A stretch of 64,000 nucleotides of DNA from Alphaproteobacteria bacterium (lineage in GTDB: Bacteria; Pseudomonadota; Alphaproteobacteria; JANQMY01): contig JANQPL010000005.1 in NCBI GenBank assembly GCA_028289425.1, forward strand, positions 1 to 64,000, written 5' to 3'. Each line of letters starts with the position of its first letter. The stretch's first letter is position 1. Below are positions 1 to 64,000 of the stretch, piece after piece. The notes beneath the pieces are model-generated. The model did not search any database, had not been told where the DNA came from, and worked only from the letters and a program-made list of their open reading frames with translations. The position numbers were made by a program, and so were the translations under genes.

Positions 1-23
1 CTGTTTTCTCAGCTGCATACTAT

Positions 24-128
24 CCCGCTAACACACGGATAGCGGGGGCGCTACTCCCCCGGGCCAAGACCCGGGGTGCCATGCGCGCGGATGGATCCCG
101 GTCTTCGAGTTTCACTCGAAACCGGGAT
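24..128. repeat. Stack of GC-rich hairpins, REP-like, downstream of a TetR gene
   Basis: Several inverted repeats sit end to end. CCCGCT (24-29) pairs with AGCGGG (41-46), GGGGG (44-48) with CCCCC (56-60), and a long stem of ATCCCGGT plus TTCGAGT (95-110, one bulged C) pairs with ACTCGAA plus ACCGGGAT (114-128) around a 3-base loop. The last hairpin lies just beyond the stop of the leftward TetR gene, so it may end that transcript. The GGATCCCGG...CCGGGATGAC style resembles dispersed bacterial palindromes, which only a genome-wide search could confirm. Confidence 0.6.
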
Positions 129-138
129 GACGGTTTCG

Positions 139-756
139 TTATTTGGCTGCCAACCGTGCCCGGATGAGCGTTTTGAATTCATCCGGGTACAGCATTTTCA
201 TCTCATCGTACTGCGCCTTGCCGAACATCTGCTTCAGAGTCGGTTCGGACACCAAGAAATAGTTCACGGCGCCGAGCAACTGATAGACCATCGACAGCAA
301 GGCCACTTCGCTCTTGTATTCTTGCGCCGGAACCCGGCGGGCCAAGGCCACCAACCCATCTAGGAACGGTTTGAGATACCAAGTGCCCGCATGCTTGGCC
401 CGTCGCTTGTTGTCCAGCAATTCGCGCATGATGAGCTGAGTACTTTGCGGGTCTCGGATCCCGTCCTGACATAGGCCAAGAAGAACATTCTCCAGCTGAG
501 TTTGCGGCTCCCCCGCCTCCGCCTGTGCGGCGATGATCGACCCAATCATGCGCTCCGAAATCTGTTGGAGCACTTCACCGTACAGTTTTTCTTTCGTACC
601 GAAATGGTGGAGCAGCGCCTGTTTGGTAAGGCCGAGCGCGTCGGCAATGCTGGCGATACTCGTGCCGTAAAACCCTTTTTCGGCAAACTGCCGCCTGGCT
701 TCCTCGATAAATAGGTCTCGTGTATCGCGGCTCACAGATCTTATCTTTCTTACCAT
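139..756 (-). CDS. TetR family transcriptional regulator
   Basis: A 205-residue protein with an N-terminal TetR helix-turn-helix, roughly residues 15-60 (FAEKGFYGTSIASIADALGL, then LLHHFGTKEKLY), and a divergent ligand-binding C-terminal half. It diverges from the Rieske oxygenase operon, and the intergenic region holds three copies of a palindrome of the form TACC-N4-GGTA, one overlapping this gene's own start codon. Autorepression and repression of the operon are therefore likely (inference). I see no convincing Shine-Dalgarno before the ATG, so the transcript may be leaderless. The inducer is unknown, possibly an aromatic or acyl-CoA intermediate of the adjacent pathway. Confidence 0.9.
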   Translation of the reverse strand: MVRKIRSVSRDTRDLFIEEARRQFAEKGFYGTSIASIADALGLTKQALLHHFGTKEKLYGEVLQQISERMIGSIIAAQAEAGEPQTQLENVLLGLCQDGIRDPQSTQLIMRELLDNKRRAKHAGTWYLKPFLDGLVALARRVPAQEYKSEVALLSMVYQLLGAVNYFLVSEPTLKQMFGKAQYDEMKMLYPDEFKTLIRARLAAK

Positions 757-764
757 CTGGTAGG
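749..764. promoter_or_regulatory. Candidate TetR operator, copy 1
   Basis: CTTACCATCTGGTAGG is a 16-base imperfect palindrome matching the two better copies at 836-851 and 862-877. It covers the start codon of the leftward TetR gene (ATG at 756-754), a position suited to autorepression. Confidence 0.65.
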
Positions 765-828
765 CAAAAGACTATGTCTGCGATCTTGCTGCGTCAAGGT
801 AATATAATCGAAACAGAGAAAATATTCC

Positions 829-877
829 TTGACGACCTACCAATTGGTAAGTACAACGAAGCTTACCAATTGGTAGG
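829..877 (+). promoter_or_regulatory. Promoter of the Rieske operon with two embedded operators
   Basis: A -35-like TTGACG (829-834) and a -10-like TACAAC (852-857) are separated by 17 bases. The palindrome CCTACCAATTGGTAAG (836-851) fills that spacer almost exactly. A second copy in mirror orientation, CTTACCAATTGGTAGG (862-877), follows at about the transcription start. Bound repressor would block polymerase at both steps. The next gene starts at 894 behind a GGAG (883-886). Confidence 0.7.
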
Positions 878-893
878 CTATTGGAGACTTGTG

Positions 894-2051
894 ATGGACC
901 GCAAAACAGAGCTTGAACTCCTTGATGAACTTTTGTCGCTGAAGGCGGAGAAATCGTTCTTTCTGGACGACGCACCAACTGTCTCTCCCATTGAACGCTA
1001 CATCTGCCAAAACCAATTTGAGCGCGAGCAGGCAGCGCTGTTTCGACAGTTGCCCCACATGGTGGCCCATTCGAGCGAACTGCCGGGGCCGGGCTCGTTT
1101 CTGAAGCGGGACGTGGCCGGATTGCCGGTGCTGCTCACCCGGGACGAAGACGGCGAGGTGCATGCGTTCCTAAATGTCTGCCGCCACCGGGGAACACAAT
1201 TGGTTTCGGACGAAACCGGGTGCCAGCGGCGGTTTTCGTGCCCCTATCACGCTTGGACCTGGAACAATCGCGGCGAGCTCTTGGCCATTCCCCATCAAGA
1301 CAAAGGCTTTCCAGGGTTCGACAAATCCGACTTCGGCCTAAAACGGCTCGCGTGCACGGAGCGCTATGGATGGATTTGGGTCCAGCCGGTTGCGAACAGT
1401 GCAATGGATGTGGACGAACATCTGGGCGACCTGGCCAAGGACTTCCATTGGCTGAAGGCGGATGACTTAGAAGTTTTCGCCGCGGACGATCATGTGTGGA
1501 ACGTCAACTGGAAGATTCTCATCGAAGGCGGGATTGAGTCCTATCACTTCAAGATCGCGCACAAAAACACCATAGGGCCGTATTTCCAAGACAATCTGTC
1601 GAGCTATCAGCTATTCGGCAAACATTTGCGGTCCGTCTTGCCGCGCACCGCATTGGATGAGCTTCAGACCCAATCGCGTGATCTGTGGAACATCCGCACA
1701 CACACCAACCTTATCTATTCGGTTTTTCCGTCGAGCCAATTGCTGGTTCAGGAAGATCACATTGTATGGATTCAGACCATTCCCCTATCGCCCGACAAAA
1801 CCCGTCTGCGCCTGCACACGCTGTCGCCGAAAGCGACCGGCACGGATGCGGACATGCCCGCGGCGCACTGGAAAAGGAACCACGAAATCACCCGCTCTAC
1901 CTTGACGGAGGATTTCGAGATTGGCGAAAGCATCCAGCGCGGGCTGCGCAGCGGTGCCAACACGCATCTGACATTCGGCCGATATGAAGGAGCGCTCGAC
2001 ACCTTCAACCGGATCATTGACGAACACATCGCTCAAGAAAGGACGAACTGA
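894..2051 (+). CDS. Rieske [2Fe-2S] non-heme iron oxygenase, alpha subunit
   Basis: A 385-residue ring-hydroxylating-type oxygenase. The Rieske centre is clear: Cys96-x-His98 and Cys116-x2-His119. The C-terminal catalytic domain carries an ESYHFKIAH motif (His about 218 and 223) for mononuclear Fe(II), with a downstream acidic stretch EDFEIGES that may supply the Asp/Glu ligand. The start at 894 has GGAG 7 bases upstream; the longer frame from 720 runs through the operators and is rejected. It leads an operon with a crotonase 1 base after its stop, two kappa-GST-like proteins and a GST. No ferredoxin or reductase is encoded nearby, so electrons must come from elsewhere. The substrate is unknown. 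Confidence 0.93.
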   Translation: MDRKTELELLDELLSLKAEKSFFLDDAPTVSPIERYICQNQFEREQAALFRQLPHMVAHSSELPGPGSFLKRDVAGLPVLLTRDEDGEVHAFLNVCRHRGTQLVSDETGCQRRFSCPYHAWTWNNRGELLAIPHQDKGFPGFDKSDFGLKRLACTERYGWIWVQPVANSAMDVDEHLGDLAKDFHWLKADDLEVFAADDHVWNVNWKILIEGGIESYHFKIAHKNTIGPYFQDNLSSYQLFGKHLRSVLPRTALDELQTQSRDLWNIRTHTNLIYSVFPSSQLLVQEDHIVWIQTIPLSPDKTRLRLHTLSPKATGTDADMPAAHWKRNHEITRSTLTEDFEIGESIQRGLRSGANTHLTFGRYEGALDTFNRIIDEHIAQERTN

Positions 2052-2052
2052 C

Positions 2053-2934
2053 ATGGCGCAAGACGTTGTGAAATACCAAACCGACGGCGCGATCGCGACC
2101 ATCACCCTCAACCGGCCGGAAAAATACAACACGCTGCGGCGTGAAGTGATCCAAGGATTGAGCAACGGTTTGCGCCAGGCCAATCAGGACGACGCCATTA
2201 AGGTGATCATTCTGGAAGGGGCCGGCAACAGTTTTTGCGGCGGCTTCGATTTTTCCGGTGGGCTCGAACACTACGAGTCGATCAAGGAAGAAAACTATGA
2301 TCCCGGCATGGATGTCATGGGCGTCACCAATCAATACACGACCTATATCCAAACCTTCATGGGGCTGTGGCGCGGGTCGAAGCCGACGATCGCCAAGGTG
2401 CACGGCTATTGTGTCGGCGGTGGATCGGAATTGGCGCTGTGCGCGGACTTGGTCATCGCATCCGATGACGCCCGCTTCGGCACCCCCTACTCCCGTGTGT
2501 GGGGATGCCATCTGACGGGCATGTGGGTCTATCGCTTAGGGCTCGCCAAGGCCAAATACTATGCCCTGACGGGCGAATGGATCAGCGGCAAAGAAGCTGC
2601 GGAGATTGAGCTCATCAATTTTTCGTATCCGTTGGAAGAGCTGGATCAGCGCGTACAAGACCTCGCCGATAAGCTCGCGCAGATTCCCTTGACCCAGCTC
2701 ATCTCCATGAAGCTCATTGTCAATCAGGCCTATGACAATATGGGATTGCAGGGCACGCAAACTTTAGGGCCGATCCTGGACGGCATCATGCGCAACACGC
2801 CGGAGGGCCGCGACTTCGTTCGCGTTACCCAGGCGGAAGGTGTAAAAGGAGCGGTCACCCGGCGCGACGGACCGTTTGGCGATTACAGCCAAGGCCCGCT
2901 CGATGAACAACCGCGCCGGCGCAGCAACATCTGA
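2053..2934 (+). CDS. Crotonase (enoyl-CoA hydratase/isomerase) family protein
   Basis: A 293-residue crotonase. The oxyanion-hole segments are visible as SFCGGFDF near residue 60 and CVGGGSELAL near residue 120. The first catalytic Glu of classical enoyl-CoA hydratase is kept (SELAL), but the second is not: the GxPE motif reads GTPYSRVWG. Classical 2-enoyl hydration is therefore doubtful, and an isomerase, hydrolase or lyase role on a CoA ester is possible. The start ATG comes 1 base after the Rieske stop, indicating translational coupling. It is most like the crotonase at 24373, with which it shares RVWG and a matching C-terminal region. Confidence 0.92.
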   Translation: MAQDVVKYQTDGAIATITLNRPEKYNTLRREVIQGLSNGLRQANQDDAIKVIILEGAGNSFCGGFDFSGGLEHYESIKEENYDPGMDVMGVTNQYTTYIQTFMGLWRGSKPTIAKVHGYCVGGGSELALCADLVIASDDARFGTPYSRVWGCHLTGMWVYRLGLAKAKYYALTGEWISGKEAAEIELINFSYPLEELDQRVQDLADKLAQIPLTQLISMKLIVNQAYDNMGLQGTQTLGPILDGIMRNTPEGRDFVRVTQAEGVKGAVTRRDGPFGDYSQGPLDEQPRRRSNI

Positions 2935-2946
2935 GGTCGCAACAAT

Positions 2947-3618
2947 ATGATGAAGGCTTTGGAAAGCGACGCACCTCTCATCGTTTATGTGGACGTGAAA
3001 AGCCCCTATGCCTTTATCGCGATCAAACCGACGCTTGCTCTTGAACGCCGGCTGGGCGTGCAGTTCGACTGGCGGCCACTCACCCTCGACATCCCGAGCT
3101 ACCTCGGTTCCGCGCGCAAAACAAAAGGCAACGTCGTCGAAAGCAGCCGCAGCCCACGGCAATGGCAAGTCATCAGGTATGCCTACAAAGATGCGCGGCG
3201 CTATGCCGAACGCCAGGGGCTTGTGTTGAAGGGAACGGAGAAGATTTGGGAGTCGTCAATCGCAAACATCGGCATTCTGTGGGTCGTTCAAAACGCCCGC
3301 GACCGGCTGGCGGACTATTTCGCGGCGGTCTACCCGCCCTTTTGGCGGCGTGAGTTGGACATCGAAGATGTCAACGTCGTGGCTGCGTGCTTGGAGCAAG
3401 CTGGTGTGAGTGCAGACGGGTTCGATGCATTTCAATCCGGTGACGGCCGTGAACTCCATGACAATCTGCAAGCCCAACTGCATCCGGCGGGTATTTTCGG
3501 CGTCCCCACCTACGTGTTCGAGGGCGAATTCCTTTTCGGCCGGGAGCACTTGCCTTACGTGGAATGGCATTTGCGGGGCCGTGAAGGTCCTGCGCCGGAC
3601 ATCGCATACGTCCTATGA
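2947..3618 (+). CDS. Kappa-class GST / 2-hydroxychromene-2-carboxylate isomerase-like protein, copy 1
   Basis: A 223-residue DsbA-fold protein. The N-terminal strand-helix reads VDVKSPYAFIAIKPTLAL, with Ser in the place where kappa GSTs and NahD-type isomerases activate or bind glutathione. A cis-Pro loop GVPTYV is followed by FLFGREHLPYVEW near the C-terminus, matching the usual FFGxDR block. There is no CxxC, so it is not a disulfide oxidoreductase. Its stop overlaps the start of the paralogue (ATGA at 3615-3618). Family knowledge suggests glutathione-dependent isomerisation of an aromatic-pathway intermediate, or conjugation; the true substrate is unknown. Confidence 0.85.
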   Translation: MMKALESDAPLIVYVDVKSPYAFIAIKPTLALERRLGVQFDWRPLTLDIPSYLGSARKTKGNVVESSRSPRQWQVIRYAYKDARRYAERQGLVLKGTEKIWESSIANIGILWVVQNARDRLADYFAAVYPPFWRRELDIEDVNVVAACLEQAGVSADGFDAFQSGDGRELHDNLQAQLHPAGIFGVPTYVFEGEFLFGREHLPYVEWHLRGREGPAPDIAYVL

Positions 3619-4193
3619 TTACGATCTACACAGACTTTAAATCACCCGCCGCTTATTTGGCACTGAAACCAACGCTTGCGCTTCTTAAGGAGTTCGGCGT
3701 CGATTGCAAATGGCTTCCCTACACCTACAACGCCAAACAAGAAATCGTGCCGCCGCAGAATCCGAACGAAACCAAGACGGAGACCCATTTCCGTATCCGT
3801 GCAAAGCTCCGGAGGGAAACGCATCTGCGTTATGCGGGTGTTCAGAACACGCCGATGACGTTTCCGAATGTTCCCGGCAGTACCGATATCGCCCTCGCCG
3901 CCCTGCTGGCCGTGGAACGCAACCCGATCCCGTTCGTTGAAGCCGCCTTTAAGTCCTATTGGGTCGATCAGGCGGATCTCAACGATGCCCAAACCGTGTT
4001 GGAACTTATGAATGCTCATGGCCATGCGGTTTCTGCCGAAGATCTCGGGGAAGCCCTGGAGAAACTGCCCGCACACCAGTTGGCGGCGGAAGAAGCCGGC
4101 ATTGTGGATGCGCCGGCCTATGTGATCGACGATCAGATCTTCATCGGCCGGGAACACCTGCCTTGGATCCGGTCTATTCTCAAGGAAAAATAG
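3615..4193 (+). CDS. Kappa-class GST / 2-hydroxychromene-2-carboxylate isomerase-like protein, copy 2
   Basis: A 192-residue DsbA-fold paralogue of the preceding protein, coupled by an ATGA overlap. It has YTDFKSPAAYLALKPTLAL at the N-terminus with the Ser retained, and FIGREHLPW at the C-terminus. The cis-Pro loop is altered (DAPAYV against GVPTYV), and the Tyr after Ser-Pro is Ala here. The two copies share the KPTLAL and GREHLP blocks but differ elsewhere, so this is an old duplication. They may form a heteromer or act on successive intermediates (inference). Confidence 0.83.
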   Translation: MITIYTDFKSPAAYLALKPTLALLKEFGVDCKWLPYTYNAKQEIVPPQNPNETKTETHFRIRAKLRRETHLRYAGVQNTPMTFPNVPGSTDIALAALLAVERNPIPFVEAAFKSYWVDQADLNDAQTVLELMNAHGHAVSAEDLGEALEKLPAHQLAAEEAGIVDAPAYVIDDQIFIGREHLPWIRSILKEK

Positions 4194-4208
4194 AAAGGGA
4201 AATGCCGC

Positions 4209-4946
4209 ATGGCCTTGGAAATTTGGACCTCCCCCACGCCGAATGGCTGGAAAGTCACCATCATGATCGAAGAGCTGCGTGAAGCAGGGGTCGACCTTCC
4301 GGATATCGACGTGCGCATCATTGATCTGATGAAAGGCGAGCAGTTCGAAGACGACTTCACGGAACGAAACCTCAATCAAAAAATTCCTGTACTGAAGGAT
4401 GGTAACCGATGCATCCCGGAAAGCGGCGCCATTCTGGAATATCTAGCGGAGAAATTTCCAAGTCCGCTGCTACCGCTCAATGAACGTAAATGGGATGTGT
4501 TGCCGTGGGTGTACTGGCAAATGGCCAATCTGGGGCCGGTCTTCGGCAATAAGCTTAGTTATACGCGCTACATGGACGACATTGACCCGGTCAAAAAAGA
4601 ACACCCCTTAGAGCGCTTTAACAATGAAGCGCTGCGCCTAGTTTCGGTGTTCGATAAAAAGCTCGGTGACGATCCCTATCTGTGCGGCGACACTTTCACC
4701 ATCGCCGACATCGCCTCTTACCCCTGGCTGCGCGGTTACAAATGGAGCAAGGTGGACATCACGACACGCCCGCGCGTGAAAGAATGGGTCGACCGGGTGC
4801 GTGCCCGGCCCGCCGTGGAGCGCGGCCTTGCCTACGGAGTGCCCAAAGACGAGATCGATAGTTGGAGTAAAGAACGCCGCGCCAATTACCGCCAAAGCGG
4901 CAGCTCCATCGCGGCTAATCAGAGCCTCAAAGACAGCATCCAATAA
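4209..4946 (+). CDS. Glutathione S-transferase, YfcG/Ure2p-like
   Basis: A 245-residue cytosolic GST with an N-terminal thioredoxin-like domain (WTSPTPNGWKVTIMIEEL, then NQKIPVLKDG and the glutathione-binding PESGAILEYLAEKF) and an all-helical C-terminal domain (FTIADIASYPWL). TSPTPNG matches the Thr/Asn active site typical of the YfcG/Ure2p group. It is the last gene of the Rieske operon, 15 bases after the kappa-GST pair, giving three glutathione-binding proteins in one transcript. A stem-loop follows at 4947-4978. Confidence 0.92.
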   Translation: MALEIWTSPTPNGWKVTIMIEELREAGVDLPDIDVRIIDLMKGEQFEDDFTERNLNQKIPVLKDGNRCIPESGAILEYLAEKFPSPLLPLNERKWDVLPWVYWQMANLGPVFGNKLSYTRYMDDIDPVKKEHPLERFNNEALRLVSVFDKKLGDDPYLCGDTFTIADIASYPWLRGYKWSKVDITTRPRVKEWVDRVRARPAVERGLAYGVPKDEIDSWSKERRANYRQSGSSIAANQSLKDSIQ

Positions 4947-4978
4947 TAAGGGCGGTGACCGCGAAGCCACCGCCCTTA
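4947..4978. terminator. Bidirectional terminator hairpin between convergent operons
   Basis: TAAGGGCGGTG (4947-4957) pairs perfectly with CACCGCCCTTA (4968-4978) around a 10-base loop. It lies between the rightward GST stop (4946) and the leftward thiolase stop (5000). Tails are A/T-rich but short, so it would be a weak intrinsic terminator on either strand. Confidence 0.6.
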
Positions 4979-4999
4979 AATTCGGCTTAGCAAAGTAGC

Positions 5000-6184
5000 T
5001 TAAGCGACTTCGAACAATCCGGCAGCCCCCATGCCGCCGCCGATGCACATGGTGACTACGACTTTCTTGGCACCGCGGCGTTTGCCCTCAATGAGCGCGT
5101 GGCCGACCAAACGCGAACCGGTCATGCCAAATGGATGGCCGACGGAGATCGAGCCACCATTCACATTGAGCTTCTCGTAATCGATGCCGAGCGTGTCGGC
5201 CGAATAGATCACCTGGCTCGCGAATGCTTCGTTGAGCTCCCACAGATCGATGTCGTCGACTTTGAGATTGTGGCGCTCCAGCAAGCGCGGCACGGCGAAG
5301 ACAGGGCCGATGCCCATTTCGTCGGGCTTGCAGCCGGCAACGGCAAAGCCCTTGAAGATGCCTAGTGGGTTGAGGCCACGCTTTTCCGCTTCCTTGGATT
5401 CCATGACAACACAGGCCGAGGCGCCATCGGAAAGTTGGCTGGCGTTGCCCGCGGTGATGAAGTTGCCCTCGCCGCGCACAGGTTCCAACCCGGCTAGGCC
5501 TTCCATGGTGGTGTTCGGACGGTTGCATTCGTCTTTAGTGACAACATAGTCCTCGATGGTGATATCGCCGGTCTCTTTGTTCTTGACCGCCATCTTGGTT
5601 TCCATCGGGACGATTTCGTCTTTGAATTTTTCCGCCTGCTGAGCAGCCGCCGTCCGCCGCTGGCTTTCCAGTGAGTATTCGTCTTGCCGTTCGCGGGACA
5701 CATTGTAACGCTGTGCCACAATATCCGCCGTGTCGATCATGGGGATCCAAATATCCGGATACATGCTTTCCAGTTTCTCGGAACGCACCACGTCGCCCTG
5801 AGGCGCGCCGCGGCCCATCAGCGAGATAGATTCAACGCCGCCACCAATCACGATTGGGGCTTCGTCGACGATTACCCGCTGGGCCGCCATGGCGATTGTT
5901 TGCAGACCTGACGAGCAGAAGCGATTGACCGTCGTGCCGGACGTGGTGACTGGGCACCCGGCAACCAATGCGGCGTTCCGGGCCACGTTCGGGCCGCTGC
6001 CCGTGTCGGGACCGGCAGAGCCGAAGATCACGTCTTCCACTTCTTCCGGATCGATCTTGGCGCGCTCAATCGCGTGCTTGATGGTATGGGCGGCCATGTC
6101 CACGCCTGGGGTCTGGTTGAACCCACCCCGGTGAGACTTGGCAAGGCCCGTCCGTGCCGTGGAAACAATGACGGCTTCTCTCAT
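5000..6184 (-). CDS. Thiolase (acetyl-CoA acyltransferase), copy A
   Basis: A 394-residue thiolase with all three active-site blocks: the nucleophile Cys in [10 protein letters not shown] near residue 90, NEAFAS with GHPFGMTG near 350, and CIGGGMG at the end. The start is [12 protein letters not shown] at 6184; the longer frame to 6334 only reads into the intergenic region and the upstream paralogue. It is probably co-transcribed with the near-identical thiolase upstream (gap of 76 bases). Thiolytic release of acetyl- or propionyl-CoA would suit the final step of the pathway begun by the convergent Rieske operon (inference). Confidence 0.95.
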
Positions 6185-6260
6185 TCTTTTTCTCCTTCCA
6201 GATGTTGAGGTGGGCGGCACGGCATCGCGTGCCGCCGTTTTGTGGCAATTGTAGTTTTTG

Positions 6261-7442
6261 TTAGACGACTTCGAATAAGCCGGCGGCGCCCATGCCACCG
6301 CCGATGCACATGGTGACCACCACGTTTTTGGCACCGCGCCGCTTGCCTTCGATGAGGATATGGCCGGTCAGACGCGAACCAGTCATGCCATAGGGATGGC
6401 CCACAGAAATCGAGCCACCATTCACGTTGAGCTTTTCGTGGTCGATGCCCAGCTTGTCGGTGCAATAAAGCAGTTGGCTTGCAAAAGCCTCATTGAGCTC
6501 CCAAAGGTCAATGTCATCAACGGTAAGGCCCGTGCGCTCCAACAGGCGGGGGACCGCATAGACGGGGCCAATGCCCATCTCATCCGGTTCGCAACCGGCA
6601 ACCGCAAATCCTTTAAAGATGCCTATAGGCTCAATGTTGCGCTTGGCAGCTTCGCCCGCTTCCATCAACACACAGGCCGAGGCACCGTCAGACAACTGAC
6701 TAGCGTTACCCGCGGTGATGAAGTGTTCTTCGCCGCGCACCGGCGCAAGGCCCGCAAGGCCTTCCAATGTGGTGTTCGGGCGATTGCATTCGTCTTTGGT
6801 CACCGTATAGGGCTGCATGGACGTTTCACCGGATTCTTTGTCCGTGACCGCCATAATCGTTTCCATGGGAACGATTTCGTCGTCGAATTTGCCACCCTGC
6901 TGGGCCGCCGCCGTGCGGCGCTGGCTTTCCAAAGAGTATTCGTCCTGACGCTCCCGCGAGATCTTATACCGGCCGGCGACAATGTCCGCGGTTTCGATCA
7001 TGGGCATCCAAAGCGCCGGGCAGCTTTCCATAAGCTTGTCTTCGGTGATGTTGTTGACGTTAATATTCGCTTGGGTGAGCGAAATGGATTCAACGCCACC
7101 GGCAACCGCAATGGGCACATCTTCATTCAGAATGCGGCCCGCGGCCATCGCAACAGTCTGGAGACCGGAAGAACAGAAGCGGTTGACGGTTGTGCCCGAT
7201 GTGGTGACCGGACAGCCCGCCCAAATCGCCGACAGGCGCGCCACATTCTGGCCGGTCGCCCCTTCCGGCAACGCGCAGCCCATTAACACATCTTCAACGT
7301 CAGCGGGCTCGACCCCCGCTTTTGCGATGGCATGCTTGACCGCATGCCCGGCCATCGCCGCCCCGTGGGTATTGTTGAAACCACCCCGAAAGGACTTAGC
7401 GAGCCCCGTCCGGGCGGTCGATACGACGACAGCCTCTCTCAT
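6261..7442 (-). CDS. Thiolase (acetyl-CoA acyltransferase), copy B
   Basis: A 393-residue thiolase with the same catalytic blocks as copy A ([25 protein letters not shown]). Long stretches are identical to copy A, including the middle [20 protein letters not shown] block, while the region around residues 115-135, near the usual substrate-loop position, differs strongly. That pattern fits a duplication followed by change in substrate range. It is first in the leftward pair. No operator-like palindrome is obvious upstream. Confidence 0.95.
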
Positions 7443-7677
7443 GAATTTGCTCCTGTTCCTCAGTCTGTTGAATTTTTTCAGAGAAGCGTTAACACCTGTC
7501 GTCCCAGAACGCCAATGTTAAAATGTCAGCACAGATATGCAGTTATGCTAACCGGCGGAAATCACTTCACTATTAGGTGATGCCTCCAGAGTGAGCCGCT
7601 GTTGGCGCCTTAAGTTTTCGGCAATTTTCCTTAACCGGTTTACGTTTTATCAACCATTCGCGCGCCATATCCAAGGT

Positions 7678-8073
7678 ATGGTGGAGCAGTCATTATCGTT
7701 TAGATCGCTACAGGTCGGGCTGTTGTTCGTCCTTTCCGCAGCCGTAATTGTTGACGTAACGTTACCTGTCGGAAACCTGTGGTCGGGCAGTAATGGATCC
7801 ATAGAGCTGGAACGCTCAGACGCATCTCTCAGGCATCAGGCGGTCCTCCACAATGCGCATGCCCGCCTGAACCAAGTCTTCGAGGATGGGGTGGAAAGCC
7901 CGCGTGCGGCAGACCTCGCGATCCAAAACTTAGACTGCTGGGAGACGGAGCTGACAACCAAAGGCGAAACGGCCAAGGCCGATGCGTGCAAACAAGGTTT
8001 CGAGTCGGCGCTGGCGGTCCTGACAGCAACCGAATTCCCTATGCAAGCCCGCGTGCGAATGGTCGAACCATAG
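7678..8073 (+). CDS. Hypothetical anchored or secreted protein
   Basis: A 131-residue reading frame beginning MVEQSLSFRSLQVG followed by a hydrophobic segment (about residues 12-30), so probably a signal anchor or uncleaved signal, then a soluble part. The C-terminal portion (AIQNLDCW...ADACKQGFESALAVL) resembles the conserved DCW...C spacer seen before the OmpA domain of some alphaproteobacterial OmpA-like lipoproteins; here no OmpA domain follows. A GTG at 7591 in the same frame is an alternative start. Neither start has a good Shine-Dalgarno. Whether it is expressed is uncertain. Confidence 0.5.
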   Translation: MVEQSLSFRSLQVGLLFVLSAAVIVDVTLPVGNLWSGSNGSIELERSDASLRHQAVLHNAHARLNQVFEDGVESPRAADLAIQNLDCWETELTTKGETAKADACKQGFESALAVLTATEFPMQARVRMVEP

Positions 8074-8197
8074 ATCTATCCGCTGCGGTTGGAGACTGTT
8101 GCAAGTTGACCAAACCTTAAGGTCCGTAAGCGAAATGCTGCGATTCAGCTCGCGCGATTTCCCATCGCTTTTAAGTTAACGTTAAATCGCCCGGACT

Positions 8198-9151
8198 ATG
8201 GTGTGCGCCATGACTGGGGAATCAAGCAATAGCGAATTGGTGTTGGGGACGGTCCAGCTGGGCCTGCCCTACGGGGTGACCAATCAGGTGGGCATGCCGT
8301 CCCACGAAGAGGCCGTGAATCTCATTCACAAGGCCATCGAATTGGGTATTACAACGTTCGACACCGCTAGGTCGTACGGCACCAGCGAAGAACGCGTCGG
8401 CGATGCATTGACCGGGGACTATGTGGGTCACATCATCACCAAGCTCGATCCGCTGGAAGGCATGACGGATTCCACGCCCATTTCGACAGTACGACGGGCT
8501 GTAAACAGCAGCATTCGTCTGTCGTGCCTCGCTCTTGCGCGAGATCATATCCCCACACTGACATTACACCGCGCCAAACATCTCACCGCCTGCAACGGAA
8601 CTATCTGGCGTGAAGTCAACAAGCTGCGCAATATGGGCAAGATCGGAGAGATTGGGGTCTCCATTCAGTCGCCCGAAGAAGCGCTTCAAGCGCTCAGCCA
8701 TCCGGAAGTGCGGCAGATTCAACTGCCCTTCAATCTGTTGGATTGGCGATGGCGCAACTCTGACGTTCCCGCCAAACTGCGTTTACGTCCCGACGTGAAA
8801 GTGCACGCGAGAAGTGCCTTCCTTCAAGGCTTGCTATTGGCGGAAGATTTGGAGGTTTGGCCGACGATCGAGGGCCTCGATCCGGGCTTCGTCCGCGAGC
8901 GCTTGTTGCAAACCGTTCAAGAATGTAATCGCGAAAATGTTCTGGACCTATGCTTGGCCTATGTGAAGGCACAAGACTGGATCAACGGCATTGTGGTGGG
9001 CGCCGAAACTGAGGATCAACTGCAGAACAATGTGACGTCCTTTAGAACGCCACCCTTGACGCCAGAGCAATGCGAGTACGTGGCGACCAATCTGCCGACC
9101 GTGCCCGAATCCTTACTTAACCCGGCCCTATGGCCGGCAAAGCGCGGGTAA
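8198..9151 (+). CDS. Aldo/keto reductase
   Basis: A 317-residue TIM-barrel oxidoreductase. The catalytic tetrad can be read: Asp and Tyr in TFDTARSYGTS, Lys in HIITKLD and His in LTLHRAKH. The C-terminal part holds the NADPH-binding region (NGIVVGAETEDQLQNN). Two ATGs (8198 and 8210) are possible. An SDR follows 54 bases later on the same strand. The substrate is unknown; AKR/SDR pairs of this type occur in sugar-modification loci, but no other sugar gene is present here. Confidence 0.9.
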   Translation: MVCAMTGESSNSELVLGTVQLGLPYGVTNQVGMPSHEEAVNLIHKAIELGITTFDTARSYGTSEERVGDALTGDYVGHIITKLDPLEGMTDSTPISTVRRAVNSSIRLSCLALARDHIPTLTLHRAKHLTACNGTIWREVNKLRNMGKIGEIGVSIQSPEEALQALSHPEVRQIQLPFNLLDWRWRNSDVPAKLRLRPDVKVHARSAFLQGLLLAEDLEVWPTIEGLDPGFVRERLLQTVQECNRENVLDLCLAYVKAQDWINGIVVGAETEDQLQNNVTSFRTPPLTPEQCEYVATNLPTVPESLLNPALWPAKRG

Positions 9152-9205
9152 CACACGCCGGACGTTGCCCATTCGCATCGCCGCAACTGGCGAAGGAAAT
9201 GTCCG

Positions 9206-10006
9206 TTGGAAGATCTAAACTTTGCAAATTTACACCGCTTGGATGGGCGCACCGCTTTTATCACAGGCGCAGCCGGTCATCTGGGGAGCGTCATGGCGCG
9301 CGCCCTTGCGGAGGTCGGTTGCAATATTATTCTCAACGGCCGCAACCCGGATCGCCTTGAAGAGTTCGAACGGCGTCTGCGACCCCATGCGGCCGCCGTC
9401 GAAACCGCTTGCTTTGATATTCAGAATACAGAACACCTGAGCGCATTTTTCGAACACGTGCCGCGCCTGGATATCCTCGTCAACAACGCTTATACGGGCA
9501 TGCCAGGCTCGCTGGAAAGTGCCGACGACCGGGATTTCGAAACAGCCTTCGCAAGCGGTGTCACGGCGGCGTTCAACGCCACCCGCTCGGCCCTGCCCGC
9601 CCTGAAAGCAGCCGTGTCAGAAACGGGGCATGCCTCCGTCATCAATATCGCCTCTATGTATGGCCATGTCAGCCCGGATCCCGGGCTCTATGGCTCCAGC
9701 GGTCTTAACAGCCCGCCCTATTACGGACCGGCAAAGGCAGGCCTCATTCAGCTTACAAAGTATCTTTCCTGTCAGCTGGCACCCGAGAGAATTCGCGTTA
9801 ATGCGATCAGCCCGGGTCCGTTTCCCACATTCGAGATACAGGAGGAGCGGCCCGAATTTGTGGGTCGCCTGGCGGCCAAAACACCAATGGCCCGTATCGG
9901 TCACCCGAGCGAGATCGCTGGGCCCGTGCTCTTTCTCGCGTCCGATGCGTCCACCTATGTCACCGGCGTTAATCTTTGCGTCGACGGCGGCTGGACGGTC
10001 TGGTAG
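9206..10006 (+). CDS. Short-chain dehydrogenase/reductase (SDR)
   Basis: A 266-residue classical SDR. It has the cofactor motif TGAAGHLG near residue 20, NNAYTG in place of NNAG, the active-site Ser in NIASMYG, and Tyr-x3-Lys in YYGPAKAG. The start is a TTG at 9206 with AAGGA 8 bases upstream; the ATG at 9199 is in another frame. The C-terminal GVNLCVDGGWTVW is typical. It probably forms an operon with the aldo/keto reductase. Confidence 0.9.
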   Translation: MEDLNFANLHRLDGRTAFITGAAGHLGSVMARALAEVGCNIILNGRNPDRLEEFERRLRPHAAAVETACFDIQNTEHLSAFFEHVPRLDILVNNAYTGMPGSLESADDRDFETAFASGVTAAFNATRSALPALKAAVSETGHASVINIASMYGHVSPDPGLYGSSGLNSPPYYGPAKAGLIQLTKYLSCQLAPERIRVNAISPGPFPTFEIQEERPEFVGRLAAKTPMARIGHPSEIAGPVLFLASDASTYVTGVNLCVDGGWTVW

Positions 10007-10072
10007 CAGCGCCTCATCCGGTTCGAGCGGCACCCTATTGTGAGAGCACCGACCTTCGACTAAAGACATGCC

Positions 10073-11881
10073 ATGCGAACGCGGTGGCGAAAACTCTGGG
10101 ACCGGGTGGTCGAGAAGCAGCCCGACCCAACCGATCGGAGCTCGGCTGAGTTCTACGTCAACAGTCTTCTTCCAAGTTTGCGCCTGTTTCATGGCCTTGA
10201 CCGACGGGCGCTCGAAGAAGTCCGGTCCCACCTGGTCTGGTTTAGCCTGCCCGGCGGCTGGCCCCTCATTCGTCAAGGCGAGGTGGGCAACTCCCTATTT
10301 GTTGTCGTGTCAGGCGCGCTGGGCGTGTTTGTGAGAGGCGCAGACGGCCGTACCGAACTGGTCACTCAATTGTCGGCAGGTGCAGCTGTTGGGGAAATGT
10401 CGCTTCTAACCGGGGAAAAGAGGTCGGCCACGCTCACGGCCATTCGTGACACCGAGCTTTTGCGGCTCCCCAAAGAAGCCTTCGACAAACTCTCCGAAAC
10501 TTACCCCATTCTCCTACACAATCTGGCGGAGATCCTTGCCCGCAGATTGGCCATCACCACACGCGGCGAAGAAACGTCGTTTCGTCCGCGGACATTTGCG
10601 ATCATTCCGTTCGACAATAGCATTCCGTGTACCGATATATGTTACCGACTTAATCGATCCTTTGCGGATCGAGGCAAACGAATTCCCGTTATCACCTCGG
10701 AAGCCCGTGACCGACCAACCGAGTGGTTCCACCAAATGGAAACGGACCACGACCACCTCATCTATCAATCCGAGTCGAACGACGGGGTATGGACCCGGCT
10801 CTGTTTGCGCCAAGCCGACCGCATCATGCTGGTCGTTCCGGCATCTCAACCTCCAACCGATGGCGCGCTGGAGCGCCTCTTCTTGGGACAACGGCGCCGG
10901 CGGCTCGAGATCATATTCTATCACCAAGACAACGAAACGGGAGAAGCGGTAACCGCATGGTTGGATTTGTTCCCCGAGGCGTTCCATCATCATCTTCGGG
11001 CGTCGAACCGCAAGGATATCGCGCGATTAGCGCGTCACCTGGCCGGCGCGGCGACGGGGCTTGTCTTGGCGGGCGGCGGTGCCCGGGGCTTCGCGCATCT
11101 GGGCGCCCTGCGTGCCATTCGGGAAGCTGGTGTCAACATCGATGTCCTAGGCGGCACAAGCATGGGCGGCATAATTGCGGCCGGAGTTGCCATGGACTGG
11201 TCCGGAGAGGAACTTGAAGAGCGCATGCGCAGCGCCTTCGTCGATGCCAATCCGATTAGTGACTACACGATTCCCCGTATTGCGCTCGTCCGTGGCCGGA
11301 AAGTGACCAGCCTGTTACGGGAACACTTCGAAGAGATGCTCATCGAAGATTTGTGGCGTCCCTATTTCTGCGTATCCTCCAACCTTACCACCGGCCACGT
11401 GACCGTTCACCGACGCGGTCCCATTTGGCAGGCATTGCGTGCAAGTGTGGCCATACCGGGTCTGTTGCCGCCCGTCTCCTATATGGGCGAAGTGCTGGTG
11501 GACGGCGCGGTCATGAACAATTTCCCTGCCGACATTATGAAAGAGCTTGGACGCGGCCCCGTTATCGGCGTGGATGTCGAAGGCAATCAGTCCATTACTG
11601 CTTCGGAAATCGACGAGCAGACCGGCTTGGACTGGCGCACACTCGACCAAAGCAGCCGCGAAGATCCCGGTATCATCAACATTCTCATGCGTGCGGGCAC
11701 CGTTAATAGCGAGGCGCAAACCAAGCTCTCACGCCGCATGGTCGACATTTATTTCTCACCCAATATGGAAGGGATCGGAATTCGGGACTGGCAGATGTTC
11801 GATCAAGCGATCGAGCGCGGATACATCCACACCCAAAATGTCATCGAACAAATGGGACCGTCGTTGTTCGAAACGCGTTGA
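10073..11881 (+). CDS. Patatin-like phospholipase with cyclic-nucleotide-binding domain (NTE family)
   Basis: A 602-residue two-domain protein. Residues about 35-160 form a cNMP-binding fold (IRQGEVGNSLFVVVSG, GEMSLLTGEKRSAT). After a linker of about 150 residues, the patatin domain has the glycine-rich oxyanion segment VLAGGGARGFAHLGAL, the nucleophile elbow GGTSMGG and the catalytic Asp in DGAVMNN, making a Ser-Asp dyad. It has the layout of neuropathy-target-esterase-like bacterial lipases, which deacylate phospholipids. No membrane segment is apparent. It converges with the VOC gene, with only 16 bases between the stops. Confidence 0.94.
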   Translation: MRTRWRKLWDRVVEKQPDPTDRSSAEFYVNSLLPSLRLFHGLDRRALEEVRSHLVWFSLPGGWPLIRQGEVGNSLFVVVSGALGVFVRGADGRTELVTQLSAGAAVGEMSLLTGEKRSATLTAIRDTELLRLPKEAFDKLSETYPILLHNLAEILARRLAITTRGEETSFRPRTFAIIPFDNSIPCTDICYRLNRSFADRGKRIPVITSEARDRPTEWFHQMETDHDHLIYQSESNDGVWTRLCLRQADRIMLVVPASQPPTDGALERLFLGQRRRRLEIIFYHQDNETGEAVTAWLDLFPEAFHHHLRASNRKDIARLARHLAGAATGLVLAGGGARGFAHLGALRAIREAGVNIDVLGGTSMGGIIAAGVAMDWSGEELEERMRSAFVDANPISDYTIPRIALVRGRKVTSLLREHFEEMLIEDLWRPYFCVSSNLTTGHVTVHRRGPIWQALRASVAIPGLLPPVSYMGEVLVDGAVMNNFPADIMKELGRGPVIGVDVEGNQSITASEIDEQTGLDWRTLDQSSREDPGIINILMRAGTVNSEAQTKLSRRMVDIYFSPNMEGIGIRDWQMFDQAIERGYIHTQNVIEQMGPSLFETR

Positions 11882-11897
11882 TACCGTTTCCCAACCT

Positions 11898-12269
11898 TCA
11901 GGTTCTACAGCTGATTTCAATCGTGACATTATTCGGGTCGCGCAAGAAGAGCTGACGCCGCGAGCCGTCCGGTGCCTCGAAACGGACGTACTTTACTTTA
12001 TTGTCATCCAACCGTACTGCCATCGCTTCCAAATCATCTGTACGGAAAGCAAAATGGTCCAGCGGACTTTTAGGCTCGACGTCGCTGTCATCCTCGACCC
12101 CAACCAGATGGACAAGATCCTGCCCATCCGCGTAAAGCCAATAACCGGGAAACTCAAAATTGGGCCGCGCCCCAACGGAAAGCCCAAGCACATCGACAAA
12201 AAAGTCCTTTGTTGCTTCCAGCTTGTTTGTCGCGATATTAACATGGTCCAACAAGGCTATCGACATCAC
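11898..12269 (-). CDS. VOC superfamily (glyoxalase/bleomycin-resistance fold) protein
   Basis: A 123-residue single VOC module (LLDHVNIATNKLEATKDFF at the start, FLRDPNNVTIEI at the end). The metal-type positions include His9 near the N-terminus, a His in the LDHFAF repeat, and a C-terminal Glu. It follows the chorismate mutase gene by 14 bases, so both are probably in one transcript. Its substrate cannot be told from sequence. Confidence 0.85.
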   Translation of the reverse strand: MMSIALLDHVNIATNKLEATKDFFVDVLGLSVGARPNFEFPGYWLYADGQDLVHLVGVEDDSDVEPKSPLDHFAFRTDDLEAMAVRLDDNKVKYVRFEAPDGSRRQLFLRDPNNVTIEISCRT

Positions 12270-12283
12270 CGTCTCCCCGGCAC

Positions 12284-12568
12284 TTATGTGTTGCGAACCT
12301 TTTCGTGGTTTTTGATCACTTCCGTGATGATAAAGTGCAAAAACTTCTCACTGAAATCCGGATCAAGATTGGCAGTCTCTGCAAGCTGACGCAATCGAGC
12401 AATCTGTTCCTTCTCGCGCGCTTTGTCCGCAGGCGGTAGTCCGTGTTCCAACTTATGCTGGCCGACCCGCTGGGTGATCTTGAACCGTTCCGCCAGCAAG
12501 AAAACAAGCGCGGCGTCAATATTGTCGATGCTTTCCCGGTAGGAAAGGAGCACCGGGTCTTCTGACAT
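12284..12568 (-). CDS. Chorismate mutase, AroQ type
   Basis: A 94-residue all-helical AroQ-type domain. The active-site residues of the E. coli enzyme have plausible counterparts: Arg in YRESIDNID, Arg in LAERFKIT, Lys in GQHKLEHG, and Arg in the DKAREKEQIARL helix. It converts chorismate to prephenate for Phe and Tyr synthesis. The ATG at 12568 gives the canonical N-terminus (MSEDPVLLSYR); a TTG at 12631 would add 21 unusual residues. It stands alone, without prephenate dehydratase. Confidence 0.88.
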   Translation of the reverse strand: MSEDPVLLSYRESIDNIDAALVFLLAERFKITQRVGQHKLEHGLPPADKAREKEQIARLRQLAETANLDPDFSEKFLHFIITEVIKNHEKVRNT

Positions 12569-12653
12569 GGTGGAGTTTTTCCCTATTTCACCTTGGGGCT
12601 TCATTTGCTCTCGCAATGTAAGCTTTGTCAATCTTGACGCTTAGGGGCGCAAG

Positions 12654-13187
12654 TCAGATTTCAAACACATCGGAATCTTCCGATTCTGCGCCCGTATCGT
12701 CCGCCCGGCGAAAAGGCCCCTTGAAATTTGGGTCCGCGCGGCGCCGTCTGTCCGGACCGAAATAGGTTTCACACTTAATAAAAGGGCGGGGTCGAAGGAC
12801 GATTTCTTCAATACGCCGAAAGACCCCTTTTGGCGTGATCGGCTTGACCAGAAACTCGGTCACGCCGGCATCGCGCGCCCGAACCACACACTCCCGTTCC
12901 GCATAGCTGGTTACCAAAACGACCGGCAGATAGCGCATCTCTTCGCCGCCTTGCCGGATTCGCTTGACGAATTCGATCCCATCGTCGGGCGGCATCAAAT
13001 AATCGACAATGGCAAAATCGGGCAACGCTCGTTTGAGTTCGTTTTCCGCTTCGGTGGCGTTGGCCGCCATTCGAATGTCCTTGATCCCGAATGCCTTCAA
13101 CACCGCGGCAAGCAGCGTGCGCATGTGCCCGTTGTCGTCGACGACCAGTGCTCCCAACTCACCAAGACCTTCACTCAATTTCGACAT
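12654..13187 (-). CDS. CheY-like single-domain response regulator
   Basis: A 177-residue receiver protein. The phosphorylation pocket is complete: Asp17-Asp18 in VVDDNG, phospho-acceptor Asp62 in IVDYLMP, Thr93/Ser94 in LVTSYAE, and Lys115 in LVKPIT. After about residue 130 comes a basic tail (GPDRRRRADPNFKGPFRRADD) rather than an output domain, as seen in a group of alphaproteobacterial stand-alone receivers. No histidine kinase is nearby. A two-part hairpin lies 16 bases upstream of its start. Confidence 0.92.
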   Translation of the reverse strand: MSKLSEGLGELGALVVDDNGHMRTLLAAVLKAFGIKDIRMAANATEAENELKRALPDFAIVDYLMPPDDGIEFVKRIRQGGEEMRYLPVVLVTSYAERECVVRARDAGVTEFLVKPITPKGVFRRIEEIVLRPRPFIKCETYFGPDRRRRADPNFKGPFRRADDTGAESEDSDVFEI

Positions 13188-13202
13188 TCCCCAGGATTGT
13201 GC

Positions 13203-13245
13203 GCCTTGGGCCGAATGGCAGTCTCAGAGACTGCAACCCCAAGGC
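13203..13245. promoter_or_regulatory. Two-part hairpin in the leader of the response regulator
   Basis: An outer stem GCCTTGGG (13203-13210) pairs with CCCAAGGC (13238-13245), and an inner stem GCAGTCTC (13218-13225) pairs with GAGACTGC (13227-13234) round a single A. Both stems are perfect 8-mers. It lies between divergent genes, so it could be the 5' leader structure of the response regulator, or a dispersed repeat. Confidence 0.5.
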
Positions 13246-13420
13246 TAAAAGGCGGGCCTCGCTTCGTGCTAGATGTACTAACTAAATGACATTCAAGGAA
13301 TATTCAAACGAGATGTGACCTTGACCCCTCGGCCGTTAAGAAGGCCTTGCGGTGCACCCAAAAAACCGATTGAGTGCTCGCAGCAAGCCAGGCGAAACCA
13401 CAGGAAGGATGCAACAAAAA

Positions 13421-14284
13421 ATGGCGATCGATTACGACCACATCATGTCTTTGAAATCCGAAGGCCAAGAATTTTCCTATGGCGACCGGGAAACGATGCT
13501 CTATGCCCTGGGCGTGGGCATGGGCCGAGACCCACTCAACAGGGAAGAACTGGGCTATGTGTATGAGAAAGAACTCAAAACGGTCCCCTCATTGGCCACG
13601 GTGATTGCTTGGGGCGCGGGTGCTATGCGCGACAGCGGCATCAACTATTTGATGGTCGTGCATGGCGAACAGCGCCTGACACTGCATCAACCCTTGCCGC
13701 CAGCTGCGAATATCGTTGTCGACAGCCGGGTTGTAGGGGCGTTCGACAAAGGAAAAGACAAAGGCGCCGTGATCGTCAGTGAATCGGAAATCAAGTTGAA
13801 AGAAAGCGGCGAAAAACTCTGTACGTTGACCGGCACCACATTTGCACGCGGAGATGGTGGATTCCTAAAGGAGGGCCAGCAGGTTCAAGGGGAACAACCC
13901 AAGCCGCACCCGATCCCTGAGCGGGACCCGGACGGCACATTCGAAGCCGAAACGCGGCCGGACCAGGCAGCACTTTACCGACTGAGCGGTGATCGTAATC
14001 CATTGCATGTAGATCTTGATATTGCGGAGAAGGCGGGCTTTCCACGACCGATCCTGCATGGTCTATGCACATATGGGACCGCCTGCCGCACGATCCTGGC
14101 CAATGTGTGCGACTACGATCACACCGCGATACGGGGCTTCGACGTGCGCTTTTCCGCACCGGTTTATCCCGGCGAGACGATCGTCACGGACACCTGGACG
14201 GACGGTAATGTGGTTTCCTTCCGCTCACGCGTGAAAGAACGCGACGTGGTGGTCCTGAACAACGGCAAGTGCACGCTGGCCTGA
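13421..14284 (+). CDS. MaoC-like 2-enoyl-CoA hydratase (hydratase 2)
   Basis: A 287-residue double-hotdog hydratase like the C-terminal part of peroxisomal multifunctional enzyme type 2. The hydratase-2 motif is clear near residue 190: SGDRNPLHVDLDIAEKAGF then ILHGLC, with the catalytic Asp and His. The N-terminal hotdog is degenerate, as usual. It makes (3R)-hydroxyacyl-CoA. The start at 13421 lies 12 bases after AGGAAGG; an in-frame ATG at 13409 is too close to it. It stands alone in its transcript; a 10-bp inverted repeat follows. Confidence 0.9.
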   Translation: MAIDYDHIMSLKSEGQEFSYGDRETMLYALGVGMGRDPLNREELGYVYEKELKTVPSLATVIAWGAGAMRDSGINYLMVVHGEQRLTLHQPLPPAANIVVDSRVVGAFDKGKDKGAVIVSESEIKLKESGEKLCTLTGTTFARGDGGFLKEGQQVQGEQPKPHPIPERDPDGTFEAETRPDQAALYRLSGDRNPLHVDLDIAEKAGFPRPILHGLCTYGTACRTILANVCDYDHTAIRGFDVRFSAPVYPGETIVTDTWTDGNVVSFRSRVKERDVVVLNNGKCTLA

Positions 14285-14312
14285 ACATTCAGAACTGAAG
14301 ACTAGATCATCA

Positions 14313-14354
14313 TGCGATCAACTGGATCATTGAAGATGGGTCCGGTTGATCGCA
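14313..14354. terminator. Hairpin after the MaoC gene
   Basis: TGCGATCAAC (14313-14322) pairs with GTTGATCGCA (14345-14354), and the loop extends the stem through GGATC and GGTCC with one G-T pair. It lies 29 bases past the MaoC stop. No T-run follows, so it may be a factor-dependent terminator or a processing site. Confidence 0.5.
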
Positions 14355-14468
14355 CAATGTTGCACTAGCAGCCGGGCCCGCAGGTCCGGCTTTCCATTTC
14401 GCGAGCTTGGCAGAAAACGAGGGTTAGATGTCCTTTCCGCCAACCTCCCTGTCAGCTAGGGTGTAACC

Positions 14469-15509
14469 ATGAAGAACGGAAAATCGCCCACCCCGTCCGC
14501 AAAGAAGAAGCACATCGTCATTTTGGGGTGCGATGATGCGCAGATTCTCGACGTTACGGGCCCAGCGGAGATCCTCCAGTCTGCGGCCGAGCTGAACGGC
14601 AAAAATGCCTATCAGGTCACGCTTGTGGGCCCGCGCCGCGATTTCATCTCAACCACTTGCGGCATCAACCTGTCCGTCGACCGTTCATTCAAACAATTCA
14701 CACCCGAGGAGATCCGCAACATCGACACGCTGGTCGTGGCGGGAGGTAGAGGCATGCGCCGCGATGCCGCCAATGTTGATCTCATGCGCTTTGTTGGAAA
14801 AACCGCCAAGACCGCGCGCCGCGTTACCTCTGTTTGCACAGGGGCCTTCATTCTCGCCGCAGCGGGGCTCTTGGATGGGCGTCGGGCAGCGACCCATTGG
14901 ATGTATTGCGACGCGCTCAAACGAAACTTTCCCGGGATAGACGTCGATCAAGATGCAATCTATGTGCGCGACGGCAAAGTATGGACTTCGGCCGGCGTCA
15001 CGGCCGGAATGGATTTAGCGCTTGCATTGGTGGAAGAAGATCTTGGTCGGGAAGTAGCGTTGGAAGTCGCACGGCAAAAGGTCATGTTTATGATGCGTCC
15101 TGGCGGCCAGTCCCAATATTCATCTCATCTGGCCGCCCAGCAATCGCAGGACACGCCCATAGGCCGTTTGATGAAATGGATACTGGAAAACGTGTCCGAC
15201 AATCTATCCGTACCCGAATTAGCCCGCCAAATCGCTATGAGTGAGCGCAATTTTGCCCGTCAATTCGCCAAGGAAACCGGAACCACACCGGCCCGCTTTG
15301 TGGAAGCTGCCCGGGTGGAAGCCGCCCGGCGGTCATTGGAGGAAGGCTGCCTGCACATTGACCAAATCTCCATGGAATGCGGATTTTCCAATGCGGAACG
15401 CATGCGACGTGCCTTTCACCGGCATTTGGGCATCAGTCCACAGGACTACCGCGCCCGTTTTGGAAAGACCATCGGCCGGACGCTCACACATATAGGGGTA
15501 AGCTCATGA
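14469..15509 (+). CDS. AraC-family regulator with DJ-1/PfpI (GATase1-like) sensor domain
   Basis: A 346-residue FtrA/GlxA-type regulator. Residues about 15-200 form a DJ-1/PfpI-like domain with the elbow SVCTGAF carrying the usual Cys; residues 240-340 carry two AraC helix-turn-helix units (LSVPELARQIAMSERNFARQF and DQISMECGFSNAERMRRAF). Its stop overlaps the start of the next gene (ATGA, 15506-15509), which encodes a DJ-1 family enzyme, so the pair is translationally coupled. It probably senses a small metabolite and controls its own operon (inference). Confidence 0.93.
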   Translation: MKNGKSPTPSAKKKHIVILGCDDAQILDVTGPAEILQSAAELNGKNAYQVTLVGPRRDFISTTCGINLSVDRSFKQFTPEEIRNIDTLVVAGGRGMRRDAANVDLMRFVGKTAKTARRVTSVCTGAFILAAAGLLDGRRAATHWMYCDALKRNFPGIDVDQDAIYVRDGKVWTSAGVTAGMDLALALVEEDLGREVALEVARQKVMFMMRPGGQSQYSSHLAAQQSQDTPIGRLMKWILENVSDNLSVPELARQIAMSERNFARQFAKETGTTPARFVEAARVEAARRSLEEGCLHIDQISMECGFSNAERMRRAFHRHLGISPQDYRARFGKTIGRTLTHIGVSS

Positions 15510-16123
15510 CACTGAACATCGGATTGCTTGCGTTCGACGATGCTGAGGAACTGGACTTCATTGGCCCTTGGGAAGTCTTCACCATGTCCAACGAGGTGTT
15601 CGCCCTCGCTTCGCCGGAGAGGGGGCGGGACAATGTTTTTCTTGTATCCGAGAATGGCGGTGCCATTCGCTGCGCAAAAGGCTTGCGCGTTGAAACCGAC
15701 TACAGCCTGGACAACAGCCCAGCCATTGACGTCCTGCTCATTCCAGGCGGACAGGGAACGCGTCGCGAAGTCAACAATCAGCGACTATTGGATTGGATCG
15801 CAACGGTCGGCAAATCCGCCGACTGGATGACCAGCGTCTGCACGGGTTCATTGTTGCTCACAGCGGCCGGACCTGCGAAAGGAAAGCGCGTGACGACCCA
15901 TTGGGGCTTTATCGACCAGCTTCGCGAACGGGGCGATGCGGCGGAAGTGTTGGAAAACATAAGATATGTGCGCGACGGCAATGTGGTGACGGCGGCCGGC
16001 GTCTCTGCCGGGATCGATATGGCGCTCTGGCTTATCGGCCAAATCCACGGTGTCGCTCATGCCCGTCACGTACAAAAGGGCATGGAATATGATCCGGCGC
16101 CGCCCTATTCCGCTGAGGTCTGA
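15506..16123 (+). CDS. DJ-1/PfpI family protein, isocyanide-hydratase-like
   Basis: A 205-residue DJ-1/PfpI domain. The nucleophile elbow SVCTGSLLLTAAG and the early LDFIGPWEVF motif match the isocyanide hydratase group, with the general-acid Asp/Glu at the start of the protein. It is coupled to the upstream AraC/DJ-1 regulator by an ATGA overlap; the longer frame from 15377 runs inside the regulator gene. The two proteins share the sensor-domain fold, suggesting the regulator arose from such an enzyme. The substrate is unproven. Confidence 0.9.
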   Translation: MTLNIGLLAFDDAEELDFIGPWEVFTMSNEVFALASPERGRDNVFLVSENGGAIRCAKGLRVETDYSLDNSPAIDVLLIPGGQGTRREVNNQRLLDWIATVGKSADWMTSVCTGSLLLTAAGPAKGKRVTTHWGFIDQLRERGDAAEVLENIRYVRDGNVVTAAGVSAGIDMALWLIGQIHGVAHARHVQKGMEYDPAPPYSAEV

Positions 16124-16211
16124 CGAATTGTACCTGCCGATTTGATCCAGCCTCACCGCCACCAAATCGCCACAACTTCGCCCTTGGACCGGCTTAGTTA
16201 ACCGATACCTA

Positions 16212-16250
16212 CTCTCCCCAAGCATTTGCAAGCACTCGCGACGGGGAGAG
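16212..16250 (+). promoter_or_regulatory. Stem that can hide the Shine-Dalgarno of the VWA lipoprotein gene
   Basis: CTCTCCCC (16212-16219) is the exact complement of GGGGAGAG (16243-16250), which contains the ribosome-binding site for the ATG at 16256. The loop is 23 bases. Pairing would block initiation, so opening of this stem could control translation. Confidence 0.5.
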
Positions 16251-16255
16251 TTTTC

Positions 16256-17971
16256 ATGCGCAATCGCTCCACTTCATTGTCGACCGCAAGCGTTCTGGCA
16301 TTAGCTACGGCGTTCATTCTTGCCGCCTGCAATTCCGAAACCGACGTCACAAAGGAAGAGCCACCCGCCCCGTCACCCCAAGACGCGGCAGAAGAAATGG
16401 ACGTGGCGCCGCTTCTGGAATCGGTTCAAATGGGTCGGACGCGCGGGGATAAATCGTATTCGTCCCCCGCTGCCATGACCGGTTTTGGGGGAATGGCACC
16501 GCCCCCTCCACCGCGCAATACGGAACGATATGAAGATGTGGATCCAAACCCGGTTAAAGTCACGGCCGAAGAGCCCGTCTCCACATTCAGTGTCGATGTG
16601 GACACCGCGTCCTACGGTGTTATGCGTCGCTATGTGAATGAAGGCGCACTGCCGCCACGCGACTCCGTGCGCGTTGAGGAGTTCGTGAACTACTTCAACT
16701 ACTCGTACGAGCTGCCGGAAAACAAAGACCAACCGTTTAAGCCGACAGTCTCCGTGTTTCCGTCTCCCTGGAACGAACACACTCAAATTATGCATGTGGG
16801 CATCAAAGGTTTCGATATTCCGCCTGCGGAGCGCCCGGATCTCAATCTGGTTCTGCTGATTGACGTTTCCGGCTCCATGCAAGCTCAGAACAAACTGCCG
16901 TTGCTCAAGAAGAGCATGCGGCTGCTTGTGGATGAGCTCACTGAAAACGATACGGTCTCCATGGTGGTTTACGCGGGCGCTGCGGGCACGGTGCTCGACC
17001 CGACAAAAGGTAGTGAAAAAGCCAAGATCATGGCCGCGCTCGACCAACTATCCGCCGGCGGCTCCACGGCCGGTGCTGAAGGCATCCGCCAAGCGTATCA
17101 ACTGGCCGAAGCGAACCTGAAGGAGCACGGCGTCAACCGGGTCATGCTCGCAACGGATGGCGATTTCAATGTGGGCATCGCGGACCCGGAACGCCTAGAA
17201 GACTTTGTTTCCGAAAAACGAGAGACCGGCGTTTTCTTGTCGGTGTTGGGCTTTGGCGGCGGCAACTACAACGATGTGATGATGCAGAAGATGGCACAAG
17301 CCGGAAACGGTAATGCGGCCTATATCGATACGCTGAGCGAAGCGCGCAAAGTGCTGGTAGACGAAGTGAGCAGCACGCTGTTCCCCATTGCAAACGATGT
17401 GAAGATCCAGGTGGAGTTTAATCCATCTCAGGTCGCCGAATACCGTTTGATTGGCTACGAGACCCGCATTCTCGACCGGACGGATTTCAACAATGACAAA
17501 GTGGATGCGGGCGATATCGGCAGCGGACATTCCGTCACCGCCCTTTACGAAATCACGCCCGCTGGCGGCGACGGCCGCCTGACGGATCCGTTGAGGTATG
17601 GCAACAATCACGCCACGCCGGCGAACACGTCAGACGAACTTGCCTTTGTCCGCATCCGGTACAAATTGCCGGACCAAGACATCAGCAAGCTGATTGAGCG
17701 GCCCGTCACAAAAGCGGACGTGCTGGGCACCCTGCGCGATGCGCCGTTGGATACGCAATTTGCAACCGCAGTCGCCGGTTTCGGCCAAATGCTCGACGGC
17801 GGCGAACACCTAAAATCGTTCGACTACGACACGCTGATCGAAATGGCCCAACGGTCCAAGGGCGACGACCCGTTCGGTTACCGTGCAGAGTTCATCCAGT
17901 TGGCGCGGCTTGCCCAATCTGCAGCGGCGCTTCCTCCTTTAGAGTCCCCCACCCCGACGGTCAGCCAGTAA
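16256..17971 (+). CDS. VWA-domain lipoprotein, YfbK-like
   Basis: A 571-residue lipoprotein. The N-terminus ends in the lipobox LAAC (lipidated Cys at about 25). A Pro-rich linker leads to a VWA N-terminal region (STFSVDVDTASYGVMRRYVNEG), then the VWA domain with an intact MIDAS motif (LLIDVSGSM) at about residue 205, and a C-terminal DUF3520-type region. It probably binds a partner at the inner or outer membrane in a metal-dependent way. It has a strong Shine-Dalgarno that can pair with an upstream complement. A clear intrinsic terminator follows. Confidence 0.93.
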   Translation: MRNRSTSLSTASVLALATAFILAACNSETDVTKEEPPAPSPQDAAEEMDVAPLLESVQMGRTRGDKSYSSPAAMTGFGGMAPPPPPRNTERYEDVDPNPVKVTAEEPVSTFSVDVDTASYGVMRRYVNEGALPPRDSVRVEEFVNYFNYSYELPENKDQPFKPTVSVFPSPWNEHTQIMHVGIKGFDIPPAERPDLNLVLLIDVSGSMQAQNKLPLLKKSMRLLVDELTENDTVSMVVYAGAAGTVLDPTKGSEKAKIMAALDQLSAGGSTAGAEGIRQAYQLAEANLKEHGVNRVMLATDGDFNVGIADPERLEDFVSEKRETGVFLSVLGFGGGNYNDVMMQKMAQAGNGNAAYIDTLSEARKVLVDEVSSTLFPIANDVKIQVEFNPSQVAEYRLIGYETRILDRTDFNNDKVDAGDIGSGHSVTALYEITPAGGDGRLTDPLRYGNNHATPANTSDELAFVRIRYKLPDQDISKLIERPVTKADVLGTLRDAPLDTQFATAVAGFGQMLDGGEHLKSFDYDTLIEMAQRSKGDDPFGYRAEFIQLARLAQSAAALPPLESPTPTVSQ

Positions 17972-17988
17972 GACTGACCGCACCTACT

Positions 17989-18031
17989 CCCGCAATGGAG
18001 GCGCCCTAACCTCCTTGCGGGTTCTTTTTTT
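17989..18031 (+). terminator. Intrinsic terminator of the VWA lipoprotein gene
   Basis: CCCGCAATGGAGG (17989-18001) pairs with CCTCCTTGCGGG (18010-18021) with one mismatch or bulge, and is followed at once by TTCTTTTTTT. This is the best Rho-independent terminator in the window. Confidence 0.85.
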
Positions 18032-18033
18032 CC

Positions 18034-19332
18034 TCAGAAATAGGTGCGCAGTTCTAGCGCAATACCACCGCGAAAGGCACCGAATTCGCTTTGCGGAATG
18101 CGCGTCAAAGATCTTGGGAATGTCAACGGGCCGGCCAAAGGCTGGCGTCCATAACCGGCTGATCCAGTGAACAGAAAGTCCGTCTCATCGGACAGCGACC
18201 ACACCAATTGCGCTTGGACGAGCCCCGAATCGTCCGATATTCCATGAATCGTCGTCAGGCTACTGATCAGTATGGGCGTAATCTCATAACTGGTGCGGAT
18301 GCCCACCAAATGCCGATTCGTTTGTTGCGCTGCGCCAACGGCCACTCGAAACAATCCAACCAATTGATTGTCGGGCGCGCCGGCACCGTTATAAAAATAC
18401 TCCGCATCCAACTGAAACGTGTTCGGCCAGCGGTAACCGGCACCCAACACGGCCTGCCAGTGATCGGTGAAAAGCTGGCGCACACTGTCCTGCACCGTTA
18501 ACGGAGGACCGTCGGGCACGCGAATCGCATCGAAATAGCTGCCCTCCGCCCGCACTTGCACGACACCGATCTCGCCCACTGCCGCGCCGCCAATCTGAAG
18601 GCCGCCATAGACTTTCCCCCCCTGCACAGCGATATCCCAGCCCTCCACATATGCGGTGTACCGGCCGATCAGCGCAGAGCCGTAAGTGTCGGCCCCCACT
18701 TCGCGATCCCGCTCAAGGGGGGCGCCCAGAGGATCCACCTCGCGCCCGAACACGCTTACGACCGTGATGCCGGAGAAGGCGTCGAGTTCCCAGTCAAGAC
18801 GCACCGCATCGACACCTGCCTTGTAATCCCTGTTCACCTGTTCCGCCGCAAAAGGACGGAACACATCCAAGGGATTCCAAAAATAGGCTTTGCCAAACGT
18901 GACCGCCTGCCGGCCCACGGACAGGTCTACATCGCCGAACGATTTGCGGAACACAAACCGGTCCACAAAGGCTAAGAACTGGGCATCATTCCCAGAGCCG
19001 TTGTCGGTCAACAAATCGATCGCCCGGTATTGGCCTTGCCCCACGCGCTCCGGAATAAGCGCGTCGGCGGGATCGGAAAGGATGCGTGCCGTCCCAAAGA
19101 CATGGCCTTCAAACGAAACGCCGTCCCAAAACTCTGCTTCCATTGTGGCCCGCCCGTTCAAGAATCCTTGGGCAGAGTTTTCTTTGTCAACACGGGTGAC
19201 AAATCCGCCGCCACGCAGATTGCCCCCCATATCCACTTCAGCGGCATGGGCTTGCGCGCCGATTGGTAACGCCAAAATGCACGCGCAACAGACCCAAGCG
19301 CTTATTCGTTTGGTCCGGCGCAGCACGCTCAC
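18034..19332 (-). CDS. Outer-membrane beta-barrel protein of the export cluster
   Basis: A 432-residue protein with a signal peptide (basic start, hydrophobic core, cleavage near AHA-AEVD). The mature part is rich in alternating strand patterns with Gly/aromatic turns and ends in Phe, as expected for a BAM-assembled barrel. It includes a VGRQAVTFGKAYFWNPLDVF region seen in some porin-like proteins. It is the last gene of a five-gene leftward operon, 4 bases after the ABC ATPase. The context suggests an outer-membrane exit or acceptor for whatever the ABC system moves. Confidence 0.82.
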   Translation of the reverse strand: MSVLRRTKRISAWVCCACILALPIGAQAHAAEVDMGGNLRGGGFVTRVDKENSAQGFLNGRATMEAEFWDGVSFEGHVFGTARILSDPADALIPERVGQGQYRAIDLLTDNGSGNDAQFLAFVDRFVFRKSFGDVDLSVGRQAVTFGKAYFWNPLDVFRPFAAEQVNRDYKAGVDAVRLDWELDAFSGITVVSVFGREVDPLGAPLERDREVGADTYGSALIGRYTAYVEGWDIAVQGGKVYGGLQIGGAAVGEIGVVQVRAEGSYFDAIRVPDGPPLTVQDSVRQLFTDHWQAVLGAGYRWPNTFQLDAEYFYNGAGAPDNQLVGLFRVAVGAAQQTNRHLVGIRTSYEITPILISSLTTIHGISDDSGLVQAQLVWSLSDETDFLFTGSAGYGRQPLAGPLTFPRSLTRIPQSEFGAFRGGIALELRTYF

Positions 19333-19336
19333 GGCA

Positions 19337-20014
19337 TCAAGCCCCGTCGATCTGGCCGTCGCGCATGCGAATAAGGCGGTGCGCCCGGTCCATGACGGTC
19401 GAGTCGTGTGTCGAAATCAAAAAAGTGACATTGCGCTGTTCGTTGAGCTGCAACATGAGGTCGATGAGCGCCATGCCGGTTTCGGAATCCACATTTGCCG
19501 TGGGCTCATCGGCGAGAACCAAAGCCGGTTCCGCGACGACAGCTCGCGCAATCGACACACGTTGCTGTTGTCCGCCGGAAAGCTGATTGGGAAAGCGGCT
19601 TTCCATGCCGCCTAGGCCGATTTGCTCAAACAGATCGCGCACGCGTTCGCGCCTTTCCTTCACCGGCTTGCCCTGCAGCATCAGAATATATTCTGCATTT
19701 TCCAAGGCCGTCATTACAGGAATGAGGTTGAAGCTCTGGAATACAAAACCAATCCGGTCGCGCCGCAAATCTGACAATGCCATGGGGCGCAGTTTCTGAG
19801 TGGCAATCCCTTCGATGAACACTTCACCGCTCGTCGGACGGTCGAGGCACCCGATCATATTCAGAAGCGTGCTCTTGCCTGACCCGGACGGGCCCGCCAT
19901 GGCGGTGAATTCGCCCGGATTGATGGTCAAGTTCACGCCGCGCAGCGCGTGCACGGCAATGTCGCCTTTGCCAAACGTTTTCGTGAGGTTCCGTGTTTCA
20001 ACGATGGCGGACAT
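19337..20014 (-). CDS. ABC transporter ATP-binding protein, LolD/MacB type
   Basis: A 225-residue ATPase with Walker A GPSGSGKST at 41-49, a Q-loop in FVFQSFNLIP, signature LSGGQQQR, Walker B ALVLADEPTANVD and the switch His in STHD. The sequence type is that of LolD, MacB and FtsE, which power extraction or mechanotransmission rather than classical import. It is flanked by two FtsX-type permeases upstream and an outer-membrane protein downstream, all in one orientation with gaps of 4 to 9 bases. Confidence 0.95.
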   Translation of the reverse strand: MSAIVETRNLTKTFGKGDIAVHALRGVNLTINPGEFTAMAGPSGSGKSTLLNMIGCLDRPTSGEVFIEGIATQKLRPMALSDLRRDRIGFVFQSFNLIPVMTALENAEYILMLQGKPVKERRERVRDLFEQIGLGGMESRFPNQLSGGQQQRVSIARAVVAEPALVLADEPTANVDSETGMALIDLMLQLNEQRNVTFLISTHDSTVMDRAHRLIRMRDGQIDGA

Positions 20015-20023
20015 CCGTTCCCC

Positions 20024-21262
20024 CTAACGCAACAAATTGGCAATCGACAGCCGCGTCACACGGCTGATGGGTATGAGGCTCAAAACCAATGTCACCACGA
20101 GAATGGAGCCACAGATCAGTGACATGAGCCGGGCCGTAAACATAGGATAGATCGTTGAATCGACCGAGATGCCGGAGATCTCTACCTCACCCCCAGGCAC
20201 AAACGTCGCGAGATCAAGTCCGTTTACGGAGTAATAATAGGCAACGGCGCCGCCAAGAACCCCGCCAATGAGAATTCCGAGAATGGCAATGAGACCTGCT
20301 TCGAAAAATACCTGCAGCCGAAGATTACTGCCGCGCCCGCCCAACGCCAGGATTGTCGCAAATTCCTTCTTGCGCTCCGTAACCGACATCAAAAGCGTAT
20401 TGAGGATGGTGAACGAGACCATGGCGATCAAAAAACCTTCCATAATCAAATAACTCGTGCGCTCGACAACCACATATCCGGCAACACCCGGCATGATGGT
20501 TTGCCATGGATGCACCGCAAGATCCGAGTTGCCGCCCAGGCTTTTCTCCACAAGAGGAAGAAAAGACGCCAACCGGTCCAAGTTCTTCATCACCAGACCA
20601 ATTTGGGTCGCACTTCCGTCCGGCAGGTTGAACAGATCCCTAGCGGCATCAAGCTGCATGTGGATCAGCGCGCCATCCACTTCGTCTGTGCCTGTACGGA
20701 AGATCCCCTTAACACGGTAGAGCCGTTCCACAAGCTCGCCATCCGCATCATTGGTGGCGATGACGAGCTTCTTGCCGGGCTTGAGTCTAAGCCGCTCCGC
20801 AAGAACGGTCCCGATAACGATGCGCTTGGGGTCGTCAGGCGCCAGGTACTCTCCTTCCACAATATTCTCGGCAAGGGGAGACGTTTCCCGTTCCAACTCC
20901 GGCACGACCCCCGCGATCAGAACGCCAAACGCGCCGGCTCCAGACCGCGCGACGCCTTCGCCGCTCACAATGAGCTTTGCGGTTTGAACCTGAGGCAACC
21001 CGCTCAGTTCCGCAGCCAGATTTTCTGCATCCGGCACCGACAACGAAACAGAGGGCGCGAGCCGATAGTCTTCATGCTCGATGGTGACGTGACCGGCTTG
21101 AAGCCGCGCCCCGCTGTCGATAACGCTTCGGATAACGCCTTCTTCCAAGGTCGTCAGAATAATGATCAAGATGAGGCCGAACGTGATCACAAAAACGGTG
21201 ATGGCAGTGCGGCGGCCCTGGCGCCAAATGCTGCGCCAAGCGAGACGGAGTTGCTGCCCCAT
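20024..21262 (-). CDS. ABC transporter permease, FtsX/MacB/LolC type, second copy
   Basis: A 412-residue permease. One N-terminal transmembrane helix (about 20-42) is followed by a large periplasmic domain (to about residue 270) and three C-terminal helices, the standard FtsX-like topology. The start is MGQQLRLAWRSIWRQGRRT at 21262; the longer frame to 21337 overlaps the upstream permease. Only 1 base separates the two permease genes. With its partner it should form the heterodimeric membrane core that the ATPase drives. Confidence 0.92.
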   Translation of the reverse strand: MGQQLRLAWRSIWRQGRRTAITVFVITFGLILIIILTTLEEGVIRSVIDSGARLQAGHVTIEHEDYRLAPSVSLSVPDAENLAAELSGLPQVQTAKLIVSGEGVARSGAGAFGVLIAGVVPELERETSPLAENIVEGEYLAPDDPKRIVIGTVLAERLRLKPGKKLVIATNDADGELVERLYRVKGIFRTGTDEVDGALIHMQLDAARDLFNLPDGSATQIGLVMKNLDRLASFLPLVEKSLGGNSDLAVHPWQTIMPGVAGYVVVERTSYLIMEGFLIAMVSFTILNTLLMSVTERKKEFATILALGGRGSNLRLQVFFEAGLIAILGILIGGVLGGAVAYYYSVNGLDLATFVPGGEVEISGISVDSTIYPMFTARLMSLICGSILVVTLVLSLIPISRVTRLSIANLLR

Positions 21263-21263
21263 G

Positions 21264-22490
21264 TCACATATCTCCCTTGCGCATCGCGTCGAGCGGATCC
21301 ATCCGTGCGGCCGAAAAGGCGGGGAAGAAAGCGGCAACCAGGCACAAGATCCAGAGTCCAGTCACCCCCATCACAGCCGATGCAATATCCAAATCAGCCC
21401 GGATGATCGGATTGAAGGCAACACCTTCCATCGATAGCCCTTCTGAATAGGCGGTGATGTCGATCCCCACATTGGTAAAATAGCTCGACCCTGCCACGCC
21501 GACGACGGCGCCCAGCACACATCCGATCAGCGCCAGAATGGCCGTTTCCTGTGCAACGCCCGAAATGATTTGTCTTGGCCGCGTGCCAACGGCCTTCAGC
21601 ACGCCGAATTCCCACATGCGTTCGTAGGTGGACATGAGGACCGTGTTCGCAACGCCCAAGGCGGCCGCCAGACCGAAAATGGCGAGGATGATCCAAATGG
21701 CATTGTTGGCCACTTCCGTCATTTCCGCGAGCGTGGGAGAGAGTTCTTTCCAGGTCATGGTCTCGTGATCCGGCACGAGCGATTTGATCGCCTGAGAAAC
21801 AGTGTCGAGCGGCACCTCGCCCCGTGTGTTGGCCGCAAACTCGTGGAATTGCCGACCGTAAAGACTGAACAATTCCCGATAATCCGCTTCGTTCATCAGA
21901 ACGACGGTCCGGTCGACGCCATCGGCCACAGACTTAAGAATGCCGCGTACAGAGTAAAGCTCCGCACCGATCGAACCGTCGGCAGCTTCCACCACGACAA
22001 TCAGTTCGTCGTTGATACCCACATTGAGAATCTTGGCAAGCTTCCGGCCGATCACCACACCGCCTGGCGCCGAAGGGCTAACAAAATTGCCCACATCCAC
22101 ATGCTGGGCCAATTCGAACACGCTGCTCTCTTTTTCAGGCTGAATGCCCCAAAACGATCCGCCAGCAGACTTCGGGCCGTTGGAGACAAGGCCGTAACCA
22201 AAAAGCCTGGGCACCAAATCGATGCCTTGGGTTTCAAGGGTGCGAACCGTCTCGTCCGGCAACTCAACCGTTTGGAAAATGGAACGTTCCCGGCGGTAGT
22301 CATGGGCATGGATTTGCGCTTCGCCCGAAAAAAGCTGCGTCACATTGTGCTGTAGATCGCTGATCATGCCCCGCGACAGGCCATCCGCCATAATGAGCGT
22401 GGCGGAGCAAAATACGATCGACGCCAAGGTGATCAAGGTGCGCGTTCGGTTTCGCCACAGATTGCGCCAGGCGATACGCATTTCTTCCAT
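21264..22490 (-). CDS. ABC transporter permease, FtsX/MacB/LolC type, first copy
   Basis: A 408-residue permease with the same layout as the following gene: one N-terminal helix after IAWRNLWRNRTRTL, a periplasmic domain of about 220 residues, and three C-terminal helices containing MSTYERMWEFGVLKAVGTRP, a typical cytoplasmic coupling segment. It lies 9 bases after the LolA-like gene. Two different permeases point to a LolCE-like heterodimer rather than a MacB-like homodimer. Confidence 0.92.
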   Translation of the reverse strand: MEEMRIAWRNLWRNRTRTLITLASIVFCSATLIMADGLSRGMISDLQHNVTQLFSGEAQIHAHDYRRERSIFQTVELPDETVRTLETQGIDLVPRLFGYGLVSNGPKSAGGSFWGIQPEKESSVFELAQHVDVGNFVSPSAPGGVVIGRKLAKILNVGINDELIVVVEAADGSIGAELYSVRGILKSVADGVDRTVVLMNEADYRELFSLYGRQFHEFAANTRGEVPLDTVSQAIKSLVPDHETMTWKELSPTLAEMTEVANNAIWIILAIFGLAAALGVANTVLMSTYERMWEFGVLKAVGTRPRQIISGVAQETAILALIGCVLGAVVGVAGSSYFTNVGIDITAYSEGLSMEGVAFNPIIRADLDIASAVMGVTGLWILCLVAAFFPAFSAARMDPLDAMRKGDM

Positions 22491-22499
22491 GGGGTTCCC

Positions 22500-23336
22500 C
22501 TAGTTTTCCCTCAACCGCCGGATGGAGAAAAAGTCCTCAGACAGTTCCACATCGAATGTGATTTCGTCATAGGACACGGTGGTGCTTTCATCGGGTTCGT
22601 CCGTCGGCACCACGATCATTGTGGTCGGCATTTCGCGATCATCCACCAAACGCAAGTCATGGTAGGAAATTGTTCTGGCCAGCGCCAAGTCTTCATCGTA
22701 GTAGCGTACCTCTATGGGCAGCTCCTTGATGCCGTCCAGGGTCAGTCCAACCTTGCCCCATTCAACGGCCGCATCGGGCAGCGGGAAACAGTCGATCTCC
22801 ACAAGCGCAGCGCCGTCCCGCTCTCCATCAAACGTAATCTCACATTCGAAATCTTCCGCAAACCGACTTTCGCGCACCAGATCATTGTTGGTCACGTGGC
22901 TGCCCATCCACGAAACACTCATCATGGATGATGGCAGCTTGATGACCCGATCTACTTTGGGCAGGTAATTCCAGATATCCCGGCCCACGCGCAACGTGGT
23001 CGTGCCGCGCTCCTTCTTCGGCGAAAGTATTCTGATGAATGTGTTGTCTTTGCCTCTGGAGGCCATTTCGGCGACGAGCGACCGCGTCCAGTTCTCGGTC
23101 ACGATGACCATGCTCATCTTGCCTTGCGAGGAATCGCCGCGATAAAGGTCATCGACCGCATCGAGAAGCTCGTTGGCACTGCGTTCCCGTGCGCTGGCGT
23201 CGGCACTCACGTGAAGCAGACCGGCTGCTAAGACGATGGATCCAATTGTCTGTGTGATTTTGGACATGCGTGGTTTCGGCTTTGCGCGTCGATCATCGCC
23301 CCGGCTGTCGCACGGCAAGCCGTCCTTCTTTTTCAT
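22500..23336 (-). CDS. LolA-like outer-membrane lipoprotein-sorting family periplasmic protein
   Basis: A protein of about 278 residues with a signal peptide ending near SADASA, then a domain like the outer-membrane lipoprotein-sorting family (LSPKKERGTTTLRVGRDIWNYLPKVDRVIKLP is characteristic in pattern). Such proteins adopt the half-barrel LolA/LolB fold and shuttle a lipidated or hydrophobic ligand. The ATG at 23336 has GGGGTGG just upstream, while the ATG at 23267 gives a shorter signal peptide without a Shine-Dalgarno; both remain possible. First gene of the operon, with TetR upstream on the same strand. Confidence 0.86.
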   Translation of the reverse strand: MKKKDGLPCDSRGDDRRAKPKPRMSKITQTIGSIVLAAGLLHVSADASARERSANELLDAVDDLYRGDSSQGKMSMVIVTENWTRSLVAEMASRGKDNTFIRILSPKKERGTTTLRVGRDIWNYLPKVDRVIKLPSSMMSVSWMGSHVTNNDLVRESRFAEDFECEITFDGERDGAALVEIDCFPLPDAAVEWGKVGLTLDGIKELPIEVRYYDEDLALARTISYHDLRLVDDREMPTTMIVVPTDEPDESTTVSYDEITFDVELSEDFFSIRRLREN

Positions 23337-23455
23337 TGGCCACCCCAGTTTACTTATGTAAGCGCGGTGCTGAGACATACAACGCGGCACTCCTTACCTT
23401 GGAACGATTCTGTTTTGCGAGGGATCGCTCCGCAATTGATGAAAATGACGTTCAA

Positions 23456-24187
23456 TCATGAAAAGGCGGCGGCCTTTCTGCTGCCAGAGCTTGGACGAGA
23501 TCGGGCCGCTGACCTTGGTTTTGCTTTTGTCGAGGTCTTGGGGCTGATCACACCGTCGACGACCACATCCGCCAAGGCGTTTGTGTATCGATCCCATTCA
23601 ATGCCATGAGGGTTCATGAATGATGACGTGGTCAGGGCGAACAGGAGGTCGATCAATACTTGCCCACGTGCTTCCAGCTCGGTGCGCGGCACCTTGTTCG
23701 ATGTCGCCGACTCAAGAAGGTGTATGACAAAGTTTACTTGCAGCGCATTTGCATTTCCGACCACAGTTTGGTCGATCTCTTGAAATGCCAATTCAATCTC
23801 GTGATCGCCTTGGATCAAACTCGAGATCAGAGGCATCTCGCGGGTCATCTGCACACAAAGTATAATGAATGAACGCAGTTTCTCCCTCGGCGCTGAATTT
23901 TCCTCACTCAGGGGAAGCATGCGTTGAAGAAAGGTTCGTTCCTCAAGCGACGCCGCGTGATAAACCAGCTCTGCTTTATTTCGGTAGTAAAGGTAGACGG
24001 TGCCTTTTGCCACGCCCGCGCGTTTCGCTACCTCGTCGATGCTGGTCTTTTTGTAGCCCAACCTTACGAAAAGTTCGGTAGCCGACCGCAATATGCGCTC
24101 TCGCTTGTTGCGGAGCTTCGGCTCACGTTCCGGCCAGAGAAATGTGTCTATTGTCTCAATCGCAAGATTGAGTTCCGCCGCGTCCAT
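23456..24187 (-). CDS. TetR family transcriptional regulator of the export cluster
   Basis: A 243-residue TetR regulator. The helix-turn-helix (about residues 35-75) reads TSIDEVAKRAGVAKGTVYLYYRNKAEL. The C-terminal end is Ala/Lys/Ser-rich and probably disordered. It lies upstream of and in line with the LolA-like/ABC operon, and diverges from the crotonase at 24373. A 30-base inverted repeat sits immediately before its start codon, so autoregulation is likely. Confidence 0.92.
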   Translation of the reverse strand: MDAAELNLAIETIDTFLWPEREPKLRNKRERILRSATELFVRLGYKKTSIDEVAKRAGVAKGTVYLYYRNKAELVYHAASLEERTFLQRMLPLSEENSAPREKLRSFIILCVQMTREMPLISSLIQGDHEIELAFQEIDQTVVGNANALQVNFVIHLLESATSNKVPRTELEARGQVLIDLLFALTTSSFMNPHGIEWDRYTNALADVVVDGVISPKTSTKAKPRSAARSRPSSGSRKAAAFS

Positions 24188-24217
24188 AAATGACTATATG
24201 TGCATTTTCGGTCATTT
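24188..24217. promoter_or_regulatory. Candidate TetR operator
   Basis: AAATGAC (24188-24194) and GTCATTT (24211-24217) form perfect 7-base arms with a 16-base centre, touching the start codon of the leftward TetR gene. The TGAC...GTCA arms are a common TetR half-site. The rightward crotonase starts 155 bases away, so the site could also affect it. Confidence 0.55.
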
Positions 24218-24372
24218 CGTCAATGCTAAGAAGCATACTTTTCGGCAGCGCCACGACGGGGCCGGGTTGACGCAGCGGCGCCAAAGGCGCCCGCGCACGG
24301 GCATTTCTGGAACGTGCACCTTGCCTCTTCCCTTGTTAGTTTGCCGCAAACCAACCATCAGAGAGGCGCCAC

Positions 24373-25242
24373 ATGTCATTCCAAACGATTGCCTACGAGA
24401 CTGAGGGACGGATCGCCACCATCACACTCAACCGGCCGGAGCGCTTGAACGCAATCGCCGCCGGCATGCCCACGGAGATCCGCCAAGCGGTCGAACAGGC
24501 CAATGCAGACAACGAAATCCATGTGATCATATTGACCGGCGCCGGGCGCTCCTTCTGCGCAGGATATGATTTGATTGACTATGCCGAAAAGCCGTCCGGC
24601 AATGAGGCGACGCAAGGACCGGATCAGCCATGGGACCCCATGGCGGATTTCAACATGATGTATCAGAACACTCAGGACTTCACATCCCTGTGGAGATCCT
24701 ACAAACCGACCATCGCCAAAGTGCGCGGCCACGCGGTGGCAGGCGGTAGCGATATCGCATTGTCGTGCGATATGGTCGTGATGGAAGACACGGCCAAGAT
24801 CGGGTACCCGCCGGCCCGAGTGTGGGGGTGCCCCACCACGGCCATGTGGGTCTATCGTCTGGGCGCGGAAAAAGCGAAGCGCATGCTGCTGACGGGGGAC
24901 CTCATTACTGGCACTGAAGCAAAAGAAATGGGCCTTGTGCTCGATGCCGTGCCTTCAGATCAACTAGATGACCGCGTTCGTCAGCTAGCTGAACGTATGC
25001 AAGGGGTGCCGCGTAATCAGCTCATGATGCAGAAACTCATGATCAACCAGGCCTATGAGAGCATGGGGCTTACGCAAACCCAGATGTTCGCGACCATCTT
25101 TGACGGCATTACGCGACACTCGCCCGAGGGTATCTGGTTTAAGAAGCGGGCGGAAGAAGTCGGCTTCAAGCAGGCCGTGCAAGAACGCGACAGCGGAGAC
25201 GCCATTGCCCCTGGCGTCAGCCGCGACTTTTTCTCTTTCTGA
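24373..25242 (+). CDS. Crotonase (enoyl-CoA hydratase/isomerase) family protein
   Basis: A 289-residue crotonase with oxyanion segments SFCAGYDL and AVAGGSDIAL. Both Glu residues used by classical hydratases are replaced: the first aligned position is Asp (GGSDIAL) and the second lies in GYPPARVWG. It is therefore unlikely to be an ordinary 2-enoyl-CoA hydratase. It has a GAGAGG ribosome site. It precedes a double-hotdog thioesterase by 22 bases, which suggests both act on the same CoA ester. The closest relative in the window is the crotonase at 2053. Confidence 0.92.
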   Translation: MSFQTIAYETEGRIATITLNRPERLNAIAAGMPTEIRQAVEQANADNEIHVIILTGAGRSFCAGYDLIDYAEKPSGNEATQGPDQPWDPMADFNMMYQNTQDFTSLWRSYKPTIAKVRGHAVAGGSDIALSCDMVVMEDTAKIGYPPARVWGCPTTAMWVYRLGAEKAKRMLLTGDLITGTEAKEMGLVLDAVPSDQLDDRVRQLAERMQGVPRNQLMMQKLMINQAYESMGLTQTQMFATIFDGITRHSPEGIWFKKRAEEVGFKQAVQERDSGDAIAPGVSRDFFSF

Positions 25243-25264
25243 TGACATTAAGGAATTCAGTTTT

Positions 25265-26173
25265 ATGGGTGAGATGATCGAAGTTTGCCGCTCCAGCGTG
25301 CAGACTTGGGAATGCGATGTGATGGGTCACATGAACGTTCAGTTCTACGTGGCCCACGCCACGTCAGGTGTGGCGGCGATGGGTAATGTCATCGGATTGG
25401 GGCCAAGCAAACTGCGCGATCAAGGACTGCGCTTGCGGGCAATCAACCACCACATCCGGTTTTTGCGCGAAATGCGGCCCGGGGCGCCGTTTTACGCAAT
25501 GGGTGGGCTTACGGCGGCAACACACAACAAACTGCGCTTCCTTGTCGAGATACGGAACACCGTTTCCGACGATGTCATGGCGACCCTCTCCGGAGACGCT
25601 GTCCTTTCCAACCCGTCGGGAACGGCGCTGACCAACTTTCCCGGTGAGGCGATCGAAAAAGCTGCAGCCCTTTTGGTCGATCTTCCAACGCATGCGGCGC
25701 CACGCGGTTTGTCCTTAGCGAAGGAGCCCAAGGCTCTGAAGATCGGTGACAGCAAAGCGCAGCAGCTCATCCCAATCTATCAGGCCATGGTCAAGGACGC
25801 CGATTGCGATGCGGACGGCTACATGATGAACCGTCTTTACATCGGCCACATCTCAGATGGCATTCCCAACATGCTCGCGGCAACACGTGGCGAAGACCGG
25901 TCTAGTATGGGCAATGTAGGCGGCGCCGCCTTGGAATACCGGACGTACTACACCAAACGCCCTCAGGCCGGCGATATTATCGCCGTGCGCAGCGGGCTCA
26001 TAGGCATCAGCGAAAAGGCCTATACTTGGGGTCATTGGATGTTTGATTTGGAATCCGGCGAAACCATCGCCACCGCCGAAGCCGTCGCCATTTCCATGGA
26101 CCTTGAGGTGCGCAAAGCAATCCCAATTCCTGATGACCTTCGGATGAAACTCAAAAAGCTGCTCATTGAGTGA
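25265..26173 (+). CDS. Double-hotdog acyl-CoA thioesterase family protein
   Basis: A 302-residue protein with two hotdog units. The first resembles 4-hydroxybenzoyl-CoA thioesterases (TWECDVMGHMNVQFYV, then LRAINHHIRFLREMRPG). The second starts at about residue 165 (DADGYMMNRLYIGHISDG) and ends in TAEAVAISMDLE. The Asp/His positions of the first unit are those used for thioester hydrolysis in that family. It is transcribed with the crotonase upstream. The natural acyl group is not predictable. Confidence 0.85.
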   Translation: MGEMIEVCRSSVQTWECDVMGHMNVQFYVAHATSGVAAMGNVIGLGPSKLRDQGLRLRAINHHIRFLREMRPGAPFYAMGGLTAATHNKLRFLVEIRNTVSDDVMATLSGDAVLSNPSGTALTNFPGEAIEKAAALLVDLPTHAAPRGLSLAKEPKALKIGDSKAQQLIPIYQAMVKDADCDADGYMMNRLYIGHISDGIPNMLAATRGEDRSSMGNVGGAALEYRTYYTKRPQAGDIIAVRSGLIGISEKAYTWGHWMFDLESGETIATAEAVAISMDLEVRKAIPIPDDLRMKLKKLLIE

Positions 26174-26219
26174 CGCGCATTTTAATGCCCGCTTATGTGG
26201 GGGCCTTGTCGGTATTCGG

Positions 26220-26669
26220 CTACTGCACCACGGTGACGTCGGCGATAGTGGCCAGCGTGTTATCTCCGCAGCCGACAATCACAGCGCGGTACTCCGTAAT
26301 CGGACTTTCTACAGCGTAAGATACGGCGACGGTGGTGATCACCTGGGCGACCATGCCGTCAGGCGGCGTTGTGGACACTTTCAAGCGTTGGGCCGGTGGC
26401 TGCCGGCGGTCAAGCGCGCCCATCGTCCATGTGATCTCATACCCCGGTGTGGGCAGAACCACTTCGCCGGTCACATGCAGGGTGGGCTTGGCGTCGGGAC
26501 CCGGCATTTTGTCGACCCAGGCCTGCCAATTCCCACTTTCTATGACGGCGCAGTCAGCCGAAGGTGTCATAGCGCCTGCAGGGGTCGCCTGGGCGAGAAG
26601 CGCGTCATCGGCCCCGTCGGAACAGGCGGCCAAACACACAAAAGCCCATAAAAGGTACCATTTTTTCAT
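26220..26669 (-). CDS. Small putative lipoprotein
   Basis: A 149-residue protein beginning MKKWYLLWAFVCLAAC, a clear signal peptide with lipobox (Cys16 lipidated), with GGGGGAGAG before the ATG at 26669. The mature part has two further Cys (about residues 40 and 132) that may pair, and looks beta-rich. I recognise no family. It is co-directional with the desaturase-like gene 58 bases upstream and may be read with it. Confidence 0.78.
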   Translation of the reverse strand: MKKWYLLWAFVCLAACSDGADDALLAQATPAGAMTPSADCAVIESGNWQAWVDKMPGPDAKPTLHVTGEVVLPTPGYEITWTMGALDRRQPPAQRLKVSTTPPDGMVAQVITTVAVSYAVESPITEYRAVIVGCGDNTLATIADVTVVQ

Positions 26670-26727
26670 GCACTCTCCCCCACGCGATCGACCTTCGGGA
26701 GAGAGCATATCAAAACAGATGGGCCGA

Positions 26728-27585
26728 TCAATGTCCGGCTAGAGGCGCTACTTTTGTGTCCCCTTCTGCATGGACTGCATTTGGCTCCGTCTCCACACTG
26801 ATCAGTGGCCAAAACAATTGCTCGCCAATACTGGTTTCCGGCAGGTTCTCGACGCCCATTTTCTCCGGATACTGACGGGTGATTTTGGCGGTGCCGAACA
26901 GCACGTCCCAGAAGAACAGAAGATTGCCGAAGTTACCTTTGTAATTGGTAGCGCCATCACTAGCATGTTTGCCATGATGGGCGCCATGGGTTGCCGGCGT
27001 GGAAATGGTACGTTCCACAATCCACATGACAGGCGACAACCATTTAATCTTGTAGAGCGGCGCATCCCAGCGCACATCCGAATGGGCGGCGATAATAACG
27101 GTCATCTTGACCACCACGTAACAGGCATAAGCCCAGCCCAGACCGAGATAGATGAGCGCGCCGGAAAGCCACAAGCCAGGCATCATCAAGTAGTAGAAGA
27201 AGTTGTTGCGATATACGACGCGTACGGACAGGTACTCCGCGTTGTGATGGGGCCGGTGCAGCTTGTAGAGCCATGGGATCGTATGTGAGGCCCGGTGCCA
27301 CCAATATTGGGTCATATCGTCAAAGACGAGTAACAGAGCAATTTGGGCGACAAAAGGCAGCGCGATCAGCGCGTTTTCCGCATTGGGAAGAAGGAAAGCC
27401 GCAAGCAATCCACCGGCGATGAGCACGAAGGGCTGGGTGACCACGGCCAGCATGCTGCCGCTCAGGATTTCGACGATGGCATCGTCGCGTGTTTGCCCCG
27501 GCTTGTTAAAGAAACGGGTGAACAGGATTTCGAGCAGGACGAATGCAGCAAAAATGCCTGTGACGACGATAATTTCGGGCTTCAT
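26728..27585 (-). CDS. Sterol desaturase / fatty acid hydroxylase superfamily membrane protein
   Basis: A 285-residue di-iron membrane enzyme. The histidine clusters are present: HRASH, HRPHHN and HGAHHGKH, between four or more transmembrane helices. The first helix begins immediately (EIIVVTGIFAAFVLLEILF). Such enzymes hydroxylate or desaturate lipid chains or sterol-like rings using O2. The start is ATG 27585 with GGAGAAGAG upstream. It follows a TetR and a PhyH-like dioxygenase in the same direction, suggesting a lipid or isoprenoid modification set. Confidence 0.92.
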   Translation of the reverse strand: MKPEIIVVTGIFAAFVLLEILFTRFFNKPGQTRDDAIVEILSGSMLAVVTQPFVLIAGGLLAAFLLPNAENALIALPFVAQIALLLVFDDMTQYWWHRASHTIPWLYKLHRPHHNAEYLSVRVVYRNNFFYYLMMPGLWLSGALIYLGLGWAYACYVVVKMTVIIAAHSDVRWDAPLYKIKWLSPVMWIVERTISTPATHGAHHGKHASDGATNYKGNFGNLLFFWDVLFGTAKITRQYPEKMGVENLPETSIGEQLFWPLISVETEPNAVHAEGDTKVAPLAGH

Positions 27586-27693
27586 GGGCTCTTCTCCGTG
27601 TCGGTCGCCGAGGCGACAGGTCAAGGATGAGCCCCGTGATACGGGAAGCGCCCGGCCCAGAATGCCAATTATTTAGCATTTGCTGTCTTTTTC

Positions 27694-28296
27694 TCAGGAC
27701 GGTTTTGGCGGACCGTCAAACCGCTGGAGATAGCGCCCGAGCGTCTCCTCGCATGCCTTCTGGGCCTGAGCCATGGCTTTCTGCCCCACGAACTGGCGGG
27801 CCACGCCCACACCCAACCCGTCGATAAAAGCCAGCAAAGCCGCCGTTTCCCCGTCCAGATCGGCTTTGTTCACAATTGGCGCCAACAGGGACCGCAGCGC
27901 CCCCATCCATTCGTCGTAACGACGCTCATTTTCCGCCGTAAGCTCGGGGTCATCCATAGAGGCGCTCCAAAAGGCGAGCCAAACCCGCCACTCTTTCAGG
28001 CGCACCTCATCCAGCGGCAGCGATTCAAGAAGAACATCGCGCAGGCGCGCAGGCGCATCACCCTCAAGGGCAGCCGCCTCCATGCGTTCGCCTGCATTGG
28101 CGTGGACCGCACGCAACGTGTCGCGCAACAGCGCATTCCGATTGGGAAAATAGTGGGTGAGCGATCCGGTGGTGCAGCCCGATTGCTGCGCCACACGTCG
28201 CAAGGTTGCCGACGACAAGCCTTCCGCCGCAATCACTTCAATGCTGGCGTCGATAAACTCTTCGCGTTTTTCCTCAGCATTAACAGCCCTGGGCAT
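27694..28296 (-). CDS. TetR family regulator, BetI-like C-terminal domain
   Basis: A 200-residue regulator with an N-terminal helix-turn-helix (ATLRRVAQQSGCTTGSLTHYFPNRNALLRD) and a C-terminal domain of the BetI-like kind (WRVWLAFWSASMDDPEL). It starts 3 bases beyond the stop of the PhyH-like gene, so it is co-transcribed with it. The paired palindromes at 29185-29211 ahead of that operon are its probable operators. Confidence 0.92.
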   Translation of the reverse strand: MPRAVNAEEKREEFIDASIEVIAAEGLSSATLRRVAQQSGCTTGSLTHYFPNRNALLRDTLRAVHANAGERMEAAALEGDAPARLRDVLLESLPLDEVRLKEWRVWLAFWSASMDDPELTAENERRYDEWMGALRSLLAPIVNKADLDGETAALLAFIDGLGVGVARQFVGQKAMAQAQKACEETLGRYLQRFDGPPKPS

Positions 28297-28299
28297 GTT

Positions 28300-29157
28300 T
28301 CAGACAGCCCCATTCTCAAGGACGCGCCGCGGATCGCCGTTTTCATAAAGGCCGACTATGCCGCCGCCCAACGCCGTGCCGTCATAGGCCGAGTACCCTA
28401 ACACATTTTGTAAGCGTCTCGGCAGGGTACGGACGGTTTCGATCGGCACGTTCAAGTAGCTGTTTTCCACAGGGCGCAGCCAGCCGGCACAATAGGAAAT
28501 GGACAAAGCCCGCCGCCGCGCCTTACTGTTATTGGCGCCGCCGCCATGAATCACATCGCCGCGGAACAAGACCGCATCGCCCGCCGACATAACGGCACGG
28601 GCATACTCGTCGGGCGCCGGTGTTCGGCCGCGATCCCAAGTCCAACTGTTCGGCGCCACATGGGTTGCACCGTTTTCCAGCGTCATGTCGTCAAGGGCAA
28701 AAATCGCATTGACCAGCAAAGGCGTATCGCCAATGGGAACCTGGATCCAGGAATCCGTATCGCGGTGTGGAAACTGGGCGGGTTCTCCCGGCTGTATTTG
28801 GATGAGTTCACCGGCGTTCAGTCGCGCTGGACCGATCAGGCGTTCCGCCCAATCAAGCAACGCGTCCTGCCCGATAAGGTCACGGGTGGCGGGAACCTTC
28901 TCAACCAAGCCATGCAAGCGCAACGTCTTGTGACCCAGAAACTGATCGTACAAGGATGAACCGGTATCGGCCTGGGCCTGGTCACGGTGAGACACCAAAT
29001 AGGCATCGAACTCGCTGTTGAGGCGGTCGACCTGGGAAGGGGACAATGCCTTGCGCAGGATGACGCCACCCGTGGTGCGCACGGTCTTGTCAATGGCCGC
29101 CCAATCGTAAGGTGCTGAGAAGACGGGCAAATTTTGAACTTTGGCGGTCACAGTCAT
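28300..29157 (-). CDS. Phytanoyl-CoA dioxygenase (PhyH) family protein
   Basis: A 285-residue Fe(II)/2-oxoglutarate-type dioxygenase. The metal motif is His-x-Asp in FPHRDTDSW near residue 148 with the distal His in DVIHGGGANN near 216, and an Arg in KARRRALSISY that could bind 2-oxoglutarate. The ATG at 29157 has AGAGG upstream. The family hydroxylates acyl-CoA esters or secondary metabolites; the substrate here is open. It shares a promoter region with a divergent small membrane protein and a transcript with TetR. Confidence 0.9.
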   Translation of the reverse strand: MTVTAKVQNLPVFSAPYDWAAIDKTVRTTGGVILRKALSPSQVDRLNSEFDAYLVSHRDQAQADTGSSLYDQFLGHKTLRLHGLVEKVPATRDLIGQDALLDWAERLIGPARLNAGELIQIQPGEPAQFPHRDTDSWIQVPIGDTPLLVNAIFALDDMTLENGATHVAPNSWTWDRGRTPAPDEYARAVMSAGDAVLFRGDVIHGGGANNSKARRRALSISYCAGWLRPVENSYLNVPIETVRTLPRRLQNVLGYSAYDGTALGGGIVGLYENGDPRRVLENGAV

Positions 29158-29184
29158 AGGCCTCTTTCCCTCTTGTGATAGTAC

Positions 29185-29211
29185 ATAACAATTGTTATAT
29201 AACATATGTTA
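29185..29211. promoter_or_regulatory. Two adjacent palindromic operators
   Basis: ATAACAATTGTTAT (29185-29198) and TAACATATGTTA (29200-29211) are perfect palindromes that share the frame TAAC-N4-GTTA, with centres 14 bases apart. They sit between the divergent PhyH-like gene (start 29157) and membrane-protein gene (start 29236). The obvious ligand is the TetR encoded at 27694-28296. Confidence 0.7.
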
Positions 29212-29235
29212 CACAGAAATCAAGGGGAAGATGTC

Positions 29236-29679
29236 ATGTCGCGTCTGTTGAAGTTTTCTCTCACCACCACCGATATCGCCTTCCTTACCTATTGGACCTT
29301 GGCGGCGTTGCTGGAATTGGGCGCGATCCACATCCCCAAGGAAATGATGTATGCGGATTATGATAACCCGCGGGTAGCGGCGTGGAACTGGTCGTTCTTT
29401 CCGCTGGATATCATCTTTTCCATCGTGGGATTGGCAGCGGTGCGCGCCGCGCGGCGCGGCGATCCCATCTGGCGGCCGCTTGCGATCATTTCCCTCGTCC
29501 TCACCATGACGGCGGGCGGCATGGCAGTTGCCTATTGGACCATCATGGGCGAGTTCTTTCCGGGCTGGTTTATCGCCAACCTAATCCTGCTGGTGTGGCC
29601 GATGTTCTTCTTGCCGTCGCTGGTTCGCGGAATGGCCGGGCAAGCAAGCGCACTTAATGGGACGCCGCAGGCGGCCTAA
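29236..29679 (+). CDS. Four-helix membrane protein, DUF5360-like
   Basis: A 147-residue integral membrane protein with four predicted helices. The segment YADYDNPRVAAWNWSFFPLDI resembles the YvaD/DUF5360 family as I remember it. The start ATG at 29236 has AGGGGAAG upstream; an in-frame ATG at 29206 overlaps the operator and is unlikely. It diverges from the PhyH-like operon under shared palindromes. Its 3' end overlaps the convergent TPR gene by 26 bases. The function is unknown. Confidence 0.72.
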   Translation: MSRLLKFSLTTTDIAFLTYWTLAALLELGAIHIPKEMMYADYDNPRVAAWNWSFFPLDIIFSIVGLAAVRAARRGDPIWRPLAIISLVLTMTAGGMAVAYWTIMGEFFPGWFIANLILLVWPMFFLPSLVRGMAGQASALNGTPQAA

Positions 29680-30514
29680 TGTCGTCCAAGTTTAGGCTAT
29701 TGTAGTTACCCACCACGTCCAGCAGCGTTTGCCGGTCGTCGCCACCCATCAAGTCCAGCACATGACCACCGCGTTCCTTGATCGTCCGGTCGTACGTAAA
29801 GGGCGGCTCTATTGATCTGGTTACGGATAAAGCCTCTTCTGCTCGGTCCCGATACTTATTACGCCGGGTTTCCAACAGTGTCAGGCCGTATTGTACATGC
29901 AGAATGACATTGTCGGGATCAAGCTCTAAAGCGCGCTCAAAATGTTCCATACCCTTTGACCGGCGCGCGCCGTAAATCAGATTGGTGAACCCGATGGGGT
30001 CGCGGCGCACCAGTTCCATATGCCAGCCGCCGGAAATAGCATGGGCCCAGGGATTGTCCGGCTCCAATTCAAGCGCCCTATCGATATGCCGGCGGGTTTC
30101 GCTGACAAGCCCTTCGAATTGCGAGGCAACCGCGCCTTGCGCTTTGCCCCGATGCCCCAGCGCCACAACGAGCTGCAGATGTCCCTCCACATAGGTCTCG
30201 TCGACAGCAAGCGCTTGGCGCGCGAGGGCTTCGGCCTGGTCCACAAAGCCAAGGCGTTTATCGCGTGGGGCGGTGGACGTGGCGTGCGCAAGCAAGGCAC
30301 GCGCCGCCAATGCAAGCCCCGGCGCCGTGCCCAACTCCTCTGCCGCCGCCGCCGCCACCACATAATCGCCCCGGGCGTAGAGCGCTTCTGCATGTTCGAA
30401 AACGGCGACCGGCGGCATGGGAACGTCCGCACGGGCTGCCCCACCCCACACGGCAGCCGTCGCGCAAACGATCAAAAACCAAATATGGAAGAATTCTATC
30501 CTGCTTGCCTGCAC
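29654..30514 (-). CDS. Secreted TPR-repeat protein
   Basis: A 286-residue protein with a signal peptide (cleavage near AARADV), then helical repeats typical of TPRs, clearest in HIDRALELEPDNPWAHAISG and HFERALELDPDNVILHVQYG. It would act in the periplasm as a protein-binding scaffold. It starts 13 bases after the LysRS stop, so the two may share a transcript. Its 3' end overlaps the convergent small membrane-protein gene by 26 bases. Confidence 0.85.
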   Translation of the reverse strand: MQASRIEFFHIWFLIVCATAAVWGGAARADVPMPPVAVFEHAEALYARGDYVVAAAAAEELGTAPGLALAARALLAHATSTAPRDKRLGFVDQAEALARQALAVDETYVEGHLQLVVALGHRGKAQGAVASQFEGLVSETRRHIDRALELEPDNPWAHAISGGWHMELVRRDPIGFTNLIYGARRSKGMEHFERALELDPDNVILHVQYGLTLLETRRNKYRDRAEEALSVTRSIEPPFTYDRTIKERGGHVLDLMGGDDRQTLLDVVGNYNSLNLDDIRPPAASH

Positions 30515-30527
30515 AATCAGATCTCAA

Positions 30528-32117
30528 TTATCCGCTTGCGGACAAACCATCGGACGAAAGCGCTTGCTCGATCAGCGCCACTGTTTGACCGACCCCGTAG
30601 ATTGCGATGAACGACCCGAAGCGGGGCCCCTGCTCTTGACCGAGTAGCACCTCGTAAATTGCCTTGAACCAATTGCGCAATGGATCGAAGCTATGGTCTT
30701 TGCCGACGGCATAGACAATTGATTGCAAATCCTCCGCGCTTTTCGCATCTGATGCGCCCAGCCGGACCTTCAGATCATTAAGTGCAGCGCGTTCCTGGTC
30801 CGAAGGCGCCCGGTACTTTTTATTCGGCCTAATAAAGTCGTGATAGTAGTTCACGGCATAGCCCACCATGGTGTCGAGCCAATCATGCACTTTCGGGTCC
30901 GCATGGGGATCATATTGCTTGATGAATCCCCACAACACGTCTTTATCTTCCGAATTGCTGGCGCTCACCAGATTGAGCAGCAGGGAAAAGCTGATGCGCA
31001 CATCATGGGCTGGCGGCTGGCCACGATGAATGTGCCATACCGGGTTTTCGAGCCGGTCGGCCGCGTCCTGTTCCGGGAACTTATCCAAGAAAGTGGCGTA
31101 CTCATCGACCGCTTTGGGGATCACGTCGAAGTAAAGCCGCTTCGCCGTTTTGGGCTTTTGAAACATATATAGTGACAAGGTTTCCGGCGCCGCATACCGC
31201 AGCCAACTGTCCACCGTGATCGCTTCGTTGCCCTTGGACTTTGAAATCTTGGCGCCGGTTTCATCCAAGAACAGCTCGTAGCTGAGGCCCGCCGGGGCGC
31301 GCCCGCCCACCGCTTTCACGATCTTCGACGACAGACTGACGGACTCCGACAAATCCTTGCCGGCCATCTCGTAATCGACATCCAGCGCCAACCAGCGCAT
31401 GGCCCAATCGGCTTTCCATTGCATTTTGCAATGGCCGCCGGTAACCGGCGTTTCGAACTTGGAGCCGTCTTCATCCTGGAAGACCAGCGTGCCCGTGTCC
31501 ACATTCTTTTCCACCACGGGCACCTGCAGCACTTTGCCCGACTTGGGCGAGATTGGCAGGAACGGGCTGTAAGTCGCCTGGCGTTCCGCGCCCAAGGTCG
31601 GCAGGATGATGTTCATAATGTCATCGTAATGACGAAGCATGGCCTGCAGCGTCTCGTCGAAGCGACCGTTCTTGTAGCATTCGGTCGAACTGAGGAACTC
31701 GTATTCAAAACCGAATTCATCCAAAAAACTACGCAGCCTCGCATTATTGTGATGAGCAAAGCTTTCATGAGTGCCGAAGGGGTCGGGAATCTGCGTGAGC
31801 GGCATTTCCAGATGCTGCTCGATCATGTCCGCGTTTGGCACATTGCCCGGTACTTTGCGAAGTCCGTCCATGTCGTCTGAAAACGCAAACAACTTGGTGG
31901 GCTGACCGGTGAGCGTTTCGTACGCACGGCGCACCATAGTGGTGCGCGCCACCTCGCCGAAGGTGCCGATATGAGGCAGCCCGCTGGGGCCATAGCCCGT
32001 TTCGAAAAGCACGTAGCCCTTGGCCGGCATCTCACCGCGCAGCCGTTTTTGCAAGCGCCGGGCTTCGTCAAAGGGCCAGGCTTTTGCGTTTTCGGCGAGT
32101 TGTGGTGGCGTCGACAT
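30528..32117 (-). CDS. lysK: Lysine--tRNA ligase, class I
   Basis: A 529-residue class I LysRS, the form used by archaea and most alphaproteobacteria in place of class II LysS. The nucleotide-binding HIGH-type motif is PHIGTFGE near residue 48, and the KMSKS loop is KISKSKGN near 292. The C-terminal helical domain is of full length. It charges tRNA-Lys in the cytoplasm. This gene is the strongest taxonomic clue in the window. It is transcribed leftward, 188 bases downstream of the crotonase operon. Confidence 0.97.
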   Translation of the reverse strand: MSTPPQLAENAKAWPFDEARRLQKRLRGEMPAKGYVLFETGYGPSGLPHIGTFGEVARTTMVRRAYETLTGQPTKLFAFSDDMDGLRKVPGNVPNADMIEQHLEMPLTQIPDPFGTHESFAHHNNARLRSFLDEFGFEYEFLSSTECYKNGRFDETLQAMLRHYDDIMNIILPTLGAERQATYSPFLPISPKSGKVLQVPVVEKNVDTGTLVFQDEDGSKFETPVTGGHCKMQWKADWAMRWLALDVDYEMAGKDLSESVSLSSKIVKAVGGRAPAGLSYELFLDETGAKISKSKGNEAITVDSWLRYAAPETLSLYMFQKPKTAKRLYFDVIPKAVDEYATFLDKFPEQDAADRLENPVWHIHRGQPPAHDVRISFSLLLNLVSASNSEDKDVLWGFIKQYDPHADPKVHDWLDTMVGYAVNYYHDFIRPNKKYRAPSDQERAALNDLKVRLGASDAKSAEDLQSIVYAVGKDHSFDPLRNWFKAIYEVLLGQEQGPRFGSFIAIYGVGQTVALIEQALSSDGLSASG

Positions 32118-32305
32118 GGCGGTCCAGTGTGATTCGTTTCGTCAGGTAAATTGGGCCGCAACCTATGGTCTTGGCAAGAGGAGGTCAATGCGATCGGTGA
32201 GGCCACTTTCTTGCCGATCCACGCAAAAGTGATCGCCCGCCCTAAGTTTGTTTGCGGAGTTCTTTCAGTTTTCGAGTTTCGGTCCGATCGCAACCATCAC
32301 CCGGC

Positions 32306-33193
32306 TTAAGACCGGTCCCCGCCCAACCGGCCGTCTGGTTCCGCCACATGCGCAAGCCCATCGCCGAAGGGAGCGTCTCGGCGCTTCAGCGCTTCGCGCA
32401 CCCCATGCTCACGGCTGCTTTTCACCCATTCCCGCACGGCTGGCGCGCGATGGGCCCGGGCGTCGTTTTCCGCAGCTATTCGTTGAAGAACCTGAGCGCC
32501 CATCAATTCCATCGCTAGGTTTGTGATGCGCTTGTTGGCAGCCAACAAATCGGGATCGATCAATGCGAGCCGATCAGCAATACCTTCGACTTCGTCTTCC
32601 AGCTTGTCCATCGGAACAGACTTCATAGCAAGCCCGATTTTGGCGGCGTCCGCCCCGCTCACCGCATCGCCCGTCAATTGCAATCGTTTCGCCCATTGGG
32701 GGCCGCAATGATACATCCACAGATTATTGGGCAGGGCTCCCAATGCCCGCGCCGCCGGGAAACCAAACCGCGCATCGTCCGCCGCAACTACCATATCGCA
32801 GGCCATGGCGAGGTCGGTTCCACCGGCCAAACACGCGCCGTGCACTTGAGCGATGGACGGTTTATGCATTTCCCAAAGCGCTCGAATGCGCCGGTTGTTC
32901 CGTTCGATGAGCCATATGTCGTCATCATGGTTGCGGCCGGTGCGTTGCCCAGGTTCGGGTTTACGGCCCACGTCCGTTAGATCGTATCCGGAACAAAAGG
33001 ACGGCCCCTCCCCCCGCAAGATGACGCAATGGACACTTTGATCGTCGTCTGCAGACCACAGAGCATCTTCCAATTCTTCCAGCATCAGTTGGGTGATCGC
33101 ATTGTGCGATTTTGGCTTCACCAACGTGATGCGCGCGCGCCCGTCGGCGACTTCGTAACGAATGTCCTGATAGTCTTTTGTGCCGTCGATCAT
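32306..33193 (-). CDS. Crotonase (enoyl-CoA hydratase/isomerase) family protein
   Basis: A 295-residue crotonase with oxyanion segments SFCSGYDL and CLAGGTDLAM. As in the other crotonases here, the two catalytic Glu positions are replaced: GGTDLAM has Asp and GFPAARALG has Ala. The C-terminal part has a REHGVREALKRRDAPFGDG tail. It starts 3 bases after the amidohydrolase stop and is certainly in its operon, under the GntR-linked operator. A role on a CoA ester made by the divergent acyl-CoA synthetase is likely (inference). Confidence 0.92.
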   Translation of the reverse strand: MIDGTKDYQDIRYEVADGRARITLVKPKSHNAITQLMLEELEDALWSADDDQSVHCVILRGEGPSFCSGYDLTDVGRKPEPGQRTGRNHDDDIWLIERNNRRIRALWEMHKPSIAQVHGACLAGGTDLAMACDMVVAADDARFGFPAARALGALPNNLWMYHCGPQWAKRLQLTGDAVSGADAAKIGLAMKSVPMDKLEDEVEGIADRLALIDPDLLAANKRITNLAMELMGAQVLQRIAAENDARAHRAPAVREWVKSSREHGVREALKRRDAPFGDGLAHVAEPDGRLGGDRS

Positions 33194-33196
33194 TGC

Positions 33197-34384
33197 TTAC
33201 GCCCCTTTCAGTTCGTTAAGGTTTGCCGCATTGTCATGCAGGATCTTCGATTGCACGGCGACCGGGATGTCCTCGATTTCCTCCAGAATGTCTTTTGGAT
33301 GGGCAAGGCCCTCCATATGGGGCCAGTCAGAACCAACAATCACGCGATCGGGGCCCATATGGCCAATAATCTCGGCAATGTCGTCTTCCCAGAACGGATT
33401 GATCCAAACATGTTCTTTAAAACTGTCCGCCGGATCGTCGGTGTAATAGCCCGGTGTGCGTTCCTTACTTCTGTCAAAGGCGCGTAGAAGATCACCTAGG
33501 AATTCCGATCCATTCTCGACAGAGGCAATCCTAAGTTTCGGGAAGCGCTCGAACAATTTGTCAAAAACCAAGCTCGCCAGAAAGTCGTTGATATTCCTAG
33601 AGCGGTGAAAATTCGTCACGCTCGGCTTGGTTCCCATGCTGAGGACATCAATGTTTTTCGTGTCATATCCATTGCTGTCGTGGCGGGTTGCGCCAATATG
33701 GGTGACGACGGTGATGCCGGCCTCATTCACGCGCGACCAGAAGGGATCGAATTCCTTAGCGCCCGGATTGCGTGGTCCTTTGCGCGTATAGACGGTGCTT
33801 GGACGCATAACCAGAACACGCGCGCCTTTCTTGAGCACCTTATCGAGCTCCCGGCAGGCCCAATCTACATCGGCTAATGAGATATAGGGCGCCGCAAACA
33901 GACGGTTCTTGTAGTTGTAGCCCCAATCTTCGTCGAGCCATTGATTAAAGCCCTCGTACAACGTACAGACCGCGTCGACATCTTTCTTCAAAATCTCTTC
34001 GTACAGAATAGCGAGTGTGGGAAACAGCCAGATGGCCTCTAGCCCTTGCTCATCGAGCCGATGGAGCCTGGCCTCGCGGTCCATATATTCGGCCGGTAGC
34101 GGTTCGAGCGAGGATCGGATCAGTTCGGCGCTGGTCGCCCCGCTCGGATTACCGCGAAAAAGCTCTCTAAGCACCCCGGGTTTCGAAATGGGGTCGAAGG
34201 TTGGGTTTGTGAAGCGATCGATCTTGCCCGCGACGGCATGATACCGGCGGCCGTCTTCCATGGTGACCCATTGAACGCAGCGCGGCTGCATCGGCTTGGG
34301 CACATGGCGTATGAATGCGTCGTGGGATTCGTAATAATGATTGTCTGCATCGAAGAACAGACCGTCGAAATGCGCCAACATCAT
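33197..34384 (-). CDS. Amidohydrolase family protein (COG2159-like)
   Basis: A 395-residue TIM-barrel metal enzyme. The N-terminal metal site has the DADNHYYE form rather than HxH, as in the ACMSD/COG2159 branch; later positions include VVTHIGATRHD and a C-terminal GSDWPH with the catalytic Asp. Members hydrolyse C-N bonds or decarboxylate aromatic acids. The start is ambiguous between two adjacent ATGs (34384, 34381) next to GGGAGG. It leads a two-gene operon with a crotonase, and an operator-like palindrome lies 20 bases upstream. Confidence 0.9.
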   Translation of the reverse strand: MMLAHFDGLFFDADNHYYESHDAFIRHVPKPMQPRCVQWVTMEDGRRYHAVAGKIDRFTNPTFDPISKPGVLRELFRGNPSGATSAELIRSSLEPLPAEYMDREARLHRLDEQGLEAIWLFPTLAILYEEILKKDVDAVCTLYEGFNQWLDEDWGYNYKNRLFAAPYISLADVDWACRELDKVLKKGARVLVMRPSTVYTRKGPRNPGAKEFDPFWSRVNEAGITVVTHIGATRHDSNGYDTKNIDVLSMGTKPSVTNFHRSRNINDFLASLVFDKLFERFPKLRIASVENGSEFLGDLLRAFDRSKERTPGYYTDDPADSFKEHVWINPFWEDDIAEIIGHMGPDRVIVGSDWPHMEGLAHPKDILEEIEDIPVAVQSKILHDNAANLNELKGA

Positions 34385-34403
34385 CCTCCCATCTTGTTGT
34401 CGT

Positions 34404-34419
34404 AATTCGTATCATAGTT
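34404..34419 (-). promoter_or_regulatory. Candidate GntR operator before the amidohydrolase operon
   Basis: On the minus strand this reads AACTATGATACGAATT. It matches the site at 35213-35228 in its first 11 bases and 14 of 16 overall. It lies between the GntR stop and the amidohydrolase start. Confidence 0.6.
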
Positions 34420-35182
34420 ATGACCGGGTGCTCTCGGCGGTGGCCATCCAAGACACCGGTTCATTGAGAAGGTCGGGAGCTGCTCGCTCCCAATAGCGCA
34501 GTGCTGCATTGAGCATCTTCTCCGTGACGGATTGAGCTGCTTCGGGATCGCCCCTCTCAATCGCTTGAAGAATCTTACTCATCTGACGGACACTCGCCTG
34601 CCGGTTCTCGAGATCGTACTGGATTGGTATGTCTTCCGACATGCGGTGGAGCGCATTCAACAGCAGGCCCAACACCAGATTCTTTGATGCTACGGCGACG
34701 AGTTCATGGAACTGCCGCGCTTCTTGGGCCAGCGAATCGGAGTCTTCAACAGACGCATCAAGCCGCTCTATGCTTTGGCGCAAAGCGGCTATATCTTGAT
34801 GTGTGGCATTTTCCGCTGCTTGGCTTGCCAAAACCGGATAGATCGATGTTCTGGCCGCAGCAACAGCCCGAAAAGACGCATTGGCGAATTGAAGCTGGAG
34901 GGAGAGGGCGCTGGTTAAATGGTCCGTATCCGGAACACTGACAATAGGTCCTCCGCCGGGCCCAGCTTTGATACGAAGCGCACCTTGCAACTCCAAGAAA
35001 CGCAGCGCCTCGCGCACGGTGGCGCGGGCAACACCCTGTCTCTCCACCATAATGTGTTCGGGCTCGAGCGGCGTGCCGGGCCGCAAGGCGCGCTCTTGAA
35101 TGTCGCTCACAATATTACGCGCAACGCGGGTCGCCGCTCTTTCCGGGCGGCTTTTTTCCAGCGGTTCATTAATGCGACCCAT
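34418..35182 (-). CDS. GntR family transcriptional regulator, FadR-like
   Basis: A 254-residue regulator. The winged helix occupies about residues 20-85 (ERQGVARATVREALRFLELQGALRIKAG), followed by an all-helical FCD domain. The FCD metal/ligand residues can be suggested (Asp and His in the EDSDSLAQEARQFHELVA helix). It diverges from the P450 gene and reads toward the amidohydrolase operon. Two copies of one operator-like sequence lie before each arm, which makes it the probable regulator of both. Confidence 0.93.
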   Translation of the reverse strand: MGRINEPLEKSRPERAATRVARNIVSDIQERALRPGTPLEPEHIMVERQGVARATVREALRFLELQGALRIKAGPGGGPIVSVPDTDHLTSALSLQLQFANASFRAVAAARTSIYPVLASQAAENATHQDIAALRQSIERLDASVEDSDSLAQEARQFHELVAVASKNLVLGLLLNALHRMSEDIPIQYDLENRQASVRQMSKILQAIERGDPEAAQSVTEKMLNAALRYWERAAPDLLNEPVSWMATAESTRS

Positions 35183-35212
35183 GAATTACCCATTGTTCCG
35201 TAGCGATGCCCA

Positions 35213-35228
35213 AACTATGATACTAGTT
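35213..35228 (+). promoter_or_regulatory. Candidate GntR operator before the P450 gene
   Basis: AACTATGATACTAGTT is a palindrome with AACTA and TAGTT arms around TGATAC. It stands 35 bases before the P450 ATG and 31 bases upstream of the divergent GntR start, and recurs with 2 changes before the amidohydrolase (34404-34419, opposite strand). Confidence 0.65.
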
Positions 35229-35262
35229 ATATCGGCCGGAGCACAAGAAGGAGCTGTTCTCA

Positions 35263-36537
35263 ATGTCTGTTGCAGATGCCTCGCTTGATACAACGTCTGA
35301 AGTGGACGCGGTCGACAAGATCCCTCTTGAGGAAATCGACGTTTCCCAACCCCATCTGTTTAAGAACGACAGCTGGCGGCCTTGGTTTGCGCGGCTGCGG
35401 CGGGAAGCGCCCGTTCATTATCTAGCGGACAGTGAAAACGGCCCATTTTGGTCTGTCACCTCCCACGATATGGTCATGGCGGTGAATACAAATCACAAGG
35501 TGTTTTCGTCTGAAGTGGGCGGCATTGCAATCGCTGACCGAGACGATCAGGGGGAACTCAGCAAAGCCGTCTCTTTCATCACGCTCGACGAGCCGGCCCA
35601 TGCGCCACAGCGCAACTCAGTCTCACCTGCGGTGGCACCGGGAAACTTGATGGATCTTGAACCGCTCATACGGGAACGCGCAGCGGACATCCTGGACCAT
35701 CTGCCCGTGGGTGAAACCTTCAATTGGGTCGACAAAGTATCGGTAGAGCTAACGGCGCGTATGCTGGCGACACTGTTTGATTTTCCCTACGACAGACGCC
35801 GCGACCTGATCCGCTGGTCGGACATCACCACCGCCGTGCCGAAAGTCACCGGCGAAGACAATGATATGGAAGAGCGAAAAGCAGCCCTGATGGATTGCGC
35901 CATGACCTTCCATCAGCTGTGGCAAGAACGAGCCGCCCAGCCGCCCAAATTCGATTTCATTTCGATGCTCGCCCATGGCAAAGCCACAAAGCACCATATC
36001 AACGATCCCTTTATGATGCTCGGAAATATAATTCTGCTGATCGTCGGCGGCAACGACACTACCCGAAACAGCATTAGCGGCGGGGTGATTGCACTCAATC
36101 AGTACCCTGAGGAGTATCAAAAACTGCGGAACAACCCAGAGCTGATCCCTAACATGGTGTCGGAGATGGTGCGTTGGCAAACCCCGGTTATTCATATGCG
36201 GCGAACCGCCTTAGAAGATATTGAGCTGGGCGGAAAGACGATCCGCAAGGGCGATAAGGTAGTGATGTGGTACCTGTCCGGAAACCGGGACGAAAACGTT
36301 TTCCCCGATGCCGACCGCCTGATGATCGACCGGCCCAATGCCCGGCATCACGTTTCCTTTGGTTTTGGGGTGCATCGCTGCATGGGGAACCGGCTTGCTG
36401 AAATGCAATTGCGCGTCCTGTGGGAAGAAATCATGAAGCGCTTCAAACAGGTGGAAGTTGTGGGCGAGGTCGAACGCCTGTCCAACAATTTCATCCGCGG
36501 CGTGGGCCATGTGCCCGTGCGGTTGCATCCCCATTGA
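35263..36537 (+). CDS. Cytochrome P450, CYP153-like
   Basis: A 424-residue soluble class I-type P450. The I-helix oxygen-activation motif is GGNDTTRNS, the K-helix ExxR is in SEMVRWQ, and the heme-binding loop is FGFGVHRCMG with Cys373. The NDTTRNS run and the loop are typical of CYP153 medium-chain alkane hydroxylases, though related families share them. No ferredoxin or ferredoxin reductase is encoded nearby. An acyl-CoA synthetase follows 90 bases downstream, so hydroxylated and oxidised products may be activated to CoA esters. Confidence 0.94.
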   Translation: MSVADASLDTTSEVDAVDKIPLEEIDVSQPHLFKNDSWRPWFARLRREAPVHYLADSENGPFWSVTSHDMVMAVNTNHKVFSSEVGGIAIADRDDQGELSKAVSFITLDEPAHAPQRNSVSPAVAPGNLMDLEPLIRERAADILDHLPVGETFNWVDKVSVELTARMLATLFDFPYDRRRDLIRWSDITTAVPKVTGEDNDMEERKAALMDCAMTFHQLWQERAAQPPKFDFISMLAHGKATKHHINDPFMMLGNIILLIVGGNDTTRNSISGGVIALNQYPEEYQKLRNNPELIPNMVSEMVRWQTPVIHMRRTALEDIELGGKTIRKGDKVVMWYLSGNRDENVFPDADRLMIDRPNARHHVSFGFGVHRCMGNRLAEMQLRVLWEEIMKRFKQVEVVGEVERLSNNFIRGVGHVPVRLHPH

Positions 36538-36627
36538 GACTGGCGAAAGACGCGCCGATGGTGATAATCGGGCGGGGCTGCCCCGCATCGCACGGCACCC
36601 TATTGGCAAACCAACAAGGACGAAAAC

Positions 36628-38187
36628 ATGACGGCCCTCTTTTCCCCATTCGCTCAATCCCGCGGAAATCAAGCCGCCGTCACCGATGAATTTGGCACAA
36701 CCGGCTGGGCGGAGTTCGACACGCGGGTCAATCGATTGATCAACGCGTTACGCGACGCCGGCCTTAAGACGGGCGACACGTTTGCCATTCTGTCGGGAAA
36801 CCGGCGAGAATACTTTGAAGCCATTGCGGCCGCGACCCACGGGGGTTGGCGATTTGTCCCCGTTAACTGGCATTGGGTCGGCGAGGAAGTGGCGTATGTC
36901 TTGGCCAATTCCGATTCAAAAGCATTGCTGGCGGATAGCCGATTCATCGAAGCGGCGACCGAGGCGGCAAACAGCACCACGGTTCCTGACTTGGCGTTAA
37001 GAGCGGTATTCGGCGACGCGACCGGGGATTTTAAGGCCTATGAGGATGTGCTGGCGGCTGCATCCGATACGGAGCCCGAAGATCAGGGACTAGGTGGTCC
37101 CATGTTTTACACGTCAGGAACGACCGGTCGGCCCAAAGGCGTCGTCAGCAGCACCACAGCACCCGGTGGCCCGGTTGAACTCATGCAGCTGATTGGGGCC
37201 GGCATATCGGACAGCATGTCACTGCCAAAGGAGGGCATCACGCTCCTGGAAGGACCCATCTATCATTCGGCCCAGTGGGCTTTTTCCTTTCTGCCGATGA
37301 TTGCGGGATCGTCCGTAGTGATGCGCCACAAATTCGATGCCGCCGAAACACTTGACCTCATCGACACGCACAGGATTACCAACATCCATTTAGTGCCGAC
37401 CCAATTCGTCCGCCTACTGCGTTTGGATGACGCGGTCAGAGACAAATTCGATGGCTCAAGCTTAAGCGTTGTCTGGCATGGCGCAGCACCATGTTCGCCA
37501 AAAGTGAAGCGCCAAATGATCGATTGGTGGGGTCCAATAATCAACGAGTATTACGGATCGACGGAAGGATCGATCATCTCCGCGGTGACGTCGGAGGAAT
37601 GGCTCGCGAAACCGGGCAGTCTGGGAAAGCCGCTTCCCATGGTCGAGGTGATGGTGATCAAAGAAGACGGCGGCCGCGCCGGCCCCAACGAAGAGGGGAC
37701 GCTTTACTTCAAAAATCAGATGGGGACGGATTTCGAGTATCACAAAGACCCGGACAAAACCGCCGAGGCTCATTTGGAACCCGGCGTTTTTACGGTTGGC
37801 GATATCGGTTATCTGGACGACGACGGATCTTTGTTCATGAGTGATCGCAAGATCGACATGATTATTTCCGGCGGGGTGAACATCTATCCCAAGGAAATCG
37901 AAGGCGCCCTTATCTCCCATCCCGCCGTAGCCGACGCGGCCGTGTTCGGTGTTCCAAATGAAGAGTTTGGCGAAGAAGTAAAAGGCGCCGTCGAGTTGAT
38001 TGATGGCTTCACACCGTCTGATGCCTTGGCGGAAGAACTGATTGCTCATTGCCGCGAACATCTAGCCGGTTACAAAGCGCCGCGCAGTATTGACTTCGAA
38101 GCAGCTTTACCACGCCATCCGACAGGTAAACTCTATAAACGCCTTCTGCGCGACAAATACTGGGAAGCGGTGGGGCGAAAAATCTAA
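36628..38187 (+). CDS. AMP-dependent acyl-CoA synthetase
   Basis: A 519-residue ANL-superfamily ligase. The P-loop is YTSGTTGRPKGVV near residue 160, the adenylation motif is YYGSTEG near 305, the hinge region is DRKIDMIISGG, and the C-terminal catalytic Lys is in PTGKLYKR. It activates a carboxylic acid to acyl-AMP and then acyl-CoA. Its position behind a CYP153-like P450 suggests a fatty, dicarboxylic or terpenoid acid substrate. The 3' end overlaps the extended upstream frame of the helicase, but not its likely start. Confidence 0.95.
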   Translation: MTALFSPFAQSRGNQAAVTDEFGTTGWAEFDTRVNRLINALRDAGLKTGDTFAILSGNRREYFEAIAAATHGGWRFVPVNWHWVGEEVAYVLANSDSKALLADSRFIEAATEAANSTTVPDLALRAVFGDATGDFKAYEDVLAAASDTEPEDQGLGGPMFYTSGTTGRPKGVVSSTTAPGGPVELMQLIGAGISDSMSLPKEGITLLEGPIYHSAQWAFSFLPMIAGSSVVMRHKFDAAETLDLIDTHRITNIHLVPTQFVRLLRLDDAVRDKFDGSSLSVVWHGAAPCSPKVKRQMIDWWGPIINEYYGSTEGSIISAVTSEEWLAKPGSLGKPLPMVEVMVIKEDGGRAGPNEEGTLYFKNQMGTDFEYHKDPDKTAEAHLEPGVFTVGDIGYLDDDGSLFMSDRKIDMIISGGVNIYPKEIEGALISHPAVADAAVFGVPNEEFGEEVKGAVELIDGFTPSDALAEELIAHCREHLAGYKAPRSIDFEAALPRHPTGKLYKRLLRDKYWEAVGRKI

Positions 38188-38299
38188 ACCCAGACAATCA
38201 AATCGGCCAGGCCGTAACCTGACCCAAAGCCAGCAGTACATTGAGCAAAACCCCGACTCGTGCAATGACCTGTGGGTGACAGAGACACACCACATTCTG

Positions 38300-41077
38300 A
38301 TGCCCGATCTACCCGCCCTAGCGGTGGGTGTCGGTGGGGCGGCGATCGCCACGGCAGATGGCGAAATCGATACTTTGTCGTTGGATGATGCCGCCGAATT
38401 GCTGGAGCGCAAACAAGCCATCGTCTGCCATTTGGCCTTCACGTCGCAGCGGTTAAAGCTTCAACACGCCCTACCCTTCGACCAACATCTGGACGTGCTA
38501 GAGCTGTTTGCTTTCGCCAGGCCCGCAGCGTTCTGCCTGCCCACACCGCGCGGCGTTGCCCGCACGCTGGAGCTTGAGGTGCCCGATACGTTGGAAGACC
38601 AAGCACTCACCATCTTACGATCGGCCCACTTGCTGTTATCGGCCATCGCTGCCTTTGACCCGGTGGCCAAAGAGGCGGCCCAGCCCATTGCAACGTTCAT
38701 GGCGCGCGCGGGCTGGCCTTGGGGTGCGGGTGTGGTGGCGGCCCTCGGTGGCCCCGGCGACAAACAAACCAAATCGCTATTTGATGTGGCACGCCAACTC
38801 GAAGAGTGGGAAGACGAGCCCCGCGACGGCATACCAGGAACCGCGCCCGTGTCGTCTGACGAGGCGCGCAACCGCCTCGCGGCATTGACCGGTTCGGGCG
38901 CCGAAGCTCGGCCGGCCCAATCCCAATATACATCGGACGTAACAGAAGCTTTTGCGCCGCCCACGCAGCCGGGCGCGCCCAGTGTGGTGCTGGCGGAAGC
39001 GGGCACGGGCATCGGCAAAACGCTCGGCTATATCGCGCCCGCTAGTCTGTGGGCGGAACAAAACGGTCCGGGCGTCTGGCTTTCTACCTATACAAAGAAT
39101 TTGCAGCGGCAGATCGACCAAGAGCTCGACAAGCTGTTTCCTGACCCGGCGGTGAAAGCCCAAAAGGCGGTCATCCGAAAAGGCCGCGAGAACTACTTGT
39201 GCCTGCTCAATTTCGAGGAAACGGCGAGCCAAGCCGGTGGCGGGGCACGCGCAGTGGCACTTGCGCTTGTGGCGCGCTGGATGCAGTACACCCGAGACGG
39301 AGATATGGTGGGCGGCGATTTTCCAAACTGGCTGCGCCTTTCCGGCCTGTCCGCGGGCAATGCGCTCACCGACCGGCGTGGCGAATGCATTTATTCTGCC
39401 TGCCAACATTATCGGAAATGCTTTGTGGAGAAGGCAGTACGCAAGTCACACCACGCGGATTTGGTGGTGGCAAACCACGCACTGGTCATGCATCAGGCGG
39501 CAGTAGATGCGGCCCTTTCTGTACCGCAGAAAGACGCCGCCGGCACGGATGGCCCAGACACCGCACCTACACCGCACATCCAATATGTCTTCGACGAGGG
39601 CCATCATGTATTCGATGCAGCCGACGGTGCCTTCTCCGCTGCGCTGAGCGGCATTGAAGGGGCGGAGCTGCGCCGATGGATCCGCGGCCCCGAGGGTCGC
39701 GGCGCCCGCCGCAGCCGGGGACGCGGCTTGCAGGAACGCTTTGCCGATCTTCTGCCTAGTGACGAGAAAGCCGAAAAGGCATTGGATGATGCGATCAAGG
39801 CCGCCGCCGCTTTGCCCATGCCGGGATCGGCGGCGCGCATCAGCGAAGGCCAGCCGACAAATCCGGCGGAACGGTTCCTGGCCGCGGTGCGTCAACAAGT
39901 GCTTGCCCGCAATGACGATAAAGGACAGACCTACGGCCTCGAAACGCCCTGCGAACCGGTGATTGACGGCTTACTCGATGCGGCCAACGAACTTGTGGCG
40001 GCCCTGCAAGAGATCCAAAAGCCGCTGCTGCAATTGGTGCGCAGCCTGCGGCAGGAGCTCAACGACGAAACGGCCACATTGGAAACCCCAACCCGGGTGC
40101 GCATCGAAGCGGGCATTCGCTCGCTGGAACGCCGGGCGCGCCTCACCCTGCCTGCCTGGATCGACATGCTGATATCGCTGGAAAAAGAAACACCGGCCGA
40201 ATTTGTCGACTGGTTTTCCTTGACGCGTATCGAGGGCCGCGAGGTGGACATTGCCATGCACCGCCATTGGGTCGACCCCACCTATCCCTTCACCCGCGCG
40301 GTGTTGGAGAATGCGCGGGGCGCGCTGATCACATCGGCCACTTTGCGCGATGAAGGGACGGGCGAAGAAAACCTGGATGCGGACGCAAGCTGGCAGACCG
40401 CGGAAATCCGCACCGGCGGTGCGCATTTGATCCTGCCGCCCAAACGGGTGCGACTGGCGTCCCCATTCGATTACAAGGAAAACACCCGCATACTGATCGT
40501 TCGGGATGTAAAGCGCGACGACCCGGACGCCATCGCGGCGGCCTATCGGGAGCTGTTCCTGGCGGCGGGCGGGGGCGCGCTGGGCCTGTTTACGGCAATC
40601 GCGCGCCTGCGCCGGATTTATGACCGAATGGCACCGGAATTGGAAGCCGCCGGCCTGCCCCTTTATGCCCAGCACGTAGACGCCATGGATGTGGGCACTT
40701 TGGTGGACATTTTCAAAGCGGAGGAAAACGCTTGCTTGCTCGGCACCGACGCCGTGCGCGACGGCGTGGATGTGCCCGGGAGGTCGCTGCGTCTGATTGT
40801 GTTCGACCGGGTGCCTTGGCCGCGCCCCGACATTTTGCACAAAGCCCGCCGCACCAAATTCGGCCAGCGCACTTATGACGACATGCTGACGCGGCTGAAA
40901 CTGAAACAAGCCTATGGCCGCTTGATCCGTCGCGCCGATGACCGCGGCGTGTTCGTCATGCTCGACCCCATGATGCCCACGCGGCTCACCACCGCGTTTC
41001 CGGAGGGTGTGGAGATCATCCGCACCGGCATCGCCGATGCCGTGGGGACTGTGAAGACTTTCTTGGAAACCGATTAG
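38300..41077 (+). CDS. ATP-dependent DNA helicase, DinG/XPD-like
   Basis: A 925-residue superfamily 2 helicase. Walker A is EAGTGIGKTLGY near residue 233 and the DEAH-type box is FDEGHH near 431. Between them a set of Cys (CLLNFEE at about 301; ECIYSACQHYRKC at about 363-375) is placed as in the 4Fe-4S cluster of XPD/DinG. The C-terminal half has helicase motifs including GTDAVRDGVDVPG and QAYGRLIRRADDRG. It unwinds damaged or forked DNA. The start is MPDLPALAVG; the frame upstream overlaps the synthetase. It is unrelated to the P450 module. Confidence 0.93.
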   Translation: MPDLPALAVGVGGAAIATADGEIDTLSLDDAAELLERKQAIVCHLAFTSQRLKLQHALPFDQHLDVLELFAFARPAAFCLPTPRGVARTLELEVPDTLEDQALTILRSAHLLLSAIAAFDPVAKEAAQPIATFMARAGWPWGAGVVAALGGPGDKQTKSLFDVARQLEEWEDEPRDGIPGTAPVSSDEARNRLAALTGSGAEARPAQSQYTSDVTEAFAPPTQPGAPSVVLAEAGTGIGKTLGYIAPASLWAEQNGPGVWLSTYTKNLQRQIDQELDKLFPDPAVKAQKAVIRKGRENYLCLLNFEETASQAGGGARAVALALVARWMQYTRDGDMVGGDFPNWLRLSGLSAGNALTDRRGECIYSACQHYRKCFVEKAVRKSHHADLVVANHALVMHQAAVDAALSVPQKDAAGTDGPDTAPTPHIQYVFDEGHHVFDAADGAFSAALSGIEGAELRRWIRGPEGRGARRSRGRGLQERFADLLPSDEKAEKALDDAIKAAAALPMPGSAARISEGQPTNPAERFLAAVRQQVLARNDDKGQTYGLETPCEPVIDGLLDAANELVAALQEIQKPLLQLVRSLRQELNDETATLETPTRVRIEAGIRSLERRARLTLPAWIDMLISLEKETPAEFVDWFSLTRIEGREVDIAMHRHWVDPTYPFTRAVLENARGALITSATLRDEGTGEENLDADASWQTAEIRTGGAHLILPPKRVRLASPFDYKENTRILIVRDVKRDDPDAIAAAYRELFLAAGGGALGLFTAIARLRRIYDRMAPELEAAGLPLYAQHVDAMDVGTLVDIFKAEENACLLGTDAVRDGVDVPGRSLRLIVFDRVPWPRPDILHKARRTKFGQRTYDDMLTRLKLKQAYGRLIRRADDRGVFVMLDPMMPTRLTTAFPEGVEIIRTGIADAVGTVKTFLETD

Positions 41078-41085
41078 TCCAGAGC

Positions 41086-41183
41086 GTCATTGCGAGCGAT
41101 GCAGAGCAGAGCGAAGCAATCCAGGGCATCTTGCTCAGCAAGTGGCTCTGGATCGCCACGCCGCCTTTGGCGGCTCGCGATGA
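41086..41183. repeat. Imperfect palindromic repeat, MITE/REP-like
   Basis: GTCATTGCGAGCG (41086-41098) is repeated inverted, with one or two changes, as GGCTCGCGATGAC at the other end (41171-41183). The interior has an AGCGAAGCAATCCAG element and a mirrored CTGGATCGCCACG. This GTCATTGCGAGCG...GCAATCCAG form is familiar from dispersed palindromes in many bacterial genomes. It lies in the space between the helicase stop and the convergent P450 stop. Confidence 0.7.
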
Positions 41184-41209
41184 CAAGAACAGTCGGGCCG
41201 GCTCTCACC

Positions 41210-42556
41210 TCACCGCGTCACCGGCACGGCCTTCGGGCAGCGGATCTGAAAGCCGGTCATCAGCACGTCTTCCGGGGCGCACGCAAGGCGCAAATCGGGC
41301 AGGTTCTCGATCAGTGCCAGCAGCGCGCCATTGAGGTTTTGCCGCGCCAGATGCTGTCCCATGCACACATGGGAGCCGGTGCTGAAAGTCAGATGCGCCT
41401 TCTTCTTCCGGCGAATATCGAACGTGTCCGGATCATCCCAGATGCGCTCGTCACGATTGGCCACGCCAAAGATCCCCACCATGCTGGAGCCGGCCGGAAT
41501 TTTCACACCGCCCAGCTCCGTATCCTTGGCCGCCATGCGCGGCACCACAAAGCCCGAGGCCATCCAGCGGCACGCTTCATCGACCGCCGCCGGGATCAAG
41601 TCCGGATCGGCCACCACATCCGCATAAGCTTTCGGGTGGGCCATCATGGCGTAGCAAAGATTGGCGGTCTGCCGCCAGGTGGTTTCAATGCCGCCGGGTA
41701 GCAGGAAGCGGCAATAGGCCACGATCTCTTCATCGGAAAATTTCCGGCCGTCCCGTTCGGCCTTCGACATCATGGACATGAGATCGCCGCTGTTGAGATC
41801 ACCGGCCGCCTTGCGCGCCTCGTATTTCTCCTTGAAGAAGACGGCCAGTTCCTGCACCGCTTCGAACGCCTTCATGAGATCGCGGCTGCCGCCGAAGGCA
41901 CGCTCGCCCATATCGACGAAATAGTTCATGTCGGTGAGCGGCACGCCGATGATGCGCGCGATCGATGAATAGACCAGCGGCAGGGCATAGTCGCGGCAGA
42001 GATCCGCGTCTTCGCCATCGGCGATTTTTGTGGCAACGCGTTTTGCCAGAAAGTCCGCCATGGGCGCGATGGTCTGCTCCGAAAAGTCGACCATGTACTG
42101 CTTTGAAAACACTTCCCGGTCGAACAAAAGACGGGTCATCTTGTGCTGGTCGCCATCCATCTCATTGACGAGCGTGAAGTCCGCCTGCGCTTTGGTGTGC
42201 AGGCCATAAGCGTCTTTGTTGATGAAGTTTTCCTTGTCCAGGCACATCTGGCGGATCAGGTCATAGCCCAGTACACAGAAATTAGGCTTGCTCAAATCAT
42301 GGCCGAACACATTGTAGACATGCACATCGCCATACATGCCGTCTTTGTATGGGTGTACTTCGCCCAAGCGGTGGCGCAGGCTCTTAAAATGCGTATAGGG
42401 ATCAACCGACACGCCGGGGTCGAGGCCTTCGACGCCATGATCCGGCGAGATCAGTTGTGAGTCCGGGATCGCCCGAATGACCTGATCAATCTGAACCTGC
42501 ATGTCCGGCGTCAGATAGGAGTCGTCAGCGGCAATGATTTTGTCTTGCACATTCAT
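41210..42556 (-). CDS. Cytochrome P450
   Basis: A 448-residue P450. The I-helix motif is GGIETTWRQ, with Glu in place of the usual Asp of the acid-Thr pair; ExxR is EACR in VDEACRWM; and the heme loop is FSTGSHVCMGQHLA with Cys398. The start at MNVQDKIIAADD (42556) has GGAG upstream; the longer frame overlaps the amidohydrolase. It lies 34 bases after the D-aminoacylase-like gene and should be in its operon. It has no redox partner nearby. The family within the P450s is not clear to me. Confidence 0.93.
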   Translation of the reverse strand: MNVQDKIIAADDSYLTPDMQVQIDQVIRAIPDSQLISPDHGVEGLDPGVSVDPYTHFKSLRHRLGEVHPYKDGMYGDVHVYNVFGHDLSKPNFCVLGYDLIRQMCLDKENFINKDAYGLHTKAQADFTLVNEMDGDQHKMTRLLFDREVFSKQYMVDFSEQTIAPMADFLAKRVATKIADGEDADLCRDYALPLVYSSIARIIGVPLTDMNYFVDMGERAFGGSRDLMKAFEAVQELAVFFKEKYEARKAAGDLNSGDLMSMMSKAERDGRKFSDEEIVAYCRFLLPGGIETTWRQTANLCYAMMAHPKAYADVVADPDLIPAAVDEACRWMASGFVVPRMAAKDTELGGVKIPAGSSMVGIFGVANRDERIWDDPDTFDIRRKKKAHLTFSTGSHVCMGQHLARQNLNGALLALIENLPDLRLACAPEDVLMTGFQIRCPKAVPVTR

Positions 42557-42590
42557 CGGAATTGCTCCGTTCGGTATCTTGAGATTGGTT

Positions 42591-44351
42591 TTACTCGGCA
42601 GCGACAGACACGTGGCGCGCGTCGCGGTTGGGCGCTTGCGGCGACAACACACTGCCCGGCAGCTTGTCGGTGCAGGCGGAATGCGCCCCGAAGATCTTCT
42701 GGCCGTTGACGATGACCGCATCGATGCCCTTGGCGCGGTTGATGCGCCGGTAGCCGCCATCGGGCAGATCCCAGACCACGTCGTATTTGTCGAGATTGCA
42801 GGACAAGGCCGCCAAGTCGTAAATCATGACGTCGGCGGCAAAACCTTCAAGCAGCGCACCCCGGCGCTTAAAGCCTGCGAAGCGGGAGGGCAGATAACTC
42901 AGCTTGTAATGCATCTCTTCGAGGGAGAACAATCCTTCGTCCCGCGACAGCCAGGTGATGACATCGGTTGAGAACTGACCGCCCGACCAATATTTGTAAT
43001 GCGCTCCCCCGTCCGACGTTCCGAACAAAACACGGCGATGTTTGAGGACATCCGCAATCAAGTCCGGGCTTTCCGCACCCAGCAAAGTGGTGCGCACTTC
43101 GGCCTTGGCGTCCGACTTGATGAACAAGTCAAAGAAGAGATCGACAATATCGAGTCGGCGGGCTGCGGCGATTTCGCCCAACAGCTTTCCTTCAAACGCG
43201 CCATACGGATCGGTGCCGTGGCCGTTCACCAAACGGAACGTGTCGAGCGAGCCCCCCGCCGACCCCATCATCGCCGCGGGATCGTAGGCGGCTCTGAACC
43301 GTTCTTGGTAGTCGGGATCTGCGGCCAGGGCGAGCTTCTCTTTCTTGCCGCCGGCCAGCGAGAATTCCTTAAAGACGTCGTTAACGCTGTCCCAAAAATT
43401 GTAGTCGACGAAATTGAACTCCGTCCATGTGTGCATGGACATGGCATGGCTGTAGACGGTGTGGCCCTTGGCTTCCATCTCATCGAGCCACGCAAGAATG
43501 CCTTGGTGGTATTCCGGCATTTGCTCCACGATCTGCAGAATGTTGTGCAGGATGGGGCGGCGGGAGCGTTCGGCCAGCTCTTCAATAATGCCGCGGTTAA
43601 GCTCGCAGCCGGGCATGTCGGCCAGCACTTGGATGATGCCCTGCCCCCGTTCCCGCAGAACCTCGCCCAACACATATGCTTCTTCCGGATCCATCACATC
43701 GGTGGGCATGGGAGAACCGTCAAAATCCGTGTGCCCGTTCTTTTGACCCTGATAAGAAAAGGCAAAGCCCAGCGCGCCCGCATCCATCCCTTCGTTCAGA
43801 AGGTCTTTCATCTTTTGGCGTTCGGACTTTGTGGCAGGGCGCGATTTGGCGGCTTCGATACCCATCACATAGATCATGAGCGGATTAAGCGGCACGTAGG
43901 TGGACAGATTAATGCCCTTGGGCAGCGCGCGCAGATGCTGCATCCACTCCGGGAATGTCTCCCATGTCCAGGGCAGCGTTTTGCCCAACACGGTGTACGG
44001 CACTTGCTCGGTATTCTCCATCATCTGCATGTTGCGGTCGCGGTCGCCCGCCTTGCAGGGCGCAAACCCAAAGCCGCAATTGCCGAAGGCGACACTGGTG
44101 GTCCCGTGCCAGCCCGAATTGGTGCAGTACGGATCCCAATGCACTTGCGCGTCATAATGCGTATGCAGATCAATCACGCCCGGCGCCACGATGCGGCCGG
44201 AGGCGTCGATGATTTCATCCGCCGTGCCGTCGATTTCGTTTTCGATCCGTTCGATCACGCCATTGCGGATGCCGATGTCGCCCTTGGTCCGCGGGATCTG
44301 AGTTCCATCCACAATGGTTCCGCTCTTAATCAACAAATCGAAATGAGGCAC
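42591..44351 (-). CDS. N-acyl-D-amino-acid deacylase-like amidohydrolase
   Basis: A 586-residue metal-dependent amidohydrolase of the D-aminoacylase type (COG3653-like). The N-terminal composite beta domain (LLIKSGTIVDG) leads to the metal motif VIDLHTHYDAQVHWDP. CGFGFAP and a C-terminal DGGAHY segment with the catalytic Asp are also present. It is co-transcribed with the downstream P450 and diverges from a TetR gene over a palindromic operator. The actual substrate could be an N-acyl amino acid or a cyclic amide. Confidence 0.92.
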   Translation of the reverse strand: MPHFDLLIKSGTIVDGTQIPRTKGDIGIRNGVIERIENEIDGTADEIIDASGRIVAPGVIDLHTHYDAQVHWDPYCTNSGWHGTTSVAFGNCGFGFAPCKAGDRDRNMQMMENTEQVPYTVLGKTLPWTWETFPEWMQHLRALPKGINLSTYVPLNPLMIYVMGIEAAKSRPATKSERQKMKDLLNEGMDAGALGFAFSYQGQKNGHTDFDGSPMPTDVMDPEEAYVLGEVLRERGQGIIQVLADMPGCELNRGIIEELAERSRRPILHNILQIVEQMPEYHQGILAWLDEMEAKGHTVYSHAMSMHTWTEFNFVDYNFWDSVNDVFKEFSLAGGKKEKLALAADPDYQERFRAAYDPAAMMGSAGGSLDTFRLVNGHGTDPYGAFEGKLLGEIAAARRLDIVDLFFDLFIKSDAKAEVRTTLLGAESPDLIADVLKHRRVLFGTSDGGAHYKYWSGGQFSTDVITWLSRDEGLFSLEEMHYKLSYLPSRFAGFKRRGALLEGFAADVMIYDLAALSCNLDKYDVVWDLPDGGYRRINRAKGIDAVIVNGQKIFGAHSACTDKLPGSVLSPQAPNRDARHVSVAAE

Positions 44352-44382
44352 GGCGCCCTCCGCTCAGTTGCCGATATCTTGA

Positions 44383-44410
44383 ATGGTACAAATTTTATGA
44401 AATGTACCAT
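44383..44410. promoter_or_regulatory. Candidate TetR operator between divergent genes
   Basis: ATGGTACA (44383-44390) and TGTACCAT (44403-44410) are perfect 8-base inverted arms with a 12-base A/T-rich centre. The site lies 32 bases ahead of the leftward amidohydrolase and 52 bases ahead of the rightward TetR. Confidence 0.68.
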
Positions 44411-44462
44411 ACACAATCTCGCCTGTCTACTGGCAACGACAAAAATCTGGTATGACGCCCCC

Positions 44463-45062
44463 ATGAGCGCGAAATCAGCCCCAAAAACAAAGGCAAAGCC
44501 TGACCGCAGAACGTCGATTATCGAAGCTGCCCGCAAGCGGTTTCGCAAAACCGGCATGGCGGAAACCACATTGGACATGGTGGCGGAAGACGCGAAGATC
44601 GCCCGCCCGCATCTCTATCGCTATTTCAAGGACAAAAGCGATTTGCTGTCGGAAGTGCTGGTGGCGGAAGCGCGGGCCATCAACGAACAGCGCTACGCCA
44701 AGATCAAAGGTCTCAAAGCTTTTGAAGACATTCTGGTGCGGTCGTTCGAGGGCACGGTGGAAACTGTCTATGCGGATCAGTTTTGGGCGGACATTGTGTC
44801 CCCCGCCAACGTACCTTACACGGCCTATGTGGCGTCAAACGATCCGCGCGTCTTGCAATCCAACATGGAATATTGGGAACCCATTTTGGCGGCGGCCGAA
44901 CAGACCGGCGAATTGCGCGAAGGCCTCGACCACCAAGACATCATGCGGTGGCTTTTGGCGCTTGAGTTCATGTTCATGGAGCGCACCGAGATCTTCGAGA
45001 CCCTCGAAGATGTGAGTCGTTACGCAAAAACCTTTGTGGTCCCTGCACTGGTTCAGCGCTAG
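44463..45062 (+). CDS. TetR family transcriptional regulator
   Basis: A 199-residue regulator with helix-turn-helix in ETTLDMVAEDAKIARPHLYRYFKDKSDLL and a divergent effector domain. It diverges from the amidohydrolase-P450 operon, with a palindrome in between that probably controls both. The frame stays open for 488 codons upstream, antisense to the amidohydrolase, but the ATG at 44463 gives the canonical TetR N-terminus and is the only sensible start. Confidence 0.93.
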   Translation: MSAKSAPKTKAKPDRRTSIIEAARKRFRKTGMAETTLDMVAEDAKIARPHLYRYFKDKSDLLSEVLVAEARAINEQRYAKIKGLKAFEDILVRSFEGTVETVYADQFWADIVSPANVPYTAYVASNDPRVLQSNMEYWEPILAAAEQTGELREGLDHQDIMRWLLALEFMFMERTEIFETLEDVSRYAKTFVVPALVQR

Positions 45063-45158
45063 CCATATCCAGACACCGCACATGAGATAGGCCGGGAAGA
45101 AGGCCCATGCGTGACAGCCTTCTCGCTCGTCTCGCTTTGCTCGACAAGCTGCAAAGGC

Positions 45159-45208
45159 TGGTAGGCGCCCTGGGAATCGAACCCAGCCGTGCACGCTAAT
45201 CCGGCGCT
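45159..45208 (-). tRNA. tRNA 3'-end remnant (T-arm, acceptor strand and CCA)
   Basis: On the minus strand a perfect T-arm (CTGGG-TTCGATT-CCCAG, 45186-45170) is followed by GGCGCCT, A and CCA (45169-45159), exactly as at the end of a tRNA. Upstream there is no D-arm, no convincing anticodon arm (the best loop lacks U33), and no 5' acceptor half closer than AAGCGCC with one mismatch. It is therefore a fragment, not a full tRNA. It might mark a past integration boundary. Confidence 0.5.
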
Positions 45209-45239
45209 TTACAGGGGTATAAGCCCCGCGCTCGCTAAA

Positions 45240-45283
45240 GCGCGATCAGGTTGAATGGAATCCGGTCAACCGTCCGATCGCGC
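45240..45283. repeat. Nested inverted repeat
   Basis: GCGCGATC (45240-45247) pairs with GATCGCGC (45276-45283), and within it GGTTGA (45249-45254) pairs with TCAACC (45266-45271), leaving ATGGAATCCGG as loop. The AATGGAATCCGG core is reminiscent of dispersed repeats in Rhizobiales-type genomes. Confidence 0.6.
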
Positions 45284-45301
45284 GACCAACAAAGAATCTG
45301 T

Positions 45302-45336
45302 GGCATGATCATGTTTCTGTGAAAAATGATCATGCC
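45302..45336. terminator. Perfect 11-bp hairpin at the end of the MBL gene
   Basis: GGCATGATCAT (45302-45312) and ATGATCATGCC (45326-45336) pair without error across a 13-base loop. It abuts the stop codon of the leftward MBL gene, so it could stop or protect that transcript. There is no T-run, and it may instead be a REP-like palindrome. Confidence 0.6.
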
Positions 45337-46344
45337 CTAGTCGATCGAGGCCGACTTGATTGTCATATTGCGGTCGACGCGGGTGCCGATGGCACCAATG
45401 GAAACGTTTGTGCGCGGCAGCCCCAACTGGCGCGCGATCTCCGCGGTGGCATAAGCGCCGGTGCAATGGGCCCCGATGATTTGTTTCAAGCCGAAGGCGC
45501 GCAGTCTATCTGCCGTCCACGAAATCGTCTCGTCCGTCGCACGGAACAAATGAAACCCGCCCACGCCCAACAGAATGGGCCGGTCTTCGATGGCGCGCAG
45601 TTGTTCCGACGCATTAATGATGCCCGCATGGCCGCAACCCGAGACAAGCATCCAGCCTTGCGCGGTTTTGATGCCCAGCACTTGTGATTCAGGCACCGTA
45701 TCGGGGATAAGCTTGCCGTCTCGCTTGAGAAAGAAACCGCCGCCCACATTTTTCTCATCATGAATGCGTCCGATCGGTCCGGTGAGCACCATGCCCGGGG
45801 CAATTTCGGTGGGACCGTCGATTTCTACAAACGAAATGCCGGCCTCTCCCGCTGCGGCTTTAAAGGCGGCGGGGTCGGTGAAGGTACGGGTAAACCCGCC
45901 TTCGGGGATTGCAAACAAGAAGCCCCGGGTGGGGATCGAATAGATCGGATCCCCGTCGATGGAATATCGTTGCTCGAAAAATCCTTTCGCCACGTAAACT
46001 GTCGAGAATGCTTTATCATTCTTATCTCGGAAGGCCTCCCGCAAGGTGAGCAGCCCGCCCGTATGATCCGTATGGAAATGAGTAAGGATGACCGTTTCCA
46101 CGGCGCTCAAATCCTTGCCTAAGTAAGCGGCATTGGTCAGCACGGTTTGGGACTTAAAGCCTGTATCGAACAGGATCGGCGCGCCCTCCCCTTCGATGAG
46201 TGCCGAGAATCCCCATTCGCCAACGCCGGTGAAATTCGCCACCATGGTGGACAGAATGGTGATTTCGGGTGTTTGGTCTTCCGCCTGCGCGGGCACCCAC
46301 CCGCAAAACAGCACGATTGCCAACAGGCGCGATAGGCAATTCAT
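45337..46344 (-). CDS. Exported MBL-fold hydrolase (COG1237-like)
   Basis: A 335-residue metallo-beta-lactamase-fold protein with signal peptide (cleavage near PAQA-EDQ). The metal motif is THFHTDHTGG near residue 87, and VSGCGHAGIINA marks the COG1237 branch, in which the archaeal homologue acts in methanopterin synthesis; the bacterial function is unclear. It has GAGGGGG before the ATG. The export signal argues against a cytosolic cofactor role. It is third in a leftward run after GST and SMP-30, with gaps of about 10 bases. Confidence 0.9.
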   Translation of the reverse strand: MNCLSRLLAIVLFCGWVPAQAEDQTPEITILSTMVANFTGVGEWGFSALIEGEGAPILFDTGFKSQTVLTNAAYLGKDLSAVETVILTHFHTDHTGGLLTLREAFRDKNDKAFSTVYVAKGFFEQRYSIDGDPIYSIPTRGFLFAIPEGGFTRTFTDPAAFKAAAGEAGISFVEIDGPTEIAPGMVLTGPIGRIHDEKNVGGGFFLKRDGKLIPDTVPESQVLGIKTAQGWMLVSGCGHAGIINASEQLRAIEDRPILLGVGGFHLFRATDETISWTADRLRAFGLKQIIGAHCTGAYATAEIARQLGLPRTNVSIGAIGTRVDRNMTIKSASID

Positions 46345-46354
46345 GGCAGCCCCC

Positions 46355-47221
46355 TCAACTCGCTTGGGCCAAGGCCACGCGGGCAATCGGTTGGGGAAGG
46401 CCCGCGACCTCCGTCCGGACCCGGAAGATGGCGCCCGCTTTGTCGGAGTCGGTTCCTTCCGACCCGGTGACGATGTAGAGATCCTTCAAATCATTACCGC
46501 CAAAACAAACGGATGTGCACATGGGCAAGGGGATTTCGATGTGCTCTCGGAAAGCGCCGGAGGCCTCGAACACCGCCACGCCTTTTCCGTTGCGCGCAAG
46601 GGCCGTCCACACGGCGCCGTCTTCCGAAACCACCAGACCGTCGGGCACGCCATTTTCGGTCATGACAAATATGGATTTCTGGCCGAGCGAACCATCGTCA
46701 TAGACGTCATACCGGAAAATTGCGCCGCGGTGGGTATCCGAATGGTAGAGCGTCTTTCCATCGGGCGAAAATCCCAACCCGTTGGTGAGCATCACATCGC
46801 CCGCCACTTTCCGTGCACTGCCGTCCAAATCGATGACATACAAGTCGCCCGCTTGCGGCCCTCTACCATCCTCAAAGACGGGGCTTGAGCCCAAACCGCC
46901 TGCATAGATCCGCCCGGAGCTATCGGTGGTGATGTCGTTGAAGCCCACCAGGCCCGCTTCTTCGTTGCGATCGAGCACGGTCACGGTCGCACCCCCGTCG
47001 AACGGCTTGTAGGAGAGGTTGCGACCACTGACGATCAATCCGCCGGCTTCATGCAAGGCCATGCCGCCAATGCCCCGCCGGTGTTCGAACACCGTAGAAA
47101 CGGTTCCGTCGGCGCTCAAACAGAAGACACCGCCGAAGAGGACGTCGCTGAACAAGAGACCCCGTTCTGCATCCCACACTGGCCCTTCAATCAGACCGTA
47201 GCCTTCCGCACATTTTTCCAT
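46355..47221 (-). CDS. SMP-30/gluconolactonase family lactonase
   Basis: A 288-residue six-bladed propeller. The metal ligands of the family are recognisable: Glu in LIEGPVWD near residue 13, Asn in GFNDITTD, Asn in TNGLGFSPDG and Asp in VPDGLVVSEDG. It hydrolyses a lactone or related ester. A strong GGGAGG site lies before the ATG. It is sandwiched between GST and MBL genes with gaps of 9 and 10 bases, so the three share a transcript. Confidence 0.93.
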   Translation of the reverse strand: MEKCAEGYGLIEGPVWDAERGLLFSDVLFGGVFCLSADGTVSTVFEHRRGIGGMALHEAGGLIVSGRNLSYKPFDGGATVTVLDRNEEAGLVGFNDITTDSSGRIYAGGLGSSPVFEDGRGPQAGDLYVIDLDGSARKVAGDVMLTNGLGFSPDGKTLYHSDTHRGAIFRYDVYDDGSLGQKSIFVMTENGVPDGLVVSEDGAVWTALARNGKGVAVFEASGAFREHIEIPLPMCTSVCFGGNDLKDLYIVTGSEGTDSDKAGAIFRVRTEVAGLPQPIARVALAQAS

Positions 47222-47230
47222 AACACCTCC

Positions 47231-47851
47231 CTATTGTTTTATTCCGTCGCGCTCGTCCCCGGCCACTGCCCGCTGGCGCGCGGGGCGTGCTTCCATCGGC
47301 TCCCAATAGGCCACAAGTTCCGGTGTTTCGGGCAAGACCCCCAACAGACGCATGCCCCACCAAATCGTGCTGCCCAGCACCACATCGGCAGCCGTGAACC
47401 TGTGCCCCACAATGAAGGAGCGCCCGGCGACGGCGCCGCTCAGTGTACGCACCACATCATCCATATCGGCGAAGGGTCGGTAGTCCACTTCTGTTTTCAC
47501 GTGACCCAGCATCGACCACAGAATCGTCGGTTCGGCTGAGACAGGACCGAAAAACAGCCAGCGCAGGTAATCCGCCCGCAAGGGCGAGTCGATCGGCACG
47601 GATAAATTTGCTTTTGGAAATGCATCGGCCAAATAGGTGCAGATGGCCGCACTCTCGGTGATAATCTTGTCCCCATGACGCAAGGCCGGCACCCGGCCCA
47701 TCGGATTGACCGCCAAATAGTCCTGCCGTTTTTGCTCGTCCTTGTCGAAATTGAGAAGCTTGATCTCGTAAGGCTCCCCCAGCTCTTCCAACATCCAGCG
47801 CGTAACAAAGCCGCGGGATGGAATGGCGTGATAAAGCGTGAGATCGGTCAT
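47231..47851 (-). CDS. Glutathione S-transferase
   Basis: A 206-residue cytosolic GST. The N-terminal thioredoxin fold has YHAIPSRGFVTRWMLEELG, with Ser in the active-site loop, then MGRVPALRHGDKIITESAAICTYLAD with the cis-Pro and glutathione-binding Ser. The helical C-terminal domain contains FTAADVVLGS. It leads a three-gene leftward run with SMP-30 and the MBL hydrolase. Confidence 0.93.
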   Translation of the reverse strand: MTDLTLYHAIPSRGFVTRWMLEELGEPYEIKLLNFDKDEQKRQDYLAVNPMGRVPALRHGDKIITESAAICTYLADAFPKANLSVPIDSPLRADYLRWLFFGPVSAEPTILWSMLGHVKTEVDYRPFADMDDVVRTLSGAVAGRSFIVGHRFTAADVVLGSTIWWGMRLLGVLPETPELVAYWEPMEARPARQRAVAGDERDGIKQ

Positions 47852-47935
47852 GGGGGGCGCTTCTTATCGGCTTGATCTTCTTACGCCTAAGATTACCTCA
47901 AAAGCTGCCGCAAGCCAGACTTCCCTGAGCCGCTG

Positions 47936-48298
47936 TCAGCTCTTAGTTCGGCGCTCGATCACTTGCTGCAACACAACGGCATTGTTGTGGGATACGTCTT
48001 TTGCCGCAAAGAGCAGCGTAACGGTCTCCCGGTCAGCCAGAGCCGCAATATCGTCGAGTGCTTGCTCTTGCTCCGGCGACGCCAGTTCCAGGAGGTAGCG
48101 TTTACGGAATTCGGTCCAGCGCGCGGGATCATGATTAAACCAACGGCGCAGCTCTGAACCGGGCGCGATTTCTTTGGCCCATTGATGAATGTGCGCACTT
48201 TCCCGCTTCAGACCGCGCGGCCAAAGGCGGTCCACAAGAATACGACGCCCATCCTCTTCAGAGGGGGCGTCGTACACACGTTTGATGTAAAGGGCCAT
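47936..48298 (-). CDS. DUF488 family protein
   Basis: A 120-residue protein with the DUF488 hallmarks: VLVDRLWPRGL-like ILVDRLWPRGLKRE, a W-RWF-H pattern and a C-terminal VTLLFAAKDVSHNNAVVL. The family function is unknown. It lies 12 bases after the MAPEG gene in the same direction. Confidence 0.92.
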   Translation of the reverse strand: MALYIKRVYDAPSEEDGRRILVDRLWPRGLKRESAHIHQWAKEIAPGSELRRWFNHDPARWTEFRKRYLLELASPEQEQALDDIAALADRETVTLLFAAKDVSHNNAVVLQQVIERRTKS

Positions 48299-48310
48299 AC
48301 TGCCTTCTTT

Positions 48311-48721
48311 CTACAACACGGCCAGACCGGCGATCATCAAGATCGCGAACCAGGACACCAGATAAACTGGCGTACGCACGGCCGGAATGCCCAACCCATA
48401 GACAATGGCATGAGCGACGCGGGCGAAAAAGAACACTTGCGCCCACAGGCCGATGGCAGCACCGGAAACATCACCGACCAAATAGCCGCTGCCAAGAACA
48501 ACGGCGATGAAGGCAGGCATTGTTTCCACCATGTTGAGATGCGCCCGGTGGGTCCGTTGCGCCCATAAAGGCGGCGTCGGTTGTTCGGTCGGAAAGTTCT
48601 CCGGATAGTTGGTGAGGAAGGTGACCGGGCCCCAGACAAACAAGCGGGCCAAGATGTATGGCGTCCACAACAGAACCGTGAGGGCGCCTGAAAGCGTCAG
48701 ATAAAGATAGGCGGTTTCCAT
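48311..48721 (-). CDS. MAPEG family membrane protein
   Basis: A 136-residue protein with four predicted helices. The family motif appears in QRTHRAHLNMVETMPAF near residue 60. MAPEG members are often glutathione transferases or peroxidases of lipophilic electrophiles, which fits the neighbouring soluble GST and VOC genes. It is 17 bases after the VOC gene and is probably co-transcribed with it. Confidence 0.92.
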   Translation of the reverse strand: METAYLYLTLSGALTVLLWTPYILARLFVWGPVTFLTNYPENFPTEQPTPPLWAQRTHRAHLNMVETMPAFIAVVLGSGYLVGDVSGAAIGLWAQVFFFARVAHAIVYGLGIPAVRTPVYLVSWFAILMIAGLAVL

Positions 48722-48738
48722 TTTTGTCTCCTTGAAAC

Positions 48739-49128
48739 CTAGGCTGCAAAGCCGTTGTGGATGACTTCAAGCTTGTTACCGAAGGGATCACGCACGAAGG
48801 CCGCGTAGACATTCGGCGCAGGGTACGCTGGGCGCGGGCCGGGTTCGCCTTCGCAGGTACCGCCATTTGCAATGGCGACAGCGTGGAAGGCTTCCACCGC
48901 TTCCTGTGACGGCGCAGCAAAACAAATGTGTGTGCCGTTACCAGTGGAATAGGCGCTGCCGTTTTCTGGCTTCATGGTCAGGAATTGCACGGCGCCGTTG
49001 CCGTAAGCCGCAAAGGCGTCGCTGGTAGCCAGGCGGCTCACGCCCAGTGTTTTGAGAAGGCCGTCGTAAAACGAGCAGGCCGTGTCGATGTCAGGCACGC
49101 CGACGCTCAAATGATCGATGATGTTCAT
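48739..49128 (-). CDS. VOC family (glyoxalase-like) protein
   Basis: A 129-residue VOC module (IIDHLSVGVPDIDTACSFYDG at the start, AAFVRDPFGNKLEVIHN at the end). A metal site is plausible from His6, a middle His in THICFAAPS and the C-terminal Glu. The start at 49128 has CGGAGA 7 bases upstream. It may handle glutathione or antibiotic adducts; substrate unknown. Confidence 0.9.
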   Translation of the reverse strand: MNIIDHLSVGVPDIDTACSFYDGLLKTLGVSRLATSDAFAAYGNGAVQFLTMKPENGSAYSTGNGTHICFAAPSQEAVEAFHAVAIANGGTCEGEPGPRPAYPAPNVYAAFVRDPFGNKLEVIHNGFAA

Positions 49129-49177
49129 GATGTGTCTCCGGGGAGGGGGCGGGCGCTGAATGCGCCCGCATGTTTTG

Positions 49178-49657
49178 TTAAAGATCGGTCGCCGCCGTGT
49201 GCTCAATTTTTTGCCATTGGGCGTCCGCTTTGCGGATCGTGCCTTCCGGATCTTTTTGGTACATGGCGAAGATTTCTTCGTTCAGGAAAACGTAGAGTTG
49301 ACCGTCGCGAATATCCGCATACCGAGGATCGCCGTCGAACTTCTTGCCAACTGACACACCAAAGGTGCAGAAGCCGCCATGGGCCGGCACGTATTGCGCG
49401 GGGTTTTGTTCGAATGCTTTTTTGTTCGCTTCGGTTGCGAAGTAGTAAGCAACACCGTCATGAACGGCCGTGAACTTCGCGGAACCGTCCGATTGGGCGT
49501 TGTGATCAACGACCGCAACCGGATCGACGCCATGAAAGCCCAGCGGCGCGCCGGCTGCCGTGAGGCCCGGCACCACATTGTTTTCGTCGGCCGCAAAAGC
49601 GGTAGGAATGACAGCCATCGACAGAGCGATGGCGGCGATGGAAAGTGATTTTCTCAT
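49178..49657 (-). CDS. Exported YHS-domain protein
   Basis: A 159-residue protein with a cleavable signal (IPTAFA-ADEN) and a YHS-domain-like core (GFHGVDPVAVVDHNAQSDGS, YYFATEANKKAFEQNPAQYVPAHGGFCTFG). The core positions give a possible metal site. It faces the periplasm. The ATG at 49657 gives a cleaner signal than the ATG at 49672. Downstream, 49 bases away, is the VOC gene. Confidence 0.9.
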   Translation of the reverse strand: MRKSLSIAAIALSMAVIPTAFAADENNVVPGLTAAGAPLGFHGVDPVAVVDHNAQSDGSAKFTAVHDGVAYYFATEANKKAFEQNPAQYVPAHGGFCTFGVSVGKKFDGDPRYADIRDGQLYVFLNEEIFAMYQKDPEGTIRKADAQWQKIEHTAATDL

Positions 49658-49834
49658 GGGAATGCTCCTCATGTTGTGTGTGGGTTAAGGAGCAGACCGG
49701 ATGCGGTAAGCCCCATCGACATTTCGTTCGATGGAGCGCTATCTGTGGGCCCTGGGACGATAGATCAATTAGCGGGCCGAAACTTGGGTGTTTGGGCAAT
49801 CCCTTTGGGACGCCCTGCAAAATCGCGCGCTATT

Positions 49835-50761
49835 TCAGGCGAAATGACGGCGGTATTCGGTGGGAGAGGCGCCGAATTTGGCGGCAAAGGCGCGCGTGAA
49901 CGCGGCAGGCGATTGATAGCCCGACTGGACCGCCACTTGGCTCACGCTTTGGCGTGAGTCGTCCAGCAAAGATAGCGCCTTTTGCAAACGCCATTCGCTC
50001 AAATAGGCCATGGGGCTTTGCCCGAGCAGAATCCGGAAGCGGTCGGCAAAGCGGCTGCGCGACATGCCTACTTCCGCGGCAAGGCTTTCCACCGTCCACG
50101 GACTTTCCGGTTGCTCGTGCATGGCGAGCAGCGCTTTGCCGATTTGCTTGTCTTGCACGGCCGCCATGACGGATCCCATGGTCGGGTCTTGTTCGGCACC
50201 GATGCGCAGCAATTCCACAAACACGCTTTCAGAAAGGCGCTTAACGGCAGCAGTCGATCCGGGTGCCGGCGTGAATATGCGCCGCACGATCAACCGAAGC
50301 GTTTCATCGAGCAGCGGGGCACGGGCGCGGTCCGCAGCGCTTGTGACGAGAAAATCCGGCAGACTGCGCAACAGGGCATGATCCGCTCCGTCACGGAAAG
50401 AATAATGGCCGCAGACCATTTTTGTGGACGCCCCGTCGCTGCCATTGTTGATGGCGAGCACGCCGGAGCCGTCATACCCCACCTCTGTCAATACGGTTTC
50501 AAGCGGCGGCGCAGCGCGGCCCGCCTTGTCCGCGATGATGTGTTCGCGGCCGCCGGGAATGAGCACTAAGTCTCCGGCTTGCAGTGTTACACTGGCGCCC
50601 GACCGGAAGGTCACATGGCACGTGCCTTCCACCACAAGATGAAAGCGTGCGGCCCCCGGCAAATCAGGCACGGTGGTGGCCCACGCACCGGAAAAATCGG
50701 TCCGGAAGTAGAGTGCCCCTTTCAAGTTTAAGGTGGAAAGGATGTCGTCCAGAATATCCAT
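49835..50761 (-). CDS. AraC-family regulator with cupin sensor domain
   Basis: A 308-residue regulator with an N-terminal cupin-like domain (RFHLVVEGTCHVTF, VLIPGGREHI) and two C-terminal helix-turn-helix units (VESLAAEVGMSRSRFADRFR and SVSQVAVQSGYQSPAAFTRAF). It has the domain order of the AraC cupin_6 group. It diverges from the cyclase-family lipoprotein, which may be its target. A signal for its ligand is not visible. Confidence 0.92.
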   Translation of the reverse strand: MDILDDILSTLNLKGALYFRTDFSGAWATTVPDLPGAARFHLVVEGTCHVTFRSGASVTLQAGDLVLIPGGREHIIADKAGRAAPPLETVLTEVGYDGSGVLAINNGSDGASTKMVCGHYSFRDGADHALLRSLPDFLVTSAADRARAPLLDETLRLIVRRIFTPAPGSTAAVKRLSESVFVELLRIGAEQDPTMGSVMAAVQDKQIGKALLAMHEQPESPWTVESLAAEVGMSRSRFADRFRILLGQSPMAYLSEWRLQKALSLLDDSRQSVSQVAVQSGYQSPAAFTRAFAAKFGASPTEYRRHFA

Positions 50762-50939
50762 ACGGTTCGCCGATTCATTTGAGCCATTTGGGAGTAATGC
50801 CGACTGTACCTAAGGCGCTGATGGCCCCTATGCCAGCCCCGTGCCCAACACAGACAGTTGAGCATTTCGCTAGACCACGGGAGCCCTTAATATAGGGGCC
50901 AGAATCCGCGCCTTTCTCGCCTAAACAAGGATTGATCAA

Positions 50940-51752
50940 ATGACCGTGAAGTTTGGCCTGCCCCTCATTGTTTCCGGTCTCTTAGCGGTCGCCCTGGCTG
51001 CTTGCGAACCGCCCCGGGACGAACCCGGTTTCTCCGGTACCTGGGTCGACCTAACCCACGCCTTCTCGCGCAACGCGGTGTTTTGGCCAACGGCAGCCAC
51101 CTTCACCAAAGAAACCGTGTCGGAGGGTATGACGGAAGGCGGCTGGTTTTACAGTGCGTATAATTTTGCATCATCGGAACATGGCGGCACCCACATGGAT
51201 GCGCCGGTTCACTTCGCGAAAGGCGCGCTCGCCACCCATGAGGTGCCACTGGACAGTTTGATTGGTCCGGCCGCCGTGATCGATGTGTCCGACGCATCGG
51301 CGCAGGACCGAGATTATCAGTTCACGGTGGATGACGTGCTCAACTGGGAAAAAGAAAATGGGGCCCTGCCCGACGGTGCGATCATTTTGTTCAACACGGG
51401 CTATGCCGCGAAGTGGCCGGACGCTGAAGCCTATATGGGGACCGCCATGCGCGGCCCCGCCGCGGTGGGTCAGCTTCATTTTCCCGGCCTGTCGCCTGAG
51501 CTTGCGACCTTCCTTACTGAAGAGCGCAACATTCGCGCCGTGGGCCTGGACACACCGAGCCTTGATTACGGCCAATCGAAAACTTTCATGACGCACCGCA
51601 TCTTGTCAGCCAAGAACATTCCCGGATTTGAAAATGTGGCGGCGCTCGACCAATTGCCGGCGACAGGCGCGACCATTGTGGCGCTGCCCATGAAAATCCA
51701 AGGCGGCAGCGGGGGCCCCTTGCGGATTGTTGCCCACCTTCCCAATCCGTGA
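50940..51752 (+). CDS. Cyclase-family (kynurenine-formamidase-like) lipoprotein
   Basis: A 270-residue protein with the lipobox LAAC (Cys22) after a signal peptide. The catalytic and metal motif HGGTHMDAPVHF is typical of the cyclase family, here with both His and Asp present, so a bivalent metal hydrolase of amide or ester bonds is likely. Its placement outside the cytoplasm is unusual for formamidases. It faces the AraC/cupin regulator gene. Confidence 0.92.
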   Translation: MTVKFGLPLIVSGLLAVALAACEPPRDEPGFSGTWVDLTHAFSRNAVFWPTAATFTKETVSEGMTEGGWFYSAYNFASSEHGGTHMDAPVHFAKGALATHEVPLDSLIGPAAVIDVSDASAQDRDYQFTVDDVLNWEKENGALPDGAIILFNTGYAAKWPDAEAYMGTAMRGPAAVGQLHFPGLSPELATFLTEERNIRAVGLDTPSLDYGQSKTFMTHRILSAKNIPGFENVAALDQLPATGATIVALPMKIQGGSGGPLRIVAHLPNP

Positions 51753-51935
51753 GCCATAGCACGCGGCGGCGGGCCGCGCCTGATGGAAAAACCTTGGATG
51801 GCCCGTCGACCACGGATCTTCCATGAACGCCGGTGCGATCATGCGCCGGAATGGCGAGCTGAAGCGCCTGGCCAGTTCGCGCGTCCGCTTGATAAGCTCG
51901 GCAGATCTTCGCGCCCCAAAAGAATGAGACACACC

Positions 51936-52664
51936 ATGGCCGCACAGCAGACCTATCCGCCCGCCTACCCCCATGACCCCATTGAAGAAATTGCGCCGGA
52001 GGTGTTTATGGCGAGAGGTTCTATCCCCCTCAACGCCATGATGAAGATCACCCGCAACATGGCCATCGTGCGCAATGGATCGGAGCTGACCGTGATCAAT
52101 CCCATCCGGCTCAATTCGGCGGGAGAAGCGCAGCTTGCGGAATTGGGCGATGTGAAACACGTGCTGCGATCGGGACCCATGCATGGCCTGGACGATCCGT
52201 ACTATGTGGATACGTTCAACGCTACATTCTGGTCTCAAAAGGGCGGCACCACATACACCCAGCCCGCCATCGATGAAGAACTGACCGAAGGCGGGCCCCT
52301 GCCCTTTCCCAATGCGGAATTGTTTTGCTACCGCACGACCGTGCAGCCGGAGTCTGCCATCCTGATGAAAACCGGAAAAGGGCTGCTACTCAGTTGCGAT
52401 GCCATTCAGCACTATGGCGATTACCGCCACAACAATCTGCCAGCACGGCTGCTTATGCCGTTCATCGGTTTTCCTAAGACTACAATCATCGGACCCGTCT
52501 GGATACGGATCATGACGCCTGAAGGGGCATCGTTGAGGGGTGAGTTCGAACGGTTGTTGGAATTGGAGTTCGATGCCCTGTTAAGCGCCCATGGCAGTTT
52601 CCTGAAGACCGGCGCTAGAGCGGCTGTCAAAAAGGCTTTCGACAAAGTCTTCGAGGGCGGTTGA
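51936..52664 (+). CDS. MBL-fold-like (DUF4336-like) protein lacking the metal motif
   Basis: A 242-residue protein with the general shape of a metallo-beta-lactamase fold. In place of HxHxDH it has GPMHGLDDPYY, and later LLSCDAIQHYGDY and LSAHGSFLKTGA. The metal site is thus incomplete, as in DUF4336. The ATG at 51936 is chosen over 51924. It follows the cyclase-family gene by 183 bases on the same strand. No function is assigned. Confidence 0.75.
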   Translation: MAAQQTYPPAYPHDPIEEIAPEVFMARGSIPLNAMMKITRNMAIVRNGSELTVINPIRLNSAGEAQLAELGDVKHVLRSGPMHGLDDPYYVDTFNATFWSQKGGTTYTQPAIDEELTEGGPLPFPNAELFCYRTTVQPESAILMKTGKGLLLSCDAIQHYGDYRHNNLPARLLMPFIGFPKTTIIGPVWIRIMTPEGASLRGEFERLLELEFDALLSAHGSFLKTGARAAVKKAFDKVFEGG

Positions 52665-52792
52665 CCGTTACGCCAACTGGATGCGCACACAAACCAATTT
52701 CTCGGCCGCCGCAGCGACATCATCGATGTTTGAGTTCTTTTGCGCATCAAGCTGCACGACGCTCTAAGTTCAAGCCGCGTCGGCGTGCATCG

Positions 52793-53218
52793 TCACGCAC
52801 CCGCCCTGATTTGACCCGGTACCATTGTCAGCAGGCAGAAGATATCACGCGCCTGCGTCCACAAATCGAATGTGGCTTTTCGATCAGGGTCTGACAAATC
52901 CCAATAGCGCGGCGCCAAACGGCCTGCTAGGTCAAAGGCGCCGTCCTGCGAAATTTCGATCGTCCCGTCAAAGGCAACCCATCTTTCCTTTTCCCCCAAA
53001 TGATTTGTGACAAGAACCGATGCGCGCGGGTCGTTCTTGATCCGGCGCACCTTCGCCGTGTTCTTGTCGGCAAACATAAGGACCTTCTCGCCGGTCCATT
53101 CGAACCAGACCGGGACGCCGATCGGCGCTTTGTCTTTTCGATGGGTAATCAAGATGGCTTGGCGCGGTTCGGCGAGAAAGGCGTCACGCTCGGCATCGTT
53201 GGCAAAAGGGGGCGGCAT
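52793..53218 (-). CDS. PPOX-class (pyridoxamine 5'-phosphate oxidase-like) flavoprotein
   Basis: A 141-residue split-barrel protein with LAEPRQAILITHRKDKAPIGVPVWFEWTG at the N-terminus and VAFDGTIEI in the middle, as in the F420/flavin-binding PPOX proteins. It should bind FMN or F420 and carry out reductions. It is divergent from the BVMO gene. Confidence 0.88.
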   Translation of the reverse strand: MPPPFANDAERDAFLAEPRQAILITHRKDKAPIGVPVWFEWTGEKVLMFADKNTAKVRRIKNDPRASVLVTNHLGEKERWVAFDGTIEISQDGAFDLAGRLAPRYWDLSDPDRKATFDLWTQARDIFCLLTMVPGQIRAGA

Positions 53219-53452
53219 GGGTCATTTCCTCGCATTCTCAGGTCAATGACATATAACGATGATCAATACTGGCGCTCGTAAAAACACCAAACCGATTCGA
53301 CCTGTCCTTATCGGCGATGCTCCTATAGGAGCAATTGTGGGCGTAAATCGCAATTTCCCCTGCCTTCCCGCCGATGAGGCGATCAAAACTGCCCTTCCGA
53401 CAAGCGCTTTGACATAGATCATTTGCTTCTCCGACCATGTTCGGTCAATATC

Positions 53453-53465
53453 TGACAAATTGTCA
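53453..53465. promoter_or_regulatory. Palindrome upstream of the Baeyer-Villiger-type gene
   Basis: TGACAAATTGTCA is a 13-base palindrome centred on one A, 20 bases before the start at 53486. It resembles a TetR or MarR half-site pair, but no regulator gene is adjacent. Confidence 0.45.
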
Positions 53466-53485
53466 TAATGGAGCCGGGGAAACCG

Positions 53486-54991
53486 ATGAGCATTACGGAA
53501 ACGTTGGGCAAACCGAACGCCGATGCGACTGTCGAGCATTTCGATGTCCTGATCGTCGGGGCGGGCATTTCGGGCGTTGGCGCTGCTTACCATTTGCAGC
53601 AACAATGTCCGGGCAAGAGCTTCGTGATCCTGGAAGAGTTGGAGAGCTTCGGCGGCACCTGGCTTACCCACAAATATCCGGGCATCCGATCCGACAGTGA
53701 CCTCTACACGTTCGGCTACCGATTTAAACCCTGGGTCGGCCCGCCCATCGCCACGGCGGAAGAGATCTTGACCTATATGGGTGAGGTGATTGACGACAAC
53801 GATATTGCGCCACACATCCGCTACAAACATAAGATCCACTCGGCTGAGTGGTCCAGCGATGACAAGCTCTGGACCCTTACGGGCACGCGCGTCGATACGG
53901 GTGAGCCCATTCGCTTTACCGCGAGTTTCCTGTGGATGTGCCAGGGCTACTACCACCATGCCAAAGGTTACACCCCCGAATGGGAGGGCATGGAAGACTT
54001 CCGTGGGCAGATCGTGCATCCGCAAACCTGGCCCGAGGATCTGAACTACAAAGACAAGAATGTAGTGGTGATTGGATCCGGTGCGACCGCCGCCACCTTG
54101 GTGCCCGCCATTGCTGGGGACTGCGCTCATGTAACGATGCTGCAACGCTCCCCCACTTACTTTAGGGCCGCGCGAAACCAGAATGAGCTGGCAGATCTGC
54201 TGCGCACCCTGGACGTCAAAGAGGAATGGATTCACGAAATTTCGCGTCGCGCCATATTGCACGAACAAGCGGAATTCACTCGGCGGTCCTTCGAAGAACC
54301 GGAAGAGGTGAAGAAGGAACTTCTGGACGGTGTCCGAGAATATCTGGGTGCGGACTATAATGTGGAACCGCATTTCACGCCGCGCTATCGCCCTTGGCGC
54401 CAGCGGCTGGCCTTCGTGCCGGAAGGTGACTTGTTCCAAGGCATAAAGTCCGGCAAGGCGTCGGTGGTGACAGACGAAATCGACCGCTTCACGGAAAAGG
54501 GCGTTCTTCTAAAATCCGGCAAGGTTTTGGAAGCGGACATCATCGTCACCGCCACCGGCTTTAACCTGAGCGTGCTGGGCGACATTGCCTTCGATGTGGA
54601 CGGCCAACCGGTTGAGTGGCCCAGCACCGTGACCTATCGCGGTATGATGTTCACCGGCGTCCCTAACATGGTGTGGGTGTTCGGCTATTTCCGCGCGAGT
54701 TGGACGTTGCGTGTCGACCTCCTGGGGGACTTTGTCTGCCGGTTGCTCAACCATATGGACCGCATGGGGGTGAAATCCGTCCGGCCGGAGCTGCGGCCCG
54801 AAGACAAAGACATGCCGATCCTGCCCTGGATCGACGAAGAGAATTTCAATCCCGGCTACATGTTGCGTCGCATTCATCTCATGCCAAAGCGGGGCAATAA
54901 GCCGGAATGGCAGCACAATCAGGATTATTGGGCGGAAAAGGACGAGTTTCCGGAGATCGACCTGGAAGACGCCGCTTTTGTCTACCAATAG
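53486..54991 (+). CDS. Flavin-containing Baeyer-Villiger-type monooxygenase
   Basis: A 501-residue FAD/NADPH monooxygenase. The first Rossmann motif is GAGISG at 25-30, the second is GSGATA near 197, and between them the exact BVMO fingerprint F-x-G-x3-H-x3-W-P (FRGQIVHPQTWP, residues 172-183). It inserts oxygen next to a ketone to give an ester or lactone, or oxygenates heteroatoms. The start MSITETLG has CGGGGAA upstream. It fits a degradation role alongside the P450s. Confidence 0.95.
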   Translation: MSITETLGKPNADATVEHFDVLIVGAGISGVGAAYHLQQQCPGKSFVILEELESFGGTWLTHKYPGIRSDSDLYTFGYRFKPWVGPPIATAEEILTYMGEVIDDNDIAPHIRYKHKIHSAEWSSDDKLWTLTGTRVDTGEPIRFTASFLWMCQGYYHHAKGYTPEWEGMEDFRGQIVHPQTWPEDLNYKDKNVVVIGSGATAATLVPAIAGDCAHVTMLQRSPTYFRAARNQNELADLLRTLDVKEEWIHEISRRAILHEQAEFTRRSFEEPEEVKKELLDGVREYLGADYNVEPHFTPRYRPWRQRLAFVPEGDLFQGIKSGKASVVTDEIDRFTEKGVLLKSGKVLEADIIVTATGFNLSVLGDIAFDVDGQPVEWPSTVTYRGMMFTGVPNMVWVFGYFRASWTLRVDLLGDFVCRLLNHMDRMGVKSVRPELRPEDKDMPILPWIDEENFNPGYMLRRIHLMPKRGNKPEWQHNQDYWAEKDEFPEIDLEDAAFVYQ

Positions 54992-54997
54992 CGTTTT

Positions 54998-56203
54998 CTA
55001 CGCGCGCGGCGCCACCGTCTCCGAGGGGCGCCACGCAGCGACGGCGCAGGCGAGTGCGCATACCGCCAGAAGCGCCAACAAGGCGAAGGAGAGGGTGAAG
55101 CTCTCCTTCGCCGTCCACCCGGCGAGCGGATAGCAAATCATCCAACACGCATGAGTCAGCACAAAATGGGCGGCAAACAGGCTTGGCTGCATACCGGAAT
55201 CGCTGGCCCGTGTGATCAAACGACCCGCAGGTATTTGGATGAGCGACGTGGCTGCGCCCAACAAAAACCATATGGCGAGGAGTACCACATAAGCAGGCGA
55301 GGAAAGCCCTGCGGATAAGCTGAGCGATATTGTCAGTCCGCCAACCAATAAAACACTGCGGTCGGGATATCGCTCAAGCAGAGCGGGTAAACTAAACGCG
55401 GCAACCATCGAACCGGCACCAAAAGCTGCGAGCGCCAAAGCCACTTGGGGTTCCGTGCCGCCGAGACCAACACGCACATAAACCACCGTATTGACGATGA
55501 CCATGGCACCGCCTGCGGCAACGGCGAATGAAAGGGCCAACAAGGCGCGCAGTTCAGGCGAGGTAAAATAGTGCCGCAGACCGAGGGTGACAACTTGGAG
55601 ACCCGTTTCGTCCTTCGACTGTTCATTGGGCAACTGCCCGGCCACCCAGACCAAACAAGACGCCAGAACGAAGCATGCGCCCGCAATGATAAACAAACCA
55701 TCGAACGGAAGGACACCCAATAGTAACGCCGCCGTCGCCGGGCTCAGCAGGTTTTCCAGATCATAGGCGAGACGCGACAGGGACAGTGCCCGCGTATACT
55801 CACCTTCGTCGGACAACACATCTGGAATGGTGGCTTGGAAGATGGGCGTGAATAGCGCCGCAGATACGCTCAGTACAAAGATTAGTCCATAGAGATGCCA
55901 GGTAGCAGAGGCTACGACCATCAATAGAAGCAAAGCACCACGGGCAGCGCAGAGGGAGACCAACAACGAACGGCGGGCAAACCGGCGCGCTATGACGCCG
56001 CCCAGTGTGCCGAAACCCACATAGGCCACCATTTTGAGCGTGAGTGCCGTGCCCAATACGGTTCCCGCGGTTTCGCCCGCCAACTCATAGGCCAAGAGGG
56101 CAAGCGCCACCGTGGTCAGACCGTTGCCGATCAATCCGATCACGTGAGCGCCGAACAAGGCCGCATATGTTCGGTTTGTCAGCGGCCCAAAGATTGAGGT
56201 CAT
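54998..56203 (-). CDS. MFS transporter
   Basis: A 401-residue protein with 12 predicted helices and the MFS loop GTLGGVIARRFARR between helices 2 and 3. The sequence fits drug or metabolite exporters. Its start overlaps the methyltransferase stop by ATGA (56200-56203), so it is coupled to that gene, and through it to the CsoR-type regulator. Its stop is 6 bases from the convergent BVMO stop. Export of a metal, metal complex or methylated product is a fair guess (inference). Confidence 0.92.
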   Translation of the reverse strand: MTSIFGPLTNRTYAALFGAHVIGLIGNGLTTVALALLAYELAGETAGTVLGTALTLKMVAYVGFGTLGGVIARRFARRSLLVSLCAARGALLLLMVVASATWHLYGLIFVLSVSAALFTPIFQATIPDVLSDEGEYTRALSLSRLAYDLENLLSPATAALLLGVLPFDGLFIIAGACFVLASCLVWVAGQLPNEQSKDETGLQVVTLGLRHYFTSPELRALLALSFAVAAGGAMVIVNTVVYVRVGLGGTEPQVALALAAFGAGSMVAAFSLPALLERYPDRSVLLVGGLTISLSLSAGLSSPAYVVLLAIWFLLGAATSLIQIPAGRLITRASDSGMQPSLFAAHFVLTHACWMICYPLAGWTAKESFTLSFALLALLAVCALACAVAAWRPSETVAPRA

Positions 56204-56871
56204 GGCGGTGGGCGTTTGACGCCAACGAGTGCTTGAAGGCCCGGGAAGGGCAGTGTGTAGCGCTCAAGTGCCACCGGTCCCTGATCGCTAAACCAGTTTT
56301 CGGCTTCAGAAATGATTTGCGGGCCTTTGGGATGGAGCAGCAGTGTCATCATAACTTTTCCGAAGAATCCCCGCGGTCCTTCAAAATCGACGATCACGAA
56401 CCGCCCATTGTTTGTCAAAATACGGAGAATTTCCGCAAATGCTCGGGTGCGATCTTCTTCATACACGTGATGGACGGCTAGACTGACGATCACCACATTT
56501 GCGCACTCGTCCGGCAAGCCGGTGGCTTGCATGCCCGCTTCCCGAAACTCGACATCGGCATCCTCTTTTCCGGCAAGTGTGCGTGCTTCGGCGAGCATTT
56601 CCGGCGACGGATCGATCGCGATCACGCGGCCTTCACTTCCCACCGCTTGCTTCGCCCGGCGCGACAATTCGGCCGTGCCACATCCCAGCTCAACGACCGC
56701 GTCGCCAGGCCTAAGAGCCGCAAGGTCAATGGTCTTCCGGCGCACCCCACCACCGCGTCCGAACGTGAACAACCGGACAAACAAATCATAGTGCGACGCC
56801 CAATGAATGTGGTGCCCGCGTTTGTCGCCCTTGGAGGCCGCTCCATGCGCGTGTGGCTGCCCATGTGCCAT
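56200..56871 (-). CDS. SAM-dependent methyltransferase with His-rich N-terminus
   Basis: A 223-residue class I methyltransferase. Motif I is VVELGCGTAELSRRA near residue 60, followed by IAIDPSPEM. The first 27 residues contain seven His (3, 7, 9, 20, 21, 23, 27), a metal-binding-like extension unusual for this fold. Its start overlaps the stop of the CsoR-type gene (TAATG) and its stop overlaps the MFS start, so all three are translationally coupled. The substrate is unknown; the Cys set of ArsM arsenite methyltransferases is not seen. Confidence 0.92.
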   Translation of the reverse strand: MAHGQPHAHGAASKGDKRGHHIHWASHYDLFVRLFTFGRGGGVRRKTIDLAALRPGDAVVELGCGTAELSRRAKQAVGSEGRVIAIDPSPEMLAEARTLAGKEDADVEFREAGMQATGLPDECANVVIVSLAVHHVYEEDRTRAFAEILRILTNNGRFVIVDFEGPRGFFGKVMMTLLLHPKGPQIISEAENWFSDQGPVALERYTLPFPGLQALVGVKRPPP

Positions 56872-57140
56872 TACAAATACCGCGTGATTTCCTTGAATTC
56901 GTTGAGGGTTTCCTTGGTGCTGCGGTCGAGGTTGCCCAAGGTTTCCTCCAAACAATGATCGATATGATCTTGAATGAGGACCTTCTTGGCATTGCCGATG
57001 GCGGCCACAACTGCCTGTAATTGCTGGGCGATGTCCACACAGGGCCGCGCCTCTTCGATCATCTCGATGGTTTTTGCCAGATGACCGTTGGCACGCTTCA
57101 GCCGCTTGACCACGTCCGGATGGGATAGGTGTACGCTCAT
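56871..57140 (-). CDS. Metal-sensing repressor, CsoR/RcnR (DUF156) family
   Basis: An 89-residue all-helical metal sensor. The ligand triad is Cys34, His59 and Cys63, the spacing of Cu(I)-sensing CsoR (Cys-x24-His-x3-Cys); His62 and His4 are also present. The start at 57140 gives the family's usual length. An inverted repeat of CsoR-like design (ATCCCC-N5-GGGGAT) lies just upstream. It heads an operon with a methyltransferase and an MFS exporter. It might sense Cu(I), or Ni/Co if His4 takes part. Confidence 0.93.
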   Translation of the reverse strand: MSVHLSHPDVVKRLKRANGHLAKTIEMIEEARPCVDIAQQLQAVVAAIGNAKKVLIQDHIDHCLEETLGNLDRSTKETLNEFKEITRYL

Positions 57141-57151
57141 CAAATTATCCC

Positions 57152-57168
57152 ATCCCCCTGGAGGGGAT
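57152..57168. promoter_or_regulatory. Candidate CsoR/RcnR operator
   Basis: ATCCCC (57152-57157) and GGGGAT (57163-57168) are perfect inverted arms separated by CTGGA. G-tract palindromes of this kind bind CsoR and RcnR. It is 11 bases ahead of the regulator's start codon. Confidence 0.75.
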
Positions 57169-57257
57169 ATGTCAAACTGTAGAAAACCGGGGACCGGCCG
57201 CAATTGGCGAGCTTGCGGGAGTCGCGTCAATGTTTCGAACGATGTGGCCTGACCTGG

Positions 57258-58073
57258 TCAGGGGGCTGGGATGAATTTTGCCAGGGCGGATCTTTGGTCT
57301 TCGGTTTCCACGGTCAGACCGAAGTATTCCTGCAGCACGTCCACTAATTCGCCCACTGAATTGAGTTGCGTCACTTCCGGCGGCCGACCCAGCCAGCGCT
57401 CAGTATAGGAATTGTTCACGATCATTCGGCGCACCCCATCGCCTGGCATTTCGACGATGAGCGTGTTCACGAACAGAGACGTGGGATGAGTGGAGGTATA
57501 CCAATTGGCCATCTCGTAATCGACCGGCGCCTGAGGTTCCAAGGTAAACTTGTAAACATCCGCCCAACGCCCCCCCAAATCCCCCTGGGAGGTGAAGTAG
57601 CGCTCGTCCTGCACCAGCCGAAATTTCTCATGCGGCGTTGATTGCACCGCATCCGGCTCGAGCTTCAACACGCCGGTCAGCCGCATGCCGCCAAAGCCCA
57701 CATCGCACAGATAGGGGCCGTCTTCAAAGTCTACCCGGATTAGCATGTGTGTGTTCGGCGTGGGTTGATCGTCGATTGCAATCCAGCGCACACGGCCAAT
57801 TAGTCCGGTCGCCTCGAACCCCATTTCCCTTAGTGCCTGTAGCGCCAAACCGTTTTGTTCGAAACAATAGCCGCCGCGGCGCTTATGAATGATCTTGTTT
57901 TGCAACGTTTCAAGGTCAAGCGAAACGCCGCGCCCCCAAAGAATGTCAAGGTTTTCGAAGGGCACTGAGGTCGTGTGCGCAAACACTACCGATCTGAGAG
58001 CATCGAGCGTGGGATCCCGAGGCCCGTCATATCCGATGCGCTCGAAATAGGCGTCAAGGTCAATCGCACTCAT
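57258..58073 (-). CDS. nat: Arylamine N-acetyltransferase
   Basis: A 271-residue NAT. The catalytic triad is intact: Cys70 in RRGGYCFEQN, His109 in NTHMLI and Asp124 in CDVGFGG. It transfers an acetyl or other acyl group from CoA to arylamines and hydrazines. It is transcribed in line with the TetR upstream (79 bases between them). A 14-base palindrome lies 57 bases before its start and may be an operator. Confidence 0.96.
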   Translation of the reverse strand: MSAIDLDAYFERIGYDGPRDPTLDALRSVVFAHTTSVPFENLDILWGRGVSLDLETLQNKIIHKRRGGYCFEQNGLALQALREMGFEATGLIGRVRWIAIDDQPTPNTHMLIRVDFEDGPYLCDVGFGGMRLTGVLKLEPDAVQSTPHEKFRLVQDERYFTSQGDLGGRWADVYKFTLEPQAPVDYEMANWYTSTHPTSLFVNTLIVEMPGDGVRRMIVNNSYTERWLGRPPEVTQLNSVGELVDVLQEYFGLTVETEDQRSALAKFIPAP

Positions 58074-58129
58074 CCCTCACCTCTCGTTCCTTCTTGTGCT
58101 CTTTTATATAGGGCTGGTGACGTGAAGCT

Positions 58130-58143
58130 GCCAACCGGTTGGC
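58130..58143. promoter_or_regulatory. Palindrome ahead of the arylamine N-acetyltransferase gene
   Basis: GCCAACCGGTTGGC is a perfect 14-base palindrome in the 79-base gap between TetR and nat. It shares a CCNNNNGG-type core with the ACCGATCGGT element upstream of TetR, so it could bind the same protein. Confidence 0.45.
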
Positions 58144-58152
58144 TGTTTGCGT

Positions 58153-58719
58153 TTAGGCCACTTTTGCACTGTGGATCAATCGGGCGGCCGCGGCCTTAGC
58201 GTCCTGCGCCACGTCGCGTGGGTCCCGCAGATGGGCCTGCACGATCGCCCCTTCATGCAAGAGCTGTATTTGCCGGGCAAGCCCCTCCGGGTCGTCGGCG
58301 CCCATCCCATTCGTCAGTCTACTGAAGTATTTGAACAACAGGTGTTTGTGTTCGGCGGACGATGCATGAATGGGATTGCCCCTCTCCTGAAACTCGGACG
58401 AGGCCTTAATGAAAATGCAGCTCTTGAAGCTCGGCTCGGCAAACCATTCCCCAAGGGCATCAAAGACAGCCACCAACCGATCCTTCGGTGTTGATGCCAA
58501 GGCTTCGACCCGGCGTACCAGCCAATTGCGGTATTGCTCGTCACGCAATCTAAGGACCGCCAGAATGAGGTCGTCTTTGGTTCGGAAGTGTTTGTAGATC
58601 GCCGTCTTGGAAACGCCTGTTTCCTTAGCCAGGCGGTCCATGCCCACCGCGTGAAATCCCCCCTGATAGAAGGCCCGCATGGCGTTTTGGACCAATTCAT
58701 CCCGTTTCGAGGCGCTCAT
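58153..58719 (-). CDS. TetR family transcriptional regulator
   Basis: A 188-residue regulator with helix-turn-helix AVGMDRLAKETGVSKTAIYKHFRTKDDLI. The C-terminal half contains AEPSFKSCIFIKASSEF, typical of TetR proteins of the TetR_C_16/AcrR-like sort. It diverges from the membrane-protein gene at 58953, with repeats of ATCGGTACAT in the intergenic region as likely operators, and is followed by nat. Confidence 0.93.
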   Translation of the reverse strand: MSASKRDELVQNAMRAFYQGGFHAVGMDRLAKETGVSKTAIYKHFRTKDDLILAVLRLRDEQYRNWLVRRVEALASTPKDRLVAVFDALGEWFAEPSFKSCIFIKASSEFQERGNPIHASSAEHKHLLFKYFSRLTNGMGADDPEGLARQIQLLHEGAIVQAHLRDPRDVAQDAKAAAARLIHSAKVA

Positions 58720-58734
58720 CCGTATCCCTTATAT

Positions 58735-58870
58735 CCGATCAATAAACTAATCGGTACATCCAAAATCTCCCAAAGGTGAAACACATTAGGCTTGTTTTCC
58801 AAAAAAATTTGTAGCAAACCTTGACAGATCAGTCAATCTTACTCAGATAAACATTAACCGATCGGTACAT
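58735..58870. promoter_or_regulatory. TetR operator region with repeated ATCGGTACAT
   Basis: ATCGGTACAT occurs at 58750-58759 and 58861-58870. The second lies in the perfect palindrome ACCGATCGGT (58857-58866). The first is paired with CCGAT at 58735-58739 in inverted orientation. Between them TTGAC-N6-GTCAA (58821-58836) forms another inverted repeat and includes a -35-like TTGACA. The region serves the divergent TetR and membrane-protein genes. Confidence 0.6.
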
Positions 58871-58952
58871 GTTCTTTGTAACGCCGACGGGATTGGAGTG
58901 GATGCGTCCCCGCCGTCAGGGGCACGCGAGACAGACTGAAGAGAGAATCCCA

Positions 58953-59435
58953 ATGGACATCTATGCGATTTTTGGATTGCAGTTGGCTCTGAGCACGGTG
59001 GTATTCGCCGTACTCGCCCGGCTTCTGCTCACCCCATGGCTCGACGAGCAGCCGTTTCGGGTTGCGCTCACCGTTTTGATCGCGCCCCATGCTTTTCGCC
59101 ATATCGGCATGAGCTTTCTGGTGCCGACCCTCAATCACGGCACTTTGCCCACGGACTTTGCGACGGCCGCGGCTTATGGCGACCTTATCGCCGGGTTGCT
59201 TGCCTTGTTCGCCATTTTGGCGCTGCAATTGAGCACCCGCTTTGCGTTGCCTTTTGTGTGGTTGTTTAACTTGGTCGGTGTCGCCGATCTGGCCAACGCG
59301 TTGCGTCACGCGGAAGCCGTTCCCCATTTTGGCCCCACTTGGTTCATTCCCACATTTATCGTGCCGCTGTTGCTGGTCACTCATGCACTGATCTTTGTGC
59401 GGTTGCTTAAGCGGACGCCCCAAGCCGCAAATTAA
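58953..59435 (+). CDS. Four-helix membrane protein of unknown function
   Basis: A 160-residue integral membrane protein with about four helices and conserved-looking polar residues in APHAFRHIGMSF and LRHAEAVPHFGPTWF, including five His facing the membrane interior or an active site. I cannot name the family with certainty. The ATG at 58953 gives a membrane N-terminus, and the extended frame from 58869 crosses the operator. It is divergent from TetR and is its probable target. Confidence 0.8.
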   Translation: MDIYAIFGLQLALSTVVFAVLARLLLTPWLDEQPFRVALTVLIAPHAFRHIGMSFLVPTLNHGTLPTDFATAAAYGDLIAGLLALFAILALQLSTRFALPFVWLFNLVGVADLANALRHAEAVPHFGPTWFIPTFIVPLLLVTHALIFVRLLKRTPQAAN

Positions 59436-59470
59436 CTGGCCCTTTTGGCGCGCGCCCTCTCGCGCGCTAA

Positions 59471-59505
59471 GCGCGGCGCGGCAGCCCCTCCTCACTCGCC
59501 GCGCC
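59471..59505. terminator. GC-rich hairpin between convergent genes
   Basis: GCGGCGCGGC (59471-59480) and GCCGCGCCGC (59496-59505) are perfect 10-base arms with a 15-base loop. It separates the membrane-protein stop (59435) from the leftward LLM stop (59553). There is no T-run. Confidence 0.5.
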
Positions 59506-59552
59506 GCCACCTTTTCTACGACGAAGGTCCGCCTATCAATGCGGTTCTTCAC

Positions 59553-60632
59553 TCACGCCGATTTGAGCGCAGGGATCAGTTCCCTGCCGACACGTTCGAC
59601 TACTTGGTATCGCGGATCAAACGCCGGCAGTATCATAATCTCGTCAAGGCCTGCTTCCTTATACTGATGAAGTCTCTCGCACACATGATCGAGCGTGCCG
59701 ACCAGGCAGGTGTTGGTGATAAGCTCGGGGGTCACAAACTTTTCTTCTTCCGGCAGCACCCAACAATTGTGGCCCGCATGAATACGTTGATGGCGCCGGT
59801 CTTCTGGGATCGCTTCAATCATAGCCACATAATCGTCCCAGATGGGCTCCGCGGCGCGCGGCGGCGGCTGGTTGAGCTGGCGCCAGCCATCATACGCGTA
59901 ATGGAGACCAGCCATGGCCATAGCGCCGCATTCCGCCTTCACGCGGGGTGAATCGATCGTTTCGCCTGGATCCAACAGCGTCACAGTGGTGAGCGCCGTG
60001 GTGCGATAGGCAGAACTGATCGGTGGCGGGCTGCCCTCTGCCATGCCCGCTTCGGTCATCCGCAGAAAACGCTCCAGCACGGATTGGACCGGCGGCCATC
60101 CAAAGATCGCACCATCGCCATGCTTGCCGGCAAGCGCCAGAGACTTTGGACCGAAGCCGGAGACATAGAGCGGGATGGGGTCCTCAAAGTTCACAAACCC
60201 CTTATCGGGCATGATGTGCCGGATTGGTTTCACAAGGCCATCGAGTTCGACGACGGACTCCTCTCCTTTCAGCAGAGGCTTCAACTCGGCGAGGAACCGG
60301 TCAAACCGAGCGATCGATTGCGGCTTCCGGCCCATGATCCGCATGGCCGTGTTGCCGGCCCCAACGCCCAGAAACGTGCGGCCGGGTGCCAGGGCATTGA
60401 TGGTTGCAATGCTGGCGGCGGTCACCGGCGCCGGCCGGGTCCCGGACACCGCAATGCCAGTGCCCAGCCGAATCCGCGAGGTTCGGTCGGCCGCCAGCGC
60501 CAGAGTGGCGTAGCAGTCCGACCAGATCATCTGGCTGTCGGCAAACCAAAGGCTCGAGAAACCAAGCTCTTCCGCCCGCACCGCATAATCGATGTCGCCG
60601 ATATGCGACGCAATGCAAATCCCGATATCCAT
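59553..60632 (-). CDS. LLM-class flavin/F420-dependent oxidoreductase
   Basis: A 359-residue luciferase-like TIM barrel. RAEELGFSSLWFADSQM at the N-terminus, TSRIRLGTGIAVSGTRPAPVTAASIATINALAPGR in pattern and VGAGNTAMRIMGR fit the methylenetetrahydromethanopterin-reductase-like group that uses F420 or FMN. The start is MDIGICIASH at 60632 with AAGGTG upstream. The redox substrate is unknown. It lies leftward of a large inverted repeat. Confidence 0.92.
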   Translation of the reverse strand: MDIGICIASHIGDIDYAVRAEELGFSSLWFADSQMIWSDCYATLALAADRTSRIRLGTGIAVSGTRPAPVTAASIATINALAPGRTFLGVGAGNTAMRIMGRKPQSIARFDRFLAELKPLLKGEESVVELDGLVKPIRHIMPDKGFVNFEDPIPLYVSGFGPKSLALAGKHGDGAIFGWPPVQSVLERFLRMTEAGMAEGSPPPISSAYRTTALTTVTLLDPGETIDSPRVKAECGAMAMAGLHYAYDGWRQLNQPPPRAAEPIWDDYVAMIEAIPEDRRHQRIHAGHNCWVLPEEEKFVTPELITNTCLVGTLDHVCERLHQYKEAGLDEIMILPAFDPRYQVVERVGRELIPALKSA

Positions 60633-60766
60633 TGGCACACCTTGTATCCGATCAAATTCCCACCAATTGTGAGGAAGTATGCACAAATAACCCGGCGAAA
60701 CGGAACCGCTTCAATTTGGGGCGCAGTTGCTCTAGGTTGGCGCCCAACTTGCCGTATGACCACCCC

Positions 60767-60840
60767 GGCCACCCGCTCCCCCGTCCCAACCACCCGATCA
60801 GGGTACCCTAGGGGTGGCTGGGACGGGGGAGCGGGTGGCC
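60767..60840. repeat. 74-base near-perfect inverted repeat
   Basis: The 30-base arms (60767-60796 and 60811-60840) match as reverse complements at 28 of 30 positions, with a 14-base loop that holds AGGGTACCCT (60800-60809), itself a palindrome. Arms begin GGCCACCCGCTCCCCCGTCC. The hairpin lies between the LLM gene and the TerB-like gene, 27 bases ahead of the latter's start. Confidence 0.9.
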
Positions 60841-60867
60841 AGGCACAATCAGTTATCAGGAGGCCGC

Positions 60868-61287
60868 GTGTCCCAATCCAGTCCTATCAGCCCCGAAATT
60901 GCCCTTATCTATGCCATGGTTCTGATTTCGGCGTCTGACAGCAAGATGAGCGACGAAGAACTGATCGGCATCGGCAATATTGTGAAATCGCTGCCTGTGT
61001 TTAAGGGCTTCGACAACAATAATTTAGTGCCGGTTGCTCAATCATGTGCCGAAATCCTTGCGGAAGAAGAGGGCCTGCGCACCGTCCTCAAGCTTATTGC
61101 CGAAACGCTTCCCGAAGGTCTGCGCGAAACGGCCTATGCGGTGGCGGTTGATGTGGCCGTGGCGGATGGACAACTGAGACAGGAAGAACTGCGCGTCTTG
61201 GAGTTGCTTCGGCATGAATTGCCGGTGGACCGCTTAGAAGCGGCTGCCATCGAACGTGGCGCAAAAGCACGGCACGCGACCCTTTAA
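60868..61287 (+). CDS. TerB-like protein
   Basis: A 139-residue helical protein with the TerB-type pattern of acidic, metal-binding-like turns (ISASDSKMSDEELIGIG and VAVADGQLRQEELRVLELL). It starts at GTG 60868 with CAGGAGG upstream. Related proteins occur in tellurite-resistance or membrane-stress operons; a Ca2+-like site is possible. It precedes a sterol-desaturase-like gene by 36 bases, and both appear to be in one operon. Confidence 0.85.
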   Translation: MSQSSPISPEIALIYAMVLISASDSKMSDEELIGIGNIVKSLPVFKGFDNNNLVPVAQSCAEILAEEEGLRTVLKLIAETLPEGLRETAYAVAVDVAVADGQLRQEELRVLELLRHELPVDRLEAAAIERGAKARHATL

Positions 61288-61323
61288 CCGCCCTGCAACG
61301 GGCGGCGCGGAGGACTTGCGAAC

Positions 61324-62205
61324 ATGCAGGACTTGCTCGTGCAAGACGAATCCGCCTGGCGCCTGGGCACCTTTGTGGTCTTGCTGGCGGCATTCGCACT
61401 CTGGGAAGTCGTCGACCCGAGACGCTTGCGCGCGCTTGGCCGCCAGGGGCGGTGGATCACAAACCTATCCATCGGCGTTCTGAATAGTCTGGTTCTGAGA
61501 TTTCTATTTCCCCTGCTGGCGGTGGACATGGCCTTGTTGGCTGCGGATCGCGGTTGGGGGGTTCTCAATTGGATCGATGGGCCGTTTTGGGTCGAGTTTG
61601 TTGCTGCACTGATTATCTTAGACTTTGCCATCTACGGGCAGCATGTGCTTACCCATTATTGGACGCCGCTTTGGCGTCTTCACCGCGTGCACCATGCCGA
61701 CCGGGATGTTGACGTAACCACCGCCATCCGATTCCATCCCATCGAGATCGCCTTTTCGATGCTGCTGAAAATGGCCGTCGTTATTATGTTAGGCCCCGCG
61801 GCGATTGCGGTCATGGTGTTCGAAATCGTGCTGAACGGCACCTCCATGTTCAACCACGCAAACATCCGGCTACCGAACAACATAGATCGTGTACTGCGCT
61901 TGTTCCTTGTGACGCCGGATATGCATCGTGTGCATCACTCGGTGAATGAATTCGAAACCAACTCAAATTTTGGCTTTAACCTCTCCGTATGGGACCGCAT
62001 CTGCGGCACCTATCGCGCCCAGCCGGAGGCCGGTCACGACGGCATGTCGATCGGCTTACCCCAATACCGCGACGAAAATCCAGCGCGGCTTTTGTGGTCT
62101 CTTGCACTTCCCTTCCAGGCGGTTAATCTTAGGGATAGTGAGGGGGAAGGCACGGCTCAATCCGGAAGCGGGTCATTGCCGGGGGGCACACGAAAGTCGC
62201 CATGA
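61324..62205 (+). CDS. Sterol desaturase / fatty acid hydroxylase family protein
   Basis: A 293-residue di-iron membrane protein. His motifs are QHVLTHYW, HRVHHAD and the C-terminal HRVHHSVNEFE, between several helices. It is the second such enzyme here (the first at 26728). The last codons overlap the histidine phosphatase start (ATGA, 62202-62205), so the two are coupled. The lipid substrate is unknown. Confidence 0.92.
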   Translation: MQDLLVQDESAWRLGTFVVLLAAFALWEVVDPRRLRALGRQGRWITNLSIGVLNSLVLRFLFPLLAVDMALLAADRGWGVLNWIDGPFWVEFVAALIILDFAIYGQHVLTHYWTPLWRLHRVHHADRDVDVTTAIRFHPIEIAFSMLLKMAVVIMLGPAAIAVMVFEIVLNGTSMFNHANIRLPNNIDRVLRLFLVTPDMHRVHHSVNEFETNSNFGFNLSVWDRICGTYRAQPEAGHDGMSIGLPQYRDENPARLLWSLALPFQAVNLRDSEGEGTAQSGSGSLPGGTRKSP

Positions 62206-62741
62206 AGACGCTCTATTTGCTACGGCATGCCAAGTCCAGCTGGTCCGATCATGCGATCGAAGATCATGATCGGCCTTTGAACCGGCGCGGCCAAGAAAAC
62301 GCCCCGCTCATGGGCCAATTCATGCGGAAATCGGGCTTTCTACCCGATATGATCCTGTGTTCCACCTCGCGCCGGACGGCCGAGACCCTGAGCCTGATCG
62401 TGCCCTATATCGGTGACCACACGCCCGTTCAATTCGAGCGTAATCTGTATCTGGCGAGCAGCCATTCAATGCTCGACCGCATTAAGAAGGCCGATCCCAA
62501 ATGCGACCGGCTGCTCGTGATTGCACATAATCCGGGTATGGAACATCTGGCTGCAGATCTTATTTCACCCAAAAAACTAAACGGCACGGAAAATCTTTTC
62601 GACGCTCTCACATCGAAATACCCGACCGCGGCTTTGGCCGTCATTCAATTCGATGTGGAGGATTGGACAGATGTGGAATTGGGCGCAGGCGAGTTGCGCG
62701 AATTCAAATGCCCGCGTGATCTTGTTCCTGGGAAAAGCTAA
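62202..62741 (+). CDS. sixA: SixA-type histidine phosphatase
   Basis: A 179-residue protein with the RHG motif LLRHAKSSWSDH at the N-terminus, in the SixA form. The second catalytic His is in VIAHNPGME near residue 108. SixA dephosphorylates a His-phosphorylated partner; in E. coli this acts on the nitrogen PTS. It is coupled to the desaturase-like gene by ATGA. The gene name rests on family resemblance only. Confidence 0.88.
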   Translation: MKTLYLLRHAKSSWSDHAIEDHDRPLNRRGQENAPLMGQFMRKSGFLPDMILCSTSRRTAETLSLIVPYIGDHTPVQFERNLYLASSHSMLDRIKKADPKCDRLLVIAHNPGMEHLAADLISPKKLNGTENLFDALTSKYPTAALAVIQFDVEDWTDVELGAGELREFKCPRDLVPGKS

Positions 62742-62750
62742 TCGGCGCTA

Positions 62751-63302
62751 TTATTTACGGCGCCGGCGCCCGGAGAACCCGCCCATCATGGAGCTTAGGT
62801 CCGGCCACCCATAGGCAACTTCGTGAATTGGCACGCCCCATTGCCGGCCCTTGCGTGTTCCGACAATGCCGCCGCCCTGCTGTTTGTAGAATTGGCGATG
62901 GGGATTGTCGGCCAACGCCCACACCAGTGCGGAAGAATTGCCGCGTTCGTCCAAACTGTCGAACAGGTTTGACAACATCATTGTGCCGGTCCCCTGACCC
63001 ACATGGTTTGGATGAACATAGAGCGTGTATACCTCGCCGAAATAGGGAAGCACCCGATCCCGTGAAGGACCGCAACTCCCTAAACCGACAATGCCGAAAT
63101 CAGGATCATCGGCGACCAAGATCGCCTCCTTGCGCCCGGCAGTGCGTATTGCACGATCCCAAGCGCGCGTGAGTCGGCGGTACGACATCCCCAACAGCAC
63201 CCAGTCAGGGATGAGGCCCGCATAAGATTCGCGCCACGAGTCGACGTAGACCTTCGCAATATCCGGCGCGTCTTTCCTATTCGCGTTGCGGACAGTGACC
63301 AT
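62751..63302 (-). CDS. GNAT family N-acetyltransferase
   Basis: A 183-residue GNAT. Motif A is YVHPNHVGQGTGTMML near residue 97, with the Q-x-x-G-x-G/A acetyl-CoA pyrophosphate site as VGQGTG. N-terminal VRNANRKDAPDIAKVYVDSW is typical. A basic GRRRRK tail ends the protein. The acceptor is unknown. It converges with sixA, 9 bases apart. Confidence 0.92.
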   Translation of the reverse strand: MVTVRNANRKDAPDIAKVYVDSWRESYAGLIPDWVLLGMSYRRLTRAWDRAIRTAGRKEAILVADDPDFGIVGLGSCGPSRDRVLPYFGEVYTLYVHPNHVGQGTGTMMLSNLFDSLDERGNSSALVWALADNPHRQFYKQQGGGIVGTRKGRQWGVPIHEVAYGWPDLSSMMGGFSGRRRRK

Positions 63303-63401
63303 TGTTCGTTCTTCTCGCCTCAGCCTCCTACCGTACCTGCCACGGCGCTTTGCAGCAAGAGTTCTCCACAGGCGTGGACAACTGGCGCCAGGCGCAGGGC
63401 C

Positions 63402-64000
63402 TTAGTAGAGACCGAGCTCCTTCAATGTTAAGGGACCGGCGACACCGTCGGTTCCCAACTGTTTTGACTTTTGGAACGCTTTTACTGCGTCAGTAAGCGA
63501 CGCATGGTACTGGCCATCAACTGGCCCACTGTAAAACCCCTCTGCCCTTAAGGCCGTCTGAAGCCTTTCGACTTCGAACCCGCGATCGCCTTCTTGGAGC
63601 AGATAATAACCCCGTTGACCTTTCTTAGCCTTATATAGCCTTTGTTTTGTACTTTTCAGGTACTGGTTTTGTTGCTCCGGATCAAGAGCCACTTGCTGCA
63701 TCTGCTCTCGCTCGACGGTCACAACTTCGAGCTTATTCTTCAATCGCAGATCTTCAAAGCGTTGATTTTCGCTTTCAAGCCTATCATAGAGCGAAGCCAT
63801 CAACTTGTCAGCCGCGTCATGTTCACCCGTCTCGAAGAGCTCAACCGCCGATTTGTGCTCCTTTTCCGCTTCGGCCAGCGAGACTTCAACCGCAACGTCT
63901 TTGTTGCGCCGATTCTCGATAGCCGACCTATCCGTGGACACATCCACATTGATCGGAACCGTGATGGATTGGGTTTCACCCGTCTCAGCATCCAAAAAGC
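63402..64000 (-). CDS. Peptidoglycan-binding-domain protein, 5' end beyond the window
   Basis: At least 197 residues are visible, and the frame is still open at the edge, so the N-terminal part is missing. The visible part starts with a beta-like segment, then a long charged coiled-coil region with helical repeats, and ends in a PG_binding_1 domain (GDRGFEVERLQTALRAEGFY, AVKAFQKSKQLGTDGVAGP). The coiled part resembles the C-terminal region of some VWA-domain proteins. It may be a membrane- or wall-linked VWA protein; the missing half would decide. Confidence 0.7.
   Translation of the reverse strand, partial: FLDAETGETQSITVPINVDVSTDRSAIENRRNKDVAVEVSLAEAEKEHKSAVELFETGEHDAADKLMASLYDRLESENQRFEDLRLKNKLEVVTVEREQMQQVALDPEQQNQYLKSTKQRLYKAKKGQRGYYLLQEGDRGFEVERLQTALRAEGFYSGPVDGQYHASLTDAVKAFQKSKQLGTDGVAGPLTLKELGLY

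Follow-up and report, generated by a model that had tools for sequence, protein, structure and literature searches.

The locus at the start of this contig raises the question of what three copies of one 16-base palindrome are doing between a tetR gene and the operon that diverges from it, and which protein they serve. The window, by which we mean the whole 64,000-nucleotide stretch of DNA analysed, was compared with related loci in other genomes. The features on which the argument turns are listed here.

139–735, minus strand: tetR, probable coding region, 198 amino acids, GTG start (TetR_N, E 8e-14)
749–764, no strand: O1, predicted operator upstream of the probable tetR start
769–797, minus strand: possible tetR promoter TTGACG-17-TAGTCT, weak and picked out by eye
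829–857, plus strand: predicted operon promoter TTGACG-17-TACAAC
836–851, no strand: O2, predicted operator in the spacer between −35 and −10
862–877, no strand: O3, predicted operator over the predicted transcription start
894–2051, plus strand: Rieske non-haem iron oxygenase alpha subunit, first operon gene (Ring_hydroxyl_A, E 1e-28; Rieske, E 1e-19)
2053–2934, plus strand: crotonase/enoyl-CoA hydratase family protein (ECH_1; NF009125, 393 bits against a cut-off of 347)
2947–3618 and 3615–4193, plus strand: two DsbA-like thioredoxin-fold proteins (DSBA, E 8e-18 and 3e-10)
4209–4946, plus strand: glutathione S-transferase-like protein, probable last operon gene (GST_N and GST_C)

The three near-identical palindromes reported by the initial annotation between tetR and the divergent operon are all present where it placed them: O1 reads CTTACCATCTGGTAGG, O2 CCTACCAATTGGTAAG and O3 CTTACCAATTGGTAGG, and the distances it gave between centres, 87 bases from O1 to O2 and 26 bases from O2 to O3, are correct. 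O2 and O3 are reverse complements of each other, and O1 differs from O3 only in the centre. None of the three is a perfect 16-base palindrome, with O2 and O3 pairing at 7 of 8 positions and O1, counted by eye, at 6 of 8, while all three match every one of the 12 arm positions of the operator consensus CYTACC-RNNY-GGTARG.

The neighbouring gene encodes a clear member of the TetR/AcrR family. Its TetR_N helix-turn-helix (PF00440) scores 51.6 bits against a Pfam cut-off of 24, its AlphaFold2 model (mean pLDDT 90.7) has ten helices in an all-helical TetR-like fold, and the top 50 Foldseek matches of that model all carry titles or names of TetR-type regulators. Predicted palindromic operators, conserved among relatives, lie at both its own gene and its putative target, the arrangement looked for in a TetR/AcrR regulator. 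None of 18 listed NCBIfam models reaches its cut-off, the best being the SACE_7040 family at 51.5 bits against 250. The initial annotation extended tetR to an ATG at 754–756, partly within the variable centre of O1, and read this site as covering the repressor's start codon, a claim that the relatives do not support. In 11 of 20 orthologous loci an in-frame start falls precisely on residue 8 of the window TetR (GTG, 733–735), and a stop at residue 7 in L010 leaves residue 8 as the start, whereas a start exactly at residue 1 occurs, besides the window, in L007 alone. Translation therefore probably begins at GTG 735 rather than at the ATG, which would leave O1 upstream of the start codon; the choice is probable and not certain because neither candidate in the window is preceded by a strong ribosome-binding site.

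On the operon side, TTGACG (829–834) and TACAAC (852–857) are 17 bases apart, and O2 occupies 16 of the 17. The initial annotation's statement that the second site fills the spacer of a promoter thus holds, and the same placement recurs in 17 of 20 loci, where the promoter site begins 0–1 base after TTGACN. We take 829–857 as the putative operon promoter on this conserved arrangement. Its −10 matches at only 4 of 6 positions, and a strict sigma-70 scan of 700–920 reported neither this promoter, TACAAC being without the final T that the scan demands, nor the possible tetR promoter at 769–797. From tight spacing, the Rieske, crotonase, DsbA-like and GST-like genes downstream appear to form one operon.

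Relatives of the TetR were drawn from 96 genomes, 385 genomes of the same class, 369 genomes of the class of Spongiibacter and 24 species-collection loci. Twenty context loci were defined by an unbroken TetR frame divergent from the nearest recognised Rieske (12 loci) or crotonase (8 loci) gene, with repeat copies of one place counted once; they include kin (L041/L042 and L043/L046) and are not 20 independent events. Their TetR proteins are 32–68% identical to that of the window. Under a single scoring rule all 20 loci carry the motif. Of the 42 sites, 34 are perfect over the 12 arm positions, four match 11 and four match 10, and the centre has the form R..Y in 39. Under the same rule only four of 32 control TetR loci, among them the near-duplicate pairs L048/L049 and L055/L057, have a site, a single one of 10/12 in each case. 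A counterpart of O2 at the promoter is kept in all 20 loci, imperfect in some, and a second or third promoter site, as O3 is here, in 16; L046 and L092 have a single site each. TTGAC is missing from the expected place in L009.

Several places were left out of the 20. These are L023, where tetR is a pseudogene; L073 (TetR 36% identical), with neither the compared partner genes nor a site; L077 (TetR 30%), with no partner; and L013/L076, L014/L079 (each pair one place) and L078 (TetR 33–36%), in which a Rieske gene 37–42% identical lies on the same strand and the sites are of CCGACC/CCAACC type. L013, L014, L073 and L077 served among the 32 controls, while L078 is in neither list; its site would score 10/12, like that of L014. 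None of the plasmid records encodes a relative of this TetR at E 1e-20.

Two loci bear on selection at the sites. Spongiibacter thalassae and Sinimarinibacterium flocculans (L041/L042, ~2715–4725) share a tetR-Rieske pair that is 97.4% identical over 2,011 bases, and 17 of the 93 bases between their start codons differ. The differences spare the arms (0 of 24) and fall in the centres (3 of 8) and elsewhere (14 of 61), so that the arms contrast with 17 of 69 changes in the other intergenic bases (Fisher p 0.0035). Together with a tyrosine-recombinase gene (467–1453) that lies nearby in L042, this suggests recent horizontal transfer. In G066 (L023, G066:C90, ~1500–2120) the tetR match is interrupted by stops, the adjoining Rieske gene is still 61% identical over 233 residues, to the end of the locus, and the promoter region keeps TTGACA while the site has decayed to CTTAATGATCGGCAAG. 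This single case is what loss of the repressor would predict.

What the genomes show directly is that the sites exist, where they lie, that they are conserved alongside this TetR and that elsewhere they are nearly absent. The original proposal, in which the adjacent TetR uses these palindromes as its operators at a divergent promoter, draws support from the presence of the motif in all 20 context loci. We consider it very probable that the three are operators of the TetR encoded at 139–735 on the minus strand, acting by occlusion and autorepression on one operon. Without inducer, TetR dimer would occupy O2, in the −35/−10 spacer of the operon promoter, as well as O3, over the predicted transcription start, so keeping RNA polymerase off and the Rieske, crotonase, DsbA-like and GST-like genes silent. 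O1, lying where the tetR transcript should begin, would give negative autoregulation. Binding, repression, the promoter positions and autoregulation are inferred from this arrangement of sites; release would come from a small molecule, plausibly the pathway substrate or a CoA-thioester intermediate, although the kind of inducer is speculative.

Alternatives to operators of this TetR were weighed against the same data. Chance repetition of a short word, a reading of negligible probability for which we found no support, predicts 0.49 occurrences in the window of TACCANNTGGTA with at most one mismatch, against three found, all exact and all within 751–875. Across the 5.42-Mb genome TACCANNTGGTA occurs in five places, three of them here and the other two inside mechanical ORFs, and a genome-wide scan, the kind of check that the initial annotation had proposed, finds the 12 arm positions, CYTACCNNNNGGTARG (CYTACC-N4-GGTARG), in three places, all at this locus. 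With the motif also in 20 of 20 context loci, chance is excluded as the source of the three copies. A looser pattern, YTACCRNNYGGTAR, was considered as a sign of a wider regulon and rejected, since five places in the genome match it, three of them here, compared with 11 that match its reversed form; one of its off-locus places, on C19, is inside a mechanical ORF and the other is on C3. It is very improbable that a different DNA-binding protein, with its gene elsewhere, uses the sites and that tetR only adjoins them, even though TetR genes are numerous in the genome (31 matches in the TetR search). Across alpha- and gammaproteobacteria the motif accompanies this TetR together with its partner genes, it has decayed where this tetR is interrupted, and it is nearly confined to the locus. 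Of 30 exact matches in 18 genomes (G066 and the genomes of 17 of the 20 loci), 29 are found here; G066 and G102 have none. The locus of the single off-locus match (G104:C80, L068) is without a TetR match, and the site itself, judged by eye, seems to lie in coding sequence. The same 18 genomes contain 29 matches to the pattern read backwards; match counts of about 30 are thus ordinary, and their concentration at one locus is not. A motif-first search of the 385 genomes for the paired motif found 10 genomes, in six of which the pair is at this locus (present in eight of the set), and the reversed pair matched none of the 385. The other four of the ten belong to one genus, g38, and speak for another protein. 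L081–L084 (G175, G272, G038 and G349; one genus) have a TTACCG(A/G)(T/C)CGGTAA-type pair at comparable spacing, which in L081 and L083 lies between a different TetR and a divergent reductase-like gene (NmrA-like by eye). Similar operators probably serve at least one other TetR, and with a very similar pair beside a different TetR, the motif by itself is not enough to identify the protein that it serves.

Some TetR proteins activate transcription, and the TetR could in principle be an activator of the operon, a reading slightly less probable still than that of a foreign binding protein; the sites occupy the promoter spacer and the predicted start of transcription, which are positions of occlusion, and TTGACN is kept. 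More weight, while still improbable, attaches to a cooperative or looping array, in which dimers on O2 and O3 would touch at 26 bp and O1 would be bridged across the intergenic DNA, for which the initial annotation considered the spacing suited. Three strong sites within 129 bases, two or three promoter sites in 16 of 20 loci, and the retention of O1 in L007, the nearest relative, where the next site is 75 bp away, are what such an array would show. The spacing speaks against it: the centres of 17 promoter pairs are 19–29 bp apart (mean 24.7), with a helical-phase resultant of 0.36, a spread ill-suited to fixed same-face contact between dimers and fitting separate occlusion of promoter elements. 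An O1-like site near the tetR start is present in five of six loci with a long intergenic region (L046 being the exception) and in none of 14 compact loci, which have none at or before the reference tetR start (our rule for a ‘distant’ site demands more than 60 bp to the next site, so its Fisher value is biased and is given no weight). Outside the window these O1 counterparts match at 11/12 in L007 and at 10/12, weakly, in L010, L038 and L043, and the distance to the O2 equivalent varies over the five loci (87, 75, 111, 103 and 98 bp). We down-weight looping for this variable spacing and for the compact loci without a distant site. It is this distribution, long intergenic regions as against compact ones, that leads us to read O1 as a putative autoregulatory operator; in compact loci one pair of sites can cover both promoters, and autorepression explains where O1 occurs more simply than looping does.

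As to the pathway, the Rieske and crotonase proteins matched several generic relatives in family and PDB searches, and no substrate emerged. The crotonase is 73–86% identical in the eight loci where it adjoins tetR. Among ten downstream or flanking frames of orthologues, five have family matches (GST, crotonase, P450, PhyH and integrase) and five have none, some of which are probably not genes. Beyond the operon end in the window, two adjacent thiolase genes, acetyl-CoA acyltransferase-like, run toward it on the minus strand (5000–7442). At L007/L036 (G001:C379), a metagenome assembly, only the ends of the Rieske gene seem by eye to be left between promoter and crotonase, with tetR and all three operators kept. 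In L045 (2772–3883) the Rieske match is in two overlapping pieces behind a promoter with three perfect sites, and the split suggests a frameshift or an assembly error.

Through these comparisons, what began as a palindrome noticed by eye has become a defined operator motif, to which a probable repressor can be assigned and, in many proteobacteria, a predicted one-operon regulon. On balance we favour the view that this is an uncharacterised TetR subfamily with a one-operon regulon, whose very specific operator is fixed behind the −35 across alpha- and gammaproteobacteria and guards a Rieske/crotonase pathway that its inducer would reveal. Knowledge of the inducer should tell which substrate the Rieske/crotonase operon breaks down. 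Combining one repressor site in the promoter spacer with another for autoregulation is an ordinary architecture. This particular repressor seems to have had no earlier study: literature searches with literal operator strings, whose coverage leaves subscription journals largely outside, found no description of the operator, and the system is not described in the available text of the TetR literature searched, PMC7810876, PMC6651687, PMC7022988 and PMC8700777 included.

Of proteins with known structure, the best sequence match of the TetR is PfmR (TTHB023) of Thermus thermophilus HB8 (3vpr, E 6e-12, residues 11–81). According to the accessible text of PMC7022988, PfmR has a measured operator, CTGACCGATCGGTCAG, bound at about 2 nM, and a natural site, CTTACCGACCGGTTGG, bound at 0.4 nM. 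As given there, the PfmR operator and the window motif have an ACC-N4-GGT core in common, and differ in the outer arms (CTG/CAG in PfmR against CYT/ARG here). PfmR controls a regulon of fatty-acid genes at several promoters by the same account, whereas the window motif is nearly restricted to one locus. Good alignment is limited to the DNA-binding part, and in the fold comparison PfmR comes 9th to 21st rather than first. The idea that the window TetR is PfmR itself was discarded, the match being limited to residues 11–81 and the outer arms being different. A parallel by arrangement is Rv3160c of Mycobacterium tuberculosis, described in the available part of PMC7810876 as a TetR repressor of the adjacent Rieske-type oxygenase Rv3161c through inverted repeats at the promoter. 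Both systems place a tetR gene beside a Rieske oxygenase with inverted repeats at the promoter; as far as that text goes, Rv3160c lies in the same operon as its oxygenase, with a single nested 12-bp plus 8-bp repeat as operator, whereas the window genes are divergent and have three separate sites. Another such parallel is EdcR of Caenibius tardaugens, a TetR repressor of estrogen degradation, which in the portion of PMC8700777 available is likewise encoded divergently from a catabolic operon; the promoters of that operon carry palindromes, and its own promoter a weaker one. Its proposed operator there, TnnCnnTACnAnTnGTAnnGnnA, is different in sequence and overlaps the −10 box, whereas O2 of the window lies in the spacer.
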